Shown: in pieces, positions 1 to 57,474 of the stretch
Layout: the number at the start of each line of letters is the position of its first letter
Position numbering within the stretch: position 1 is the first letter of the stretch
Assembly (NCBI GenBank): GCA_024405215.1
Contig: JAKSPB010000020.1
Span: 1-57,474, forward strand
From: Lentisphaeria bacterium
GTDB lineage: Bacteria; Verrucomicrobiota; Lentisphaeria; Oligosphaerales; Oligosphaeraceae
DNA length: 57,474 nt
Direction of reading: 5' to 3'
Notes under the pieces: generated by a model
Seen by the model: the letters and a program-made list of their open reading frames with translations, nothing else
Database searches by the model: none
What the model was told of the DNA's origin: nothing
Position numbers and translations under genes: made by a program

Positions 1-1
1 C

Positions 2-1648
2 GACTATCGCAAACTCATCAGCGGCGGAAACTACTATGTTGACAAGACGCTGCTCATCCAGCGGTTGCTGGATCGCCGTTCTGAAGTGACACTCTATGCC
101 CGACCGAGGCGTTTTGGGAAATCATTGAACCTGTCCATGCTGGACTACTTCTTTAACGTGGATGGTTCTGGCAAGGGGCTCTTCGACGACTGTGCGCTTT
201 CACGCTCCGAACGCCCGTATCGGGAGGAGATGGGGAAGTATCCTGTCATCTCCATGAGTTTCAAGGACCTGAAGATGGACACCTACGAGGAGGCTGCGGA
301 CAATTTCCGTGCCGTCTGCGCAGAGGTTTTCGTAAAGCACCAGTATCTGTTGAATGACAGGGGACTTCTGCCGGAAGACCGCGATACTTTTCTGGCGGCC
401 ATGGGGCGAAGACTGCCCGAAAACCAATTGCCAATGGCCCTGAAGCTGCTGATGGCCAGGCTGCATGGTTTCCATGGCCAGCCTGTGGTGCTCCTGCTGG
501 ACGAATACGACGTGCCGCTCCAGACGGGATACCTGAAGGGCTACTACGATCGGGTCCTGAATCTCATCCGTGCCCTCATGAGCGCGACCTGCAAGACGAA
601 CCCCCACCTGCGCCTGGCAGTCCATACGGGGTGCCTGCGCATTTCGGGCGAGAGCATCTACACGGGCTTCAACAACCCTTCCATCAACACCGTCCTCTCC
701 TCCACCTGCGGCGACTGCTTCGGCTTCACGCCGGACGAGGTCAAGGCCCTGCTGGAATACTACGGCATGGGCGGACTCTTCGGGACGGTGCGCGAGTGGT
801 ACGACGGCTACCGCTTCGGCGACGCGGAGATCTACAACCCCTGGAGCGTCATCAGCTTCGTGGTGGAGAACCGCGACAGGAGCGCGGTGCGTCCCGAACC
901 CTACTGGGCCAACACCTCCGGCAACGATTTGCTCCAGACCCTCATCGAGGACAGCGTCAGCGGGAACGGCTCCCGCGGCGAACTGGAGACGCTGCTTTCC
1001 GGGGGGACCGTGCGCCATTCCGTACGCGAGCAGATCAACTACGCCGGCATGAAGATGGACTCCACCGCCCTCTGGACTACGCTCCTCTACACGGGCTATC
1101 TCCGCACGAAAGACTTCCCGAACCAGTTGCCAAGCCTGGACGACCTGGAGCTCCAGCTGCCCAACCGGGAGGTCGCGGAGACCCTGAAGCACCACCTTGA
1201 CATCTGGTATAAACAAGCCATTCCTACCTGGAACCGCACCGGGCTGGTCAAGGCCCTGGCCGAAGGCGATGCCGGGGAGGTGCGTTTCCAATTGAATCGG
1301 CACTTGGCACAGACCATCAGCTACCACGACCGGGCGGAGAACTTCTACCACGGCTTCATCGCCGGATTGCTTGCCTCCATCGAAGGCTGGCGTTGCGAGA
1401 GCAACCGGGAGAGTGGCAACGGTCGCCCCGACCTTGTTTTCTTCACTCGTGACTCCATGGACTGCGCAGTGGTCATTGAAATCAAGCCTGCCTCCTCTCG
1501 CGACGACCTAGCCGGAAAGGCGCGTCAGGCCTTGGACCAGGCTTCGGAGCGCAACTACGTGGCCGACTTCCGCCGCCTCTACCGCACCGTCCGCGCCTAT
1601 GGCATCGCCTGCTACAACAAGGAATGCACAGTGCTGGCGGGGGAATAG
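2..1648 (+). CDS. AAA-ATPase-like / PD-(D/E)XK nuclease family protein, 5' end cut by the window edge
   Basis: The frame is open from base 2, so the first TTG/ATG inside the window is not the true start; 548 residues are visible. The N-terminal part matches the AAA-ATPase_like family (PF09820 type): a YYVDKT motif, a Walker A-like stretch RPRRFGKS about 35 residues in, and a Walker B LLLDEYD about 175 residues in. The C-terminal about 100 residues look like the PDDEXK_9 nuclease-like domain (PF08011 type), with GRPDL followed by a hydrophobic strand and EIK. Proteins of this architecture are abundant in anaerobe genomes, often in many copies, and their cellular role is not established; a mobile-element or defence role is speculation. 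It directly precedes the AT-rich island but has the high GC of the core genome. Family call is firm, function unknown. Confidence 0.85.
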   Translation, partial: DYRKLISGGNYYVDKTLLIQRLLDRRSEVTLYARPRRFGKSLNLSMLDYFFNVDGSGKGLFDDCALSRSERPYREEMGKYPVISMSFKDLKMDTYEEAADNFRAVCAEVFVKHQYLLNDRGLLPEDRDTFLAAMGRRLPENQLPMALKLLMARLHGFHGQPVVLLLDEYDVPLQTGYLKGYYDRVLNLIRALMSATCKTNPHLRLAVHTGCLRISGESIYTGFNNPSINTVLSSTCGDCFGFTPDEVKALLEYYGMGGLFGTVREWYDGYRFGDAEIYNPWSVISFVVENRDRSAVRPEPYWANTSGNDLLQTLIEDSVSGNGSRGELETLLSGGTVRHSVREQINYAGMKMDSTALWTTLLYTGYLRTKDFPNQLPSLDDLELQLPNREVAETLKHHLDIWYKQAIPTWNRTGLVKALAEGDAGEVRFQLNRHLAQTISYHDRAENFYHGFIAGLLASIEGWRCESNRESGNGRPDLVFFTRDSMDCAVVIEIKPASSRDDLAGKARQALDQASERNYVADFRRLYRTVRAYGIACYNKECTVLAGE

Positions 1649-2094
1649 CTGGGAACCTTTGTGATAGGCCCATTTTTCTTTGTGCCACTTGCGAAAAGTG
1701 ACTGCTGAGCTATATTAACCGCATCTTCTTTGTTTTTCAACTTGGAGTGAATAGCTTGCAATTGAAAGGAAACTGAATTTTCTTCTTCTTACATAGCTGG
1801 CCAGCTCTTGATGGTCCTGGCCAGCGTCTAGTGCTGTCGTTACCCTCTAAACTACCACCTTTGACCGTAACAGATACAGCGAATGGGCATGCTCTGCTCT
1901 GGAGCGTTGCTGTTTGTGTGTATCTGTAGGCTGTGGTAGGCCTTGAGGGTAGCATGAATCGTGACGCTCTTTTTTTTGTTTTTCTGAATTCGTAGCGTTC
2001 AATTTGTCAATGGCTATCGGCTTCAATAGGATTTTTTGAATTACAAACATGGCGACTTCCTTGTATAGGACGTTGTGCATTAAGAAGGCAATAT
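1649..2094. other. Gene-free AT-rich spacer at the left border of the accessory island
   Basis: About 445 bases without a credible gene. Base composition shifts here from the GC-rich nuclease gene to the AT-rich island. It contains a perfect 12-base palindrome at 1795-1806 (AGCTGGCCAGCT) and a promoter-like pair near its right end, listed separately. I see no RNA gene or transposon end. Confidence 0.5.
2004..2032 (+). promoter_or_regulatory. Candidate sigma-70-type promoter for the 2095 cassette
   Basis: TTGTCA at 2004-2009 and TAGGAT at 2027-2032 are separated by 17 bases, about 60 bases upstream of the first gene of the cassette. A Shine-Dalgarno-like AAGAAGG precedes the ATG at 2095. This is a pattern match only. 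Confidence 0.4.
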
Positions 2095-3621
2095 ATGTCC
2101 ATGGAAAAAGAAAATCGTTCAGATAATGCCCATCTGGCAGCTATTTCAAATGACGTTGTCCAGCGGTATGGAAGTGGCGTAAAGGAACATTTTGTTGCGT
2201 ATTCGGGAATAGACAATGAAACTGGAAAACAGTTAAAGCGCAGTTTGACACAGATAGCAAAAAGCAAAGTAAATCCCGAATACCGTGATTCAAATATCAA
2301 GCAACAGGCGGGATTTTCTGCCGAAGTAAAGGAGGTGGCAAGAAGAAGGGCAGAAGAAGCCATATCAGGACGTGCTCCGACAACTGTTCGTACAGATGAC
2401 ATTCCTGGACATGTCAATGACCCATTGTTTGATATTACTTCGTCTGTTGATGGCCATGGGAATCCTATTCCAGGCAGCAGTGTGCAAATGAAATTTGTCG
2501 GAGCAAGTCCAAGTGCCGCTGTGGACAAAATGATGACCAAAGATTTTCAGAAATATATAGATGGTGATGTTAAGATGGTTGTCCCAAGTGATTATTATGA
2601 TGGGATGAAAATTGAACTTAACAATAGAATATCTGAATTAGAGAAACAAGTTGATTACCTTAAAAAGAATGGAAAATACGAAGCAGCTTCTGTCAAGCAG
2701 GCACAATTAGAAAAATGTAAGACATTGAACAAGAATTTGCAAAAAAGTAAAGTGTCAAATGCAGAAGCTCTTGAAGCCCGCAATCAACCAATTAAATCAA
2801 CCGCAAAAGATATAGCTAGGCTTGGAAATCGTGCCGGACTTGAGCAAGCCAAGATTGGAGCAGCAATCGGCGGTGGGATGTCTCTGGTAAGAAACCTGAT
2901 AGATGTTTGTCAAGGGAAGAAGAGCAAAGAAGAGGCTGCATTGGCGGTTGTCGGTGATACTGCAACTGCGGCAGGTGTGAGTTATGTCACGGCTTTTGGA
3001 GGCGCTGTCATAAAAGGCGCAGCTCAAAACTCCTCGAAAGAAATGGTCAGGCTGGCGGCAAAGACGAATTTGCCTGCTTATGTCGCTACGTCTGCCATTG
3101 AATTGACGAAGACCATCAAAGATTTCTGCTGTGGAAAAATTGATGGGGTTGAATGTCTTGACCAATTGGGCGAAAGAGGATATGGAATGGTCAATAGCGC
3201 TTTGTATGCGGCAATTGGCCAAGCTGCCATTCCCATTCCTGTGGTTGGTGCTCTGGCTGGGAGTATGATGGGGTATTTCTTAAGTTCAGCATCGTACAAT
3301 GTTCTAAAAGACAGTTTGCGTGAGGCTAAACTGGCGCGGGAGGAACGCATTCGCATCGAACGTGAAGTAGAGGAATCAATTTTGATGATACGAAAATTTC
3401 GTGCAGAATTGGAGCAAAGAATTGAACAGAATCTTTGCCAGATGCGTTCACTTTTCGAAAATGCGTTCTGTGCCATGCAACATGCCTTGAATACGGGGGA
3501 TGTTGACACCTATATTCATGCCACCAATGAGATAACAAGAAGTTTTGGAAAAAAGCCGCTTTACGAGAATGCGGCTGAATTTGATCAATTGATGCTTTCA
3601 AACGAACCATTGAGGTTCTAA
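2095..3621 (+). CDS. Uncharacterised 508-residue protein with coiled coil and C-terminal membrane segments
   Basis: No domain with an assigned function is recognised. In order there is a charged N-terminal region (1-165), a strongly predicted coiled coil (about 175-240, rich in K, E, Q and L), Gly/Ala-rich amphipathic or membrane-like stretches (about 255-330), a hydrophobic segment with paired Gly and Pro (about 378-402, AIPIPVVGALAG), and a charged helical tail with many Arg/Glu. There is no signal peptide. AAGAAGG precedes the ATG; a second ATG lies two codons later. It is AT-rich relative to the flanking core genes, which suggests transfer. It is followed 25 bases later by a glycine-rich membrane protein. 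From memory, similar gene pairs recur as 'hypothetical' in other bacteria, but I cannot verify this here. A role in defence or membrane perturbation is an inference. Confidence 0.8.
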   Translation: MSMEKENRSDNAHLAAISNDVVQRYGSGVKEHFVAYSGIDNETGKQLKRSLTQIAKSKVNPEYRDSNIKQQAGFSAEVKEVARRRAEEAISGRAPTTVRTDDIPGHVNDPLFDITSSVDGHGNPIPGSSVQMKFVGASPSAAVDKMMTKDFQKYIDGDVKMVVPSDYYDGMKIELNNRISELEKQVDYLKKNGKYEAASVKQAQLEKCKTLNKNLQKSKVSNAEALEARNQPIKSTAKDIARLGNRAGLEQAKIGAAIGGGMSLVRNLIDVCQGKKSKEEAALAVVGDTATAAGVSYVTAFGGAVIKGAAQNSSKEMVRLAAKTNLPAYVATSAIELTKTIKDFCCGKIDGVECLDQLGERGYGMVNSALYAAIGQAAIPIPVVGALAGSMMGYFLSSASYNVLKDSLREAKLAREERIRIEREVEESILMIRKFRAELEQRIEQNLCQMRSLFENAFCAMQHALNTGDVDTYIHATNEITRSFGKKPLYENAAEFDQLMLSNEPLRF

Positions 3622-3646
3622 ATCCACAACAAACAAGGAGATAACC

Positions 3647-4702
3647 ATGCCAATTCCATTTTTGATTCTCGGAGCAGCAGCTTTGGCCGGCGCAGTCGGC
3701 ATCGGAAAAGGCGCAAAAGCAATTTCTGATAATAGCAAGGCGAAATCCATAAATGGGACTGCTCAGGAGATTCTTGATGATGCGAAGCAAAATCTAAAAA
3801 TCGCCCGTGATTCCACAAAAAAATCCTTGGAAGGCTTGGGGAAAAAGAAATTGGAAATGTGCCAGGGAACTCTTTCAACCTTCGTTACAATCTTTAGCTT
3901 GATTAAAAATGTCGAGTTGAACGATAGCACTGGCGTGGCGGAATTGGCGAAATTCAGAATAGACAAGCAGAATTTCGCCCAATTGAAAGAAGTTACAATG
4001 CTTGCCGGTTCCATGGCGGGCGGAACGGTTGGTGGCGCAGTGGCAGGCGGTGCGGTTGCCTTTGGCGCGTACGGCGCAGCCACTGCATTTGCCACGGCAT
4101 CGACTGGAACGGCTATCGCAAGTCTCAGTGGAGCAGCGGCAACAAATGCCACGCTGGCTTTCTTCGGTGGCGGTTCATTGGCTGCGGGCGGCTTAGGCGT
4201 GGCAGGAGGGACGATGGTTCTGGGAGGCCTTGTGGCTGGACCGGCCTTGGCAGTTCTTGGTTTTGTCATGGGAGCCAAGGCAAGTGCGAATCTTGACAAT
4301 GCCTATGCCAATCTCGCAAAGGCGCGTGAGGCTGAAGAACAGGTTCTGACTCTCATACAGGCGTGTCATGGCATAAAAGAACGCGCCGATTTGTTTACCA
4401 ATGCGCTGATGGTCCTAGATGGACAACTGAAGCCCATGGTGCAAAGATTAAGCAATCTAATTCAGCTGGAAGGTGTGGATTACAGAAGTTATTCTGCTTC
4501 CGCCAAAAATATTGTCGCCGCTTTGGTTTCAACGGTTCAGGCGGTCAAGGCTTTGCTTGATACGCCTCTGCTGGATGAAAAAGGTGCATTGACTGCTGAA
4601 TCGGGAACGGTTTACAATGCTGTCGCCATGTATGTTGATAAGGATGAAGATACTGATGCTATTTCTATTGATGACGAAGAATGGAGCAATAATTGTTTAT
4701 AA
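3647..4702 (+). CDS. Glycine-zipper-like membrane protein of the accessory cassette
   Basis: 351 residues. AAGGAG lies 7 bases before the ATG. A short N-terminal hydrophobic segment (residues 3-19) is followed by an amphipathic helix with many Lys/Asp, then a long Gly/Ala-rich membrane region (about 120-215) with repeated small-xxx-small spacing typical of glycine-zipper helices that pack in membranes. The C-terminal third is helical and ends in an acidic tail (about 330-348). No enzymatic motif is visible. Such proteins can form pores or oligomeric channels, but that is analogy and not evidence. The 25-base spacing to the upstream gene and shared AT-rich composition indicate one operon. Confidence 0.78.
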   Translation: MPIPFLILGAAALAGAVGIGKGAKAISDNSKAKSINGTAQEILDDAKQNLKIARDSTKKSLEGLGKKKLEMCQGTLSTFVTIFSLIKNVELNDSTGVAELAKFRIDKQNFAQLKEVTMLAGSMAGGTVGGAVAGGAVAFGAYGAATAFATASTGTAIASLSGAAATNATLAFFGGGSLAAGGLGVAGGTMVLGGLVAGPALAVLGFVMGAKASANLDNAYANLAKAREAEEQVLTLIQACHGIKERADLFTNALMVLDGQLKPMVQRLSNLIQLEGVDYRSYSASAKNIVAALVSTVQAVKALLDTPLLDEKGALTAESGTVYNAVAMYVDKDEDTDAISIDDEEWSNNCL

Positions 4703-4722
4703 CTGAAAAATGCGGTTAAATC

Positions 4723-4995
4723 ATGCATTTTAAATGTGACAAATGTGGATTATGCTGCAAGTTGCTAAAGAGAATTCCGCAACTTGCAGCATTTGACCGT
4801 GGCGATGGGGTTTGCATTCACCTCAAGGATAATCTATGTGATATCTACCCTAATCGACCGATGATTTGCAATGTGGAGAAAATGTTTTCTTCATTTTCAA
4901 AACAGATGTCAGAGGAGGAATATTTGACTATGATGCGAGAATCTTGTCAGTTCATCAAACAGCATTTTAATGAACTGCAAACGGAAGATTGGTAA
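4723..4995 (+). CDS. YkgJ-type CxxCxxCC cysteine-cluster protein
   Basis: 90 residues. The N-terminal motif CDKCGLCC, followed by a Cys in GVCIHL, then LCDIYPNRPMIC, matches the zinc/iron-chelating cysteine cluster family (PF03692, YkgJ). Members are thought to bind Zn or an Fe-S centre and some may modify partner proteins; biochemical roles are poorly defined. The gene starts 20 bases after the glycine-rich protein and shares its composition, so it is probably the third gene of the same transcript. There is no clear Shine-Dalgarno, which suggests coupling to upstream translation. It is short for the family, carrying the core motif only. Confidence 0.82.
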   Translation: MHFKCDKCGLCCKLLKRIPQLAAFDRGDGVCIHLKDNLCDIYPNRPMICNVEKMFSSFSKQMSEEEYLTMMRESCQFIKQHFNELQTEDW

Positions 4996-5293
4996 TTTTT
5001 ATGACGGTAAAAGAAACAAGAGGAGAGTGTATGGGGAGAACACGTTCCGGGAAAAAACAAGGAAGTCCAGGGCAGCCTGTCTTTTGTGGGGACGGCGCGT
5101 TTCCGCCCAAGCGTGGCGAGCGGCGGCGGGTAACCGCAGGTCGAGCGACTTGGCCGTTGTAGTCTTGGTGAAAGCGGAAGCGGAATTTGTTGATCGGCAG
5201 TCATATATACATCCAGATCCTAAAAAAGTCGACCCAATGTCAAGCAATTCTTGATTGCATGAAAGAGTTCTGTCCTTGAGCGGATGGGATTGG

Positions 5294-5321
5294 TTGAAAT
5301 ATATAACACAGATGTTATATT
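5294..5321 (+). promoter_or_regulatory. higBA promoter with overlapping palindromic operator
   Basis: TTGAAA at 5294-5299 and TATATT at 5316-5321 are separated by 16 bases, a good sigma-70-like promoter. A perfect inverted repeat, ATATAAC (5301-5307) and GTTATAT (5314-5320) with a 6-base centre, lies between the boxes and over the -10. This is where a HigA-type repressor would bind for autoregulation. Confidence 0.6.
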
Positions 5322-5370
5322 GATGTTCATGCCAGAAAAAAAGCGAATCAAGAAGAAGATTTTCATTGAA

Positions 5371-5679
5371 ATGCCTCGCGTCACGGACTTCATGGCCTCT
5401 CAAAGCCAGGAAATCAATGACGAATATCAGGGCATTTTACGGAAACTGGAAGAGGACGGTCATCTGTCCATGCCGTTTGGCGAGAAAATTCCTCGGGAGA
5501 ATCTCTTTGCCATACGTGTCATCAATGCTGGAAATGTGCGAATTTTCTACGTTTATGGCACAGCTGACCGTGTCTATGGCATCAGTGCCTATGAAAAGAA
5601 AACACAGACAATTCCGTTGCATGAATTGAAACTGGCCAGGAAAATCGTACGTTTGCTGAAACAAGGAGGTCTGATATGA
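5371..5679 (+). CDS. higB: HigB/RelE-superfamily toxin (Gp49-like)
   Basis: The frame is open from 5284, but a promoter and operator occupy 5294-5321, so the ATG at 5371 is the more likely start, giving 102 residues, a normal size for this family. AGAAGAAG lies about 12 bases upstream of it. The sequence fits Gp49-like/HigB toxins (PF05973 type): a basic N-terminal helix, an ENLFAIRVINAGNVRIFYVY core typical of the RelE-fold beta sheet, and a basic C-terminal helix. Family toxins are ribosome-dependent mRNA interferases. The stop overlaps the antitoxin start by 4 bases (ATGA), the toxin-first order of higBA loci. Activity is inferred from family and context. Confidence 0.8.
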   Translation: MPRVTDFMASQSQEINDEYQGILRKLEEDGHLSMPFGEKIPRENLFAIRVINAGNVRIFYVYGTADRVYGISAYEKKTQTIPLHELKLARKIVRLLKQGGLI

Positions 5680-6020
5680 AAACACACCCTACGGACAAGG
5701 AACTGGCGGCGGAAGTCGCCTATTTCACCGAACATCTGGATGAACTATCCGTTAAGCAACAGGCTGAACGGAAGGCATACTTTGAGAATCCTGACAATGC
5801 AGGACGGATTGCCTTTGTACAGCAGCGAATGGCGATTGCCGAGCAGCTTTACAAGGCGAGAAAGAAGGCTGGGCTGACCCAGGCTGAAGTTGCGTCAAGA
5901 ATGCAGGTGTCCCAGCCACTTGTAGCCAGGCTTGAACGGGGACGAGGCAACATCTCCTGCGATACGCTCCTGAAATATGCCGCTGCCTGTGGCTGTCTTC
6001 TTTCCATTACCATCGCCTAG
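5676..6020 (+). CDS. higA: XRE-family antitoxin (HigA-like)
   Basis: 114 residues. The C-terminal half carries a helix-turn-helix of the Cro/C1 (HTH_3) type: ARKKAGLTQAEVASRMQVSQ and the recognition-helix region PLVARLERG, at about residues 58-95. A strong AAGGAGG sits inside the toxin gene, 7 bases before this ATG, which should ensure antitoxin excess. It should neutralise the upstream toxin and repress the operon through the palindrome at 5301-5320. The N-terminal 50 residues are charged and helical and are probably the toxin-binding part. Confidence 0.85.
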   Translation: MKTHPTDKELAAEVAYFTEHLDELSVKQQAERKAYFENPDNAGRIAFVQQRMAIAEQLYKARKKAGLTQAEVASRMQVSQPLVARLERGRGNISCDTLLKYAAACGCLLSITIA

Positions 6021-6182
6021 TTTTTTTTGCTCTCTGTTTTGCGGTCGTTCTGTCTCTCTGCGCTCTTTTGAGGAGACGCAGAGGGGCGCTGCATGGGAGG
6101 ATTTGCTTGGGGAAAATGCCTTGAGACGGCGAAAATGCCAAGGCGACTTTTGCAAAAGGCGTTATATTATGCTCATTGCCCA
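6021..6182. other. Spacer between higBA and the TPP riboswitch
   Basis: It contains a stem-loop CTCTGCG (6056-6062) / CGCAGAG (6077-6083) not followed by a U-tract, so it is at best a weak terminator. A TATATTAT stretch at 6163-6170 could be the -10 of the riboswitch transcript. I see no gene. Confidence 0.35.
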
Positions 6183-6258
6183 CCGGGGTGCTGTGCATCG
6201 GATGTGCACGGCTGAGATCAAACCCGTTAACCTGAACTGAGTAATGTCAGCGTAGGAA
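6183..6258 (+). ncRNA. TPP (THI-box) riboswitch aptamer
   Basis: The diagnostic THI elements occur in order: GGGGTGC (6185-6191), a P3 stem built from GTGCA/TGTGCAC, GGCTGAGA with ACCC, and AACCTGA followed by a CTG-AGTAATGTCAGCGTAG 3' block that fits the conserved TPP-contacting helix and P1. The closing strand ends at GGAAG just before 6260. The downstream gene is a predicted thiamine-precursor transporter, the expected regulon. TPP binding should lower its expression. Confidence 0.93.
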
Positions 6259-6284
6259 GATGAACAGTGAATATGCCAACTGCA

Positions 6285-6319
6285 TTCCATCTGATTGCCG
6301 CGACATTGGATGGAAGATG
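6285..6319 (+). promoter_or_regulatory. Putative riboswitch expression platform: hairpin masking the cytX ribosome-binding site
   Basis: TTCCATCTGA (6285-6294) can pair with TTGGATGGAA (6306-6315), a 10-pair helix with two G-U wobbles and an 11-base loop. The 3' arm contains the GGATGGAAG Shine-Dalgarno region directly before the ATG at 6317. There is no U-tract, so control would be translational. The competing pairing with the aptamer was not worked out. Confidence 0.45.
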
Positions 6320-7528
6320 AAAAACACAAAGCAAACGACATTATTGGGACATAGCCTGATCTGGTTTGGAGCGGCGGTGTCCATCGCGGAAATTCTAACT
6401 GGGACGCTCTTTGCGCCAATGGGCTTCTGGAAGGCCTTCTGGGCGATAGTCCTGGGACATCTGCTGGGCTGCCTGCTGGTGTATTGCTGCGGCGTCATCA
6501 GCGCCCGGAATGGCGCCTCCGCAATGGAGAGCGCCAAGAATACCTTCGGCGGTTGCGGCGGGCAGATTTTTGCAGGACTCAATGTGCTGCAGCTTGTCGG
6601 CTGGACTGCGGTCATGATTTCAGCGGGCGGGCAGGCAGCCAATGGCATCTGCCGGCTTTTCGGCTGGAGCTACTCCTGGCACATCCTGATCTGCGCGATG
6701 ATTCTTTTGTGGCTTCAGCTGAAGTTCCGGCTTCTGGAAAAGGCGAATCTGGTGACCATGCTCCTGCTTTTCGGACTGTCGCTCCTGCTTTCCCGGGTTG
6801 TCTTCAAGGGGGCATTGGTCACTCCTGCCGCGGACGGCGCCCTTTCTTTTGGCGAAGCGCTGGAACTTTCCATCGCCATGCCTGTCTCATGGTTGCCGAT
6901 TGTCGGCGACTACACGCGGGACGCCTCTCGTCCCCGCCTTGCATCCATGGTCAGCGCCGGCGTGTATTTCGCCGTCTCCTGCTGGATGTATCTCGTGGGG
7001 CTTTGCGCCGTCCTCTGCCTGGGAGAAACCGACATCGCGGTCATTCTGCAGAATGCTGGCCTGGGAGTGGCCGCGCTGCTCATCGTCATTCTTTCGACCG
7101 TCACGACTACCTATCTTGATGTCTTCTCGGCAGGAATAAGCTTTGGGAGCATTTTCCCGAAAATCAATTTCCGGATTGCCGCCGGCTGTGTCTGCCTGCT
7201 GGGGACCATTCTTGCCATGGTTTGCGATACCAGTTCCTTTGAGACATTCCTGTACTGGATCGGATCGGTCTTCGTGCCGATGGCAACCATCCAGATCGTC
7301 GATGAACTCCTCCTGCGCCAACGGCATTCCACCAGGCACAACCTGCTGCTGTGGCTGGCCGGTTTTCTCATCTACCGTGTTTTCCTGCAGTTGAATCTTC
7401 CCTGCGGAAGCACGATTCCAGACATCCTTTTGACTGCGTCGCTCAGCTTTGCAATCAAAAATAAAGGCATCTTGGCAGACGGCGACAGTCCCGTATCCCA
7501 ACAAGACTCCGCCCATGAAGGACCGTAA
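6317..7528 (+). CDS. cytX: CytX-type hydroxymethylpyrimidine (thiamine precursor) transporter, NCS1 family
   Basis: 403 residues from the ATG at 6317. An earlier in-frame ATG at 6260 abuts the riboswitch and would add 19 residues that look untypical, so I prefer 6317. The N-terminus LIWFGAAVSIAEILTGTLFAP is the signature start of CytX proteins, and about 12 membrane segments follow. SWLPIVGDYTR near residue 200 is a conserved NCS1 motif. CytX proteins are predicted importers of hydroxymethylpyrimidine for thiamine salvage; the TPP riboswitch just upstream supports that assignment. The hemolysin III-like gene overlaps its 3' end by 14 bases. Confidence 0.9.
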   Translation: MKNTKQTTLLGHSLIWFGAAVSIAEILTGTLFAPMGFWKAFWAIVLGHLLGCLLVYCCGVISARNGASAMESAKNTFGGCGGQIFAGLNVLQLVGWTAVMISAGGQAANGICRLFGWSYSWHILICAMILLWLQLKFRLLEKANLVTMLLLFGLSLLLSRVVFKGALVTPAADGALSFGEALELSIAMPVSWLPIVGDYTRDASRPRLASMVSAGVYFAVSCWMYLVGLCAVLCLGETDIAVILQNAGLGVAALLIVILSTVTTTYLDVFSAGISFGSIFPKINFRIAAGCVCLLGTILAMVCDTSSFETFLYWIGSVFVPMATIQIVDELLLRQRHSTRHNLLLWLAGFLIYRVFLQLNLPCGSTIPDILLTASLSFAIKNKGILADGDSPVSQQDSAHEGP

Positions 7529-8165
7529 TCAAACCAATGGAGAAGAAATCGCCAACACCGTGACCCATGTCATTGGCTCGCATTTGGGTGCGGCCATGCT
7601 TGCGTTGCTCGTCTGGCAGGGTGCGACAAGCACTGTGGATGTCGCGTGGAAAGTCACCAGCGGGGCGATCTTCGGCGCCTGCATGATCTTGCTTTATGCG
7701 ATTTCTTCTTCCTACCACGCTGTGCTCTATCCGCCGGCCAAGCGCGTCCTGCAGAAGATGGACCACATGGCGATATACTTTCTGATTGCGGGAAGCTATA
7801 CGCCGTTCTGCCTTGTGTCGTTGCGTCCGGAATGTCCCGTCCTGGCCTGGACCATCTTCGGCATCGAATGGGCGGCCACGCTTGTCGGAGTGATTTTCAA
7901 GTTGAAGACAACCGGAAGATTCAAGACCGTCTCTACGCTTGCATACGTCCTCATGGGATGGATGGCCATCTTGGCAATCGTTCCGCTCATCCATTCGCTG
8001 CACGGCATGGGGACCATGTGGTTGATGCTGGGAGGTGGATTGTACTCCCTGGGGACGGTTTTTTTTGTCTTTGATTTCCTTCCGTACGCCCACATGATCT
8101 GGCATCTCTTCGTCCTTGCTGGAACAATTTGCCATTTCTTCTGCGTGCTCTGGCATGTGATGTAA
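7515..8165 (+). CDS. Hemolysin III / PAQR-family membrane protein
   Basis: 216 residues from the ATG at 7515; the frame is open further upstream but that part lies inside cytX. The family (HlyIII, PF03006, YqfA/TrhA type) is recognised from the SSSYHA segment, MDHMAIYFLIAGSYTPF, and the C-terminal HMIWHLFVLAGTICHF, whose His residues form the family's metal site. Seven membrane helices are expected. Bacterial members are linked to membrane energetics and lipid homeostasis more than to haemolysis. The 14-base overlap with cytX makes it translationally coupled and probably under the same TPP riboswitch, an unusual partner. Confidence 0.88.
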   Translation: MKDRNQTNGEEIANTVTHVIGSHLGAAMLALLVWQGATSTVDVAWKVTSGAIFGACMILLYAISSSYHAVLYPPAKRVLQKMDHMAIYFLIAGSYTPFCLVSLRPECPVLAWTIFGIEWAATLVGVIFKLKTTGRFKTVSTLAYVLMGWMAILAIVPLIHSLHGMGTMWLMLGGGLYSLGTVFFVFDFLPYAHMIWHLFVLAGTICHFFCVLWHVM

Positions 8166-8367
8166 CGTGAGGCGCTTGGAAAGATGCGGGGAAGGGGAAA
8201 GGAAGCCCCTGCGCTGCGTACTGCCTACGGGGGGGACGACAGGCGGTATGGCTGTACATTGTAAGGTCTTTCATTCTGGGGGGACGCATGACGAGGCGCG
8301 GCGATGATATCGTCGCGTTTCCCGTTCTCCGTCCCGCGTCGGGATCAGCTTTCCAAAAATTCTGCAA

Positions 8368-9261
8368 ATGCGAAATTGGTTTTTAATGACATTGCTTAGC
8401 ATGATGACTTTTTCCTGTCTGGCCGAAGAGCCGCTTGTACGGTTTGGGTTGCTTGCGGATCCGCAGTATACGGACAACGATTCGCAGATCGGTCGCAACT
8501 ATCGGGAGGGAAAGAACATCATCGCCAAGACACTGGATGTTTTCAACAAAGAAGAACGTCTTGATTTCGTCTGCAATCTCGGCGATATCGTTGACGGTCG
8601 CACCAAATCCGAGCTTCCCGAGGTGCTGGAGGTCTTCCGGAAAAGCAAATTTCCCGTGAAGCACACCCTGGGCAACCACGACTTGTGTCTGCAGTCAGCC
8701 GAGGATTTACAGAAGGCATACGGCATGAAGAACTTCAACGAGGAGTTCAAGATTGGCAAGGTTCGTTTCGTGCTGCTCTATACCTTGGAGATATCTGTCC
8801 TTCATCCGCAGGAAATGAAGGAATATTCCCTTGCGAAGGAATACATGGATGTCCATCAGGAGAGGAATCTCAGATACTACAACGGCATGATGTCCGAAGA
8901 GGGCATCCGTTGGTTCGAGAAACTCCTGGAGGAAGCAGACAAGGCGGGCGAGATGGTTGTCGTTCTGACGCATAGCCCGATTTGCGAAAAGGCCGCCCAT
9001 GATGCGACGTTGGTTTGGAATGCAGCGGAGATGCTTAAGCTGGTGGACAGGCACCCGTGTATCAAGGCCTGGTTCGCTGGGCACCATCATGCAGGCGGTC
9101 TTGCCGAGCGAAACCATGTGCTTCACAAGACGGTCAAGGGACTGTGCGAAATGCCGGAGGCCACTGGTTGCATCGTCAGCATTTACAAGGAGCGCATGGA
9201 AATCAAGGGGTTCGGCAAGGAAACCGACTACGTGTTCCGCTATGCCGGGCCGTGCGAGTGA
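8368..9261 (+). CDS. Secreted calcineurin-like metallophosphoesterase
   Basis: 297 residues. A signal peptide is visible (MRNWFLMTLLSMMTFSCLA, probable cleavage near residue 19; the Cys at 17 could alternatively suggest a lipoprotein). The metallophosphoesterase motifs are complete: DPQY (first Asp), GDIVDG, GNHD, a THS His and GHHHAGG. The DPQY-to-GDIVDG pattern and length resemble ADP-ribose/CDP-alcohol diphosphatases of the ADPRM group, but the substrate cannot be fixed from sequence. It is preceded by a 200-base spacer with no obvious regulatory site and no clear Shine-Dalgarno. Confidence 0.87.
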   Translation: MRNWFLMTLLSMMTFSCLAEEPLVRFGLLADPQYTDNDSQIGRNYREGKNIIAKTLDVFNKEERLDFVCNLGDIVDGRTKSELPEVLEVFRKSKFPVKHTLGNHDLCLQSAEDLQKAYGMKNFNEEFKIGKVRFVLLYTLEISVLHPQEMKEYSLAKEYMDVHQERNLRYYNGMMSEEGIRWFEKLLEEADKAGEMVVVLTHSPICEKAAHDATLVWNAAEMLKLVDRHPCIKAWFAGHHHAGGLAERNHVLHKTVKGLCEMPEATGCIVSIYKERMEIKGFGKETDYVFRYAGPCE

Positions 9262-9522
9262 GGAGCCGGATGGAGGGCAAGAGAGTGCGCGACTCCCTTG
9301 CCTGAGTGGAAACTCCTGTTTTTCCTCCTTGAACGCGATGGGAAGGTGCGGTGACGGCTTGCGTGTCTGTTCGAACCTTCCTTAACTTTACTTTGGGAAC
9401 CTAAAGTTAGGTTCCAGTTATTGCTTGGCGATACGGACTTGTCCCGTTCCCGAGGCGCAAGCCTCGGGAAAATGCAGCATCAGAACACGCAGGCATCTTA
9501 AGTATGTAATTCCCTCGTTTTT
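9262..9522. other. Intergenic region between convergent genes
   Basis: No gene. It holds a small inverted repeat AACCTAAAGTTAGGTT (9400-9415) and then copy A of a dispersed hairpin repeat (listed separately). Either could terminate transcription between the converging phosphoesterase and MBL genes. Confidence 0.4.
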
Positions 9523-9532
9523 CTATTTCAGG
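9425..9532. repeat. Dispersed hairpin repeat, family 2, copy A
   Basis: It aligns over its whole length, with scattered changes and small indels, to copy B at 46871-46979. Shared blocks are CGATACGG.CTTGTCC, CCCGAGGCG..CAAGC.TCGGGAAA, a TAAGTAT box and a TTTCAGG end. The core is a perfect 10-base-pair stem TTCCCGAGGC (9447-9456) / GCCTCGGGAA (9461-9470) closed by a GCAA tetraloop. Its right end overlaps the stop codon region of the minus-strand MBL gene. Confidence 0.75.
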
Positions 9533-10410
9533 AAGATATCCTGTGTATTGACATATTGTTTTTTGACTCCGATTTCCTGAAGCCAGCATTTGACGAAGTT
9601 TGTTTTCCATGGGCCAGAACCTGGTCCCCCGCCGTTGTCGTTGTCCCAAAGCCATTGTGGCGTCGGCCATACGGCGATGGTGGGGTTGACCTTTTCGTAA
9701 AAGGACTTTTCCGCGCCGTTTTGTCCGTGGTGTGAAAGCAGCACCAGGTCAGCTTTCAGCGCATCGCCATATTCGGCGACCAGGTTGTCGGAAACCTCTG
9801 TTCCGATATCGCCTGGAAAGATCAACCGTTTGTCCCCAATGGAAACAGAAAAGACTATGCTGGCGTTGTTTCCTGGATTGTTCCGTATGTTGAGGTTGAA
9901 GGAGTTCAGGATTTCTACGCGGACACCATCAATAACGAACGAGTTTCCCTTTTCCAAGATGACATGCTTTGCCTGTACTTTCCGCATTCCCGCGTAAACA
10001 CGCCCCGTCACTGCATTGGTCCAGCTTTCGTTTTCCAGGAGCCATTCTTCCGGGGGAAAGGAATATAGGACGTTATGGATTTTTTGTATCTTCATGGAGG
10101 CGGGATTTTCAAAAAGACCGATCAATGCACCGCAATGGTCCAGATGGGGGTGGGTGATGAACCAATAGTCAACAGCATCACTATAGGAAGTGATCATTTC
10201 CTGCAGATGTGCGGAATCGCCTGGCGTGCCTCCATCAAAAACGATGACCTTATGATTCTTTGTGATGATGACGGCGGATGCCATCTGGGAATTCGTGGCG
10301 CTTTTCGGAAAGATCACAGTTTCCCCATTCGGAAACAACGGGAGTTCCTCGCCATGAAGAAGGCAAAACGCCAGGACTATGAAACAGAGCGATGCAAGGA
10401 ATGCTTTCAT
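9523..10410 (-). CDS. Secreted metallo-beta-lactamase-fold hydrolase (ComEC C-domain-like)
   Basis: 295 residues from the ATG at 10410. An upstream in-frame ATG exists at 10440, but the 10410 start has a GGAATAGG-type ribosome site and begins directly with a signal peptide (MKAFLASLCFIVLAFCLLHG). The metal-binding motif HPHLDHCGA is at about residues 85-95, with later ligands in FPGDIG and SHHGQNG. The domain resembles the extracellular MBL domain of ComEC and stand-alone competence-like hydrolases, so a phosphodiester substrate is possible, though unproven. It is transcribed against the phosphoesterase at 8368. The region upstream holds a large palindromic element. Confidence 0.85.
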   Translation of the reverse strand: MKAFLASLCFIVLAFCLLHGEELPLFPNGETVIFPKSATNSQMASAVIITKNHKVIVFDGGTPGDSAHLQEMITSYSDAVDYWFITHPHLDHCGALIGLFENPASMKIQKIHNVLYSFPPEEWLLENESWTNAVTGRVYAGMRKVQAKHVILEKGNSFVIDGVRVEILNSFNLNIRNNPGNNASIVFSVSIGDKRLIFPGDIGTEVSDNLVAEYGDALKADLVLLSHHGQNGAEKSFYEKVNPTIAVWPTPQWLWDNDNGGGPGSGPWKTNFVKCWLQEIGVKKQYVNTQDIFLK

Positions 10411-10593
10411 GTGTATGTGTCCTATTCCATTTTGGTTCATTTGAACAGTTGGTGATTTCGCAGACCTTACAGGTGATGCCTCAAAAAGATAAGACCTTTC
10501 TTGTAACTTGCAAGGTTGTCGGCTGTTTTTCGTAGGTGAATTGATGGCTCTGCAATCCCGTTCTGAAGGGCCAAAGTTTTAAAAAGTGTAACT

Positions 10594-10754
10594 TTCAGAA
10601 GGGGAATAAGGAACCACGAATAGACACGAATGGCTGCAGCAGGCAGGCGGCCCACTGGAAAAAATGACGCTTCAACAGCGTCACCTGCCTGCACGAACAA
10701 TGTCTCTATTTGTGTTCATTCGTGTTCATTCGTGGTTCAAAGCCCCCTTCTGAA
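10594..10754. repeat. Dispersed palindromic element, family 1, full copy 1
   Basis: Imperfect terminal inverted repeats of about 27 bases: TTCAGAAGGGG (10594-10604) plus GAACCACGAAT (10611-10621) on the left, and ATTCGTGGTTC (10728-10738) plus CCCCTTCTGAA (10744-10754) on the right. Nested inside are GCAGGCAGG/CCTGCCTGC (10639-10647 / 10684-10692) and GACGCT/AGCGTC (10666-10671 / 10677-10682). The same terminal blocks recur at 17964-18096 and as half copies near 21025 and 23110. No open frame is conserved, which fits a MITE- or REP-like element. Confidence 0.8.
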
Positions 10755-10848
10755 CAGTTGCCAAAAAGTTATCTATATTACTGAAAATTACCGCAGCGGC
10801 TCCTTGGTCGCGGCCTATGCAAGATCCTTACTGACGCTTTTTTTGTCT

Positions 10849-12135
10849 ATGCAGAACATTGAAGAAAAACAGGTCAAGGACGGCGGAAAATTCTGGCTGT
10901 TCTTTATGTTGCTGGTTTCCCTGGTCTATCTGATGAGCAATATGCAGAAGTCGGCCATTCCCGGATGCTTGTTTGACATCCTTCGGGCTGACTTTTCTGC
11001 GCAGCCAAGCCAGATTGCCGCCTTTTCCTCTGTTTTTATGATCGCCTACTCCGTCATGCAGCTGCTCATGGGGCCGCTGACCGCACGCTACAATCCGCTA
11101 TCCATTACCCTGTGGGGGACACCCTTCCTCTGTGTCGGGGCGGTCGTCCTGCCGTTTTGCCATCAGCTGCTTCTCGTGTATGCCTGCCGGGCGCTGATCG
11201 CCATCGGCTGCAGCTGCGTGACCATCAGCATCGTCTTGGGGGCAGTCAAGTTCTTTCCCCAGAGCCACACAATGAAACTCGCGGTCTTCATGCTGATTGG
11301 CTATATGGGCAACGTCCTGGGCGGCGCGCCTGTCCTCCACGCCGCCAATCGCCTCGGCTGGCGGTCCTTGATGCTTTACCTCGCCATCATCACCACCTGC
11401 TTGTATCTTCTCTGGGCGGTCCTTCTCCGCTGGAAGGTGCCCAGGCAGGAAAATCCTTCCACGCCATCCAAGGGCTCTTTGCTGGATTTCTCGGTATATT
11501 GGCAGGTCTTGAAGAATCCCCAGAATGTCTTTCTCTGCAGCACGCCCGTTTTCTACAGCGTCTTCTTCTGCTATGCCGTTGTCGTCGGACCAAAATTCCT
11601 GCAGGACTTCTGCGGACTGAGTGGCGAGAAGGCGGGAGTCGTCGCTTCGGTCATGCAGTTTCTCGGCTGCATCAGCGGCCTCCTCTTTGCCTCGGTCAAC
11701 CGGAAGCTGGGCGGGAACTCAGCCGCCTTTCTCCAGAAGCTCTCCGCCGTCGTCTTCTTCGTCTGCCAGATTGTCATGACGGTTTTCATTTGCCTGGGAA
11801 TCCATTCGGCCATACCCTTTGTTGTCAGCTTCCTGGCCTTCGGGGTCTTTGCCAACATGGCTCCGATTGGCATTAGCCTCCTCTCGCGGCACAATTCCGA
11901 GAAACTTCTGGGATCGGCGTTCTCCGTCTGGAATAGCATCACCTTTGCCTATGTCTCCCTCTTCGGCTATGCCTGCGGATTGATCCTGAATTGCTTCACG
12001 CCGGATGCGACCACGGACGTTCTGGTTTATGGACGCGACGCCTACCTGGCCATCTTCGCCTTCTTCTGCATCCTGGCCATTCCTGTCCTGCTGATGACCC
12101 ATTGCCTGAAGGAATTTCCGGATCAAAAGCCCTAG
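10849..12135 (+). CDS. MFS transporter
   Basis: 428 residues from the ATG at 10849. The frame is open upstream from 10630, but that part runs through the palindromic element and has no membrane-protein character. About 12 membrane segments are visible, with a central hydrophilic loop (about residues 190-215) dividing two six-helix halves, as in the major facilitator superfamily. The closest look-alikes by eye are D-galactonate/hexuronate-type or generic MFS carriers; I cannot name the substrate. There is no clear Shine-Dalgarno. The next gene is a secreted glycan-active protein, so sugar uptake is plausible. Confidence 0.83.
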   Translation: MQNIEEKQVKDGGKFWLFFMLLVSLVYLMSNMQKSAIPGCLFDILRADFSAQPSQIAAFSSVFMIAYSVMQLLMGPLTARYNPLSITLWGTPFLCVGAVVLPFCHQLLLVYACRALIAIGCSCVTISIVLGAVKFFPQSHTMKLAVFMLIGYMGNVLGGAPVLHAANRLGWRSLMLYLAIITTCLYLLWAVLLRWKVPRQENPSTPSKGSLLDFSVYWQVLKNPQNVFLCSTPVFYSVFFCYAVVVGPKFLQDFCGLSGEKAGVVASVMQFLGCISGLLFASVNRKLGGNSAAFLQKLSAVVFFVCQIVMTVFICLGIHSAIPFVVSFLAFGVFANMAPIGISLLSRHNSEKLLGSAFSVWNSITFAYVSLFGYACGLILNCFTPDATTDVLVYGRDAYLAIFAFFCILAIPVLLMTHCLKEFPDQKP

Positions 12136-12196
12136 TAGTCTTAAATCCCTTTCTCTTTCGCGCTCATTCTGGATATTTTTGCATAAGTGCTTCCAC

Positions 12197-14224
12197 ATGA
12201 AAAAATCTCTTCTTCTCTTCTGTGCTGTTTCTCTTCTGGCCTTTTCGTTGCCGGCAGTGGAGAACGCGGTTCCCAACGGCGATTTCGACGAAGGCTTCGC
12301 TGGCTGGACGCAGGTGCCCGGCAGCGAGGTCCTGCCCGGTGTCGGCTACAACGGCGGCCCTGGCCTTAAGGTGACGCGCACGCCGGAGATGGCGTATGTC
12401 TTCAATTCCTGCCGTGTGAAAGTGACGCCAGGGGCCACGTACATCCTCAGTGCGATGATCAAGGCAGACGGCATCGGCCCCGACTTCACGGGCATCGGCG
12501 TACAGTATTATGACAAGAACGGCCATTGGATGCCGGCCAGCACCTATAGCGGCGGCCCCGGAAAAAGCTCGGACTGGACGGCGGTCAGCATTGCGTCGAA
12601 GGCCCCGGACGGGGTCGCTTCCGCCGATGTCGCGGTGTTTATCCCCAAAGGCTCCGCAGGAACGATGTATGTCGACTGCGTGTCATTGACGCTTCAGGAT
12701 CCTCCGGCGGAAATCCAGATGGTCTATCCTCTCCAGGGGAGGATGCTCTCCCAGGGGGAGATGCTCCGCCTCAATGTGGCGAAATTCGGCAAGACTGGTG
12801 AGCCGGAGGTCTTTGCGGGAATGACGGCGAAGGTGGAGATGACCTGCGCGGATGGCACGGAGCGGAATTTCCTGCTTCCCGTGAAGGGGCATCTGTTCGA
12901 GACGGAATTGACGGAGGCGCTGCCCCTGGGCAAGACGAAAATCCACGCCATGCTGCAGGACGCGGACGGAAACGCCGTTGGCGATCCCTGCGTGGCGGAG
13001 GTCAATGTCGTGGATGCCGGCCAGGCATTCCCCCGGGGGGCGTGCTTCATTGACCGGTATGGTCGCGCCATCGTGGACGGGAAGCCCTTCCTGCCCATCG
13101 GCCTTTACATGGGCGGCGTGGCTGCGGACGACGATCTGGCCCTCTTCTACGATTCCGACTACAACTGCATCATGGACTACAACTGCTGCGCCATGCGGTT
13201 GCCCGGCGATCGGGGCCGCGAGCCCATGGCGATGATCCGGAGCGTCTTCGACGACTTTGATGCGCACGGCAAGAAGATCATCTTCAGCCTGAAGGACCTC
13301 TTTGATCATCCGCGCTTCCTAGACCAGGTGGCGAACGTGAGCCGATACTTGGGGGTAGCCTCCACCGAGGAAATCGTGAAGACTTATGTGGCTGCCCTGC
13401 GCAATCATCCCGCCCTGCTGGCCTGGTATGACAATGATGAGATCGCCATGGCGGACCGCGAGATGGTGGCGGTTCGCCGTCGCCTGCTCAATGCGATGGA
13501 CCCCAACCATCCCACGTGGGGCGTGCTTGACATGGCGCTGAAGACGCCGTTCTTCGCGGCGACCTGCGATGTCCTGGGCGTGGATCCCTATCCGCTGGAA
13601 AAGGTTGGAATCGCCCATCAGGAGCATACGGTGGAGATGATGGAGGCGGCGGAGGCCTCCGGACAGCCAGTGTGGGTGGTTCCGCAGATTTTCAACTGGG
13701 GCGTTTACAGGTCGAACATGCGTGCGGAAAACTACGAGCTCTATCTCCAGCCCACGCCCGACCAGATGCGCGCCATCACGCTGCTGGAGGCCATTCGCGG
13801 CGCGCGCGGCTTCGTCTGCTATTCTTTCTTCGACCTGAAGGTCTATGGCATTGTGCGCGAGGAGTTCCACGGCTCGGCCTACCAGACGCGGGAGGACTTC
13901 CTGGTCCACTGGCAGGAAGCGAAGGATCTGGCGACGCTGTTGAAGAGTCTCTCACCCTGGCTGCTTGCCCGAGAGGGCGCACGGCCGATTCCGATGGCGG
14001 TTCAGGCGGGCAAGGCCGAGGCGGCTTGCTTCCGGCGGGACGATGGCGGCGCGCCGGCGGTCATCGTCGCCTCCATCGGTCCCGACAATGTGGATGCCAC
14101 GCTGACGCTGCCAGCGGATTTTCCGCCGATGACAGCGCAGTTCGGACATGCCAAGGAAACCGCGCCTGGGGTCTGGCATTTCTTCGGAAATGACATCTGG
14201 GGCGAGGTGCTTCTGCCACGATAA
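12197..14224 (+). CDS. Secreted carbohydrate-binding / TIM-barrel glycosidase-like protein
   Basis: 675 residues from the ATG at 12197 (an in-frame ATG 6 codons earlier, at 12179, is less likely). There is a signal peptide (MKKSLLLFCAVSLLAFSLPA). Residues about 25-165 look like a CenC-type carbohydrate-binding beta sandwich (VPNGDFDEGFAGW start, VDCVSLTL end). A linker Ig-like domain follows, then a GH-A-clan-like barrel (about 290-600) beginning GRAIVDGKPFLPIGLYMGG and containing WYDNDEIA. I cannot point to a complete pair of catalytic acids with confidence, so the enzymatic class is open. It ends 4 bases before murJ, whose start follows closely. Confidence 0.78.
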   Translation: MKKSLLLFCAVSLLAFSLPAVENAVPNGDFDEGFAGWTQVPGSEVLPGVGYNGGPGLKVTRTPEMAYVFNSCRVKVTPGATYILSAMIKADGIGPDFTGIGVQYYDKNGHWMPASTYSGGPGKSSDWTAVSIASKAPDGVASADVAVFIPKGSAGTMYVDCVSLTLQDPPAEIQMVYPLQGRMLSQGEMLRLNVAKFGKTGEPEVFAGMTAKVEMTCADGTERNFLLPVKGHLFETELTEALPLGKTKIHAMLQDADGNAVGDPCVAEVNVVDAGQAFPRGACFIDRYGRAIVDGKPFLPIGLYMGGVAADDDLALFYDSDYNCIMDYNCCAMRLPGDRGREPMAMIRSVFDDFDAHGKKIIFSLKDLFDHPRFLDQVANVSRYLGVASTEEIVKTYVAALRNHPALLAWYDNDEIAMADREMVAVRRRLLNAMDPNHPTWGVLDMALKTPFFAATCDVLGVDPYPLEKVGIAHQEHTVEMMEAAEASGQPVWVVPQIFNWGVYRSNMRAENYELYLQPTPDQMRAITLLEAIRGARGFVCYSFFDLKVYGIVREEFHGSAYQTREDFLVHWQEAKDLATLLKSLSPWLLAREGARPIPMAVQAGKAEAACFRRDDGGAPAVIVASIGPDNVDATLTLPADFPPMTAQFGHAKETAPGVWHFFGNDIWGEVLLPR

Positions 14225-14228
14225 TTCG

Positions 14229-15833
14229 ATGGGCACGGAAGAAAAATCCTCTCCCCAGGGAATGGGGCGCTCCATGCTTTCCTCCACGGCGGGCATTCTG
14301 CTGAGCCGGGTCTTCGGCCTGGCGCGGGATGTGTGCAGCGCCGCCTACTGGGGGGCGTCGGATGTGGCGCAGGCGGCCTACACGGTGGCTTTCGCCATTC
14401 CCAACAGCCTTCGGCAGCTCTTTGGCGAGGGCGCCTTCACCAGCGCCTTCGTGCCCATGATCTCCGGTCATCTGGCGACGGACGAACGGGAGAAGGCATG
14501 GAAGCTGGCCTCCCGGGCAATCACACTGCAGTTCGTCGTGCTGGCGGCGGTGGCGCTGGTCTTTGCGCTGGTGGGCGGGACGCTGGGGTTCCTGCATGTC
14601 TTCCAGGATCCCACCACGGACACCGCCATGCGGATTCTGCCGGTGCTAATGCCTTTTGCCGTGCTGATCTGCATGGCGGGCGCATTGAGTTCCATTCTGA
14701 ACAGCCTGAAGGCCTTTTTCCTGCCGTCCATCATGCAGATCATCTTCAACGCGGTGCAGGTGGCGGTCATTGGCCTTCTGGCCTGGTGCTGGAAGAACGA
14801 CGATCCCGTGGCGCTGTGGATCTTCTGCGGCAGTACGCTTCTTGCGGGCATCCTCCAGGTGGCTGCGCTGCTCTTCGCCTGCCGCAAACACGGCTATGTC
14901 TATCGTTTTGATTTGGCGGTGAAGGATCCCGAGGTGGGGCAGCTCTGCCGGCGGATTCTTCCGGGGCTGGTGGGTGCCGGCGTCATGCAGATCAACAGCC
15001 TGCTCGACAAGGTCCTGGGGCTGATCCTGGGGGCTGCCGCCATCGGAGCGCTGACTTTCTCCCAGCGGCTGGTCTATCTGCCTGTGGGAATCTTTGGCGT
15101 GGCCATGGGGATGGTGGCGTTGCCGGCGCTCTCCCGGGCGCAGGCGCGGGAGGACCGCCAGGGGGTGGTGGACGGGCTGAACTACGCGTTGCGCACGGTG
15201 CTCTTCCTGGCGCTTCCTTGTACGGCATTCCTGCTGGTGGGCGGACAGTATGTCATCACGTTCCTCTTTGCCCGCGGGGCTTTCAACGATTCCGCCATCG
15301 TGGAGACGTCTTTCACCTTGGCTTTCTATGTGATGGGGCTGCCTGCCTTCTGTTGTGCGAAGGTCGCCACAAATCCCTTCCATGCCCGCAAGGACACGCG
15401 CACGCCCATGTTGATCGCCGTCGGTTGCATGTTCCTGAACCTGATCCTGAACCTGATTCTCATGCGTTTCCTGAAGCAGGGCGGGCTGGCGCTTTCCACC
15501 AGCATCTGCTCTTGGCTGAACGTGGTCGTCCTGCTGGGACTGAACCGGAAATTCCTGCCGGAATGGAATCCCTGGAAGATTCTGAAGGACGCTCTGACGC
15601 TGTTGGTCGCCGCCGCCATTTCCGCTGCCGGTGGATGGGGGGTGCTAAAGGGAGTCTTTTGGGCAATGGCGCACTTTGAATTCCTAGGGAGATTGCTGCC
15701 TACGCAGACCATTCTCTTTGGATTCTATGTAGTCTGCATGCTGGCGGGAACTGGCGTGGCCTATCTGCTGGCCTGCTTGCTGCTGCGCCGTCCCGAACCC
15801 CGTGAACTGATGCGTTCCGTGCTGCGCCGCTGA
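14229..15833 (+). CDS. murJ: Lipid II flippase MurJ (MviN family)
   Basis: 534 residues from the ATG at 14229; the frame is open earlier but overlaps the upstream gene. The family is clear from STAGILLSRVFGLARDV at the N-terminus, FRxxFGEGAF-type SLRQLFGEGAFTSAFVP, and about 14 hydrophobic segments. MurJ moves lipid-linked peptidoglycan precursors across the inner membrane, implying a cell wall in this organism. It follows the secreted glycosidase by only 4 bases, so the two may be cotranscribed although unrelated in function. Confidence 0.93.
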   Translation: MGTEEKSSPQGMGRSMLSSTAGILLSRVFGLARDVCSAAYWGASDVAQAAYTVAFAIPNSLRQLFGEGAFTSAFVPMISGHLATDEREKAWKLASRAITLQFVVLAAVALVFALVGGTLGFLHVFQDPTTDTAMRILPVLMPFAVLICMAGALSSILNSLKAFFLPSIMQIIFNAVQVAVIGLLAWCWKNDDPVALWIFCGSTLLAGILQVAALLFACRKHGYVYRFDLAVKDPEVGQLCRRILPGLVGAGVMQINSLLDKVLGLILGAAAIGALTFSQRLVYLPVGIFGVAMGMVALPALSRAQAREDRQGVVDGLNYALRTVLFLALPCTAFLLVGGQYVITFLFARGAFNDSAIVETSFTLAFYVMGLPAFCCAKVATNPFHARKDTRTPMLIAVGCMFLNLILNLILMRFLKQGGLALSTSICSWLNVVVLLGLNRKFLPEWNPWKILKDALTLLVAAAISAAGGWGVLKGVFWAMAHFEFLGRLLPTQTILFGFYVVCMLAGTGVAYLLACLLLRRPEPRELMRSVLRR

Positions 15834-16075
15834 GGGATTCGTGGAATAACGGGAATTGCAAAAGTCGCTTTGGGCGCTTTTCGCGTTTCCGGGGCTTCTC
15901 TTCCCAGGCCTGTCCTTCGTAGCCTTGGCGAAGGAGGATGCTTCCGCCTTCGCGAAACTACGGCTGGACTGGACACGCCGCGTCGTAGCGGACTGCGCCT
16001 TGGCGGACTTGAAGCAAACTGCCTCCGGAATCCCTGGAAAGTGCCTTCAAATGGACTTTTGCAATTACCCCTCTG
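15834..16075. other. Intergenic region with a REP-like palindrome
   Basis: It contains nested inverted repeats CGTAG (15918-15922) / CTACG (15958-15962) enclosing GCGAAGG (15928-15934) / CCTTCGC (15947-15953). The region is open in one plus frame from 15856 but the composition reflects the repeats; I do not call a gene here. No Shine-Dalgarno precedes the AraC-family gene. Confidence 0.5.
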
Positions 16076-16888
16076 ATGAATTATTTTTCGGATATTACCT
16101 TTGTTACCTGCGGACAGGCGAAGGACAGTGTGCTTCGGGCACGGAACCGCTTTTTCGAGGGCTATTACGGCTTGCAGTTCCTTTATGGCGGAACGCTGAC
16201 GGGGCACGTCGATGACAATCCGCAGGAAACTGTCTCCCATCCTGCGGCGTTCATCACCTTCCCTGGCGTCAGTTGGAACTACGAGTCTCCGGAGGGGATG
16301 GGCCGTGATCAAATATGGCTGTGCTTCAAGGGACCGCGCGTGGAACGCTATCTGAAGACGGGACTGCTGGAACTGCGAAAGACGGATTTTTTCCGCATTG
16401 TGCAGGAGCCTGACGCATTCCGTCGAAAGATGGAGGAGTGCCTGAAATGCTTGAATTCCCTGACCGAGGCGGGGCACGGACGCGCTGTGTTGCTGCTGGA
16501 GGAATTGCTGTGGGAACTCGCCACCGTTCAGCCGCGGCAGGCTGATGCCTATCACCGTTACCGAAATGGCATTCTGAAACTGCAGGAGCGCATTGCCGCG
16601 CATCCGTCGGCAACGTGGGATTTTCAGAGCGAATCCGCCAAGCTCTTCCTCTCCTATGCGCATTTCAGAAGGCTCTTCCGGCAATATACAAATTGCGCCC
16701 CTGGACAATATCTTCTGCAGTGCAGGCTCCGGGAAAGCGAATTGGCGCTGACGACAACGACGCGGCGAATCGGCGAAATCGCCATCCAATGCGGATTTGT
16801 TGACGAGGCACAGTTCAGCAGGCTTTTCCAAAAGCACAAGGGAATGGCCCCTCGCGAATATCGCCGCAGGTTTAGCTTGTTTGATTGA
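16076..16888 (+). CDS. AraC-family transcriptional regulator
   Basis: 270 residues. The C-terminal about 100 residues form the double helix-turn-helix of the AraC/XylS family, with QYLLQCRLRESELAL, IGEIAIQCGFVDEAQFSRLFQKHKGMAPREYRR as the recognisable second HTH and signature. The N-terminal part is a ligand-sensing domain of the cupin-like type (residues about 1-130, e.g. HPAAFITFPGVSWNYESP), common in regulators of sugar genes. It sits just upstream of an oxidoreductase gene with its own promoter-like sequence, its likely target. The inducer is unknown. Confidence 0.9.
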   Translation: MNYFSDITFVTCGQAKDSVLRARNRFFEGYYGLQFLYGGTLTGHVDDNPQETVSHPAAFITFPGVSWNYESPEGMGRDQIWLCFKGPRVERYLKTGLLELRKTDFFRIVQEPDAFRRKMEECLKCLNSLTEAGHGRAVLLLEELLWELATVQPRQADAYHRYRNGILKLQERIAAHPSATWDFQSESAKLFLSYAHFRRLFRQYTNCAPGQYLLQCRLRESELALTTTTRRIGEIAIQCGFVDEAQFSRLFQKHKGMAPREYRRRFSLFD

Positions 16889-16936
16889 GGTTTTTTCTCA
16901 ATTGATCAAAAAAGCCAAGTTTTCATCAAAATTCTA

Positions 16937-16965
16937 TTGGAAGCTTGGTAATTTGGGAGTAAAAT
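16937..16965 (+). promoter_or_regulatory. Promoter-like sequence upstream of the first oxidoreductase
   Basis: TTGGAA (16937-16942) and TAAAAT (16960-16965) are spaced by 17 bases within an AT-rich stretch between the AraC-family gene and the oxidoreductase at 17025. The AT-rich block contrasts with the surrounding GC-rich DNA. Confidence 0.45.
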
Positions 16966-17024
16966 ATGCAAATGACAGGATTTTTTACGTTTTTTATTTA
17001 CGCTGTTTCAACCTCGAGGCCATT

Positions 17025-17930
17025 ATGAGCGAAGCACCCATCAAAGTTGCCATCATCGGACTGGACACCAGTCATTCCGTGGAATTGCCGAAGCTGATGG
17101 CGGATTCCACCATTGCGCCGGAGTTCCGGATGCCGGGGATGATCCCCACCCGCGCCCTGCGTTTTGAAACGCCCTTCCAGAAAAAGGAGGGCCTGGACAA
17201 GCGCCAGGCCTATCTGGAGAGCATCGGCGTGAAGGTCACGGAAGATTTTGATACCGCAGTGGCGGATTGCGATGCCATTCTTCTGGTCATCAACGATGGG
17301 GCTTTCCATCGGGAATATTTTGAAAAATGCGCTGCGTTGGGAAAGCCCATTTTCATGGACAAGCCCTTTGCGGACACTTTGGAGAATGCCCGGATGATCC
17401 GTGACATCGCCGCCAAGAACAACGCCCGCTATTTCACCTGCAGCTGCCTGCGCTTCTGCCCCGGCATCACCGCGGCACGCCAGGCGATGCCTGCGCCGAC
17501 GGAGGCCTTTGTCTGGGGGCCGCTGGGCAATGCGCCGGCTGGGTCCAGCATCGTCTGGTATGGCGTCCACGCAGTGGAGATGCTGGAGTCCATTCTGGGC
17601 AAGGGCGCGATCAGCGTACAGCTCTGTGAGCACGGCAAAGGCTGCTTCCTGAATCTGAATTACGCGGATGGTCGCCGGGGCGTGATCAGTCTGGACCGCT
17701 CCAGCTACCAGTACGGTGGACTGCTGCGCGACGGCGCGGCGACGCCGGTGAAGTTCGACGAGATCATTACCACCCACTTCTATCGTCCCATGCTGGTGGA
17801 GATCGAGAAGTTCTTCCGCGGCGGCGAGGCGCCGGTTGCCATTGAGGATTCTTACGAAATCATGGCGATTCTGGATGCCGCCGAGAAGTCCCTGCATACC
17901 CGCCAGCCCCAGGCGATCTACACTTTCTAA
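17025..17930 (+). CDS. Gfo/Idh/MocA-family oxidoreductase
   Basis: 301 residues from the ATG at 17025, preceded by CGAGG at suitable spacing. The N-terminal Rossmann domain starts KVAIIGLDTSHS and contains the family's Lys in KPIFMDKPFA (about residue 108). The C-terminal part is the usual beta-sheet dimer domain. Enzymes of the family oxidise or reduce sugars, inositols and derivatives with NAD(P). The TSHS motif in place of a standard GxGxxG is a variant seen in a subset of the family. An AraC-type regulator lies directly upstream. Substrate not determinable. Confidence 0.88.
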   Translation: MSEAPIKVAIIGLDTSHSVELPKLMADSTIAPEFRMPGMIPTRALRFETPFQKKEGLDKRQAYLESIGVKVTEDFDTAVADCDAILLVINDGAFHREYFEKCAALGKPIFMDKPFADTLENARMIRDIAAKNNARYFTCSCLRFCPGITAARQAMPAPTEAFVWGPLGNAPAGSSIVWYGVHAVEMLESILGKGAISVQLCEHGKGCFLNLNYADGRRGVISLDRSSYQYGGLLRDGAATPVKFDEIITTHFYRPMLVEIEKFFRGGEAPVAIEDSYEIMAILDAAEKSLHTRQPQAIYTF

Positions 17931-17963
17931 TTCAACGGTTGGTTTCTAGTTCTGTCGTCATGA

Positions 17964-18096
17964 TTCAGACCGAGAGTGCGGAACCACGAATGCACACGGA
18001 TCACCCACTTGACCGTTCAGGCTGGCGACGCTGCAGAAGCGTCGCCAGCCCGGACGCCATTGGTGTTCATTCGTGGTTCAAAGCATCTTGTCTGAA
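17964..18096. repeat. Dispersed palindromic element, family 1, full copy 2
   Basis: Left end TTCAGAC (17964-17970) and GAACCACGAATG (17981-17992); right end CATTCGTGGTTC (18068-18079) and GTCTGAA (18090-18096). The centre is a perfect 13-base-pair stem GGCTGGCGACGCT (18020-18032) / AGCGTCGCCAGCC (18038-18050). The ends match copy 1 at 10594-10754 while the cores differ. It ends 42 bases before the next gene. Confidence 0.8.
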
Positions 18097-18138
18097 CAAA
18101 TAACGTTCTCTCTATAATTCCCAATTGAAGGAGTTGCA

Positions 18139-19203
18139 ATGAAGAAAATCCGCATAGGCATCATTGGCCAGGGCAGAAGTGGATGGGATATCCACGGCGC
18201 CGGCCTGACGCGCCCCAAACTGAAGGAGCTCTTCCAGGTGGTCGCGGTCTGCGACAAGCTGGAGGAGCGCACGAAGGACGCCGTCGAGGCGCATGGCTGC
18301 AAGGCCTACACCGATTACGAGGAGCTGCTGAAGGATCCCGACGTGGATCTGGTGGTGAACTCCACCCAGAGTCCCGACCATACTCCGATTTCCATCGAGG
18401 CCCTGAAGGCCGGCAAGATGGTTCTCTGCGAGAAGCCTCTTGCACGCCACGTGGCGGATGTGGAGAAGCTGGAGGAGACCATCCGGTCCACGGGCAAGTT
18501 CTTCGCCGTCTTCCAGCAGTCCCGTTTCGCGCCCACCTACCGGAAGGTCCTGGAAATCATGAACTCCGGCGTTCTGGGGCGCATCGTGATGGTCAAAGTC
18601 GCCTTCAACGGCTTTGCCCGCCGCTGGGACTGGCAGACGCTTCAGGATATGAACGCCGGCAACCTGCTGAACACCGGCCCCCATCCCCTGGACCAGGCGC
18701 TGCAGCTCATGGGCGACGTGGATCCCGAGAAGATCACCTGCTACATGGACCGCGCCAACACCTTCGGAGACGCCGAGGACCACGTGAAGTTGCTGATGAG
18801 CGCCAAGGACCATCCCGTGGTTGACCTGGAAATCTCCAGCTGCACCCACTTCTCGCCCTACGTCTATCAGGTCTATGGCACCAACGGCAGCCTGACTGGA
18901 GACCACAACAAACTCCAGTGGAAGTGGTTCGATCCCGCCGAGGCACCTCGGCAGAAGCTGATCCGCGAGCCGCTGGAAGGTCGCGCGTATTGCTCTGAGA
19001 AGCTCTCTTTCTACGAGGGCAGCTGGCAGACCTCCGAGGAGGGCGTTGCCTTCCAGTCCCGCGTGGAGAAGTTCTACTGCAATCTCTATGACGCCATCAC
19101 CAAGGGCACGCCCCTGGAAGTGCCGCTGCATCAGGTCAAGCGGCAGATTGCCGTCATCGAGGAATGCCATCGCCAGAATCCCCTGTCCAAACTTGGAGAA
19201 TAA
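18139..19203 (+). CDS. Gfo/Idh/MocA-family oxidoreductase, aminosugar operon
   Basis: 354 residues with AAGGAG 6 bases before the ATG. The Rossmann start is KIRIGIIGQGRSGWDIH and the catalytic-loop Lys is in LCEKPLA (about residue 99). The dimerisation domain contains the conserved GPHPLDQALQLMG, where the His is the usual catalytic acid/base position. The gene is followed within 5 bases by nagB and then nagA, so an amino- or acetamido-sugar substrate is likely. This context is the only guide to its specificity. Confidence 0.9.
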   Translation: MKKIRIGIIGQGRSGWDIHGAGLTRPKLKELFQVVAVCDKLEERTKDAVEAHGCKAYTDYEELLKDPDVDLVVNSTQSPDHTPISIEALKAGKMVLCEKPLARHVADVEKLEETIRSTGKFFAVFQQSRFAPTYRKVLEIMNSGVLGRIVMVKVAFNGFARRWDWQTLQDMNAGNLLNTGPHPLDQALQLMGDVDPEKITCYMDRANTFGDAEDHVKLLMSAKDHPVVDLEISSCTHFSPYVYQVYGTNGSLTGDHNKLQWKWFDPAEAPRQKLIREPLEGRAYCSEKLSFYEGSWQTSEEGVAFQSRVEKFYCNLYDAITKGTPLEVPLHQVKRQIAVIEECHRQNPLSKLGE

Positions 19204-19208
19204 CAAAA

Positions 19209-19961
19209 ATGTTGAACGTTCACATTTTCCCTGACAAAGTCGCTTCCGGAAAAGCCGCCGCCGCCCGTGGCGCCGAGCTGATCCGCAAGGCCATCGCCAC
19301 TTACGGAACCGCGAATATCGTGGTCGCCACCGCCCCCAGCCAGAACGAGATGTATGATGCTCTCGTCGCCGAAAAGGATCTCGATTGGGGAAAGGTCAAT
19401 ATCTTCCACCTGGACGAGTATATCGGCCTGGACGAGAATCACCCCGCCTCCTTCCGCTTCAACCTGCGGAAGAGTTTCATCGACCGCCTGCCCTCCAAGC
19501 CCCTGAAGTTCCATCCCGTCCAGGGCGAGAATCCCGATCCCGATGCCGTCTGCGCGGCATTGGAGGCCGAGATCTCCCCGTTGCGTCTGGATGTCGCCTT
19601 CATCGGCATCGGCGAGAATGGACACATCGCCTTCAATGATCCGCCTGCGGATTTCGAGACCAAGCGCTCCTATCTGCCTGTGAAGCTGGATGAAGTCTGC
19701 CGCCACCAGCAGTTCGCCGAGGGATGGTTCCCCTCCATGGACGCTGTGCCGAAAATCGCCATCTCCATGAGCGTTCCCCAGATTTTCAAGGCGAAGGCCA
19801 TCATCAACACCGTTCCGGATACCCGAAAGGCCGCCGCCGTGGCCGCCGCCGTGGAAGGACCTGTGACGAATATGTGCCCCGCCAGCATCCTCCAGACCCA
19901 TCCGGATTGCCATCTGTATCTGGATGCTCCCGCTGCAAGCCTCCTGAAGAAAGAGTATTAG
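19209..19961 (+). CDS. nagB: Glucosamine-6-phosphate deaminase (NagB-like)
   Basis: 250 residues from the ATG at 19209, 5 bases after the upstream stop, with GGAG about 10 bases before it. The isomerase/deaminase signature is present: FHLDEYIGLD (about residues 65-75, catalytic Asp) and IGIGENGHIAFNDPP (His at about 137 and the loop that binds phosphate). It converts glucosamine-6-P to fructose-6-P and ammonia. It forms an operon with the preceding oxidoreductase and the following nagA. The length is near that of short NagB proteins that lack the allosteric extension. Confidence 0.9.
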   Translation: MLNVHIFPDKVASGKAAAARGAELIRKAIATYGTANIVVATAPSQNEMYDALVAEKDLDWGKVNIFHLDEYIGLDENHPASFRFNLRKSFIDRLPSKPLKFHPVQGENPDPDAVCAALEAEISPLRLDVAFIGIGENGHIAFNDPPADFETKRSYLPVKLDEVCRHQQFAEGWFPSMDAVPKIAISMSVPQIFKAKAIINTVPDTRKAAAVAAAVEGPVTNMCPASILQTHPDCHLYLDAPAASLLKKEY

Positions 19962-19967
19962 ACGACA

Positions 19968-20873
19968 ATGAAAAATCCAGGTTGGGTAGATTTACAGGTC
20001 AATGGTCACCACGGGGTGGATTTCAACAGCCCCGATTTGACGGAGGACCAGTTCATTCGCGCTGCCGAGGAACTCCTGGCGGCAGGAACGTCCATGTTTC
20101 TGCCCACCCTGATCACCAAGCCGCTGGAGCTCTATCGGCGCAATGCCGCAGTGATCCGGCGGGCGGTGGAGAAGGCCCATTTGGAGGCGGCCATCCCCGG
20201 GCTGCATCTGGAGGGGCCCTTCCTTTCCGGACAGGGCATCGGCTCCCACAACCCCGCGTGGTTGCAGGTGCCTTCGCCCCGGGCCATCCGCGACCTCTAT
20301 GAGGCCACGGGCGGCTTCATCAAGATTTTGACCATGAGCGCCGAGTCCGAAAATCTGGCCGAAGGCATCCAGGCTGCCACGGAACTGGGAATCAAGGTCT
20401 CCGTGGGGCACCACATGGCAGGTTATGCGCAGGTCCATGCAGCCGCCGATGCCGGCGCAAGGTATCTGACCCATCTGGGAAATGGCTGCCCGAATCTCAT
20501 GGGACGCCATGAAAATCCATTGCTGGCCGGATTGGCCGAGGATCGTCTGACCGCATTCATCATCACGGACGGACATCATCTTCCCGGCGATCTGATCCGC
20601 GTCATCTTCAAGGCGAAGGGCGTGGACCGTATTGTCGTCACCAGTGATTCCAGCGCGGCTTGCGGAATGCCTCCCGGCCCCATCCACATCCAGGACAACG
20701 ATGCCATTCTGGAACCCAACGGACGCCTCTACAATCCGGAGAAGCAGTGTCTGGTCGCCGCTGCGTCCACCATGCAAATGTGCATGAATTTCCTGGAATC
20801 CCTAGGATTCCTTTCCGAGGATGAACTCGTCAAGGTCGGTCGGACCAATCCTCTGAAAGTCCTGGGAATGTAG
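19968..20873 (+). CDS. nagA: Short N-acetylglucosamine-6-phosphate deacetylase-like amidohydrolase
   Basis: 301 residues, against about 380 for typical NagA. It begins at the barrel motif DLQVNGHHGVDF, so the N-terminal part of the small beta domain that normally precedes it is missing, and it ends at NPLKVLGM where that domain would resume. Barrel motifs are present: HLEGPF, VGHHMAG, THLGNG, ITDGHHLP and VTSDSS with the catalytic-Asp region. The reaction would be deacetylation of GlcNAc-6-P to feed nagB, 6 bases upstream. The compact length may be a lineage variant rather than a broken gene, since both ends fall at domain borders. Confidence 0.85.
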   Translation: MKNPGWVDLQVNGHHGVDFNSPDLTEDQFIRAAEELLAAGTSMFLPTLITKPLELYRRNAAVIRRAVEKAHLEAAIPGLHLEGPFLSGQGIGSHNPAWLQVPSPRAIRDLYEATGGFIKILTMSAESENLAEGIQAATELGIKVSVGHHMAGYAQVHAAADAGARYLTHLGNGCPNLMGRHENPLLAGLAEDRLTAFIITDGHHLPGDLIRVIFKAKGVDRIVVTSDSSAACGMPPGPIHIQDNDAILEPNGRLYNPEKQCLVAAASTMQMCMNFLESLGFLSEDELVKVGRTNPLKVLGM

Positions 20874-20932
20874 TTTTTTTACGGGACCGCAAAACAAGCA
20901 AAAGCGAAAGGCGGATAGCAAAACAAGCAAAA

Positions 20933-20955
20933 GCCTTCGGCGGATCGCCGAAGGC
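20933..20955 (+). terminator. Candidate terminator hairpin after the nag operon
   Basis: A perfect 10-base-pair stem GCCTTCGGCG (20933-20942) / CGCCGAAGGC (20946-20955) with a 3-base loop lies about 60 bases after the nagA stop and is followed by AATTTTGGGG. The following T-run is short, so it could also simply be a REP-type palindrome. Confidence 0.45.
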
Positions 20956-21024
20956 AATTTTGGGGTATTTTGGGTATTTTGCTTTTTTGCGCTCCCGCCG
21001 CAGGCGGAATTGTTTTGCTCTTTT

Positions 21025-21039
21025 GTTCATTCGTGGTTC
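21025..21039. repeat. Family-1 palindromic element, half copy
   Basis: GTTCATTCGTGGTTC matches the right end of the full copies at 10594 and 17964. No matching left end is found nearby. The following CTGCAATCACGTTCGGAA resembles 10549-10566, suggesting a degenerate relative. Confidence 0.55.
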
Positions 21040-21168
21040 TGCAATCACGTTCGGAATAGGAACAAAAATTCAAGAAGACGAAGGGGGCTTTGAGGTTTTT
21101 GTGTGTTTTGTGTTCTCTCCGCCGGAAGGCGGGGCAAGTCGTTCTGAAGAGCATCTTTGGAGCCTATT

Positions 21169-22152
21169 ATGAACTTTGCTTTTGCCGGCTTTCGCCATGG
21201 CCATGTCATTTCTCTCCTGAATCGCATCCGCGAGACTCCCTCCGCCCGGATTGTGGGCGCCTGGGAAGAGGACGCAGCCGCCCGGGATAACGCGCGGGCG
21301 AATGGGCTGGAATGCAATTACGGCACAATGGAGGAGCTTCTTGCCAAGAGCGGCTGCGATGCCGTGGTCGTGGGCGATGCCTACGGCCGTCGGGAAGCCA
21401 TTGTCCTGGCTGCGCTGAAGGCGGGCAGGCACGTCCTTTCCGACAAGCCATATTGCACGAGTCGCGCGGGGCTGGAGGCCATTGCCGCATGTTGCGAAAA
21501 TGGCGGTCCCCGTCTTGGCTGCATGTTCGATCTGGGGACAACGCCTGCCATGCTCACTGCGCGCCAGGTGGTCCGCGAGGGACGTCTCGGTGAATTGATT
21601 TCCGTCCAGTTCAACGGGATGCATCCATTGAACTACGGCAAGGGGCGTCCGGAGTGGTATTTCCAGAACGGCATGCACGGCGGCACGATCAACGATCTTG
21701 CCAGTCACGCCTTCGATTATCTGCCGCGCCTGGCGGGTTCACCCGTGGCGGAGATCCTTTTCGCCAGGGCCGCCAATGCGGCGTTCCCCGAATGTCCGTC
21801 CTTTCAGAACAGCGCCCAACTGGCCTTCCGGCTGGCGAACGGCGCGGTGGTGACGGGCGATGTCTCCTACACGGCTCCCAAGGGCTGCGCCTTTTCCCTG
21901 CCATCCTACTGGCGTTTTACGGTAACAGGCACTTTGGGCTGGATGGAGTTCTCGTATGCATCGCCCAATGTTCTTCTTGCGCTGGAGAATGACGCGGAAC
22001 CGATTATTGTACCATCGGTGCCCGCGCTTCCGGATTATTTCGATGGCTTCCTGGCAGAAGTCGCCGGGCAGCCGACGGAGTTCACTACGGCGCGTCATCT
22101 GGAGACGGCGCGCTGGTGCCTTGCTGCGCAGGAAGCCGCGGACGTTCAATAG
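21169..22152 (+). CDS. Gfo/Idh/MocA-family oxidoreductase
   Basis: 327 residues from the ATG at 21169, with GGAG 6 bases upstream. A TTG 4 codons earlier is unlikely to be used. The Rossmann domain begins MNFAFAGFRHGHV, lacking the standard GxGxxG glycines but matching a known sub-branch that uses GFRHxH. The family Lys is in LSDKPYC. The C-terminal domain has GGTINDLASHAFDYLPRL, with His near the usual catalytic position. It is directly followed, with no gap, by a kinase-fold gene. Substrate not determinable. Confidence 0.87.
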   Translation: MNFAFAGFRHGHVISLLNRIRETPSARIVGAWEEDAAARDNARANGLECNYGTMEELLAKSGCDAVVVGDAYGRREAIVLAALKAGRHVLSDKPYCTSRAGLEAIAACCENGGPRLGCMFDLGTTPAMLTARQVVREGRLGELISVQFNGMHPLNYGKGRPEWYFQNGMHGGTINDLASHAFDYLPRLAGSPVAEILFARAANAAFPECPSFQNSAQLAFRLANGAVVTGDVSYTAPKGCAFSLPSYWRFTVTGTLGWMEFSYASPNVLLALENDAEPIIVPSVPALPDYFDGFLAEVAGQPTEFTTARHLETARWCLAAQEAADVQ

Positions 22153-22947
22153 ATGGCTGATTCCATTGACAAAGTCGTTTCGTTTTTTCACTCCTGGCAT
22201 TGGAGTACGGAGAAATATCCTGCGCTGGGCGCGTTCATTCGCGGAATGGTGGAGCATCCGGAGCGCCTGAGCCAGGAAGGGAAGAATATCTGGGATTCCA
22301 ACAACAAGACCGTGGAACTCTGCCAGGTGCCCGATGACGCGGGCACTTTCCGCATTGCCTTGAAACGCAGTAGCGAACAGCGTTTCTGGCGCTATTTCCT
22401 GCGGCCGTCCCTGGCCTTGCGGGAGTATTATGGATTTCGGGAAGCGACACGGCTGGGAATGCCCTGCGTGGAGGTGCTTGCCTGCGGCGAAAAACGAAAT
22501 GGCTTCCGGCTGAAGGAGTCGTATTTCGTGACCCGTTTTGCGGAGGATGCCTATCAGATGCAGGAATATGAGTTTGACTATCCGCGCCGCGAAGCGCACG
22601 CGGAAATGCTCGCGCTGCTTTCCGAACTCATGGTGCAGATTGCCAGACTCCATGCCGCGGGATTCCGGCATGGCGGTGCTCACGGGCGGAATTTCCTGTG
22701 CCGGAAACAGCCGGAGGGAAAAATCGAAATCCTTTGGATTGATCTGGCGACCTTGCGGCGCTTCTCCCGGCGCAAACGCTGGAAGGAGATTCTGCTGGAT
22801 CTCTCTGATCTGCTGGAATACTTTGACTTGAGCGAAGACGAACTCGCACGGCTCCAGAGGCTTTATTGCGAAATTACGGGATTCCCCGTCCGCTTTGAAA
22901 AATGCGATGGTCCGCGACGCAAGCGGAACCGCTGCGTGATTGCGTAG
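22153..22947 (+). CDS. Lipopolysaccharide-kinase (Kdo/WaaP/InaA)-fold protein lacking the catalytic Asp
   Basis: 264 residues, starting on the base after the preceding stop, so translationally coupled. The fold is recognised from ALKRSS (the lysine strand), the helical insert, ARLHAAGFRHGGAHGRNFL, and LWIDLATLRRF (metal-binding Asp). In active family members the loop reads H-x-D-L-x-x-x-N; here it reads H-G-G-A-H-G-R-N, so Gly replaces the catalytic base while the downstream Asn and Asp remain. It is therefore either a pseudokinase or a divergent kinase. Family members phosphorylate the inner-core sugars of LPS at the cytoplasmic face of the membrane. Confidence 0.75.
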   Translation: MADSIDKVVSFFHSWHWSTEKYPALGAFIRGMVEHPERLSQEGKNIWDSNNKTVELCQVPDDAGTFRIALKRSSEQRFWRYFLRPSLALREYYGFREATRLGMPCVEVLACGEKRNGFRLKESYFVTRFAEDAYQMQEYEFDYPRREAHAEMLALLSELMVQIARLHAAGFRHGGAHGRNFLCRKQPEGKIEILWIDLATLRRFSRRKRWKEILLDLSDLLEYFDLSEDELARLQRLYCEITGFPVRFEKCDGPRRKRNRCVIA

Positions 22948-23109
22948 TCCAGTGGGGAGGGGGAGGGCGGAATTGCAGGAAAGCGCTTGATTTCATGGAA
23001 TGGAATTAAATCGATTTCCCGATTCGGGCATGTGCCATCAACACTGGATATTGTGGGGACGGGCATCGTGGACTGATACGAACTAAGGGCATTCTGCTCC
23101 GTAGCCTTT

Positions 23110-23150
23110 ATTCGTATTCATTCGTGATTCAAGACATGCCTTCTGAACAG
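23110..23150. repeat. Family-1 palindromic element, right half copy
   Basis: ATTCGTATTCATTCGTGATTC followed by CCTTCTGAACAG resembles the right end of copy 1 (10728-10754) with a few substitutions. No clear left arm is present. Confidence 0.55.
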
Positions 23151-23325
23151 CTGCCTGCGAAAAATACTTTGAATTAGGGGACGGCTGCAAGGCAGTCTTG
23201 CGTTATCCTGCTTATTTTTCGGTGTTCAAAGACTTCACGTTTCACCTTCACAGTTTCAAAAAAGCGAAAAGTGAAATTTGGTGTTGAGGGAGATTTGAAG
23301 AAGGCAGGTGCCTTCCGGGGCGGTG

Positions 23326-23566
23326 CCCGTCCATACAGCCGCCATTCGGCGGCGAGAGATCAAGCTGCATTTGCGGGCGGCGGGCTTGCGTTTTGTGGTG
23401 CGTTGGGGCGGGCGCATTTTGGCAGGGCCTGTCACGCCCATACAGCCGCTTCGCGGCGGGGGAGCAAGCTGCATTCACGGGCGGCGGGCTTGCGTTTTGT
23501 GGTGCGTTGGGGCGGGCGCATTTTGGCAGGGCCTGTCACGCCCATACAGCCGCTTCGCGGCGAGGG
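23326..23566. repeat. 103-base tandem repeat, about 2.3 copies
   Basis: Units 23361-23463 and 23464-23566 are near-identical, starting CAAGCTGCAT and ending at CAGCCGCTTCGCGG; a partial unit ends at 23360. The period of 103 is not a multiple of three, which argues against a protein repeat. Each unit ends in a GCCGC-TTC-GCGGC palindrome. Confidence 0.85.
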
Positions 23567-23613
23567 CTAGGAGGCTCTTGTGGCAGGGGACATCTGTGGC
23601 AGAGGACGGCAGG

Positions 23614-23721
23614 GTTGAAGCGTCCGGGAGACGCGTCAATGGTATCGCCGCGCACATGACGCGTCCCGCGTCGGTTGAAGCATCCGGGAGACGCGTCGAT
23701 GGTATCGCCGCGCACAGGACA
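23614..23721. repeat. 48-base duplicated motif with 60-base period
   Basis: A segment beginning GTTGAAG.GTCC-GGGAGACGCG and ending TCGCCGCGCACA occurs at 23614 and again at 23674 with three or four differences. It lies next to the 103-base tandem repeat. Two copies are not enough for, and do not look like, a CRISPR array. Confidence 0.75.
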
Positions 23722-23890
23722 TCCCATTTTTCAAAGCATGACAGCCGTTTTGCGCCACATCCGGTGCTGCAAGGGGCAGGCGGGGAACTGGGGCTGCAAC
23801 GCAAGCCATGAATAGAAAAAACGAGGTGTTTCCCCGCAGGTGAGACTGCGTGGAAACACCTCGTTGCTTGTCAGATTGCAGGAGCTGGAT

Positions 23891-24892
23891 TTATCGGGTG
23901 TAGATTTCGTCGATGATGGCGGGATCCTTTCCGATAATTTCCAGATAGCGTGCCAGGAGGCGTCGTGCGGAACCCCATTCGGTGTTGGGGCTCATGCAGC
24001 TGAAGTACTCGTAGGTGATGATGCGCTTGACGAGGGGGGAGGCCTCGGCCAGCTTCATGTAGAGGGAGCGGTAGTCGCCCTGGCGGAAGACCGCCGGTGG
24101 TTCGCCGTGCCCGGGGAAGGGCCGCTGGAAGGTCTCGATGTTGCTCCAGAGTTCAATGCCGCAGCGGTCGAAGAGCTTTCCCACCTTGGTGTACCATTCC
24201 GCCAGGCCATTGTCCAGCACCTTGCCGTATGCGCAGGCGGGCGCGGCGATCTTGTCCTGCGGGGCGCAGTAGTCCAGCAGTCCGGCGACGCGCTCGTAGA
24301 AGTAGCGTCCGTAGATATCCACCCATTCATCGACGGTGTAGTGTTTGCACATGTCGCCGACGGGGCCGCCGAAGCTGGGGGACATGAAGGTCTTCATCTG
24401 GGGGAAGTTGGCCCGCATGTATTTCAGGACTTCCGTGCAGATGTCCAGGAAGTTGAAATGCCAGGGCAGGGCTTCCAGGGTGACGTAGAGTCCTTTGAAG
24501 CAGGGATGGCCGGCGTACTTGGCGACGGTGCGGTCGTAGTAGCGCTTGTTGTCGTCGACTTCTTTCTTCCAGTCTCCCAGGTGGAGGTTTGTGATGCCCT
24601 GGGGGCCGCCCAGGTAGAGTGTCATGCCGTATTTGTCCGCCAGGCGGAAGACCATGTCCAGCAGGTTTTCGTCTTCCGGCCAGGTGGTGGAGCGGGGATC
24701 TTCGGCGGAGAGATAGACGCCGTGGTCCTCGCATTCGGTGCGGATGACGAAGAGCTGGTCAATGCCGATGGCCTTCATCATCTGGAAATCCTGCTCCCAT
24801 TCCTTCAGGCCGGAGTTCATGATCCCGGTGTCGGAGATGAGCATATTGACGAAGGTGCCGGTGATGGGCTTGATGGTGGCGTTCTTCAGCAT
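23891..24892 (-). CDS. DUF4434-like glycoside hydrolase-type barrel protein
   Basis: 333 residues from the ATG at 24892, with GGA 8 bases upstream; a TTG 4 codons earlier is in frame. The sequence fits the DUF4434 (PF14488) group of TIM-barrel proteins related to glycosidases: ITGTFVNMLISDTG start, WEQDFQMMKAIGIDQLFVIRTE, a central LYVTLEALPW where the Glu sits at a typical catalytic-acid position, and IELWSNIETFQR with another candidate acid. There is no signal peptide, so it probably acts in the cytoplasm. The region before it (24893-24991) separates it from thrH on the same strand. Confidence 0.78.
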   Translation of the reverse strand: MLKNATIKPITGTFVNMLISDTGIMNSGLKEWEQDFQMMKAIGIDQLFVIRTECEDHGVYLSAEDPRSTTWPEDENLLDMVFRLADKYGMTLYLGGPQGITNLHLGDWKKEVDDNKRYYDRTVAKYAGHPCFKGLYVTLEALPWHFNFLDICTEVLKYMRANFPQMKTFMSPSFGGPVGDMCKHYTVDEWVDIYGRYFYERVAGLLDYCAPQDKIAAPACAYGKVLDNGLAEWYTKVGKLFDRCGIELWSNIETFQRPFPGHGEPPAVFRQGDYRSLYMKLAEASPLVKRIITYEYFSCMSPNTEWGSARRLLARYLEIIGKDPAIIDEIYTR

Positions 24893-24991
24893 GGCGTGTT
24901 CCAATGTTACGATTCAGAAAAAAACGCTTTTGTGGGAATGAAGATATCAGATCGCCCCAGGCGGGACTGGTGATGATTTCCTCTGCTGTCG

Positions 24992-25603
24992 TTATTTGTC
25001 AAAATCTTCGATGAGCTTCTGGATTTCGCTGTATTCCGTGACGACGGGGAATTGCGGGAATTGCTGGCGGACCTTCTCGGAGGGGCGGAATAGAATGCCC
25101 AGGCCGGCTTCCGCCAGCATGGCGGTGTCGTTGAAGGAGTCGCCCATGGCCACCAGGCGGAAATTCAGCTGCTTGAAGGCAAGTGCGGCGTGGCGCTTGC
25201 CGTCCTGCAGGCGCATCTTATAGCCAGTGACGTTGCCTTCGTCATCCACGACCAGGGAATTGCAGAAGAGGGTTGGGTTGTTCAACTGGCGCATGAGAGG
25301 CGCGGCGAACTCATAGAAGGTGTCCGAGAGGATCACGTTGGGATAGCGTTCGGAGAGCCACTGCATGTATTCCACGGCGCCGGGGAGGGGCTTCATGGTC
25401 GCGATGACATCCTGGATGTCCTTCAGCTTCAGGTTATGCTCCTTGAGGGTGCGGATGCGGAACTGCATCAACTCGTCGTAGTTCGCCACGTCGCGGGTGG
25501 TCAGGCGGAGTTCAGGGATGCCGGTCTTTTCGGCAAAGGCAATCCAGATTTCAGGGACCAGGACGCCTTCCAGGTCCATGGCGACAATCGTCGGTGCTTT
25601 CAT
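24992..25603 (-). CDS. thrH: Phosphoserine phosphatase / homoserine phosphotransferase ThrH
   Basis: 203 residues from the ATG at 25603; the frame is open further upstream, but that part overlaps the VWA gene. It matches Pseudomonas ThrH closely by eye: DLEGVLVPEIWIAFAEKTGI at the start (HAD nucleophile Asp), DIQDVIATMKPLPGAVE, VILSDTFYEFAAPLMRQL and AMGDSFNDTAML. The HAD enzyme dephosphorylates phosphoserine and can transfer the phosphate to homoserine, linking serine and threonine synthesis. It starts 8 bases after the VWA stop, so they are cotranscribed, though functionally unrelated. Confidence 0.92.
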   Translation of the reverse strand: MKAPTIVAMDLEGVLVPEIWIAFAEKTGIPELRLTTRDVANYDELMQFRIRTLKEHNLKLKDIQDVIATMKPLPGAVEYMQWLSERYPNVILSDTFYEFAAPLMRQLNNPTLFCNSLVVDDEGNVTGYKMRLQDGKRHAALAFKQLNFRLVAMGDSFNDTAMLAEAGLGILFRPSEKVRQQFPQFPVVTEYSEIQKLIEDFDK

Positions 25604-25611
25604 AGTCGGGT

Positions 25612-27474
25612 TCAATACGGGGACAGGATGGAGTATTGTGTCTTGAGGGCTTCGATGCGCTGCGACAGGCTGGACCGTTCCGCAGGATTTGCGGAGAGGT
25701 TCAGCCGGGAGAGCAGGAAGAGGATTTTCTGGCCGGCCCATTGGGCGGGGAGGGTTGGCGCGCCCTGGGGGCACTGGTCCAGCTTGCTGCGGAAGACCAG
25801 GTCGCGGAGACGGCCTTCGGCATCGCGTCCAGTGACGGAGAGGGTGAGGACATCAGCCTTGTTTTCGTAGCGTCCGAAGAGCCGTAGCGTCTGGTTGCGG
25901 TAGAGGTGCGGCAGGGAGCGCGGGAAGATTTCGTTGACATTGGCGCCGTCGGTGGCCGCGCAGCGCAGGTCGGTGACGATGAGGCTGGAGTGGTCGGAAT
26001 AGAAGCGGACCATGGCGTCACGGATTTCGTCCGTGGTCTCCACGTGGCATTTTTCGCCTTTGTTCAAGTAGCCCAGGAAGTCCAGGAGCATCCGGTTCGC
26101 TTTCTTTTCCGCGCTGAAGGGGAAGATGGAGACGTTTCCGGGGTTGATGCCGGAGATTTCCTTTAGGAACTGGCTGGGCTCATAGATGTTGACCGTGGAT
26201 TGTCCGTCGGTCAGCAGGAAGATGTTCAACGGACGGCTTCGGTCGCCATTGGAGGTGCGCACGAAGGGGGCGACGCTGCCGAAGACGTCCGTCCGTCCGC
26301 CATGGGGGAGCCTGGCGACCTTCTGGGCCGCTTCGGTCAGATTGGCCGTGGTGCCATAGACGAATTGCGGGAAGAGCGCGCTCTGCTTGTCGTTGAAGGA
26401 GATGATGTTGAAGCGGTCCGCGGGGGAGATGGAGGGGAGGACTTCGCGGACTGCGTTCTTGAACTCATTGAACTTCGGCAGGGAGATGCTGGAGGATCGG
26501 TCCAGGATGAAGAGGACGTCCTTGGGGATGTCCGGCATGGATGCGCTGTTTGCGCCGGGGCGTAGTTCCACCAGGAAGGTGCCGCCGGGGCCGGCGGGAT
26601 CGGGATAGGTGAATACCGTCACTTGCACATATTCGTCCAAAGGGGTGGTGTCTTCCAGGATACCCTTGGGGATTGCGGGATTCTTGAGGAGATTTTCCGG
26701 TGCCAGGTCAGGCAGGGATCCCGGGAGCTGGAGGTTGTTTCCCGGCAATTGCGGATCAGGGCCGAAGAGGTCGCCAAGGTCCTTGTCGGAAATGGCGAAT
26801 TGCGGGCGGTTGCTCTGGAGCTGCACGCTGGAAATCTCCATGGCAGGCGGCGGACCAGCCAGCTCGCCTGGGTTGGCCAGGCTGGGCAGGGCGACTTCCG
26901 GCGGAACGAATTCGCGCTCCAGTTCCGGACGCATCATCCGCACGTCCGTCAGGCGGTTCTCCGGAAGGTCGGCAGCGTGGATTTCCAGAATTTCCGGACG
27001 CGGCGCGGAGACTTCCAGGGCTTCCTTGGGAAGCGTATAGGGGACGGGGGCGGAGAGCTCCGGCTGGGTCAGGACGGGGGGCTGCGCGTTTAGCTGATAG
27101 ACGGTGACTGGTGCTTCCGGCGTGATCCGTTCCTCCAGAAGCCTCTTGACGGCAGCCGTCTGTTCCTGCAGGATCACTTCCTGCTCTTCCAAGGATTTCA
27201 GGGCGAGGGGGGCGTTTTTCCCCAAGTCCTGAAACTCCGGAACGGTCATGCCTTCGCCATCCTCCCAGTTTGGCTCCAGGGGATCCTTCTTGTCCGGATT
27301 CTCTGGAGGCTTCTTCAGGTGTATCGCCTGGTATTCCTGGATGCCGGGCTGTTCTTTTTCCAACGCGGCCAGCGCGGCGCCATTCAGGGCAACGCGCGAG
27401 GCCAGGCAGAAGAAGAGCACGTGCAATGCCAGGGACAGCAGACAGGCTAGGATGGCGAATTTGCGGGAATTCAT
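25612..27474 (-). CDS. VWA-domain protein with N-terminal membrane anchor and proline-rich linker
   Basis: 620 residues. One N-terminal membrane segment (about 8-30) is followed by a long Pro/Glu-rich region (50-290) resembling the periplasmic linker of TonB-like or BatA-like proteins. A von Willebrand A domain follows at about 315-500, with the MIDAS motif DRSSS near residue 325, FLLTDGQS and a Thr in the expected place. The N-terminal topology suggests that the domain is periplasmic. Metal-dependent adhesion or scaffolding is the general family role; the specific partner is unknown. The small NifU-like gene ends 3 bases upstream, with thrH 8 bases downstream. Confidence 0.82.
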   Translation of the reverse strand: MNSRKFAILACLLSLALHVLFFCLASRVALNGAALAALEKEQPGIQEYQAIHLKKPPENPDKKDPLEPNWEDGEGMTVPEFQDLGKNAPLALKSLEEQEVILQEQTAAVKRLLEERITPEAPVTVYQLNAQPPVLTQPELSAPVPYTLPKEALEVSAPRPEILEIHAADLPENRLTDVRMMRPELEREFVPPEVALPSLANPGELAGPPPAMEISSVQLQSNRPQFAISDKDLGDLFGPDPQLPGNNLQLPGSLPDLAPENLLKNPAIPKGILEDTTPLDEYVQVTVFTYPDPAGPGGTFLVELRPGANSASMPDIPKDVLFILDRSSSISLPKFNEFKNAVREVLPSISPADRFNIISFNDKQSALFPQFVYGTTANLTEAAQKVARLPHGGRTDVFGSVAPFVRTSNGDRSRPLNIFLLTDGQSTVNIYEPSQFLKEISGINPGNVSIFPFSAEKKANRMLLDFLGYLNKGEKCHVETTDEIRDAMVRFYSDHSSLIVTDLRCAATDGANVNEIFPRSLPHLYRNQTLRLFGRYENKADVLTLSVTGRDAEGRLRDLVFRSKLDQCPQGAPTLPAQWAGQKILFLLSRLNLSANPAERSSLSQRIEALKTQYSILSPY

Positions 27475-27477
27475 GAA

Positions 27478-27711
27478 CTAGTCGGCGTTTTCCACGACGA
27501 TGTCCTTGGATACCTGCTCTTGCAGGATGCGCTCGATGCCGCCTTTCAGGGTCTGGCGATGGTAGGGGCATCCGGCGCAGTGGCCCAGAAGACGTACGGT
27601 GACCAGATTGTCCTGGATGCTGACCAGCTCCATGTCGCCGCCGTCGTTCTGCAGATTGACGCGGAGGGATTCCAGAAGCTCTTTCACTTGGGTTTCTTGA
27701 TCTTGAGTCAT
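27478..27711 (-). CDS. NifU C-terminal-domain Fe-S scaffold protein
   Basis: 77 residues, the size of a stand-alone NifU C-terminal domain (PF01106). The signature NDGGDMELV at the start and CAGCPYHRQTLKGGIE with the CxxC pair are present; the two Cys bind a transient Fe-S cluster delivered to client proteins. The typical next gene in many bacteria is unrelated, as here. It starts on the minus strand about 100 bases after the end of valS. Confidence 0.93.
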   Translation of the reverse strand: MTQDQETQVKELLESLRVNLQNDGGDMELVSIQDNLVTVRLLGHCAGCPYHRQTLKGGIERILQEQVSKDIVVENAD

Positions 27712-27818
27712 GATGGGATAGGAGAGGGGTGACGGGTAACGGGAGAGGTGGCTACGCCCGGCAAGGGGTGCCGGGATTGTGTTGTCCCCGAGGCGATGCA
27801 GCCCCGGGGAGTGCGGGA
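27712..27818. other. Spacer with GC hairpins between valS and the NifU-like gene
   Basis: It contains CCCGGCA (27757-27763) / TGCCGGG (27769-27775), a perfect 7-base-pair stem, and a CCCCGAGGC...GCCCCGGGG block at 27785-27809 that vaguely resembles the core of family-2 repeats. No U-tract follows on either strand. The resemblance is weak. Confidence 0.35.
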
Positions 27819-30491
27819 CTATGCGCCCAGGGCGGCAAGCTGCTCGCGGATGCGGGCCAGCTTGTCCTGGGTCTCGGCCAGATGGTCTCGGTCGGCCTGG
27901 ACGGCGGCTGCGGGGGCGTGGTCCACATAGCCCTTGTTGGAGAGCTTCTTCTCCAGCGTGGCGATGTATTTCACGGCCTCTTCCTCCTGCTTCTTCAGGC
28001 GCTCGGTTTCGGCTGCGAAGTCCACCAGCCCTTCCAGGGGGACGAAGGCGGTGCCGATGGCGGAGAGGGCGACGCCCACGGGGCCCTGGGGCTTGTCGCC
28101 CAGGACCATGCTCTTGGCGTTGAGCAAGGCGCCCAGTGCGTCGTGGTCCAGGTCCAGGAAGGCCTTGGCCTCGTCGCTGGCGGGCGTGATGACCACGTCA
28201 AGCGGCAGGGAGGTGGAGAGCTGGTAATTGGCGCGCAGGTTGCGGACGGCGCGGACCAGTTCGTACTTGGCGGCGTTCAGCTGTTCGACACTCTTGGTGG
28301 CGCCCAGTTCCGCCATGCGGTCTTCGGGGATGGCCTCAGGCCAGGCCTGCACCATGATGGAGTCGTCTTCGGTGCAGAACTCCATCTGGTGATAGAGCTC
28401 GTCGGTGACGAAGGGCATGATGGGATGCAGGAGTTTCAGGAAGGTCCCCAGGCAGTAGTCAAAGACCTTCAGCGTGGCGCAGGTTGTGCCGGCGGGCGCG
28501 GAGAGGGCGGGCTTGGCGCTTTCCAGATACCAGTTGCAGAATTCGTTCCAGATGAAGTCGTAGATGGACTTGCAGGCGTTGTTGAAGTCGAACTCGGCCA
28601 GCTGCTGGGTCATGGTCTTGACAATCTGGTTCAGGCGGGAGAGGATCCACTGGTCGTCGGGACGCAGGTCGGCGGCCTTCAGGGAGGATAGGTCCATCCA
28701 GTCCTTGGGAGCAGTGCCGTGCTGCAGGCGGAAGCGGACCACGTTCCAGATCTTGTTGGCGAAGTTCCGGCCGATTTCGCACTTCTTGTTGTCGTAGCGG
28801 ATGTCCTGGCCCATGGGGGCGATGTAGATCATGGTGAAGCGGAGGGCGTCCGCGCCGTATGTGGCCACCACGTCCAGCGGGTCGGGGGAGTTGTTGAGGC
28901 TCTTGGAGAGCTTTCGGCCCTTGTCATCGCGGATGATGGAGGTGAAATAGACATCCTTGAAGGGGACTTCGCCCATGAAGCGGAGGCCGCTCATGATCAT
29001 GCGGGCGACCCAGAAGAAGATGATGTCTGGGCCGGTGACCAGGGTGTCGGTGGGATAGAAGCGCTTGAGTTCCGGAGTGGCGTTGGGCCAGTCGAAGACG
29101 GAGAAGGGCCACAGCCAGGAGCTGAACCAGGTGTCCAGCACGTCCTCGTCCTGACGGAACTCGGTATGTCCGCATTCGCATTTTTCGGGCGCGGCCTTTC
29201 CGACGTAGACTTTTCCGCACTTCTTGCAGTAGTAGGCGGGGATGCGGTGTCCCCACCACAGCTGGCGGGAGATGCACCAGTCCTTGATGTTTTCCATCCA
29301 GTGCAGGTAGGTCTTCACCCAGCGATCCGGGTGGAACTTGATCTTTCCGCTGGTGACGGCCTCGATGGCGGGCTTCGCCAAGGGCTCCATCTTGACGAAC
29401 CACTGCTCGGAGAGGCGGGGCTCCACGGGCACGCCGCCGCGTTCGGAGTAGCCGACCTGATGGGCGTAGTCCTCTACCTTGACCAGAAGGCCTGCTGCAT
29501 CCAGTTTTTCCACCACCAGCTTGCGTGCGACGGAGCGGTCCAGGCCGTTGAATTCCTCGCCGGCGTTCTCGTTCATGGAGCCGTCGTCGTTCATGATGTT
29601 GGGCATGGCCAGGTTGTGGCGCAGGCCGACCTCGTAGTCGTTGGGGTCGTGGGCGGGGGTGATCTTCACCGCGCCGGTTCCGAAGTCCTTCTCTACGTAT
29701 TCATCGGCGATGAGGGGGATCTCCCGGTTCATGATGGGCAGGATCAGCATCTTGCCGACCAGGCCCTTGTAGCGCTCGTCCTCGGGGTTGACCGCGACGG
29801 CGGTATCGCCCATGATGGTCTCGGGGCGGGTGGTGGCGACCACGACCTCGCCGGAGCCGTCCGCGAAGGGATAGCGGATGTGCCACAGATGGCCGGATTC
29901 CTGGCGGTAGATGACCTCTTCGTCGGAGAGGGCGGTGCGGCTCTTGGGGCACCAGTTGATGATGCGGTGGCCCTTGTAGATCAATCCGTCGTTGTAGAGG
30001 CGGATGAAGACTTCCTGGACGGCTGCGGAGAGGCCTTCGTCGAAGGTGAAGCGTTCGCGTGGCCAGTCGCAGGAGGTGCCGATGGTGCGCAGCTGCTGGA
30101 TGATCTTGCCGCCGTACTGCTCCTTCCACTTCCAGACCTCGTCCAGGAACTTCTCGCGTCCTAGGTCATAGCGGGTGAGGTTCTTCTCTTTCTTGAGGAA
30201 GGCCTCCACCTTCGCCTGGGTGGCGATGCCGGCGTGGTCCATGCCGGGGACCCAGCAGGTCTCCTTGCCGCGCATCTTCTCGAAGCGGATCAGGATGTCC
30301 TGCAATGTGTTGTTCAGGACGTGGCCCAGGGTCAGGATGCCGGTGACGTTAGGCGGTGGGATGACGATGGTGTAGGCCTTCTTGGCGCTGTTCACATCGC
30401 TGTGGAAGTAGCCTCGCTTTTCCCAAGTCGGGTACCACTTGGCCTCGACCTCGGCGGGAGAGTAGGCTTTGGAGAGAGTTTCGTCGCTCAT
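27819..30491 (-). CDS. valS: Valyl-tRNA synthetase
   Basis: 890 residues from the ATG at 30491; the frame is open 50 codons further upstream but that part lacks synthetase character. AAGGA lies upstream at somewhat long spacing. The class I motifs are present: PPPNVTGILTLGH (HIGH, about residues 45-57) and GRKLSKSLNN (KMSKS, about residue 530). The VIFF-type editing domain and the C-terminal coiled coil (about 830-885) typical of ValS are visible. A zinc-ribbon-like CKKC...CECG occurs at about 420-440. It charges tRNA-Val and is a core gene. Confidence 0.97.
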   Translation of the reverse strand: MSDETLSKAYSPAEVEAKWYPTWEKRGYFHSDVNSAKKAYTIVIPPPNVTGILTLGHVLNNTLQDILIRFEKMRGKETCWVPGMDHAGIATQAKVEAFLKKEKNLTRYDLGREKFLDEVWKWKEQYGGKIIQQLRTIGTSCDWPRERFTFDEGLSAAVQEVFIRLYNDGLIYKGHRIINWCPKSRTALSDEEVIYRQESGHLWHIRYPFADGSGEVVVATTRPETIMGDTAVAVNPEDERYKGLVGKMLILPIMNREIPLIADEYVEKDFGTGAVKITPAHDPNDYEVGLRHNLAMPNIMNDDGSMNENAGEEFNGLDRSVARKLVVEKLDAAGLLVKVEDYAHQVGYSERGGVPVEPRLSEQWFVKMEPLAKPAIEAVTSGKIKFHPDRWVKTYLHWMENIKDWCISRQLWWGHRIPAYYCKKCGKVYVGKAAPEKCECGHTEFRQDEDVLDTWFSSWLWPFSVFDWPNATPELKRFYPTDTLVTGPDIIFFWVARMIMSGLRFMGEVPFKDVYFTSIIRDDKGRKLSKSLNNSPDPLDVVATYGADALRFTMIYIAPMGQDIRYDNKKCEIGRNFANKIWNVVRFRLQHGTAPKDWMDLSSLKAADLRPDDQWILSRLNQIVKTMTQQLAEFDFNNACKSIYDFIWNEFCNWYLESAKPALSAPAGTTCATLKVFDYCLGTFLKLLHPIMPFVTDELYHQMEFCTEDDSIMVQAWPEAIPEDRMAELGATKSVEQLNAAKYELVRAVRNLRANYQLSTSLPLDVVITPASDEAKAFLDLDHDALGALLNAKSMVLGDKPQGPVGVALSAIGTAFVPLEGLVDFAAETERLKKQEEEAVKYIATLEKKLSNKGYVDHAPAAAVQADRDHLAETQDKLARIREQLAALGA

Positions 30492-31042
30492 GATGGGTTG
30501 GGATCCTTGTATATAGAGCTTATGGGATGAAGACAAAAAGGGGGCCGTCTTGCGGCATGTGCGCAGAAAACAATGCGGGAACATGTAGAATGTAATTCCT
30601 GAAAGGATTTTCGCAGGGGCGGGGAACAGGATTCTTTGCAATACGCCCGTTTCCCAAGAGGGCGGGTCCCTTGGGGGGAGCGAGTTTCGCCAGCCAGCCC
30701 AATGTCACTGTGCGCAAGGAATTGCGGAAAGAGTTCCGGGGGAAGAAGTTTTTCCATGCGCTGTATCGTATTTCGCGGAACATAGTTCCAGCCCTGGCGA
30801 AACTCGCGGCCTTCCAGACGCGAAATTCAGCTTTTCAGGGGGCGCAATGGCGCAAGTCGCAAGAAACCTGTCCGATAGGTTCGATGGAAAACGGCAGGCC
30901 ATGACTTATCTTATCCATGTCAACGATACGCTTTTCACGAAGCGGTTCGGGGGCATCCCAATCCGTCGGCCGCAGCCGCGCCAGCCTCAATGCAACGGAT
31001 ACATCGGTTCTTTCGGCAAGACGCAGTGTAAAATCTCCGAAA
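30492..31042. other. Divergent intergenic region containing a TIR-bounded element
   Basis: About 550 bases between valS (minus) and the alpha/beta hydrolase (plus). It contains the element at 30680-30807 (listed separately). Frames open through 30847-31161 and others have no recognisable product, so I call no gene. Promoters for both flanking genes should lie here but none is convincing. Confidence 0.5.
30680..30807. repeat. 128-base element with perfect 14-base terminal inverted repeats
   Basis: GCGAGTTTCGCCAG (30680-30693) and its exact reverse complement CTGGCGAAACTCGC (30794-30807) bound a 128-base non-coding segment. Inside, GCGGAA..AGTTCC occurs twice as a direct repeat (about 30724-30740 and 30773-30788). 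It resembles a MITE-like non-autonomous element; no target-site duplication was confirmed. Confidence 0.65.
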
Positions 31043-32290
31043 ATGTTTTTTCCCGCACAGAATACAGTTACGCAGGCCCCGGAGGCGGCTTCCGAAAACA
31101 CCTTGAAATACTGGAATCGCGAGGAGCTGTATCAGGCGCCTGCCTGGCGGGATGCCGATGATGGCATCGGCGAGGCGGCGGAGGGGCAGCGGCGCATCCT
31201 CTATCAGGGAATGGAGATGGAAGGTCGGCGCGACGAGGTGTTCGCCTACGTCGGCTATCCGTCCTCTCCCATGCCAGAGAATGGCTATCCGGGAATCGTG
31301 ATGGTGCAGGGCGGCGAGGGGACTGCCTACCACAGCTATGCCCGCTACTGGAACAGCCTGGGCTATGCGACAATCGCCATGGATTTGTACAACTCCTGTC
31401 CGGAGAGGATCGAACCCAGCGACCTGGTACATAGGAAAACGCTTCCCGGGCAGAAGTTCGTGGAGTTCGGCGGCAGTCCTGAGGCGTCGGCGCAGGTGAT
31501 CAAGAGCATTGGCAACGCGGTGCTGGGGCATAGCCTGCTGCGGAGTCTGCCCAAGGTTGACGTCGGTCGCATCGGCATGGTCGGGATATCCTGGGGGAGC
31601 GTCTTCTGCAGCGTGGTCGCCGCCCTTGACGACAGGCTGAAAATCATCGTGCCCGTCTATGGCCACGGTTTCAACGAATTAGGCGACGGTTCCCAGAGCT
31701 TCTACCGCATGGCGCACGCCCCCTGGGATCCGAAATATTATCTCCACGAGGCGAAGTCGCCGCTCCATTGGATCGGCGGAACGAATGACGCCGCGTTTTC
31801 GATGCTGGCTATGCAGCGCTCCTACGACGAGGCGCCGACGACCCGGAATCATTCGTATCTGATCGAACTGCTGCACGGGCATTGCGGATATCGCTTCCCC
31901 TTGGTGCGGCGTATCATGGATGGCGCGCTGCAAGATGGCGTGCCGCTGCCGCGGCTGGGCAAGGCAGTTTGCCAGGACGGCCGCATGACCGCGGAGATTC
32001 TGGAGCGCGGCCGCGGAATCGCCAAGGCCGTCCTGAGCTATACGCAGGATGAATGCGAATGCGTGAAGCGCAGATGGCACGAGGCGCCGGCGGAAGTGCA
32101 GGAAGGCGTGGTTTCCGCCGTGATTCCCGAGGGCGCGACCATCGCCTATCTGAATCTCTTCGACCAGCGGGAAGAGGACGGTACATGGAACTGCTGCGGC
32201 TCCTCCAATGCCGTCTTCTTCAAGTCCGTTGCGCCTGGGGCATATCGCGCTACGGCGCAGAGCCGCTATCCCGTCGTGCAGGAGGAGTGA
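31043..32290 (+). CDS. Alpha/beta hydrolase (dienelactone hydrolase / acetyl xylan esterase-like)
   Basis: 415 residues from the ATG at 31043 (the frame is open from 30917, but the extra N-terminal part is Ser/Arg-rich and unlike a protein start). The catalytic triad is evident: the nucleophile Ser in GISWGS (about residue 179), an Asp in WIGGTNDA and a His in LLHGHCG. The VQGGEGTAYHSYARYW segment forms the oxyanion region. No signal peptide is visible, though the extreme N-terminus is uncertain. The family includes esterases removing acyl groups from sugars and similar substrates. Confidence 0.8.
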   Translation: MFFPAQNTVTQAPEAASENTLKYWNREELYQAPAWRDADDGIGEAAEGQRRILYQGMEMEGRRDEVFAYVGYPSSPMPENGYPGIVMVQGGEGTAYHSYARYWNSLGYATIAMDLYNSCPERIEPSDLVHRKTLPGQKFVEFGGSPEASAQVIKSIGNAVLGHSLLRSLPKVDVGRIGMVGISWGSVFCSVVAALDDRLKIIVPVYGHGFNELGDGSQSFYRMAHAPWDPKYYLHEAKSPLHWIGGTNDAAFSMLAMQRSYDEAPTTRNHSYLIELLHGHCGYRFPLVRRIMDGALQDGVPLPRLGKAVCQDGRMTAEILERGRGIAKAVLSYTQDECECVKRRWHEAPAEVQEGVVSAVIPEGATIAYLNLFDQREEDGTWNCCGSSNAVFFKSVAPGAYRATAQSRYPVVQEE

Positions 32291-32535
32291 GGTTTCCGGA
32301 AAACGTTGCGCCAGCCTGCGGACGCAGGACGGCGCAATGGTTCCCGCCTTTCCCTTGCCGCCCGTCTGAATGTCGCTGTCCTTCCGGAGGGAAAGGGTAC
32401 GGGAAGATACGGGGACAAAAAAAATCCTGTTCGCCTTCGCTTTGTCTTGCACGAATTATAGTAATATCTTTCGTCCTTCACCGTTTTTGCGGGAAGAAGC
32501 ACATTTTCTTTTCTTCTGCGGAGCTTTGCATTTTC

Positions 32536-33951
32536 ATGGGCGGCTTTTTTGGTTGCGCATCTCGGACATCCTGCGTTGCTGATGTTTTCTACGGTTCGGA
32601 CTACCATTCCCATCTTGGGAACATTCGCGGTGGCCTGATGGTATATGGCGAGAACGGTTTTCAGCGGTTCATCCACGATATTCGGAAGGATCCTTTCCGT
32701 TCCAAGTTCGAACAGCATCTGGATGGCATGGACGGCAGCATGGGCATCGGGTGCATCTCCGACACGGATCCCCAGCCCCTGAACCTGGCCGGCGAGGCCG
32801 GTGTCTTCGGCGTGACCATGGTCGGCGTCATCAGTAACCTGGAGACGCTTCAGAAGGAGCTCTGCCATGGCGGAAGCCATTTTTCCGAACTGGTGAACGG
32901 CAAGGTCGGCCCCACGGAGATCGCGGGCACCTTGATCGCCTCCAGTCCCTCCATCAAGGAGGGGCTCTTGAACTTGCAGGAGAAGGTGGAGGGTTCTTGT
33001 AGCGTCCTGGTGATGACCGAGAAGGGCGTCTACGCCTGCCGGGACAAGTTTGGGCGCACGCCCATTGTCATCGGGCAGAAGGCGGACGGCAGCCTGGCCG
33101 CCTCCCTGGAGTCCTGCGCCTTGCACAACCTGGGATACAAGATTGTGCGCTGGCTGGGCCCCGGCGAGGCCGTTCTGCTGAACGGCAAGACCTTTGAAAT
33201 CGAGTCCGTCCTGCCAGCACGGAAGCAGTGCAGGATGTGCGCCTTCATGTGGATTTACTATGGCTTCCCGGCCTCCTCCTACGACGGCATCAATGTGGAG
33301 GAAGTCCGCTATCGCTGCGGCGCGGCGCTGGCCGCGCGAGACAAGAATCTGGAGGTGGACGCCGTGGCGGGAGTGCCGGATTCCGGAACCGCCCACGCGC
33401 TGGGCTACGCCAGCGTCACCCACCTTCCTTACAAGCGCTCCTTTGTGAAGTACACGCCCACCTGGCCCCGGAGTTTCATCTCCGATTCCCAGACCACGCG
33501 GCGTCATGTGGCCAAGATGAAGCTCATCCCCATCCAGGACTTCATCCACGGTCAACGGCTGCTTTTCTGCGAGGATTCCATCGTCCGCGGAACGCAGTTG
33601 AAGGACACCTTCGCGCGTCTGCCCGAGTGGGGCGCCAAGGAAGTGCACGTCCGCGCTGCGTGTCCGCCGATTCTCTTCGGCTGCAAATACCTGAACTTCT
33701 CTCCTTCCCGCGGGCCGCTGGAGCTCATCGCCCGCCGGGCCGTGCACGCGTTGGAGGACGGCAAGGAGGACGAGGCGCACATGGAGGAGTACACGGACTG
33801 CAACTCCGAGAAGTACAAGAAGATGGTCGAGATGATTTGCAAGGAGATGGGGTTCACCACGCTGAAGTATCAGACGCTGGAGGATACCATCGCCGCCATC
33901 GGGGAGCCCCCCGAAGGCCTCTGCACCTATTGCTGGACTGGTAAGGAATAA
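32536..33951 (+). CDS. Amidophosphoribosyltransferase-like (PurF-type) protein with Gly in place of the N-terminal Cys
   Basis: 471 residues from the ATG at 32536, with GGAG 12 bases upstream. It aligns with PurF throughout: an N-terminal Ntn glutaminase fold (MGGFFGCAS, HSHLGNIRGG, GVISN, DKFGRTP) and a C-terminal phosphoribosyltransferase with the PRPP loop CEDSIVRGTQ. Canonical PurF begins M-C-G; here it is M-G-G, with a Cys only at residue 7. The Fe-S cysteines of the Bacillus-type enzyme appear conserved (CRMCAF, AACPPILFGC, LCTYCWTGKE). It may use ammonia or have another substrate. The V-ATPase operon begins 11 bases later. Confidence 0.85.
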   Translation: MGGFFGCASRTSCVADVFYGSDYHSHLGNIRGGLMVYGENGFQRFIHDIRKDPFRSKFEQHLDGMDGSMGIGCISDTDPQPLNLAGEAGVFGVTMVGVISNLETLQKELCHGGSHFSELVNGKVGPTEIAGTLIASSPSIKEGLLNLQEKVEGSCSVLVMTEKGVYACRDKFGRTPIVIGQKADGSLAASLESCALHNLGYKIVRWLGPGEAVLLNGKTFEIESVLPARKQCRMCAFMWIYYGFPASSYDGINVEEVRYRCGAALAARDKNLEVDAVAGVPDSGTAHALGYASVTHLPYKRSFVKYTPTWPRSFISDSQTTRRHVAKMKLIPIQDFIHGQRLLFCEDSIVRGTQLKDTFARLPEWGAKEVHVRAACPPILFGCKYLNFSPSRGPLELIARRAVHALEDGKEDEAHMEEYTDCNSEKYKKMVEMICKEMGFTTLKYQTLEDTIAAIGEPPEGLCTYCWTGKE

Positions 33952-33962
33952 GGAGAATGACA

Positions 33963-34568
33963 ATGGCAGACGAACTGCAGGCATTGCTGGAACGGCTGGA
34001 CCGCGACGGCGTCCAGAAGGGCGAAGAGGCGAAAGAGAAGTTGATTGCGCAGGCGCAGGCCGAGGCGAAGTCGATTCTTGCCGAGGCCAAGGCGCAGGCC
34101 GAGGCCATGACCGCGCAGGCCGAGAAGGATTGCGCCATGATGCGCCAGAAGGCCGAGGAGGCCCTGCGCCAGAGCGGACGGCAGATTCTCCTGCAGGTTC
34201 GCCAGGAACTCCAGAGCCGGGTCCAGAATGCGGTGGGCAATCTGTTGAAGGCCGAATTGAAGCCCGGCGCGGTGGCCCAGGTCATCGCCCTGCTTTGCGA
34301 GAACTATCTGAAGTCTCAGGGCGGCATCGACGACCTGACGGTTCTGGTTCCCGAGGCGCAGCTGGCGGAGTTGTCCGAGGCAGTGAAAGCCTCTTTGGCC
34401 GCGGAGCTGCGGCAGCATGTCTCTCTGAAGCCCGACAAGCGCCTCGCCGGCGGCTTCAAGCTCCAGTTCACCGGCAGCGTGGTTGTCTATGACTTCACGG
34501 ACGAAGCCCTGGCGGAGGCCATCGCCTCCCATCTATCTCCCGCACTGGGGGCGATTCTGACGGCATAG
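33963..34568 (+). CDS. atpE: V-type ATP synthase subunit E
   Basis: 201 residues; the ATG at 33963 is chosen over the one at 33957 because AAGGAG lies 7 bases before it. A long coiled-coil N-terminus (residues 1-90, Ala/Glu/Lys-rich) is followed by a globular C-terminal domain with the family's KPDKRLAGGFKLQF region. It forms part of the peripheral stalk linking the V1 head to the membrane motor. First gene of the V-ATPase operon. I use the prokaryotic V-ATPase naming; the gene symbol should not be confused with F-type atpE. Confidence 0.88.
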   Translation: MADELQALLERLDRDGVQKGEEAKEKLIAQAQAEAKSILAEAKAQAEAMTAQAEKDCAMMRQKAEEALRQSGRQILLQVRQELQSRVQNAVGNLLKAELKPGAVAQVIALLCENYLKSQGGIDDLTVLVPEAQLAELSEAVKASLAAELRQHVSLKPDKRLAGGFKLQFTGSVVVYDFTDEALAEAIASHLSPALGAILTA

Positions 34569-34587
34569 GACAGTTTTTTTCGGCGAC

Positions 34588-35157
34588 ATGGCGACAGACT
34601 ACTTCTATCTGCTCTCGACTTTGCCCTTGCTTCAACTGAATGGCGAGGGCAAAGTGGAATACAGTGCATTTCTGGCTTCCTGCCGGAGGTGGGTCTCCTC
34701 GAAGGAGTACGCCTGCCTGGAGGGACTGACGCTGGCGCCGAAGGCGGATGAAGAGTGCGCCGTGCCTGTGCTGGAAGCCTGGAGCCATTGGCGGACCGCC
34801 ATGGACAACGTGGTGGCGGAATGGCGCTTCCGGCGTCGTGGCGTCGAGGGCGCCTTTCCTCGTCGCGAGGAAAGGGAGATTTTCCCCGGGGACGTGAAGG
34901 CCCTGCAGGCGGTTCTGGAGCGTCCCGGACTTCTGGGCAAACAGCAGGGCTGGGAGGAACTGGCATGGCGTCGGCTGGACGAACTGGCTGCCGGCGAGTC
35001 TTTCAATTTCACGGCGCTCGTGGTGTATGCCCTGAAGCTCCTGGTGCTTTCGGAGCGCCGCCGCTATGATGTGGAGGCCGGCAGCGCCGCCTTCGAGGAG
35101 TTGGTTTCCGCACGTCTCGACGAGGCGGCGGAACATCGGGTTTTGGTGGAAGAATAG
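34588..35157 (+). CDS. V-ATPase-associated DUF2764 protein
   Basis: 189 residues, ATG at 34588 with no strong Shine-Dalgarno. It begins MATDYFYLLSTLPLLQL, the typical opening of DUF2764 (PF10962), a family found between the E and A genes of V-ATPase operons in Chlamydiae, spirochaetes and Bacteroidetes. It may take the place of the missing C or F stalk subunit, but that is a proposal based on position only. It is helical and Glu/Arg-rich. Confidence 0.85.
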   Translation: MATDYFYLLSTLPLLQLNGEGKVEYSAFLASCRRWVSSKEYACLEGLTLAPKADEECAVPVLEAWSHWRTAMDNVVAEWRFRRRGVEGAFPRREEREIFPGDVKALQAVLERPGLLGKQQGWEELAWRRLDELAAGESFNFTALVVYALKLLVLSERRRYDVEAGSAAFEELVSARLDEAAEHRVLVEE

Positions 35158-35205
35158 TTTCGGAGTCCTGATGGATTCCGCATTTACGGAGTTTGGAGAA
35201 CTGCA

Positions 35206-36936
35206 ATGAGTGAAACAGCTCTCAAGAGCGGACGGGTGACTGGCGTGAACGGCAACCTGGTTGCCGTGGCGTTTGATACCAGTGTGATTCAGAACGAAGT
35301 GGCCTTCATCCAGATCGCTTCCGGCGCACGCCTGAAGAGCGAGGTCATCCGGGTGCGCGGCACGGTGGCGGATCTCCAGGTTTTCGAGGCCACCAACGGC
35401 ATCAAGGTCGGCGATCCCGTGGAGTTCACGGGCGAACTGCTTTCCGTGGAACTGGGCCCCGGGCTGCTGACGCAGGTCTTCGACGGCCTCCAGAACCCCT
35501 TGCCGCGCTTGGCGGACGAGTCCCTCTTCCTGAAGCGCGGAACGTATATCTATCCCTTGGACGACAAGAAGGAGTGGGATTATACGCCTACGGCCAAGGT
35601 CGGTGACGAGGTTTTCGCCGGCGACTCCGTGGGCTGGGTCCCCGAAGGCATCTTCCAGCACAAGATCATGGTTCCCTTCGGCTGGCTGGGGATGTGGCGG
35701 ATCACCTGGACCATCGGCGCCGGGAAATACAACATCCGGACCACGGTGGCGAAGGCCGTGAACGACTCCGGCGAGGAGCGCGAGATCAAGATGGTCCAGG
35801 CATGGCCTGTCCGCCGTCCCATCTCCGCCTACAGGGAGAAGCTCCTTCCCGTGGAGCCCATGATCACCCAGGTCCGTTCCATTGACACCTTCTTCCCCGT
35901 GGCCAAGGGCGGCACCTTCTGCACGCCTGGACCTTTCGGTGCCGGCAAGACGGTCCTGCAGCACGCGCTTTCCCAGCGCAGCGAGGCCGATGTGGTCATC
36001 GTGGCGGCCGTCGGCGAACGCGCCGGCGAAGTGGTCGAGATCCTGCAGGAGTTCCCTGTCCTGGAAGACCCGCGCACCGGGCGCAAGCTCATCGACCGCA
36101 CCATTATCATCTGCAACACCAGCTCCATGCCTGTCGCTTCCCGCGAGTCCTCCATCTACACCAGCGCCACGCTGGCGGAATACTACCGCCAGATGGGGCT
36201 GAACGTGTTGCTGCTGGCGGATTCCACCAGCCGTTGGGCGCAGGCCCTCCGCGAGGAATCCGGCCGTCTGGAGGAGATTCCTGGCGAAGAGGCCTTCCCC
36301 GCCTACTTGGAATCCCTGGTGGCCAGCTTCTACGAGCGCGCCGGACTGGTGAAGCTCAATGACGGCAATCGCGGCTCCATTACCATCTGTGGCGCCGTCT
36401 CCCCCGCCGGCGGCAACTTCGAGGAACCCGTGACCCAGGCGACGCTGAAGGTCGTTGGCGCCTTCCTGGCCCTTTCCCGCGATCGCGCCAACGCGCGCCG
36501 CTATCCATCCATCCATCCGCTGGACTCCTGGAGCAAATACAAGAGCACCGTCAAGGCGGAGCTGGTAGCCAACGCGCGGCGGATTCTTCGCAGCGGCAAC
36601 GAAATCGAGCAGATGATGAAGGTCATCGGCGAGGAAGGAACGCCGAACTCCGACTTCGTCACATACCTGAAGAGCGAGTTCCTGGATGCGGTCTACCTGC
36701 AGCAGGATACCTTTGACAAGGTGGATAGCGCCTGCACGGCCGAACGCCAGGCGTATGTCTTCGCCAAGCTCAATGCCATTCTGACGAAGGAATTCAATTT
36801 CGAGGAGAAGGGCGAGGCCCGGAGCTACTTCGCCGCCCTGCGCCAGATCTTCATTGACTGGAACTACTCCGCCTGGAAGTCCCAGCAGTTCGCGGACAAT
36901 GAAGCCAAGCTGGATGCCAAGCTGGCCGAGTGCTAA
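35206..36936 (+). CDS. atpA: V-type ATP synthase catalytic subunit A
   Basis: 576 residues. It has a bulge domain (non-homologous region, about 100-200), a P-loop GPFGAGKT at about residue 242, GERAGEV nearby and LADSTSRWAQALREESGRLEEIPGEEAFPAYL, the catalytic region conserved in V/A-type subunit A. It hydrolyses or makes ATP at the cytoplasmic V1 head. The start at 35206 has a GGAG upstream. It is followed by subunit B 9 bases later. Confidence 0.96.
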   Translation: MSETALKSGRVTGVNGNLVAVAFDTSVIQNEVAFIQIASGARLKSEVIRVRGTVADLQVFEATNGIKVGDPVEFTGELLSVELGPGLLTQVFDGLQNPLPRLADESLFLKRGTYIYPLDDKKEWDYTPTAKVGDEVFAGDSVGWVPEGIFQHKIMVPFGWLGMWRITWTIGAGKYNIRTTVAKAVNDSGEEREIKMVQAWPVRRPISAYREKLLPVEPMITQVRSIDTFFPVAKGGTFCTPGPFGAGKTVLQHALSQRSEADVVIVAAVGERAGEVVEILQEFPVLEDPRTGRKLIDRTIIICNTSSMPVASRESSIYTSATLAEYYRQMGLNVLLLADSTSRWAQALREESGRLEEIPGEEAFPAYLESLVASFYERAGLVKLNDGNRGSITICGAVSPAGGNFEEPVTQATLKVVGAFLALSRDRANARRYPSIHPLDSWSKYKSTVKAELVANARRILRSGNEIEQMMKVIGEEGTPNSDFVTYLKSEFLDAVYLQQDTFDKVDSACTAERQAYVFAKLNAILTKEFNFEEKGEARSYFAALRQIFIDWNYSAWKSQQFADNEAKLDAKLAEC

Positions 36937-36945
36937 GGAGAGGTC

Positions 36946-38256
36946 ATGAGAAAGATTTACCACCGCATTATTCAGATCAGCGGCAACGTCATCACCCTTG
37001 AAGCCGAGGGGGTCGCCAATGGCGAACTGGCAGAAGTCCGCAGTGGCGACCTGAGTTCACTGGCGCAGGTCATCCGCCTGGACGGCACCCGCGTCTCCCT
37101 GCAGGTCTTCGCCGGCGCCCGCGGAATCTCCACGGACGCCGAAGTGCGTTTCCTGGGACGCCAGATGCAGGTCGCCGCGACGACGGACTTGCTGGGGCGC
37201 ATCTTCACCGGCAATGGCGCACCCCGCGACGGCGGCCCCGCGCTGACGGACAACATGACGGAGATCGGCGGCCCGTCCGTCAATCCCGCGTGCCGTATCA
37301 TCCCCCGGAAGATGATCCGCACGGGCATTCCCATGATCGACATCTTCAATACCCTGGTGGAGAGCCAGAAACTGCCTATCTTCTCCATTCCCGGCGAACC
37401 CTACAACCAGCTTCTGGCCCGTATCGCCATGCAGGCCGAGGTCGATGTGATCGTCTTGGGCGGCATGGGACTGAAGTACGACGACTACCTCTATTTCAAG
37501 AACACGCTGGACGAGCAGGGCGCGCTTTCCCGCACGGTGATGTTCGTGCACACGGCGGCCGATCCCACCGTGGAATGCACCCTGGTGCCCGACATGGCTC
37601 TGGCCACGGCGGAATACTTCGCCGTCCAGGAGCACAAGCGGGTCCTCTGTCTGCTGACGGACATGACCAATTTTGCGGACTCCCTCAAGGAGATTGCCAT
37701 TACCATGGAACAGATTCCCTCCAACCGCGGCTACCCCGGCGACCTTTACAGCCAGCTGGCCAGCCGTTACGAGAAGGCGGTGCAGTTCCGCGGCGAGAAC
37801 GCCGGTTCCATCACCATCCTGGCCGTGACCACCATGCCCGGCGATGACGTGACGCACCCCGTTCCCGACAACACCGGATATATCACCGAGGGACAGTTCT
37901 ATCTCTCCGGCGGTCGAATCGAACCTTTCGGCTCTCTCTCCCGTTTGAAGCAGAATGTCAACAAGGACACCCGCGAGGATCATCGCACCCTGATGGACAC
38001 CATGATCCGCCTCTATGCCCAGTACAAGGACACGCTGGAAAAGCAGTCCATGGGTTTCCGTATGTCCGCTTGGGACAACAAGTTGCTGAAATATGGCGAG
38101 ATGTTCGAGAAGGGCATGATGGACCTGGCGGTGAACATTCCCCTTGAGGAGGCGCTGGATCGCGGCTGGAAGATTCTTTCCGAGTGCTTCGAGCCTGCGG
38201 AGACGGGCGTGAAGAGCGCCATGATCGAGAAGTTCTGGCCCAAGAGCAACCAGTAA
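36946..38256 (+). CDS. atpB: V-type ATP synthase subunit B
   Basis: 436 residues. It resembles the catalytic subunit but lacks the P-loop (the equivalent region reads [15 protein letters not shown]), as expected for the non-catalytic B subunit. [17 protein letters not shown] and [15 protein letters not shown] are family signatures. It alternates with A in the V1 hexamer. AAGGAGAGGTC precedes the ATG. Confidence 0.96.
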
Positions 38257-38272
38257 TTCCTCTCTGTCCGCT

Positions 38273-38884
38273 ATGGCGAAGATCAAGCTGACCAAGAATG
38301 AGCTGAAACTCCAGCGTGATGCGCTGAAGCGCTTTGAGCGTTATCTGCCTACGCTGCAATTGAAAAAGCAACAGTTGCAACTGGAAGTGCGCCAGGCCCG
38401 CGAGCAGTTGGCGATGCTGGAGGAACAGGACCGGAAGGAACTTCGCGCCAGCGAGCAGGACCAGGCGCTCTTCGCCGCCTTGCCGGAGAACGCCGGCAAG
38501 CTCCAGGAGGTGCTGGAATGGCGCGTGGCCACGAAGAACATCGCCGGAACCGAGGTGCCCGCGCATGCCGGGCTCTCCTGGCGGAAGGACGATGTGGAGC
38601 TTTTCGAGACGCCGCTCTGGCTGGACGAGGCGCTGGCCATGGTGGAGCGCCGCACCGAGCTTCTCCTGAAGAGACGCCTGGTGGAGGAGACGCTGAATTG
38701 CCTGGAGGATGAACTCCGCGTGGTCACCCAGCGCGTGAACCTCTTCGAGAAGGTCAAGATTCCCTCCGCCTTGGAGAACATCCGTCGTATCAACATCTAC
38801 ATTGGGGACCAGCAGACGAACTCCGTCGGCCGCTCCAAGATTGCAAAGGCCAAGTGCCAGGAAAGGGACGCTGACTTGTCATGA
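38273..38884 (+). CDS. atpD: V-type ATP synthase subunit D
   Basis: 203 residues. It begins MAKIKLTKNELKLQRDALKRFERYLPTL, typical of the D subunit, and is formed of long helices that make the central rotating shaft. The C-terminal helix ends with VGRSKIAKAK. The next gene overlaps its stop by 4 bases (ATGA). Confidence 0.93.
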   Translation: MAKIKLTKNELKLQRDALKRFERYLPTLQLKKQQLQLEVRQAREQLAMLEEQDRKELRASEQDQALFAALPENAGKLQEVLEWRVATKNIAGTEVPAHAGLSWRKDDVELFETPLWLDEALAMVERRTELLLKRRLVEETLNCLEDELRVVTQRVNLFEKVKIPSALENIRRINIYIGDQQTNSVGRSKIAKAKCQERDADLS

Positions 38885-40668
38885 TCGAGAGAATGAAAAA
38901 AATCACGATTGTCTGCCTGGTCGATGACCAGGAGCGGTCGTTGCATTCCCTGCGGAAGCTGGCTAGTGTCCATGTGGTTCCGCAAAAAGGAAATCCCTCC
39001 CGGGACGTCGAGGACAGGAAACGCGAGCTGGGCGAACTCCAGCAGGTGCGGTTCTTCCTGAAATCCATCCAGGGCGATGGCGCTCCGGTGGAAGGGGCCG
39101 CTGCAACCGATGGCGCCCAGTGCCGTCTGGACTGTCTGCGCCTGATGCAGGAGTACCGGCAGTCCAAGGAGCGCATCATGCAGCTGGACCAGGCGATAGC
39201 CCAGCTGGAACCCTGGGGGCAGTTCGACAAGAAGCTTCTGGACAAGCTGGAACGCCATGGACTCCATCTGGCGCTGTTGGTCCGCGGCAACCGCAAGAAC
39301 GCGGATGCCTGGTTTGACGAACTGGAAGGCAAGCCGGATGGCGCGCAGGAGTTCATTGTCCGCCGCACAAAGGACAAGATCTACTCCCTGGTGGTCTCGC
39401 CTGTGCAGCTTCGCAACCTGGAGTTGCCTCGCGCCAGCTTCCCCATGGGGATGGACTTGAATGCCCTGCGTACACAGCGCCGGGAATTGGCCGTCGAGGC
39501 CGAACGGGCGAGGAAGGCATTGGAACGCCATGCGCGGCTGGACGAGAAGACTCTGGCGGACGAGGAGAATCGCCTGGAACGCGAAATCGCCTTTGCGACG
39601 ACACGGGACGGGATGGGCCTTTCCGGTCAGAAGCTCTGCTATCTGCAGGGATATGTCCCCGAAAAGAATCTGGACGAACTGCGTGAGACCGCGCATCGGA
39701 ATGGCTGGGCAATCCGCTACGAGGATGTGGCGGAGGACGACGAGGCGGTTCCCACCAAGCTCCAGATGCCGAAGCATCTGGAAATGGCCCAGGGCATTCT
39801 GGATTTCATTGGAATCCTCCCCGGCTACCGCGAGATTGACATCTCCGTGGCGGTGATGGTCTTCCTCTCCATCTTCTGCGGAATGCTTGTGGGCGACGCC
39901 GGCTATGGCGCCATCTTCTGCGGCGTGACGGGATGGTATTTGCGCAAGGCGCTCCAATGCGGCAGCGACTCCATGAAACGCGGAATGCAGCTGCTCTTCA
40001 TCATGTCCCTCTGCACGCTCCTCTGGGGAATCCTCTCCGGCAACTGGTTCGGCCTTACCTGGGGCGGCCTGAAATGCCTGACGGACGGCGAGCGCGGGCA
40101 AATGAATGTCCAGCTCTTCTGTTTCTTCCTGGCTGCCGTCCATCTTTCGCTGGCGCACATCTGGAAGCTATCCGTTTCTTCCGGCTGGCGGGACCGCCTG
40201 GGCAACCTGGGCTGGGCGCTCTTCCTTTGGGCGAACTTCTTCACGGTCAAGGCGTTGCTCATCGACTACTCCTTTGAGCATTTCACCGTCCCCGCGTGGA
40301 TGTATGGCATCGGCACGGTTCTGATTGTCTTCTTCTCCATCAACTGGAGGAACATCGGCGACATCATCTATTCGCCTTTCACCTTCATCAACAGCCTGGG
40401 CGACGTGCTTTCCTACATCCGTCTTTACGCAGTGGGGCTTTCCAGCCTCTACATCGCCAGGGCATTCAATGACATGAGCGCCATGATGTGGGAGCAGAGC
40501 AAGTGGCTTCTGCCCTTGGGGCTGCTGATCATCCTGGCCGGACATCTGCTGAACATCTGCATGGCGCTGATGAGCGTCCTGGTCCATGGCGTCCGCCTCA
40601 ACACCCTGGAGTTCTCCGGGCACATCGGTGTGGAGTGGGGCGGCAAAGCCTACAAGCCTTTCCGTTGA
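38881..40668 (+). CDS. atpI: V-type ATP synthase subunit I
   Basis: 595 residues, ATG at 38881 overlapping the D stop. The N-terminal about 310 residues are cytoplasmic and coiled-coil-rich; the C-terminal half holds about seven membrane helices. The conserved Arg helix that faces the rotor ring lies around FINSLGDVLSYIRLYAVGLSS, where the Arg is the essential one for ion passage. It connects the peripheral stalk to the membrane motor. Confidence 0.93.
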   Translation: MIERMKKITIVCLVDDQERSLHSLRKLASVHVVPQKGNPSRDVEDRKRELGELQQVRFFLKSIQGDGAPVEGAAATDGAQCRLDCLRLMQEYRQSKERIMQLDQAIAQLEPWGQFDKKLLDKLERHGLHLALLVRGNRKNADAWFDELEGKPDGAQEFIVRRTKDKIYSLVVSPVQLRNLELPRASFPMGMDLNALRTQRRELAVEAERARKALERHARLDEKTLADEENRLEREIAFATTRDGMGLSGQKLCYLQGYVPEKNLDELRETAHRNGWAIRYEDVAEDDEAVPTKLQMPKHLEMAQGILDFIGILPGYREIDISVAVMVFLSIFCGMLVGDAGYGAIFCGVTGWYLRKALQCGSDSMKRGMQLLFIMSLCTLLWGILSGNWFGLTWGGLKCLTDGERGQMNVQLFCFFLAAVHLSLAHIWKLSVSSGWRDRLGNLGWALFLWANFFTVKALLIDYSFEHFTVPAWMYGIGTVLIVFFSINWRNIGDIIYSPFTFINSLGDVLSYIRLYAVGLSSLYIARAFNDMSAMMWEQSKWLLPLGLLIILAGHLLNICMALMSVLVHGVRLNTLEFSGHIGVEWGGKAYKPFR

Positions 40669-40708
40669 TTTTTCTTGAAAATCCATCCCAAACAAGGAGT
40701 AAACGACA

Positions 40709-41176
40709 ATGATTGATGCTACAACCGCCAAAGCCCTGGTCGGCCTGGGCGCCATCTGCGCATTTGGCATTTCCGCTATCTGTTCCGCCATCGGTTGCGG
40801 TCTGGCCGCAGCCAGCGCCATTGGAAGCTGGAAGCGCTGCTATGTGCAGGGCAAGCCGGCTCCCTTCCAGCTGACCATCTTCTCCGGCGTCGCCATGACC
40901 CAGACCATCTATGGACTGATTCTCATGCTGCAGATCCTGAATCTGAACACGGACTTCTGGCCATCCGCCCTTGGCGTTGGCATTCTCGGTGGACTGGGCA
41001 TTGGCGCCAGCGCCATCTACCAGGGCCGTGCCGCCGCCGGCGCCTGCGATTCCTTCAGCGAGACGGGACAGGGCTTCGCCAACAACCTGATCGCCCTGGG
41101 TGTCGTCGAGACCATCGCCATCTTCACCATGGTCTTCTCTATGATGTTCCTCAACAACCTCGCCGCTACTGCATAG
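40709..41176 (+). CDS. atpK: V-type ATP synthase proteolipid subunit K, Na+-type ion site
   Basis: 155 residues, four membrane helices in two hairpins, AAGGAG before the ATG. The residues that bind Na+ in Enterococcus hirae NtpK (Thr64, Gln65, Gln110, Glu139) have counterparts here: Thr64 and Gln65 (AMTQTIYG), Gln105 (IYQGRAAAG) and Glu134 (VVETIAIF). The loop between helices 2 and 3 is five residues shorter, which explains the offset. This points to Na+ rather than H+ coupling. Last gene of the operon, followed 17 bases later by an antiporter. Confidence 0.95.
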   Translation: MIDATTAKALVGLGAICAFGISAICSAIGCGLAAASAIGSWKRCYVQGKPAPFQLTIFSGVAMTQTIYGLILMLQILNLNTDFWPSALGVGILGGLGIGASAIYQGRAAAGACDSFSETGQGFANNLIALGVVETIAIFTMVFSMMFLNNLAATA

Positions 41177-41193
41177 TTTATTTTCCGGGGTAG

Positions 41194-42807
41194 ATGGAAG
41201 AGTTCCTGGAAAATCTGACGCCGCTGCTGCTGGTGGCCGGACTGCTGATTGTCGGGTGCGTGATCTCCAGCAAGGTCTCCGCCCGGTTCAGCATGCCGGG
41301 CCTCCTTGTCTTCCTGCTCATCGGCATGGGGCTGCATCTGCTCTTTTCCGGCGGAACATACGTTACCAACATCCTGCCCTGGCGGCACGCCAATGCCATC
41401 GGAACCGTGGCGTTGGCGTTCATCCTCTTTTCCGGCGGATTCGATTCCTCCCTGGGCGACATCCGGAAGGTTTTCCGGACGGGGACGATCCTCTCCACCG
41501 CCGGTGTATTATTGACGACGCTCCTTCTGGGAAGCGTCGCCTACCTTTTCGCCATCTGCTCAGGCCATCCGGAGTTCTGGCCGCAAAGCTATCTCTTCGG
41601 CGCCATCATTTCCTCCACGGATGCCAGCGCGGTCTTTTCCATCCTGCGTTCCAAGCGCATCAGCCTCCAAGGAGACCTGAAACCGCTTTTGGAATACGAG
41701 TCCGGCTCCAACGACCCCATGGCCACCTTCCTGACCATGTTCTTCCTGGGGCTCTGCCAGAACAACAGCAGCGTCTCCGAAGGTCTGCTGTGCTTCCTGC
41801 CCAAATTCTTCTATCAGATGGGCGCGGGCGTGGGCATCGGCATTGCCATAGCCGCAGGCGCGGTGTGGCTGTTCAATCACCTTGATCTGGACTACGATGG
41901 TCTCTATCACGTCCTGGCTGTCGCTGTGGTTCTGCTGATCTATTCCGTGACCGACATATGCTGCGCCAACGGCTACATGGCCACATACGCCGGCGGCGTC
42001 TTCATGGGGTCCCGGCACTTTGTCTTCCGCAATCGCATTTCCCGTTTCTCTGATGCCATTGGGTGGCTGATGCAGGTGATTCTCTTCACGATCTTGGGCT
42101 TCATGGCCAACCCGCAAGTGATTCTGAAGCACTGGGGGCTGGGCATCCTGATGGGCCTGGCGCTCATGTTCTTCGCGCGCCCCGTGGCCACCTTCGTCTG
42201 CATGATCAAGAGCGGCTTCAGCTTGAAGGCGAAGACCTTGGTCAGCTGGGTGGGACTGCGCGGCGGCGCACCCATCATGCTGGCGACATTCCCCATGCTC
42301 CTCGTGGCTACGGATTACGAGGCGGCGGAGACAACCGCCATCGGAAGCACGAATTTCTATGAAATCATGTTCAACATGGTCTTCTGCATGGTGCTGCTTT
42401 CCGTGGTTGTCCAAAGTTTCACCATCATGCCGCTGGCCCGGGCCCTGGGGCTGGATTCGCCTCTCCAGGTTACGCCTACTGCGCCAATCTCCTTCGATCA
42501 GGTGGTCTATCATGACGACAGGAAAGCCGAAAAGGGCGAGGAACATACGGATGACTTGTCCTACAATGAACCCGCGTCCTTTGTCATTCCGTCGTGCAGC
42601 GACCTGGATGGACGGGCCATCAAGGATCTCCGTCTCCCAGCCGGCGTCTTCATCGTGATGATCTCCCGGGGAGGAAAATGGCTGGTGCCCCGGGGGAATA
42701 CGGTCCTGTCCCGGGGGGATTCCCTCACGGTCCTGGCCACGCCCGCCAACCTGAAGAACGCGGAGAAGTATTTCACGCAGGAAAAGCATGACGTTCAGAA
42801 GGCGTAG
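41194..42807 (+). CDS. CPA1/NhaP2-type K+(Na+)/H+ antiporter with regulatory RCK_C domain
   Basis: 537 residues with about 12 membrane helices and a C-terminal cytoplasmic RCK_C domain (about 450-530, VIPSCSDLDGRAIKDLRLPAGVFIVMI). SSTDASAVFSIL is the ion-binding TD.A region and EYESGSNDPMATFL holds the ND pair of CPA1 antiporters. The start is 17 bases after the V-ATPase rotor gene, with GGGG just upstream, and probable cotranscription links ion pumping with ion homeostasis. NhaP2 members usually exchange K+ for H+. Confidence 0.88.
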   Translation: MEEFLENLTPLLLVAGLLIVGCVISSKVSARFSMPGLLVFLLIGMGLHLLFSGGTYVTNILPWRHANAIGTVALAFILFSGGFDSSLGDIRKVFRTGTILSTAGVLLTTLLLGSVAYLFAICSGHPEFWPQSYLFGAIISSTDASAVFSILRSKRISLQGDLKPLLEYESGSNDPMATFLTMFFLGLCQNNSSVSEGLLCFLPKFFYQMGAGVGIGIAIAAGAVWLFNHLDLDYDGLYHVLAVAVVLLIYSVTDICCANGYMATYAGGVFMGSRHFVFRNRISRFSDAIGWLMQVILFTILGFMANPQVILKHWGLGILMGLALMFFARPVATFVCMIKSGFSLKAKTLVSWVGLRGGAPIMLATFPMLLVATDYEAAETTAIGSTNFYEIMFNMVFCMVLLSVVVQSFTIMPLARALGLDSPLQVTPTAPISFDQVVYHDDRKAEKGEEHTDDLSYNEPASFVIPSCSDLDGRAIKDLRLPAGVFIVMISRGGKWLVPRGNTVLSRGDSLTVLATPANLKNAEKYFTQEKHDVQKA

Positions 42808-42865
42808 TCTTCGGATGACACTGGATGGACGTGATTCTGTCTAAGTCCTTTTCTCTTAATTCAAA

Positions 42866-44143
42866 ATGAAAGTCAGCGCGAATTTGTCCGACTGGTCGCA
42901 AGTCGTCTACTGCAAGCTGGAGAACCAGCAGATCGACTTCAAGGCCCCGCAGAACTGGAACACCATCGGTCGTGTGGGCCGGGCAAAGCTGGCGCGCCAT
43001 GCCATCGCCATGGCAAACACCCTGGGAGGTTATGTGGTGATTGGTGTCGGCGAGGATGCCAACGGCACTCCGAACCAGTATGTCGGCATGAGCGACGAGG
43101 AGGCCAGTTCCTTCGATCCCAGCACCGTGGGACAGTCCATCAGCTCTTTCGCCGATCCGCCGGTTTCCCTGGACATCGTCCGCCCGGTCCTGGATGGCCG
43201 CCGATATGTGGTGATGGTGATCTATCCCTTCCAGGACATGCCCCATGTGTGCAGTAACGGCTGTGAGAATGAACTTCAGCGCGGCGCCTTCTATGTCCGT
43301 ACGCCCGATGCCCGCAGCAAAGTCGCCGTCAAGGCATCGGAATTGCATTTGTTGATCCAGCGAAGCCTTCGCAACCAACGGCAGATGCTGGGGCGGATGC
43401 TACGGGGAATCCTCTATGAGGACCGCCAGGCCGAGACGCCGGAAATGGAGCTCCTTGCGCCGATGCTGGAGCACAGTCGGCAGCTGGCGTTGGAGAAGCT
43501 GGGAAAACGGCAGGTCCATTCCTTGCCGTTTTTTGAACTCGTCTGCCATCCCGTCAAGCTCTTCCGGGAACTGGGATTGAGCAATCTGCGCCGGGCGGTC
43601 GATGCCATCGAACAGCAGAATCTCTATGACGCCGGGACAATGACGACGGCCTTCCAAAGCGAGAGTTTCGCCACCAATGATTCCCTGTGCGGGATGTACT
43701 ACTGCCAAGGCAAGGCAGTCTCCTTGTGGGAACTCTACAAGAACGGATTCTTCCATGTCGCGGCTGTCGTGGATCCCGAACATCCTGAGTCCTTGGCGTT
43801 GAATGGCGGCAGGCTGGCGGATCTGGTCGTCTTTTCCATGCGTCTCCTGGGGCAGCTATATACAAACCTCGGCCATCCGGAGGCTCTGCTGGACATTGCC
43901 GTCCGCATTCCCAATTCCAATGGCGTGACGCTTGGGGGCGTGGCTGTTTCGGATTCTTCGCCGGCCGTCTGCCGGGTCATGGACATCGAGGTCAGCAAGC
44001 AGCGTTCCGCCGGCGACTTGGAGGGCGGTGCATCGGCGGAGACCGCCAAGCAGTTCTTTGCGGAAATCTGCGAGCTTTTCAATGCGCCGCAAAGCGCCGC
44101 GGAATTGGCGGAGATCAAGCTTTCTTTTCAAGAAGGGCGTTGA
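42866..44143 (+). CDS. AlbA_2 (Schlafen-like) domain protein
   Basis: 425 residues. The N-terminal about 150 residues match the AlbA_2/Schlafen AAA_4-type putative nucleic-acid-binding fold: E-x-x-x-x-DFK (ENQQIDFKAP) and LARHAIAMANTLGGYVVIGVGED. The remainder (about 170-425) has no assigned domain; it is globular with several well-spaced hydrophobic strands. Similar proteins are annotated as transcriptional regulators or helicase-associated factors. It has no clear Shine-Dalgarno and sits between the antiporter and a secreted polysaccharide lyase, 22 bases before the latter, so it could regulate the glycan genes; this is a guess. Confidence 0.72.
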   Translation: MKVSANLSDWSQVVYCKLENQQIDFKAPQNWNTIGRVGRAKLARHAIAMANTLGGYVVIGVGEDANGTPNQYVGMSDEEASSFDPSTVGQSISSFADPPVSLDIVRPVLDGRRYVVMVIYPFQDMPHVCSNGCENELQRGAFYVRTPDARSKVAVKASELHLLIQRSLRNQRQMLGRMLRGILYEDRQAETPEMELLAPMLEHSRQLALEKLGKRQVHSLPFFELVCHPVKLFRELGLSNLRRAVDAIEQQNLYDAGTMTTAFQSESFATNDSLCGMYYCQGKAVSLWELYKNGFFHVAAVVDPEHPESLALNGGRLADLVVFSMRLLGQLYTNLGHPEALLDIAVRIPNSNGVTLGGVAVSDSSPAVCRVMDIEVSKQRSAGDLEGGASAETAKQFFAEICELFNAPQSAAELAEIKLSFQEGR

Positions 44144-44165
44144 TGGAAACAAAGGAGGGAAAGGG

Positions 44166-46832
44166 ATGAGATACGTGTTTCTTCTGGCTTTTTTTCTGAC
44201 GGCTATGTTTGAAGCGCAGATTGTCGTTTCTTCCAAGGATGAGACGGATATCCTTGCAAAGCAGATTTCATGGATTTCCTCCCGGATGATGCAGACGGAG
44301 GATTATGTCTGCCTGAAGGATGGTCAGGAGAGCCAGGTGGATCTATTGGGCGCCGAACCTGACCTGGTTTGCGAGATTGCGGTCAAGGATTCCGGGCTGT
44401 ACATCGCGCAGGTAGTTACAGGCGTGGACGAGGCCACGGCGGCGCATCTGCAGACGGCGAAGACGAAGTTCGACTCCTTGTTCATGCGTCTTCAGTTTGA
44501 TGATGATGTGACGACACGACGGGTCGTTTTCGCTCCCTGGTGCAATCCGGCCGGGCAGTGGAACAGGCTGGGAATCTTTTCGCTGGACGGCGAGACGAAG
44601 CGGGTTCGGATGTGGCTCCCGCCTGGCGTCCGCCTGAAGTTGATCCAGTTTGCCAAATATTCCGCGCCGGCGGTTCCCGAGGCGGCCAAGTCATACGGGA
44701 TGCCAATCCGTCCGCCGCAGTGCCATCCTAGATTGTGGCTGACGGCGGAGCGGATTCCGGAAATCCGCGACAGGCTGGCAAAGGGCGAGAATGCCTTCCA
44801 ATGGGAGCGTTGCCGAAAGGAGGCGTTGCGGGAGTTCGCGTTCAATCCGCCGATCGGGCAGGAAATCTCCCATGACAGCAAGCTGGAGGTCAACGCACGC
44901 TGCAAGGCCTTCTATTATCTGATGACGGGCGATCGGGAAGTCGGCCGGAAGGCCGTGGATATGATGGATAAGTACATCTCCCAGGTCTCCTTCGGAAACC
45001 TTCTGGACATTACGCGGGAGATGGGACGAGCCATCTATGTCTGTTCCCATGTCTATGACTGGTGCTACGACCTGATGACGGACGAACAGCGCGCGCGCTT
45101 CCGGGAAAAGATGCTGGGCATCGCGCTTGAGATGGAGTGCGGTTGGCCGCCTTTCCGGCAGAGCGTCATCTTCGGGCACGGCAACGAGGCGCAGGTCCTC
45201 CGGGATCTGCTGGCCATGTCCATCGCGGTCTTTGACGAGGATCCCGAACCCTATCGCTTCTGTGCCTTCCAGATTCTGGAGCAGCTGGTTCCCATGCGGG
45301 CCTTCGAATATGACAGCCCCAGGCACAACCAGGGGACCAACTACGGTACCGCCCGCTTCCTTTGGGAGCTGCAGGCCGCGTTGATGTTCCGTGGAATGCT
45401 GGGGCGCGATGTCTTCCAGGACAACATGAAGAACCTCTATCTCTATTGGTTCTATTCCCGGCGTCCCGACGAGACGCTCTTCACTTGCGGCGACAATTAC
45501 TATGTCTATACCCGCCCCTGGAAGTACGACTATGCCTTCACGCTGCTCAACGTGGCGTACGCCCGGAATCCCTATTATCGCGCGGATATGCTTCGCTATG
45601 ACCTGACGAAGTACTCCGACGCCGTCGACTTCCTGCTCTGGAACGATCCGGAATTGGAGGCGCGCCCGTTGTCGGACTTGCCTTTGACGCTGGACTACGG
45701 TCCCGTTTTCGGCGGCATGGCCACGCGCACGGGATGGAATTTCTCCGAGGATTCCGGCGATGTTGTGGCGCAGATCGTGGGCGGCGGCTTCAATGTGGGA
45801 GGACATCAGCAGGCCGATGCGGGATCCTTCCAGATCTTCTGCCACGGCGAGCTGGTCAGCGACCTGGCGCAGTATCGCTTCTACGGTGTCCCCTACGACT
45901 GGAACTACGCCAAGCGTTCCATTTCCAAATCCATGTTGCTGGTGGAGAAGCCGGGAGAGAAATTCGGCTTGGCTGCGGTCAACGACGGTGGCACTCGCTT
46001 CCTGCGGGGAGAATATGGTCCCTTGCCGGAGGACCTGAAGGCGCAGAAGGAATGCCGCTATGGCACTGTGCTCTATTCCGTTTTCGGTCCATCCCCGAGT
46101 GAGCCGGATTTCAGCTGCTTCGCTGCGGATCTGGCCGAGGCTTACGGCGAGAAGGTGCAATCATACGTCCGGCGATTCCATTTCCTTGACTTGAAGGACG
46201 GCGTCCATCCCGCCATGGTGGTTGTGCTGGACGATTTGGAGACGAGCCAGCCGGAGTATAAGCGCCATTGGCAGCTGAACACCCGGGCGGTGCCGACCGT
46301 GACGGAAAAGGGAGTCCATCTGGAGATGGCCAACGGCAAGAGCTCTCTGGAGATGGAGATGCTGACGCCGTCGGATTGCGAAGTCATGGTGCTTTCCGGG
46401 CAGGATACGCTGACGGTGGATGGCCAGCAGTTCCTGGCACCGTACGATACGCCGGATGACCTGGGGCACCGGATCCAGTTCACTCCGAAGTCGGAGAGCC
46501 GTCATACGGTCTTTCTTGCCGTCATGCAGGTCGGGGAGGGCGTTCCCGAACCGCTGCCATACGTGTGCCGGGAAATGCCGGAAGGCTATGCGCTCTTCGT
46601 GAAAGACCGCCTGCTGGTCATGCCGAAGGGGAATGGCTTCTTCCTGAAGGACTTCACTTTGGAGATTCCGGAAGGAACGGAGAAGTGCAATGCCTGTCTC
46701 TCCGGATTGGCCGCCGGCAAATGGGAGGTGGTTTCTCCGGATGGCACCGTATCCGTCCTGACGGTCTCTGCCGGCAAGAACGCCGCTTTCCTTTCCATGA
46801 CTCCCGGAATCTGGAAGGCGCGAAAGAAGTAG
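44166..46832 (+). CDS. Secreted heparinase II/III-like polysaccharide lyase
   Basis: 888 residues from the ATG at 44166, preceded by AGGAGG. A signal peptide is visible (MRYVFLLAFFLTAMFEAQ). An N-terminal beta domain (about 20-175) leads to an alpha/alpha toroid (about 180-520; RLWLTAERIPEIRDRL start, YYLMTG, IYVCSHVYDWCYDLM), then a beta-sandwich heparinase II/III domain (about 530-800) with GGGFNVGGHQQADAGSFQIF, whose His matches the conserved catalytic region of PF07940. The likely substrate is an acidic polysaccharide such as host glycosaminoglycan or an algal uronide; it is not specified by the sequence. Confidence 0.87.
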   Translation: MRYVFLLAFFLTAMFEAQIVVSSKDETDILAKQISWISSRMMQTEDYVCLKDGQESQVDLLGAEPDLVCEIAVKDSGLYIAQVVTGVDEATAAHLQTAKTKFDSLFMRLQFDDDVTTRRVVFAPWCNPAGQWNRLGIFSLDGETKRVRMWLPPGVRLKLIQFAKYSAPAVPEAAKSYGMPIRPPQCHPRLWLTAERIPEIRDRLAKGENAFQWERCRKEALREFAFNPPIGQEISHDSKLEVNARCKAFYYLMTGDREVGRKAVDMMDKYISQVSFGNLLDITREMGRAIYVCSHVYDWCYDLMTDEQRARFREKMLGIALEMECGWPPFRQSVIFGHGNEAQVLRDLLAMSIAVFDEDPEPYRFCAFQILEQLVPMRAFEYDSPRHNQGTNYGTARFLWELQAALMFRGMLGRDVFQDNMKNLYLYWFYSRRPDETLFTCGDNYYVYTRPWKYDYAFTLLNVAYARNPYYRADMLRYDLTKYSDAVDFLLWNDPELEARPLSDLPLTLDYGPVFGGMATRTGWNFSEDSGDVVAQIVGGGFNVGGHQQADAGSFQIFCHGELVSDLAQYRFYGVPYDWNYAKRSISKSMLLVEKPGEKFGLAAVNDGGTRFLRGEYGPLPEDLKAQKECRYGTVLYSVFGPSPSEPDFSCFAADLAEAYGEKVQSYVRRFHFLDLKDGVHPAMVVVLDDLETSQPEYKRHWQLNTRAVPTVTEKGVHLEMANGKSSLEMEMLTPSDCEVMVLSGQDTLTVDGQQFLAPYDTPDDLGHRIQFTPKSESRHTVFLAVMQVGEGVPEPLPYVCREMPEGYALFVKDRLLVMPKGNGFFLKDFTLEIPEGTEKCNACLSGLAAGKWEVVSPDGTVSVLTVSAGKNAAFLSMTPGIWKARKK

Positions 46833-46991
46833 AGATTCCAAAGGAAGCTGTAATACTGCGCAATTCGGAATTGACGATACGGGCTTGTCCTGTGCCCGAG
46901 GCGTCAAGCTTCGGGAAATGTCTAGTCTGAATACACAGGAAACATAAGTATTGAATTCCCATTCAAATCCTTTTTCAGGAGATCGGCTTGC
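46833..46991. other. Intergenic spacer holding family-2 repeat copy B
   Basis: It contains the second hairpin repeat copy and provides the CAGGAG ribosome site of the next gene from within the repeat end. No gene is seen. Confidence 0.5.
46871..46979. repeat. Dispersed hairpin repeat, family 2, copy B
   Basis: Homologous to copy A at 9425-9532. The stem is CCCGAGGC (46895-46902) / GCTTCGGG (46908-46915) with a 5-base GTCAA loop; one pair has become G-T, so the fold is retained despite a base change. The right end TTTTTCAGG merges into the Shine-Dalgarno of the gene at 46992. Confidence 0.75.
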
Positions 46992-48521
46992 ATGAGTAGA
47001 TTTCTCCTTCTGATGTTGAGTTTGTGTATGGTGGCCTGGGCGGATGCGTCCAGAATTGCCGTGGGACGAGGGACGCCGGAAATGGACGGCGCGTTGACGG
47101 ATGACGGCTGGAAGAACGCCATTGCCGCAGGGCCTTTCCTGGTGGATCAGCAGAATGCCTTCGCCACGCAGCAGACGGATGTGCGCTTCCTTTGGGATGA
47201 CGAGAAGTTCTATGTCGCGTTTCAATGTTATGAGGATGTCCTGAATCCCCGTCAGAACAAGCTTCATGCTTTTCGCAATGCCTTCGCCAAGCCTGACGAC
47301 GACAGTGTTTACAGCGAAGACATGGTGGAAGTGCTGTTGGGCAATTCCGAAACGGATTGCCTGTATGATGTCATTGCGGCTGCCTCCGGAGTGGTCTGCG
47401 ACTGCGTGAGCAAGCTGTCGGGAACGGAATATTGGCAGCAGCGCGACAAGACATGGCAATCCGGCGCACAGGTCGCCATCGGCGTGGACAATCGCGAGGC
47501 GGGGGCGCATTGGGTTGCCGAGATGGCGATTCCCTGGCAGGCCATTGGCGGTGTGCCGCGCATGGGGGAGAGCCGGAAGTTTCTGGTTCATCGTCGCGAA
47601 GCCGCTTCCAAGGAGCGCAGTTCCTTGCAGCGCGTGGAAAATGGCATTCATCTTCCACAGAATCTGGGAGAACTTTGTTTCGTGGAGAAGGTGGCCGGCA
47701 TGGGCGTTTCTTCGGTGCCGGCATTCCGTCCTGGAGAGAATGCCGTCGGTTTGTCCTGCATGGGGGGATCCGAAGCCGTTTCTCTTTCCTGCACGGTGCA
47801 ATTCGGGGCGGAGAAGCAGGAGTTCCGGCAGACATTGGCGGCGGAGGCGCTTTCCGGCAAACTGCCCTTCCGCTTGGATCGCAGCGGCAATTTCTCCTTT
47901 GGCTGGCGGGCTGCAGATGCGGCAGGCCGGGAAATCTATCATTCACCGGAATATTTTTTTTCCGTTCAGGCAAATCTGCTGAGCGTGAAATTGGAGGAGG
48001 CAAGCCTTTGGGTCAACGGCAATCCCGTGTCGGGGAGCGTGCCGTTGCAATCGGGGAAAAATCTCCTGAAGGTTCTGGCGGGAGAAAAGGCCAGCCTTTC
48101 CTTGGCGGTAGGAGACTGGACGCTTCCCTATCCGGATGGCTGGCAACGGGATGCGAATGGCGTGGATTCGTTGGCGGTGCTTTCCGGACAGTCCGTTCTC
48201 TGGCCGAATTGGAAACTGGACGGCATCTGGATGACGCGCAATGGCCTGCAGCAGATTCTCTTTGTCCCTCAGGGAATCCCGAATGAGACGGTGGACGACT
48301 GGACCATGTATTGGGAGCTGCCGGAAGGCATGACGCTGGTGGGGGCTTCCGGATACTACAAGCTCTATGAGGTGACGGTGTCGGAATGCGGAGTGGTTTT
48401 CCACGAGGGCAGGAGATACACGCGCTATGCTGTCGGCGTGGTGACGCGCGGGCCGAACGGCGAGCGGAAGGGGCTGCCCTATCGTGAAAAGTCCGTAGCC
48501 ATGAGACCATCGCCTGTGTGA
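46992..48521 (+). CDS. Secreted CBM9-like protein, N-terminal portion of a frameshifted gene
   Basis: 509 residues as read; CAGGAG lies 12 bases upstream. Signal peptide MSRFLLLMLSLCMVAWADA. Residues about 20-220 match the CBM9-like/DOMON-type carbohydrate-binding domain (GTPEMDGALTDDGWKNA, FLWDDEKFYVAFQCYED, AEMAIPWQAIGG). A second beta-rich part follows to about 495. The last 12 or so residues read as non-family sequence because of a probable one-base loss near 48487-48490; the real protein continues in the next frame (48518-49837). A combined reading would give about 948 residues. Confidence 0.8.
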   Translation: MSRFLLLMLSLCMVAWADASRIAVGRGTPEMDGALTDDGWKNAIAAGPFLVDQQNAFATQQTDVRFLWDDEKFYVAFQCYEDVLNPRQNKLHAFRNAFAKPDDDSVYSEDMVEVLLGNSETDCLYDVIAAASGVVCDCVSKLSGTEYWQQRDKTWQSGAQVAIGVDNREAGAHWVAEMAIPWQAIGGVPRMGESRKFLVHRREAASKERSSLQRVENGIHLPQNLGELCFVEKVAGMGVSSVPAFRPGENAVGLSCMGGSEAVSLSCTVQFGAEKQEFRQTLAAEALSGKLPFRLDRSGNFSFGWRAADAAGREIYHSPEYFFSVQANLLSVKLEEASLWVNGNPVSGSVPLQSGKNLLKVLAGEKASLSLAVGDWTLPYPDGWQRDANGVDSLAVLSGQSVLWPNWKLDGIWMTRNGLQQILFVPQGIPNETVDDWTMYWELPEGMTLVGASGYYKLYEVTVSECGVVFHEGRRYTRYAVGVVTRGPNGERKGLPYREKSVAMRPSPV

Positions 48522-49837
48522 TTCATGTGGACCGGGAGGTGGCGTATGACGAGGCGCTTGTCTTCTACTACATGGGAAGCGCTGCCGCCCATGCGGTCGA
48601 GGTGCCCAATTGCTTTACTGCGCACATCCTGCCCGAAGCGAGTGGCGAACGGCCCGTTCAGCTGATTTCCCAGATGTGGCCTGGGTGGCTGCATTCCTTG
48701 GACGAGGCGGAATTGCAGCGGAAGCTCATGGAGGCCATGGCCGCCTGCGGAGTGACGGAGATTGCCGTCAAGCGAAAGGACGCCGGATTGGACAATTTCG
48801 CCCTGCTGGATTTCAATAGCTGGAATTTCAGCCTTGTGGAGTACGTCAAGGACCACCCGGAGGAGGCGGCAATTGATTTCCAGGGGACGCATTATGACGA
48901 CATGATTTGCTCTATGCGGATTCTGGAAAATCCCGAAGTGGAGGAGTTTCTGCGGCGGACATTGAGGAATTGGTACGAAAAGAACCAGTGTCCCACGCAT
49001 GTTGTCTTCGATTACGAATGGCATGTCCGCGACAGCTTCTTTTCCTGCTACTGCCCTCGGTGCGTGGCGGATTTCGCGCGTTTTGCCGGCGTGGAGGCGG
49101 AGGACTTGACGTCTCAAAGGATCAACGAGGAATTCCTGCCACGATGGACGGAATATTGCAACCATCGGGTGGCGGAGCTCTGCGCCTTGTTCGGCAAATT
49201 GATCCACGAGGAACTGCCGGATGTGCGCTTCTCGGTCTATTCCGGATATCAGAGCGAGCGGACGAAGCTCATCTACGGCATTGACTGGACGCTGCTGGAC
49301 GGCAAGGTGGATTTCATGATGTGCGGATATGGCCGGAATGAAAAGGATCTTCACGCCACGCAGGAGGCCAGCAGGGTTTCCCGGCTGGTGACTGGCGAAT
49401 TGGTTTTGCCGGACGATATTTCCCAGAATACCGCCCCCGGATGGATCCAGAAGGCCACGCTTCTGCGGCGCTGCTGCGATGCCACGGGCGGATACCTTGT
49501 TTTCGCATACGCGTCGTTGGATGGCCGTTCCTTCCTCGCCATGGCGGAGGTCTCCCGTATTCTTCGGCGCTTTGAGCCGTTCTTCATGACCGGACGGCGG
49601 CGCCCGGAGGCATTGACAGTCAGCGGCCTGGGCGCGGAAGAGTATGAGGTGCTGGACGACGCCACCGGAAATTCTCTGGTGGCACTGATGAACGGAAAGA
49701 AGGAGAACCGCGACTTCGTCTTTGAAATTCCGATTCCCGAGGGAAAGAAACTATATGATGCCAATGGCAATGTCGTGGCTTGCCCGGTGAAAGGCGTTCT
49801 GCCAGCCGACGGCATTGCCATCTACGTAGTCCGATAG
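48518..49837 (+). CDS. Glycosidase-like barrel, C-terminal portion of the same frameshifted gene
   Basis: 439 residues if started at the GTG at 48518, which overlaps the previous stop; no ribosome site precedes it. In this frame the reading is open back to 48488, and the extra residues (RSHETIACVIHVDREVAYDEALV) have a beta-strand pattern like the neighbouring family sequence, supporting fusion with the upstream frame. The barrel has THVVFDYEWHVRDSFFSCYCPRC with acidic residues, and LDGKVDFMMCGYGRNEKD. Function is probably carbohydrate-active, in the same secreted polypeptide as the CBM9 part. Confidence 0.72.
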   Translation: MIHVDREVAYDEALVFYYMGSAAAHAVEVPNCFTAHILPEASGERPVQLISQMWPGWLHSLDEAELQRKLMEAMAACGVTEIAVKRKDAGLDNFALLDFNSWNFSLVEYVKDHPEEAAIDFQGTHYDDMICSMRILENPEVEEFLRRTLRNWYEKNQCPTHVVFDYEWHVRDSFFSCYCPRCVADFARFAGVEAEDLTSQRINEEFLPRWTEYCNHRVAELCALFGKLIHEELPDVRFSVYSGYQSERTKLIYGIDWTLLDGKVDFMMCGYGRNEKDLHATQEASRVSRLVTGELVLPDDISQNTAPGWIQKATLLRRCCDATGGYLVFAYASLDGRSFLAMAEVSRILRRFEPFFMTGRRRPEALTVSGLGAEEYEVLDDATGNSLVALMNGKKENRDFVFEIPIPEGKKLYDANGNVVACPVKGVLPADGIAIYVVR

Positions 49838-50042
49838 ATTCGACTGTGTTTGTCAAGTTTTGTATATTAGAAAAACCTGACTTTTTTTGCAGAACTTGAC
49901 AAACACAATCTGAGGGCGATCTTCATCTCTCCTCCATCGCGCCTGGCGACCTCCTTCCAGTTGATATTTGCGGCATGAAAAGAGGGAAGCAACAATACAC
50001 CGGCGAACAGCGCCAGAATGAATTTTGCAAAATGTCGTGTCA
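49838..50042. other. Intergenic region with a long perfect inverted repeat
   Basis: TGTGTTTGTCAAGTT (49845-49859) and its exact reverse complement AACTTGACAAACACA (49893-49907) lie between the convergent CBM9-glycosidase and paralogue-array genes, with a 33-base centre containing CTTTTTTT. It may be a bidirectional terminator or a small element. Confidence 0.6.
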
Positions 50043-50043
50043 T
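49867..50043 (-). CDS. Small signal-peptide frame, probable remnant of the paralogue array
   Basis: 58 residues from the ATG at 50043. It starts MTRHFAKFILALFAGVLLLPSFHA, a clear signal peptide, and its position after a shared hairpin repeat resembles the start of a further array member. Its last 13 or so residues are read from the inverted repeat at 49845-49907, so the gene is probably truncated. No function is suggested. Confidence 0.35.
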   Translation of the reverse strand: MTRHFAKFILALFAGVLLLPSFHAANINWKEVARRDGGEMKIALRLCLSSSAKKVRFF

Positions 50044-50068
50044 GGATTGTTTCGGGTAGTTGAGCCTC

Positions 50069-50096
50069 CCCGGACAGGCGCGGATGCCTGTCCGGG
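50069..50096. repeat. Array hairpin, copy 1 (perfect 11-base-pair stem)
   Basis: CCCGGACAGGC (50069-50079) and GCCTGTCCGGG (50086-50096) with a GCGGAT loop. The same hairpin, with one or two changes in the left arm, follows each paralogue stop on the minus strand: 51198-51225 and 52341-52368. It lies 20 to 43 bases after the stop codons. Confidence 0.8.
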
Positions 50097-50115
50097 AAGA
50101 ACGGGACTGCATTGA

Positions 50116-51162
50116 CTATAAGGCCTCGCCTGAGCCTTTTTTCTTATTTTGCCGTTTGCCTTTCTGAAGTTCGGGATGAGGTCTCCCGTCGCATTCCAGG
50201 TTGGTGTCGTTCTCCACGGGATTGAAGTATGTAGTAACACCGCCTACAATCCCCATTGTTTCCGGGTATTGGCCATCAATGGCAAATCTTCCGTAGATCT
50301 TGCTGTAGTGTGCGCTGACGAGAGTTCCGTTGGCGTCAACCTTCGTGCGGGTGCGCAGAATCAGGCCCTGGTCCTCGGCAAGCTGCTCCTCGGACACAAC
50401 ACGCCAGAATCCTTCCTCGGGATCTCTTTCTCTCGTTTTGGAGAAGACAAACTCCTTCAGGTACTGTGCCTCCTCGTCCGCCCGGTAGGGACTCTTCAAC
50501 TGGGAAGGTTCATAGTATGGGCAGATGTAGGCCCCGTCAAGCGCGTTGGGAAAAGTCATGGTCATCGTCTTGATCTTTCGCTGTTCATCTTCGTCCCATT
50601 CGAACTTCACGTAGAAGTCCGCCACCTCGCCATCACCGTACGGCTTCACGAAATCCCCATATTCCAAGTCATAGCCAAACTCCTTTCCGATTTCCGGAAC
50701 ATGCATGAAAACACGCCAGAACACCACCATGGGCACCGGATTCCGGATCTCCTTCAGGACACAGGTAAGATGCTTTCCGTACGGATGCCATTTTCCCCAT
50801 TTCACATGGATGTCGCCACCCATTTTCTTAAAGCACTTCTCTACTCTTGTCTCATAACAGCCTTCTTTTTTGACCACAACATCAGCGTCTAAATAGTCGC
50901 ATCGTCCGACCAGCTCCGCATAGCCGTTGCCATCCGTCAGTTTTTCCACATTGTTGACCAGTCCCCAGTTGTATTGCCGATAGGTGGCCAGGGTCAAGGC
51001 GTTCTCCACTGGCTTGCCGTCTGCATCCACCACAGTCACACAGATCTTCGCCTCCGCGCCGAAGAGATAAAAGAGCAGGCCGTATGCCTCCGCCTTCATG
51101 GAAACAAAGAGCAGAGCACAGCAGAGCGTGAGAAGTGTATTTTTTGCCAGATGATCGGTCAT
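50116..51162 (-). CDS. Secreted paralogue P1 with Ig-like domain (mosaic)
   Basis: 348 residues from the ATG at 51162, chosen because AGGGA lies upstream and the signal peptide starts there (MTDHLAKNTLLTLCCALLFVSMKAEA). A Big-like/Ig-like domain follows (about 35-85, CVTVVDADGKPVENALTLATYRQ). The rest has no named domain and contains conserved Trp, Pro and acidic residues. A 281-base stretch (50618-50898) is identical to P2 (51761-52041), while the sequence 50963-51069 is identical to P3, and the C-terminal half resembles P3 at protein level. P1 therefore looks like a recombinant of its neighbours. Confidence 0.8.
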   Translation of the reverse strand: MTDHLAKNTLLTLCCALLFVSMKAEAYGLLFYLFGAEAKICVTVVDADGKPVENALTLATYRQYNWGLVNNVEKLTDGNGYAELVGRCDYLDADVVVKKEGCYETRVEKCFKKMGGDIHVKWGKWHPYGKHLTCVLKEIRNPVPMVVFWRVFMHVPEIGKEFGYDLEYGDFVKPYGDGEVADFYVKFEWDEDEQRKIKTMTMTFPNALDGAYICPYYEPSQLKSPYRADEEAQYLKEFVFSKTRERDPEEGFWRVVSEEQLAEDQGLILRTRTKVDANGTLVSAHYSKIYGRFAIDGQYPETMGIVGGVTTYFNPVENDTNLECDGRPHPELQKGKRQNKKKGSGEAL

Positions 51163-51197
51163 GTTTTTCCCTGACGATTGATCGGATGCCCTCTTTC

Positions 51198-51225
51198 CCC
51201 TGACAGGTGCGGATGCCTGTCCGGG
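51198..51225. repeat. Array hairpin, copy 2
   Basis: CCCTGACAGGT (51198-51208) and GCCTGTCCGGG (51215-51225), a stem with one mismatch and one wobble compared with the perfect copy 1. It lies between P2 and P1 on the minus strand. Confidence 0.75.
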
Positions 51226-51267
51226 AAGGCGGGACTGCACGCCTTTTATCAATGGGATGCGTCGTAA

Positions 51268-52305
51268 TTATCGTATTTCTGTTTCCGTATTTTCCCTTTT
51301 ACCTTTTTGAAGTTCGCGATGACGTTTTCCATCATACTCCAAATTCGTATCATTTTCCACGGGATTGAAGTAGGTTGACATTCCTCCCAGGGAAGCCTCC
51401 TCGGGGGTAAAGCCATCCGTTGCTAGTTCTCCGTACAATTTACTAAAGTGCGCACTTACAAGAGTTCCGTTGGCATCCACTTTCGTTCGGGTACGCAGAA
51501 TCATTCCCTGGGCTTCTGTCAATTTTTCCTCTTCGACAATGTGATGCCAGGCGCGGCCTGGCTTTTCTTTTACCCAGACGGAATAAAACACGAACTCCTT
51601 TTGGTATTGCGCATCCATGTCGGCATGGTACGGACTTCGCAACTTTGATGCTCTATACAACGGGAAGACATACGCGCCATCCAATGCGTTTGGGAAAGTC
51701 ATCGTCGCCTTCTTCACGATGCGCTTGTCATCCTCCTCCCACTCAATTTTCAGCTGAAAATCCGCCACCTCGCCATCACCGTACGGCTTCACGAAATCCC
51801 CATATTCCAAGTCATAGCCAAACTCCTTTCCGATTTCCGGAACATGCATGAAAACACGCCAGAACACCACCATGGGCACCGGATTCCGGATCTCCTTCAG
51901 GACACAGGTAAGATGCTTTCCGTACGGATGCCATTTTCCCCATTTCACATGGATGTCGCCACCCATTTTCTTAAAGCACTTCTCTACTCTTGTCTCATAA
52001 CAGCCTTCTTTTTTGACCACAACATCAGCGTCTAAATAGTCACATCGTCCGACCAGCTCCGCATAACCGTTCTCGTCCGTCAGCTTTTCCACATTGTTGA
52101 CCAGTCCCCAGTTGTATTGCCGATAGGTAGCCAGAGTCAGGGCGTTCTCCACTGGCTTGCCATCTGCATCCACGACTGTCACACAGACTTTCGCCTCCGC
52201 CCCGAAGAGATAGAAGAGCAAGCCGTATGCCTCCGCCTTCATGGAACCAAAGAGCAGACCGCAGCAGAGCGTGAGAAGTGTATTTTTTGCCAGATGATCG
52301 GTCAT
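51268..52305 (-). CDS. Secreted paralogue P2 with Ig-like domain
   Basis: 345 residues from the ATG at 52305, preceded by AGGGA. Signal peptide MTDHLAKNTLLTLCCGLLFGSMKAEA and an Ig-like domain as in P1. The N-terminal and central part are shared with P1, while the C-terminal half (after ALDGAYVF) diverges strongly from P1 and P3 (e.g. LYRASKLRSPYHAD, WVKEKPGRAWHHIV). P2 is thus the divergent lineage for the C-terminal part. Secreted or periplasmic; function unknown. Confidence 0.8.
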   Translation of the reverse strand: MTDHLAKNTLLTLCCGLLFGSMKAEAYGLLFYLFGAEAKVCVTVVDADGKPVENALTLATYRQYNWGLVNNVEKLTDENGYAELVGRCDYLDADVVVKKEGCYETRVEKCFKKMGGDIHVKWGKWHPYGKHLTCVLKEIRNPVPMVVFWRVFMHVPEIGKEFGYDLEYGDFVKPYGDGEVADFQLKIEWEEDDKRIVKKATMTFPNALDGAYVFPLYRASKLRSPYHADMDAQYQKEFVFYSVWVKEKPGRAWHHIVEEEKLTEAQGMILRTRTKVDANGTLVSAHFSKLYGELATDGFTPEEASLGGMSTYFNPVENDTNLEYDGKRHRELQKGKRENTETEIR

Positions 52306-52340
52306 GTTTTTCCCTGACGATTGATCGGATGCCCTCTTTC

Positions 52341-52368
52341 CCCTGACAGGCGCGGATGCCTGTCCGGG
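52341..52368. repeat. Array hairpin, copy 3
   Basis: CCCTGACAGGC (52341-52351) and GCCTGTCCGGG (52358-52368), 19 bases after the P3 stop on the minus strand. Confidence 0.75.
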
Positions 52369-52386
52369 AAGGCGGGACTGCATTGA

Positions 52387-53433
52387 CTATAAGGACTCGC
52401 CTGAGCCTTTTCCCTTGTTTTCCCGTTTGCCCTTCCGAAGTTCGCGATGAGATTTTCCGTCGCATTCCAGGTTCGTGTCATTCTCCACTGGATTGAAGTA
52501 TGTGGTAACACCGCCTACAATTCCCATTGTTTCCGGGGATTGGCCATCAATGGCAAACCTTCCGTATATCTTGCTGTAGTGCGCGCTGACGAGAGTGCCG
52601 TTTGCGTCCACCTTCGTTCGGGTGCGCAGGATCAGTCCCCGGTCCTCGGCAAGCTGCTCCTCGGACACAATCCGCCAATATCCTTCCTTAGGATCTTTTT
52701 CTCTTGTTTTGGAGAAGACAAACTCCTTCAGGTACTGTGCCTCCTCATCCGCCCGGTAGGGACTCTTCAACTCGGATGGTTCATAGTACGAGCAGATGTA
52801 GGCCCCGTCAAGGGCGTTGGGAAAGGTCATGGTCATTGTCTTGATTTTTCGCTTGTCATCTTCGTCCCATTCAAACTTCACGAAGAAGTCCGCCACCTCG
52901 CCGTCCCCGTAGGGCTTCACGTAATCCCCGTATTCCAAGTCGTATCCAAACTCCTTGCATAACTCCGGAGGACGCATATTGAGTGGCCAGAACACCACCA
53001 TAGGCACGGGATTCCGGATCTCCTTCAGGACGTATGTCCTGTGCGCTCCATAAGGTTGCCATTTCCCGCCTTGCACTTTGATGTCACCGCCTATTTGCAC
53101 AAATGCCTTCCTTTCCATAGTCTTGTAATAACCTTCTTTTGTGATATGCACACTTGCCCCTAAGTCGTCGCATCGTCCAACCAGCTCCGCATAGCCGTTC
53201 GCGTCCGCCAATCTTTCTACATTGTTGACCAATCCCCAGTTGTATTGCCGATAGGTGGCCAGGGTCAAGGCGTTCTCCACTGGCTTGCCGTCTGCATCCA
53301 CCACAGTCACACAGATCTTCGCCTCCGCGCCGAAGAGATAGAAGAGCAGGCCGTATGCCTCCGCCTTCATGGAAACAAAGAGCAAAGCACAGCAGAGCGT
53401 GAGAAAAAAAACGTTTCCTTTTTGTGTTCTCAT
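52387..53433 (-). CDS. Secreted paralogue P3 with Ig-like domain
   Basis: 348 residues, first of the three paralogues in transcription order. Its ribosome site is AGGAG, 8 bases before the ATG at 53433. It has a signal peptide (MRTQKGNVFFLTLCCALLFVSMKAEA) with a different first ten residues from P1 and P2. The Ig-like part and C-terminal half closely match P1, but the middle part (SVHITKEGYYKTMERKAFVQIGG) is distinct. The gene starts 42 bases after the lipase-like gene ends, so the array and the lipase form one minus-strand transcript. Confidence 0.82.
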   Translation of the reverse strand: MRTQKGNVFFLTLCCALLFVSMKAEAYGLLFYLFGAEAKICVTVVDADGKPVENALTLATYRQYNWGLVNNVERLADANGYAELVGRCDDLGASVHITKEGYYKTMERKAFVQIGGDIKVQGGKWQPYGAHRTYVLKEIRNPVPMVVFWPLNMRPPELCKEFGYDLEYGDYVKPYGDGEVADFFVKFEWDEDDKRKIKTMTMTFPNALDGAYICSYYEPSELKSPYRADEEAQYLKEFVFSKTREKDPKEGYWRIVSEEQLAEDRGLILRTRTKVDANGTLVSAHYSKIYGRFAIDGQSPETMGIVGGVTTYFNPVENDTNLECDGKSHRELRKGKRENKGKGSGESL

Positions 53434-53475
53434 GTCGTTTTCTCCTGTTAAAAGATGTGAAACATTGGCACCGTC

Positions 53476-56400
53476 CTATTCCGAAACCTTTGTCTTGATT
53501 TCCTCGTAGAGCTGATAGTTGTAGAAATAAGGAACCAGCATATAGTCTGAATGAGCCCAGATATCCTCAAGAACAAAACCTCCATTCCTCGGCCATCCTT
53601 TTTTTAAATTTTTTAAATCAACTTGCCCTTCAGTATCTCCTACACTCTCCGAACCAGCGGAACTGGACAGCGCGGGGATTCCGAAGGCAAGGAGGTGGTC
53701 CTGCAGTTCCTGGGGAATTTGCGCCGGCGTATCGGGATCGCCGCCCATGTATGCGGGATTGTGACGGAAGACGGCGTTGTCAAAGACGCGACATTCCTCC
53801 TTGGTTCTCTTGTTCGCCAGCTGCGCAGGAAGAGGCGCCCACTTCGTGGTCCCTTTCCCCATGTCATCCCACACCAGGCAACCATTGTAGAACCCCCAGC
53901 CAGCCTCGTCGGTAAAGGCCAGAGTCTCGTGATTCTGCTGGTCTGTCCGTGTATTCCAGCCGTGGATGATTTTGTCGACCGCGTCAACCAAATTGGCAGC
54001 TTCCAAGGCGCATCCCTTGGTGAACTCCTGCTTGTGCCAGGCCAGCTGGCGATCTGCAATGCCGAAATCCCGGGTTCCAATCCTCCAGCTGAATCCGCTT
54101 AGCAATCCCAACTCCCCTTCTGCTGTCCCGATGACCTCGTCCTCGGAATCGTAGTAGTTGTAGACTGTAAGCTTGGCGCCGTTCCCGGTCCCTGGCGCAT
54201 GGAGCATGGCTTCGAAGCGGCCTTTCCAGGTAAGCCTGCTTCTGTCATCACCTGTGCCAAAGAGAGAATGCCATCCGGCAGACCAATTCTTGTATTCGTA
54301 CGAACGCCATTCCAAGGGCACCATGGGATTGTTTTCTCCCGACGTATTATGTCTTGCCGGGTCATACGCCTCCGCGGCGACGGCCGCATTGAGCATGAAG
54401 AATCCGTCCGCCGCCATCGTGTGGTCGACGATGGCGCTGGAGACCAGCATGTTCCCCAGGCTGTGCCCCAGGAGGAAGACCTTCCCGCCCTTGGACGCCA
54501 GCTCGGTCACGCACTCCTTCAAGGCACCGGCCGTGCGGAAGGCATGCTCCGCGTTGGTGTGGTAGTTCCATTGGCAACTATAGTCTCCGTTCCAGTCAAT
54601 GCCCACCAGGCGGACATTCGCGCCGGTCTGGTAGAGCCTCTTGAACATCCGTCCCTGCCAGTTGCCGCTCTCCTTCTCGTCCACGTTGAAGCCATGGACG
54701 AAGGCGAAGTACACGGGATCGGTCTCGTTGTCCGGCATGTTCGCCGGCTCGGAGACGTCAACTCCCGTCGCACCCGGCATGGCCGCGCCGTTGACCCGCG
54801 TCGCGGATTTGGCGGGATCCTTTTCGCAGCCGCGCAGGCTGTAGTAGCGGTACATGGCGGAGACCGGCGAGACGGAGGTGTTCAGCCTGCGGCGTCCCAC
54901 CGTGTGGACCGTTTTGGAGCCGTCGGCGTTCTTCCGCACCAGCTGGAAGACGGCATTGATGCGGGATTCGTTTGTCGTATCCGTAGGGCTGTGCCCTTCG
55001 CAGAGAAGGACGCCATTTCCGTTCCGGCATTCGTCCAGGAAGCCTGCGGGGAACTCCTCCCCCAGGCCGTGGACGGACGCCTCATGAAGCGCATCGTCCC
55101 CCTTGGCGGAATAGCCCCTGTGGCCGTCCTGGTGGCGGAAGTCCTTCACGGCGCCGGGAGCCAGATCGGAATAGACCGCCTGGATTTCATTCCTGGCGTG
55201 GCTCAACGCCACCTGCGGCTCCCATTCCCCGCCGTTCAAGATCAGGAAATCCTTCGCGTCCAGCCAGACGGGGAAGAGGTCCAGCAGGTCGCCCCGACCG
55301 TTCACGATGCCGTCGTTGCAGTTGGGATTGTATTTGTTCGTTTCGGGATGATGGTATTCGGCGTTGTTCACTCCTCCGAATGCGCTGCCCAAGAAATCTT
55401 CATGGCTTTTCCAGAAACTCACGTTGGCCTTGGCGTCCTCGAAATCCCAGAGATTGAATCCGTCAATGTCGGTGTTGTCGTTGTACCACATCCGGAGGGG
55501 GCGTCCCTTGAGGGCGTCCAGGCGGTCGGCGTCGTCAATGGCGCCGTCCCGGCCGTAGTCGGGCACAAGGGCCACGCGGATGACGTGGACATCCATGGTG
55601 TCGGAGACGATGGTGGAACAGCCGGCCTGGGCGTCCTGCGCGGCAGGATCCTCCAGCAGCAGTTCGGCGGTCACCTTCCCCTTGCCCTGCGTCGTCCCCT
55701 CCGCGTAGAGCTGGCAGTCGAACCGTGCGTCGCCGTTGTCGGGCAGCACGCGGAAGAGCCAGGACGTTCCGTCGCCGCCCTCCTTCACCCAGCGGGAGGC
55801 GTCGGGGGCGTTCTTCTTGGCGTCGCCATGGAGCCGGATGCCATTCTCCGCCCTGACGCGGATCCAGAGGCGCTTCAGAAGTTCACGGTCGCCGCCGAAC
55901 ACGTCCGGCACCGTCACGCGAACCGCCTTCAGGTCGTTGTCCGCGTAGGAGATGGGACCGGTCTTTTCCCGATCCGCCTCCATGGCCTTGTCCGTCCAGT
56001 AGGTCTCCTTTGCCTTCAGCTTCTGCTTGACGAAGGCATCGTCGTCAAAGTCGTCGTTGAGGAGCAGGACGGGCAGCGGGCTGGCGACGTTGTCGTCCAG
56101 CAGGTCCACGCGGATGTCGCAGACCAGCACGTTCCAAGTCTTCAGGCCGCTGTTCCACTCGGTTGAAGCCCCGCTGCCCTGCGCGGAGAAAACAGACGTT
56201 CCATCCATCCAGCAGCAGTCGTCCGCATGGCACTCCGCCGTCACGGTGCAGCTTCCCGTGCCTCCGTCGAACAGGACATCAAGGGATCCTTTCCCATGAT
56301 TCGCCCGGGAATTCACGCTTTCCGCAATGGTCTGGACCTCTGGCCGATACAGCCGGATGCCATATATGCTTTCATAAAGGGAACAGGGGCAGGCGAGCGC

Positions 56401-57474
56401 GGAGGCAGCATTCCCGTTGTGGCCCATGCGCCACTTCGGGAACTTCCAGGGCTCAATCCAGCTGCATTCGGCATTGGCCGGATAGTCCCCCGTGGGGTAG
56501 TCGGCCTCGGTGGGCCAGTCGCCGCCCTCCGGGACTGCGGTGAAAGTCACGGTTGCGGCGGGACGCGACGCGCGACGGCGTCCTGCCGGATTTTCATCGG
56601 GAGCCACCTTGGAAGGCACGAAAAGATAGTGTTTTTTCGTCCAGGCATCCCCCATGACGACGCATTGGACAAGCGGCGCCCCCTGACTGCCGCCTGCGGA
56701 GTTTTTCTCCGAAGAGCCGCCGTCACCGGAAGCGTCTCCATTGTTTCCATCGTCTTTCGCCTTCGTCCTTGCAGCGGTCAGGTCCCCGATGCCGACGGTG
56801 TTCACATGGTAGGTGAAGGAGCCTTCGCCGCAGGACTCCAGGGCGATGTCGGGATTGAGGGTGAATCTTCCGCAGGACAGGTTCGAATAGTAGTCGTCCT
56901 TGTGCACTGTGACGGGAAGGCATTTCTTCCGGAAGGTGTACTTTCTTTGGCCGGTCTCGTTGCACACAGTGTTGTACTCCCGGTTCCAGGAATCGGCGCC
57001 CGTGCCGTCGAGATTCAGCGCTGCGCTTTCCCAGAAGTACGCCCCGCCGTAGCGGCACTGGGAGTTGATGCGGAACACATTGTACCAGGCCACGGGATAC
57101 TCCTCGTCGGAGACGTCCGGAGTGAAATAGCAGTTCCGGTGGTAGAGGACCCGGCTGTTCCAGTTCGGCATGGGATCGGGGTCGATCCGCCTCTCCATGC
57201 CGCACACGGCGCAAGTCATGGCGTTCAGCACCTTGCATCCGGCGTCAAGGGGCGCATCGTACTCCCAGTCGAAACAGCTGGGACGCGATGCCATTCCCGT
57301 CCATTCCGCCTTCATCCTGAGCCGCTGGCCGATGGGGACGTTCACGCTGGCCTTCGCCAGCAGGCCCTGGCCTGGAGAAGGAATCCGACCGTACAGGAAG
57401 CACTTGTAGTCGTCGGACTCCTCGCCCGTCCAGCCCAGGTCGTGCTCCTGAACCTCTACGCCGACAGGTTTGCT
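53476..57474 (-). CDS. Giant lipase-like / alpha-beta hydrolase protein, 5' end cut by the window edge
   Basis: 1332 residues are visible; the frame is open to the right edge, so the GTG at 57345 is not the true start. The only recognisable catalytic element is VFLLGHSLGNMLVSSAI near visible residue 1000, the GHSLG nucleophile elbow of alpha/beta hydrolases; YFAFVHGFNVDEKESGNW upstream is the oxyanion region of the DUF900/lipase type. The N-terminal 600 residues hold beta-rich, Cys-containing domains and a low-complexity Gly/Ser/Asp linker (about 235-255). Probably a surface or secreted protein. It is followed by the paralogue array, a possible partner set. Confidence 0.75.
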   Translation of the reverse strand, partial: SKPVGVEVQEHDLGWTGEESDDYKCFLYGRIPSPGQGLLAKASVNVPIGQRLRMKAEWTGMASRPSCFDWEYDAPLDAGCKVLNAMTCAVCGMERRIDPDPMPNWNSRVLYHRNCYFTPDVSDEEYPVAWYNVFRINSQCRYGGAYFWESAALNLDGTGADSWNREYNTVCNETGQRKYTFRKKCLPVTVHKDDYYSNLSCGRFTLNPDIALESCGEGSFTYHVNTVGIGDLTAARTKAKDDGNNGDASGDGGSSEKNSAGGSQGAPLVQCVVMGDAWTKKHYLFVPSKVAPDENPAGRRRASRPAATVTFTAVPEGGDWPTEADYPTGDYPANAECSWIEPWKFPKWRMGHNGNAASALACPCSLYESIYGIRLYRPEVQTIAESVNSRANHGKGSLDVLFDGGTGSCTVTAECHADDCCWMDGTSVFSAQGSGASTEWNSGLKTWNVLVCDIRVDLLDDNVASPLPVLLLNDDFDDDAFVKQKLKAKETYWTDKAMEADREKTGPISYADNDLKAVRVTVPDVFGGDRELLKRLWIRVRAENGIRLHGDAKKNAPDASRWVKEGGDGTSWLFRVLPDNGDARFDCQLYAEGTTQGKGKVTAELLLEDPAAQDAQAGCSTIVSDTMDVHVIRVALVPDYGRDGAIDDADRLDALKGRPLRMWYNDNTDIDGFNLWDFEDAKANVSFWKSHEDFLGSAFGGVNNAEYHHPETNKYNPNCNDGIVNGRGDLLDLFPVWLDAKDFLILNGGEWEPQVALSHARNEIQAVYSDLAPGAVKDFRHQDGHRGYSAKGDDALHEASVHGLGEEFPAGFLDECRNGNGVLLCEGHSPTDTTNESRINAVFQLVRKNADGSKTVHTVGRRRLNTSVSPVSAMYRYYSLRGCEKDPAKSATRVNGAAMPGATGVDVSEPANMPDNETDPVYFAFVHGFNVDEKESGNWQGRMFKRLYQTGANVRLVGIDWNGDYSCQWNYHTNAEHAFRTAGALKECVTELASKGGKVFLLGHSLGNMLVSSAIVDHTMAADGFFMLNAAVAAEAYDPARHNTSGENNPMVPLEWRSYEYKNWSAGWHSLFGTGDDRSRLTWKGRFEAMLHAPGTGNGAKLTVYNYYDSEDEVIGTAEGELGLLSGFSWRIGTRDFGIADRQLAWHKQEFTKGCALEAANLVDAVDKIIHGWNTRTDQQNHETLAFTDEAGWGFYNGCLVWDDMGKGTTKWAPLPAQLANKRTKEECRVFDNAVFRHNPAYMGGDPDTPAQIPQELQDHLLAFGIPALSSSAGSESVGDTEGQVDLKNLKKGWPRNGGFVLEDIWAHSDYMLVPYFYNYQLYEEIKTKVSE

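What the first reader, a model, noticed from the sequence alone, without database searches (positions are those of the whole stretch)
2004..4995. Uncharacterised three-gene cassette: coiled-coil/membrane protein, glycine-zipper protein and CxxCxxCC protein
Seen: three tightly spaced genes (gaps of 25 and 20 bases) in an AT-rich island next to a higBA pair and an AAA-ATPase/nuclease-like gene. The first combines a coiled coil with a hydrophobic Gly/Pro segment; the second has a long Gly/Ala-rich membrane region; the third is a YkgJ-type metal-binding protein. No enzymatic domain is evident. Known: glycine-zipper helices oligomerise in membranes, and toxin-antitoxin pairs often sit in accessory islands. 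Inference: this may be a membrane-acting defence or competition system, with the Cys protein as a metal- or redox-sensing component.
Basis: partly seen in the sequence, partly recalled or inferred. Interest (0 to 1): 0.72.

Follow-up and report, generated by a model that had tools for sequence, protein, structure and literature searches.

The report
Membrane-tethered nuclease-like phage-defence candidate
Three linked genes form a widespread, horizontally mobile bacterial cassette, listed until now only as an untested phage-defence candidate, whose main protein looks like a DNA-cutting enzyme anchored in the cell membrane, accompanied by a membrane partner and a metal-binding protein that may control it.

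Summary
Three tightly spaced genes lie in a low-GC island (44.7% against 58%). P1 and P2 match PADLOC's untested two-gene phage-defence candidate PDC-M09 (B and A). P3 is a CxxCxxCC protein. Of 81 P1 loci from about a dozen phyla, every one with enough sequence has P2 beside P1. P3 recurs in 42, a TerB-like gene in 48 (usually between P1 and P2), a WYL regulator in 27. Flanking genes are rich in known defence genes; matched control regions are not. 'No enzymatic domain' looks wrong: P1's N-terminal domain has a PD-(D/E)XK-like motif (E77, D113, Q131xK133; 75-76 of 76 homologues), alpha-beta-beta-beta-alpha-beta order in a confident AlphaFold model, and weak in-register similarity to PDDEXK_9. 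In Megasphaera paralogues the same membrane/coiled-coil scaffold carries an HNH nuclease domain, and one has a ferredoxin in P3's place. I infer a membrane-tethered nuclease acting near the membrane on invading DNA, with P2 as membrane partner and P3 (and TerB) as metal or redox control. Nuclease activity, membrane location and phage defence are untested, and fold searches gave no significant hit. The locus is a variant of a known candidate; the domain swap, extra subunits and mechanism are what this report adds.

The parts
2095..3621 (+). P1, PDC-M09B homologue: PD-(D/E)XK-like N-terminal domain, coiled coil, 3-4 helix hydrophobic region, C-terminal coiled coil (508 aa)
   Evidence: ORF; PADLOC PDC-M09B 8.2e-21; AF2 mean pLDDT 85.7; 76-sequence alignment A5
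2272..2619 (+). PD-(D/E)XK-like nuclease domain of P1 (residues ~60-175); putative catalytic E77 (2323-2325), D113 (2431-2433), Q131 (2485-2487), K133 (2491-2493); invariant Y154 (2554-2556)
   Evidence: E77, D113, Y154 76/76, Q131 and K133 75/76; alpha-beta-beta-beta-alpha-beta order in the model; hhalign to PDDEXK_9 P=0.0087 with D and (Q/E)xK in register. No significant Pfam or PDB match
2587..2745 (+). P1 coiled coil (residues 165-217)
   Evidence: helices 165-191 and 195-214 in the model
2824..3327 (+). P1 hydrophobic Gly/Pro-rich membrane region (residues ~244-411)
   Evidence: hydropathy; model helices
3647..4702 (+). P2, PDC-M09A homologue: long helices around a Gly/Ala-rich uncharged membrane segment (351 aa)
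   Evidence: ORF; PADLOC PDC-M09A 7.4e-27; AF2 mean pLDDT 75.7 (low in the hydrophobic part); hydropathy
4019..4276 (+). P2 uncharged Gly/Ala-rich segment (residues 125-210), the most conserved part of P2
4723..4995 (+). P3, CxxCxxCC (YkgJ-type) protein with 8 conserved Cys (90 aa)
   Evidence: Pfam PF03692 8.2e-7; Cys 5, 8, 11, 12, 31, 39, 49 in 39/39 and Cys75 in 38/39

Best explanation
This is a variant of the candidate anti-phage system PDC-M09. P1 is, most likely, a membrane-tethered DNA nuclease: a PD-(D/E)XK-like domain held by a coiled coil and a hydrophobic helical region at the inner membrane. P2 is its membrane partner: long helices flanking a Gly/Ala-rich membrane segment that could oligomerise. 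P3, and in other genomes a TerB protein, is a metal- or Fe-S-binding part that holds the nuclease inactive or senses the trigger. Infection would release the nuclease so that it cuts foreign DNA near the membrane, perhaps as it enters. SHOWN: recurring operon, PADLOC membership, defence-rich flanks, conserved motif residues, swap of the N-terminal domain for HNH, Cys conservation, ferredoxin in P3's place, CxxCxxCC fused to a BnzA-like region. INFERRED: nuclease activity, membrane location, sensing by P3, timing and target.
For: PADLOC PDC-M09B 8e-21 and PDC-M09A 7e-27. P2 next to P1 in all 79 of 81 loci where sequence allows; P3 in 42, TerB-like in 48, WYL in 27. Flanking genes hit 167 PADLOC families at 1e-15, including HerA, DrmC, HEC-05, type I methylase and specificity subunit, type IV restriction enzyme; control regions of the same genomes hit 9, mostly helicase-like. 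Motif residues conserved in 75-76 of 76, fold order right, PDDEXK_9 match in catalytic register at P=0.0087, about the same as Mrr against PDDEXK_9 (0.01); 1 of 100 column permutations as good; 12 unrelated families P>=0.19. P1-type scaffold with a GmrSD_C HNH domain (8.9e-8, above cut-off) in L187, and a homologous region in L186 (41% over 170 aa). Fer4_15 protein (1.8e-9) in P3's place in L187. In four Bacillota loci P3 is 233 aa; in L102 its C-terminal part hits PADLOC BnzA (4.9e-10), and no separate TerB gene is present. Phylum-mixed tree. Mode precedent: SNIPE, a membrane-bound nuclease (PMC13190303).
Against: No significant Pfam or PDB sequence match for the P1 domain and no Foldseek match at E<=0.001 for P1 or P2. 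The comparison with Mrr was negative. P3 is missing in 24 loci that have room for it, so it is not essential to every version. P1's hydrophobic segments are only moderately hydrophobic (maximum 1.66) and P2's hydrophobic part is modelled with low confidence. No experiment on this family was found in the papers searched. Rare in phages and plasmids held. Counting families is not counting genes, since one defence gene can hit many models.
Confidence: 0.5

Rival explanations
1. Abortive-infection pore: P2 (with P1) is a cell-killing membrane pore of the alpha-helical type, released by P1's sensing of phage, with P3/TerB as redox or metal trigger; the P1 domain binds rather than cuts DNA.
For: P2 has long helices around an uncharged Gly/Ala-rich segment; ClyA pore chains are among its weak Foldseek hits (E 0.25-0.26) and SmhB/XaxA among P1's.
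Against: Those hits are not significant, and similar scores go to microtubule coiled coils. The HNH swap on the P1 scaffold and conserved catalytic-type residues favour cutting.
Confidence: 0.2
2. General envelope-stress or metal-stress module (Ter/YkgJ-like), not aimed at phage: membrane proteins P1 and P2 with metal-binding P3 and TerB sense membrane damage; its position in islands reflects mobility only.
For: TerB and CxxCxxCC domains occur in metal or stress contexts (general knowledge); P3 and TerB recur.
Against: Defence-rich flanks against controls, WYL regulators next to the operon, PADLOC listing, nuclease-domain swap.
Confidence: 0.13
3. Interbacterial competition: P1 is a nuclease toxin delivered to rivals, P2/P3 help export or immunity.
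For: Toxin-like nuclease domain swapping on a common scaffold; hydrophobic segments.
Against: No export marker or immunity-like gene was recognised; the swapped domain is N-terminal whereas polymorphic toxins usually carry it C-terminally (general knowledge); defence-type flanks and WYL regulator.
Confidence: 0.06

Closest known systems
PDC-M09 (PADLOC phage-defence candidate, A+B)
   Same: Both proteins match their models and are adjacent.
   Different: PADLOC models found here cover only A and B; the CxxCxxCC protein, TerB-like gene and WYL regulator that recur with them gave no PDC-M09 model. No TerB or WYL in the window's own copy.
SNIPE (PD-lambda-1), PMC13190303
   Same: Works-like analogue: nuclease domain plus membrane anchor and helical extensions in one protein.
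   Different: SNIPE is a single gene with GIY-YIG plus DUF4041 and one membrane pass; here PD-(D/E)XK-like or HNH in the N-terminal part, several hydrophobic helices, and a constant partner P2. No sequence relation found.
Bunzi and Shango (TerB-containing systems, PMC10952713)
   Same: TerB domain in the same operon in many relatives; P3 of a Bacillota locus has a BnzA-like C-terminal part.
   Different: No BnzA, BnzB or Shango match for P1, P2 or P3 of the window.
GmrSD type IV restriction (HNH part)
   Same: Paralogous P1 in L187 has the GmrSD_C domain.
   Different: Only in the paralogue; on a membrane scaffold, and only this domain of GmrSD was matched.
YkgJ / CxxCxxCC family (PF03692)
   Same: P3 is above the family cut-off with 8 conserved Cys.
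   Different: Bound metal and function unknown in the family (Pfam: putative zinc- or iron-chelating); here tied to a defence-like operon.

Membership tests
PDC-M09 | M09A and M09B proteins encoded side by side | tested here: met
   P2=PDC-M09A 7.4e-27, P1=PDC-M09B 8.2e-21, 25 bases apart
PDC-M09 | anti-phage activity | not testable with these tools
   PDCs described as unvalidated (PMC12988326)
PD-(D/E)XK nuclease superfamily | conserved D...(D/E/Q)xK catalytic motif, often with helix-1 E | tested here: met
   E77 and D113 76/76, Q131 and K133 75/76
PD-(D/E)XK nuclease superfamily | alpha-beta-beta-beta-alpha-beta core fold | tested here: inconclusive
   Right order in the AF2 model; Foldseek of the whole chain gave no nuclease hit; coordinates not available for a domain-only search
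PD-(D/E)XK nuclease superfamily | profile similarity to known families | tested here: inconclusive
   PDDEXK_9 P=0.0087 in register, Mrr_cat negative; no Pfam hit
SNIPE | GIY-YIG nuclease plus DUF4041 | tested here: not met
   No such Pfam match in P1-P3
Bunzi | BnzA and BnzB proteins | tested here: not met
   No match for the window proteins
CxxCxxCC (YkgJ) family | Pfam PF03692 above cut-off, CxxCxxCC motif | tested here: met
   30.1 bits against 23; Cys 39/39
Alpha-helical pore-forming toxins (ClyA type) | significant fold match | tested here: not met
   Best ClyA hit E 0.25
Membrane protein | location in the membrane | not testable with these tools
   Only hydropathy and model

The most novel reading that the evidence does not exclude
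PDC-M09 and its paralogues are one superfamily of multi-subunit, membrane-anchored nucleases in which the cutting domain is exchanged (PD-(D/E)XK-like, HNH) on a constant scaffold, and a Cys-cluster subunit (CxxCxxCC, CxxCxxCC fused to a BnzA-like part, or ferredoxin) gates it by sensing metal or redox change at the membrane during phage entry.
Probability: 0.3. Interest if true: 0.85.

Novelty: new variant of a known kind. Interest (0 to 1): 0.6.

Why it matters
PDC-M09 is an untested database entry without a stated mechanism in anything I could find. The nuclease-like motif, the HNH swap, and the recurring metal-binding and TerB subunits turn it into a testable model and name the residues to mutate. 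If right, it would add a multi-subunit, modular case to the recently recognised strategy of cutting phage DNA at the membrane, and give the widespread CxxCxxCC and TerB families a concrete role in immunity.

Tried and rejected
Single-sequence genome and viral scans for P1 and P2 found nothing; an alignment of 8 P1 homologues worked. The P2 profile found no viral relative and the P1 profile found one (L105). No match in phage records, two plasmids, none in E. coli by DNA. Papers: no mention of PDC-M09 or of YkgJ-family proteins with phage defence; TerB/WYL/YkgJ searches gave only background. PDB sequence searches for P1, P2 and P3 gave no credible hit. Foldseek of P1 against viral structures put tape-measure proteins near the top, but without significance (best E 0.2), so I draw nothing from it. 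The Mrr test was negative. A first hhalign run used wrongly oriented family sequences and was redone. Shedu (PF14082) could not be compared: no member in the genomes searched. Considered and dropped: Zorya-like motor (no such match), partnership with the AAA-ATPase/PDDEXK_9 neighbour (multi-copy family, though it also lies upstream of P1 in relative L017), partnership with higBA (not recurrent). The radical-SAM plus 70-aa gene beside L019 looked like a peptide-modification pair but is seen in one genome only.

Full report
OBSERVATION. Three genes on the + strand, 2095-3621, 3647-4702 and 4723-4995, with gaps of 25 and 20 bases, GC 44.7% against 58.2%. P1 and P2 each occur once in this genome. 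Promoter-like and terminator-like sites are near chance level, so no promoter is assigned.

WHAT THE PROTEINS MATCH. Pfam, NCBIfam and PHROGs give nothing credible for P1 and P2. PADLOC gives PDC-M09B for P1 (8.2e-21) and PDC-M09A for P2 (7.4e-27). Such candidates come from guilt-by-embedding and are described as unvalidated (PMC12988326). P3 is a CxxCxxCC protein.

CO-OCCURRENCE. A profile of P1 found 119 relatives in genome contigs, of which 80 were kept, plus one in IMG/VR. Of these 81 loci, 79 have P2 nearby, mostly just downstream of P1 (in L065 it precedes P1). The two exceptions are L075, where P1 itself is cut by the contig end, and L105, whose contig ends 591 bases after P1. P3 is in 42 loci; 24 loci with room lack it. 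A TerB-like gene is in 48, in most of them between P1 and P2 (Pfam TerB over cut-off for three between-gene representatives and for an upstream one, weaker or absent for others). A WYL regulator is in 27. The window copy lacks TerB and WYL. The nearest relatives, L017 and L018 from one genome of the same family, have the same P1-P2-P3 order. In four Bacillota loci P3 is 233 aa with an added C-terminal region; for L102 that region hits PADLOC BnzA. The P1 tree mixes phyla (19 label changes against a minimum of 11; quick tree), which suggests transfer but does not prove it.

DEFENCE CONTEXT. 130 genes flanking 24 cassettes on long contigs hit 167 PADLOC families at 1e-15, among them HerA (6e-246), type I methylase (9e-291) and specificity subunits, DrmC, HEC-05 and a type IV restriction enzyme. 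117 genes from regions far away in the same genomes hit 9, mostly helicase-like, best 3e-34. Families are not genes, so the ratio overstates the enrichment, but the kinds of hit differ clearly.

IS P1 A NUCLEASE? In 76 homologues E77, D113 and Y154 are invariant and Q131 and K133 are kept in 75. The AlphaFold model (mean pLDDT 85.7; most blocks of residues 21-250 above 90) has helix 61-90 with E77, strands at 98-99, 114-115 and 129-132 beside D113 and QxK, helices 139-156, and a strand 160-163: the order of the PD-(D/E)XK core. Profile comparison with PDDEXK_9 aligned D with D and QxK with ExK (P=0.0087); Mrr against PDDEXK_9, two accepted members, gives 0.01; one of 100 column permutations reached the score; 12 unrelated families gave P of 0.19 or more; P1 against Mrr gave nothing. 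Separately, paralogues in Megasphaera match only P1's C-terminal part (23-27% identity) and, in L187, carry a GmrSD_C HNH domain in the N-terminal region (8.9e-8); L186 has a homologous region. A nuclease-type domain in the same position on the same scaffold is independent support for a nuclease in P1. I put the probability of a nuclease domain at about 0.65-0.7.

P2 AND P3. P2's model has long helices (11-83, 212-275) around an uncharged Gly/Ala-rich segment that is modelled poorly. No significant fold match was found for either P1 or P2. P3 has eight conserved Cys, and in L187 a 337-aa Fer4_15 protein sits in its place: both point to a metal or Fe-S subunit, without saying which.

MECHANISM. 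Best reading: a membrane-tethered nuclease complex under metal or redox control. SNIPE shows that a membrane-bound nuclease can cut phage DNA during injection and that tethering prevents self-cutting (PMC13190303). That is an analogy of working, not kinship: the SNIPE domains are absent. Timing at entry is the least certain step (about 0.3).

VERDICT. A real, conserved, probably defensive operon; a variant of a listed candidate, with a new mechanistic model that is testable by a few point mutations.

Noticed in passing
window 6174-6275 (+): TPP riboswitch (Rfam RF00059, 55.8 bits), directly before a 422-aa membrane protein gene (6260-7528) that is likely a thiamine-precursor transporter.
   Followed up: no
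window 65-1648: AAA-ATPase_like plus PDDEXK_9 gene; the PDDEXK_9 family has 10 matches in this genome and up to 17 in a relative, and a copy also lies upstream of P1 in L017.
   Followed up: partly
L187 6628-14672: P1-like protein with HNH domain, short P2-like protein, ferredoxin-domain protein, then a dynamin-like GTPase (Dynamin_N 1.5e-8): a related but different operon.
   Followed up: partly
L185 4287-7844, L186 6507-10046: Second paralogue type in Megasphaera: HNH-like P1, P2-like protein with extra C-terminal membrane helices, and TerB-like gene.
   Followed up: partly
L019 12721-13813: 70-aa gene followed by a radical SAM gene (1.1e-17) right after P3, possibly a modified-peptide pair.
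   Followed up: no
L042, L055, L057 downstream of P2: DUF3944/YaaW-like protein next to P2 in Bacteroidota loci (L057: PF13099 1.3e-12).
   Followed up: no
window 5060-5200: GC-rich stretch with no clear gene; parts have 76-78% matches on two other contigs of the genome, possibly a dispersed repeat remnant.
   Followed up: partly
L022 9412-11292 (G271): Dynamin-like protein with a weak C-terminal match to PDC-M09B (7.9e-6) in a cluster of Hsp70-like and GTPase genes.
   Followed up: no
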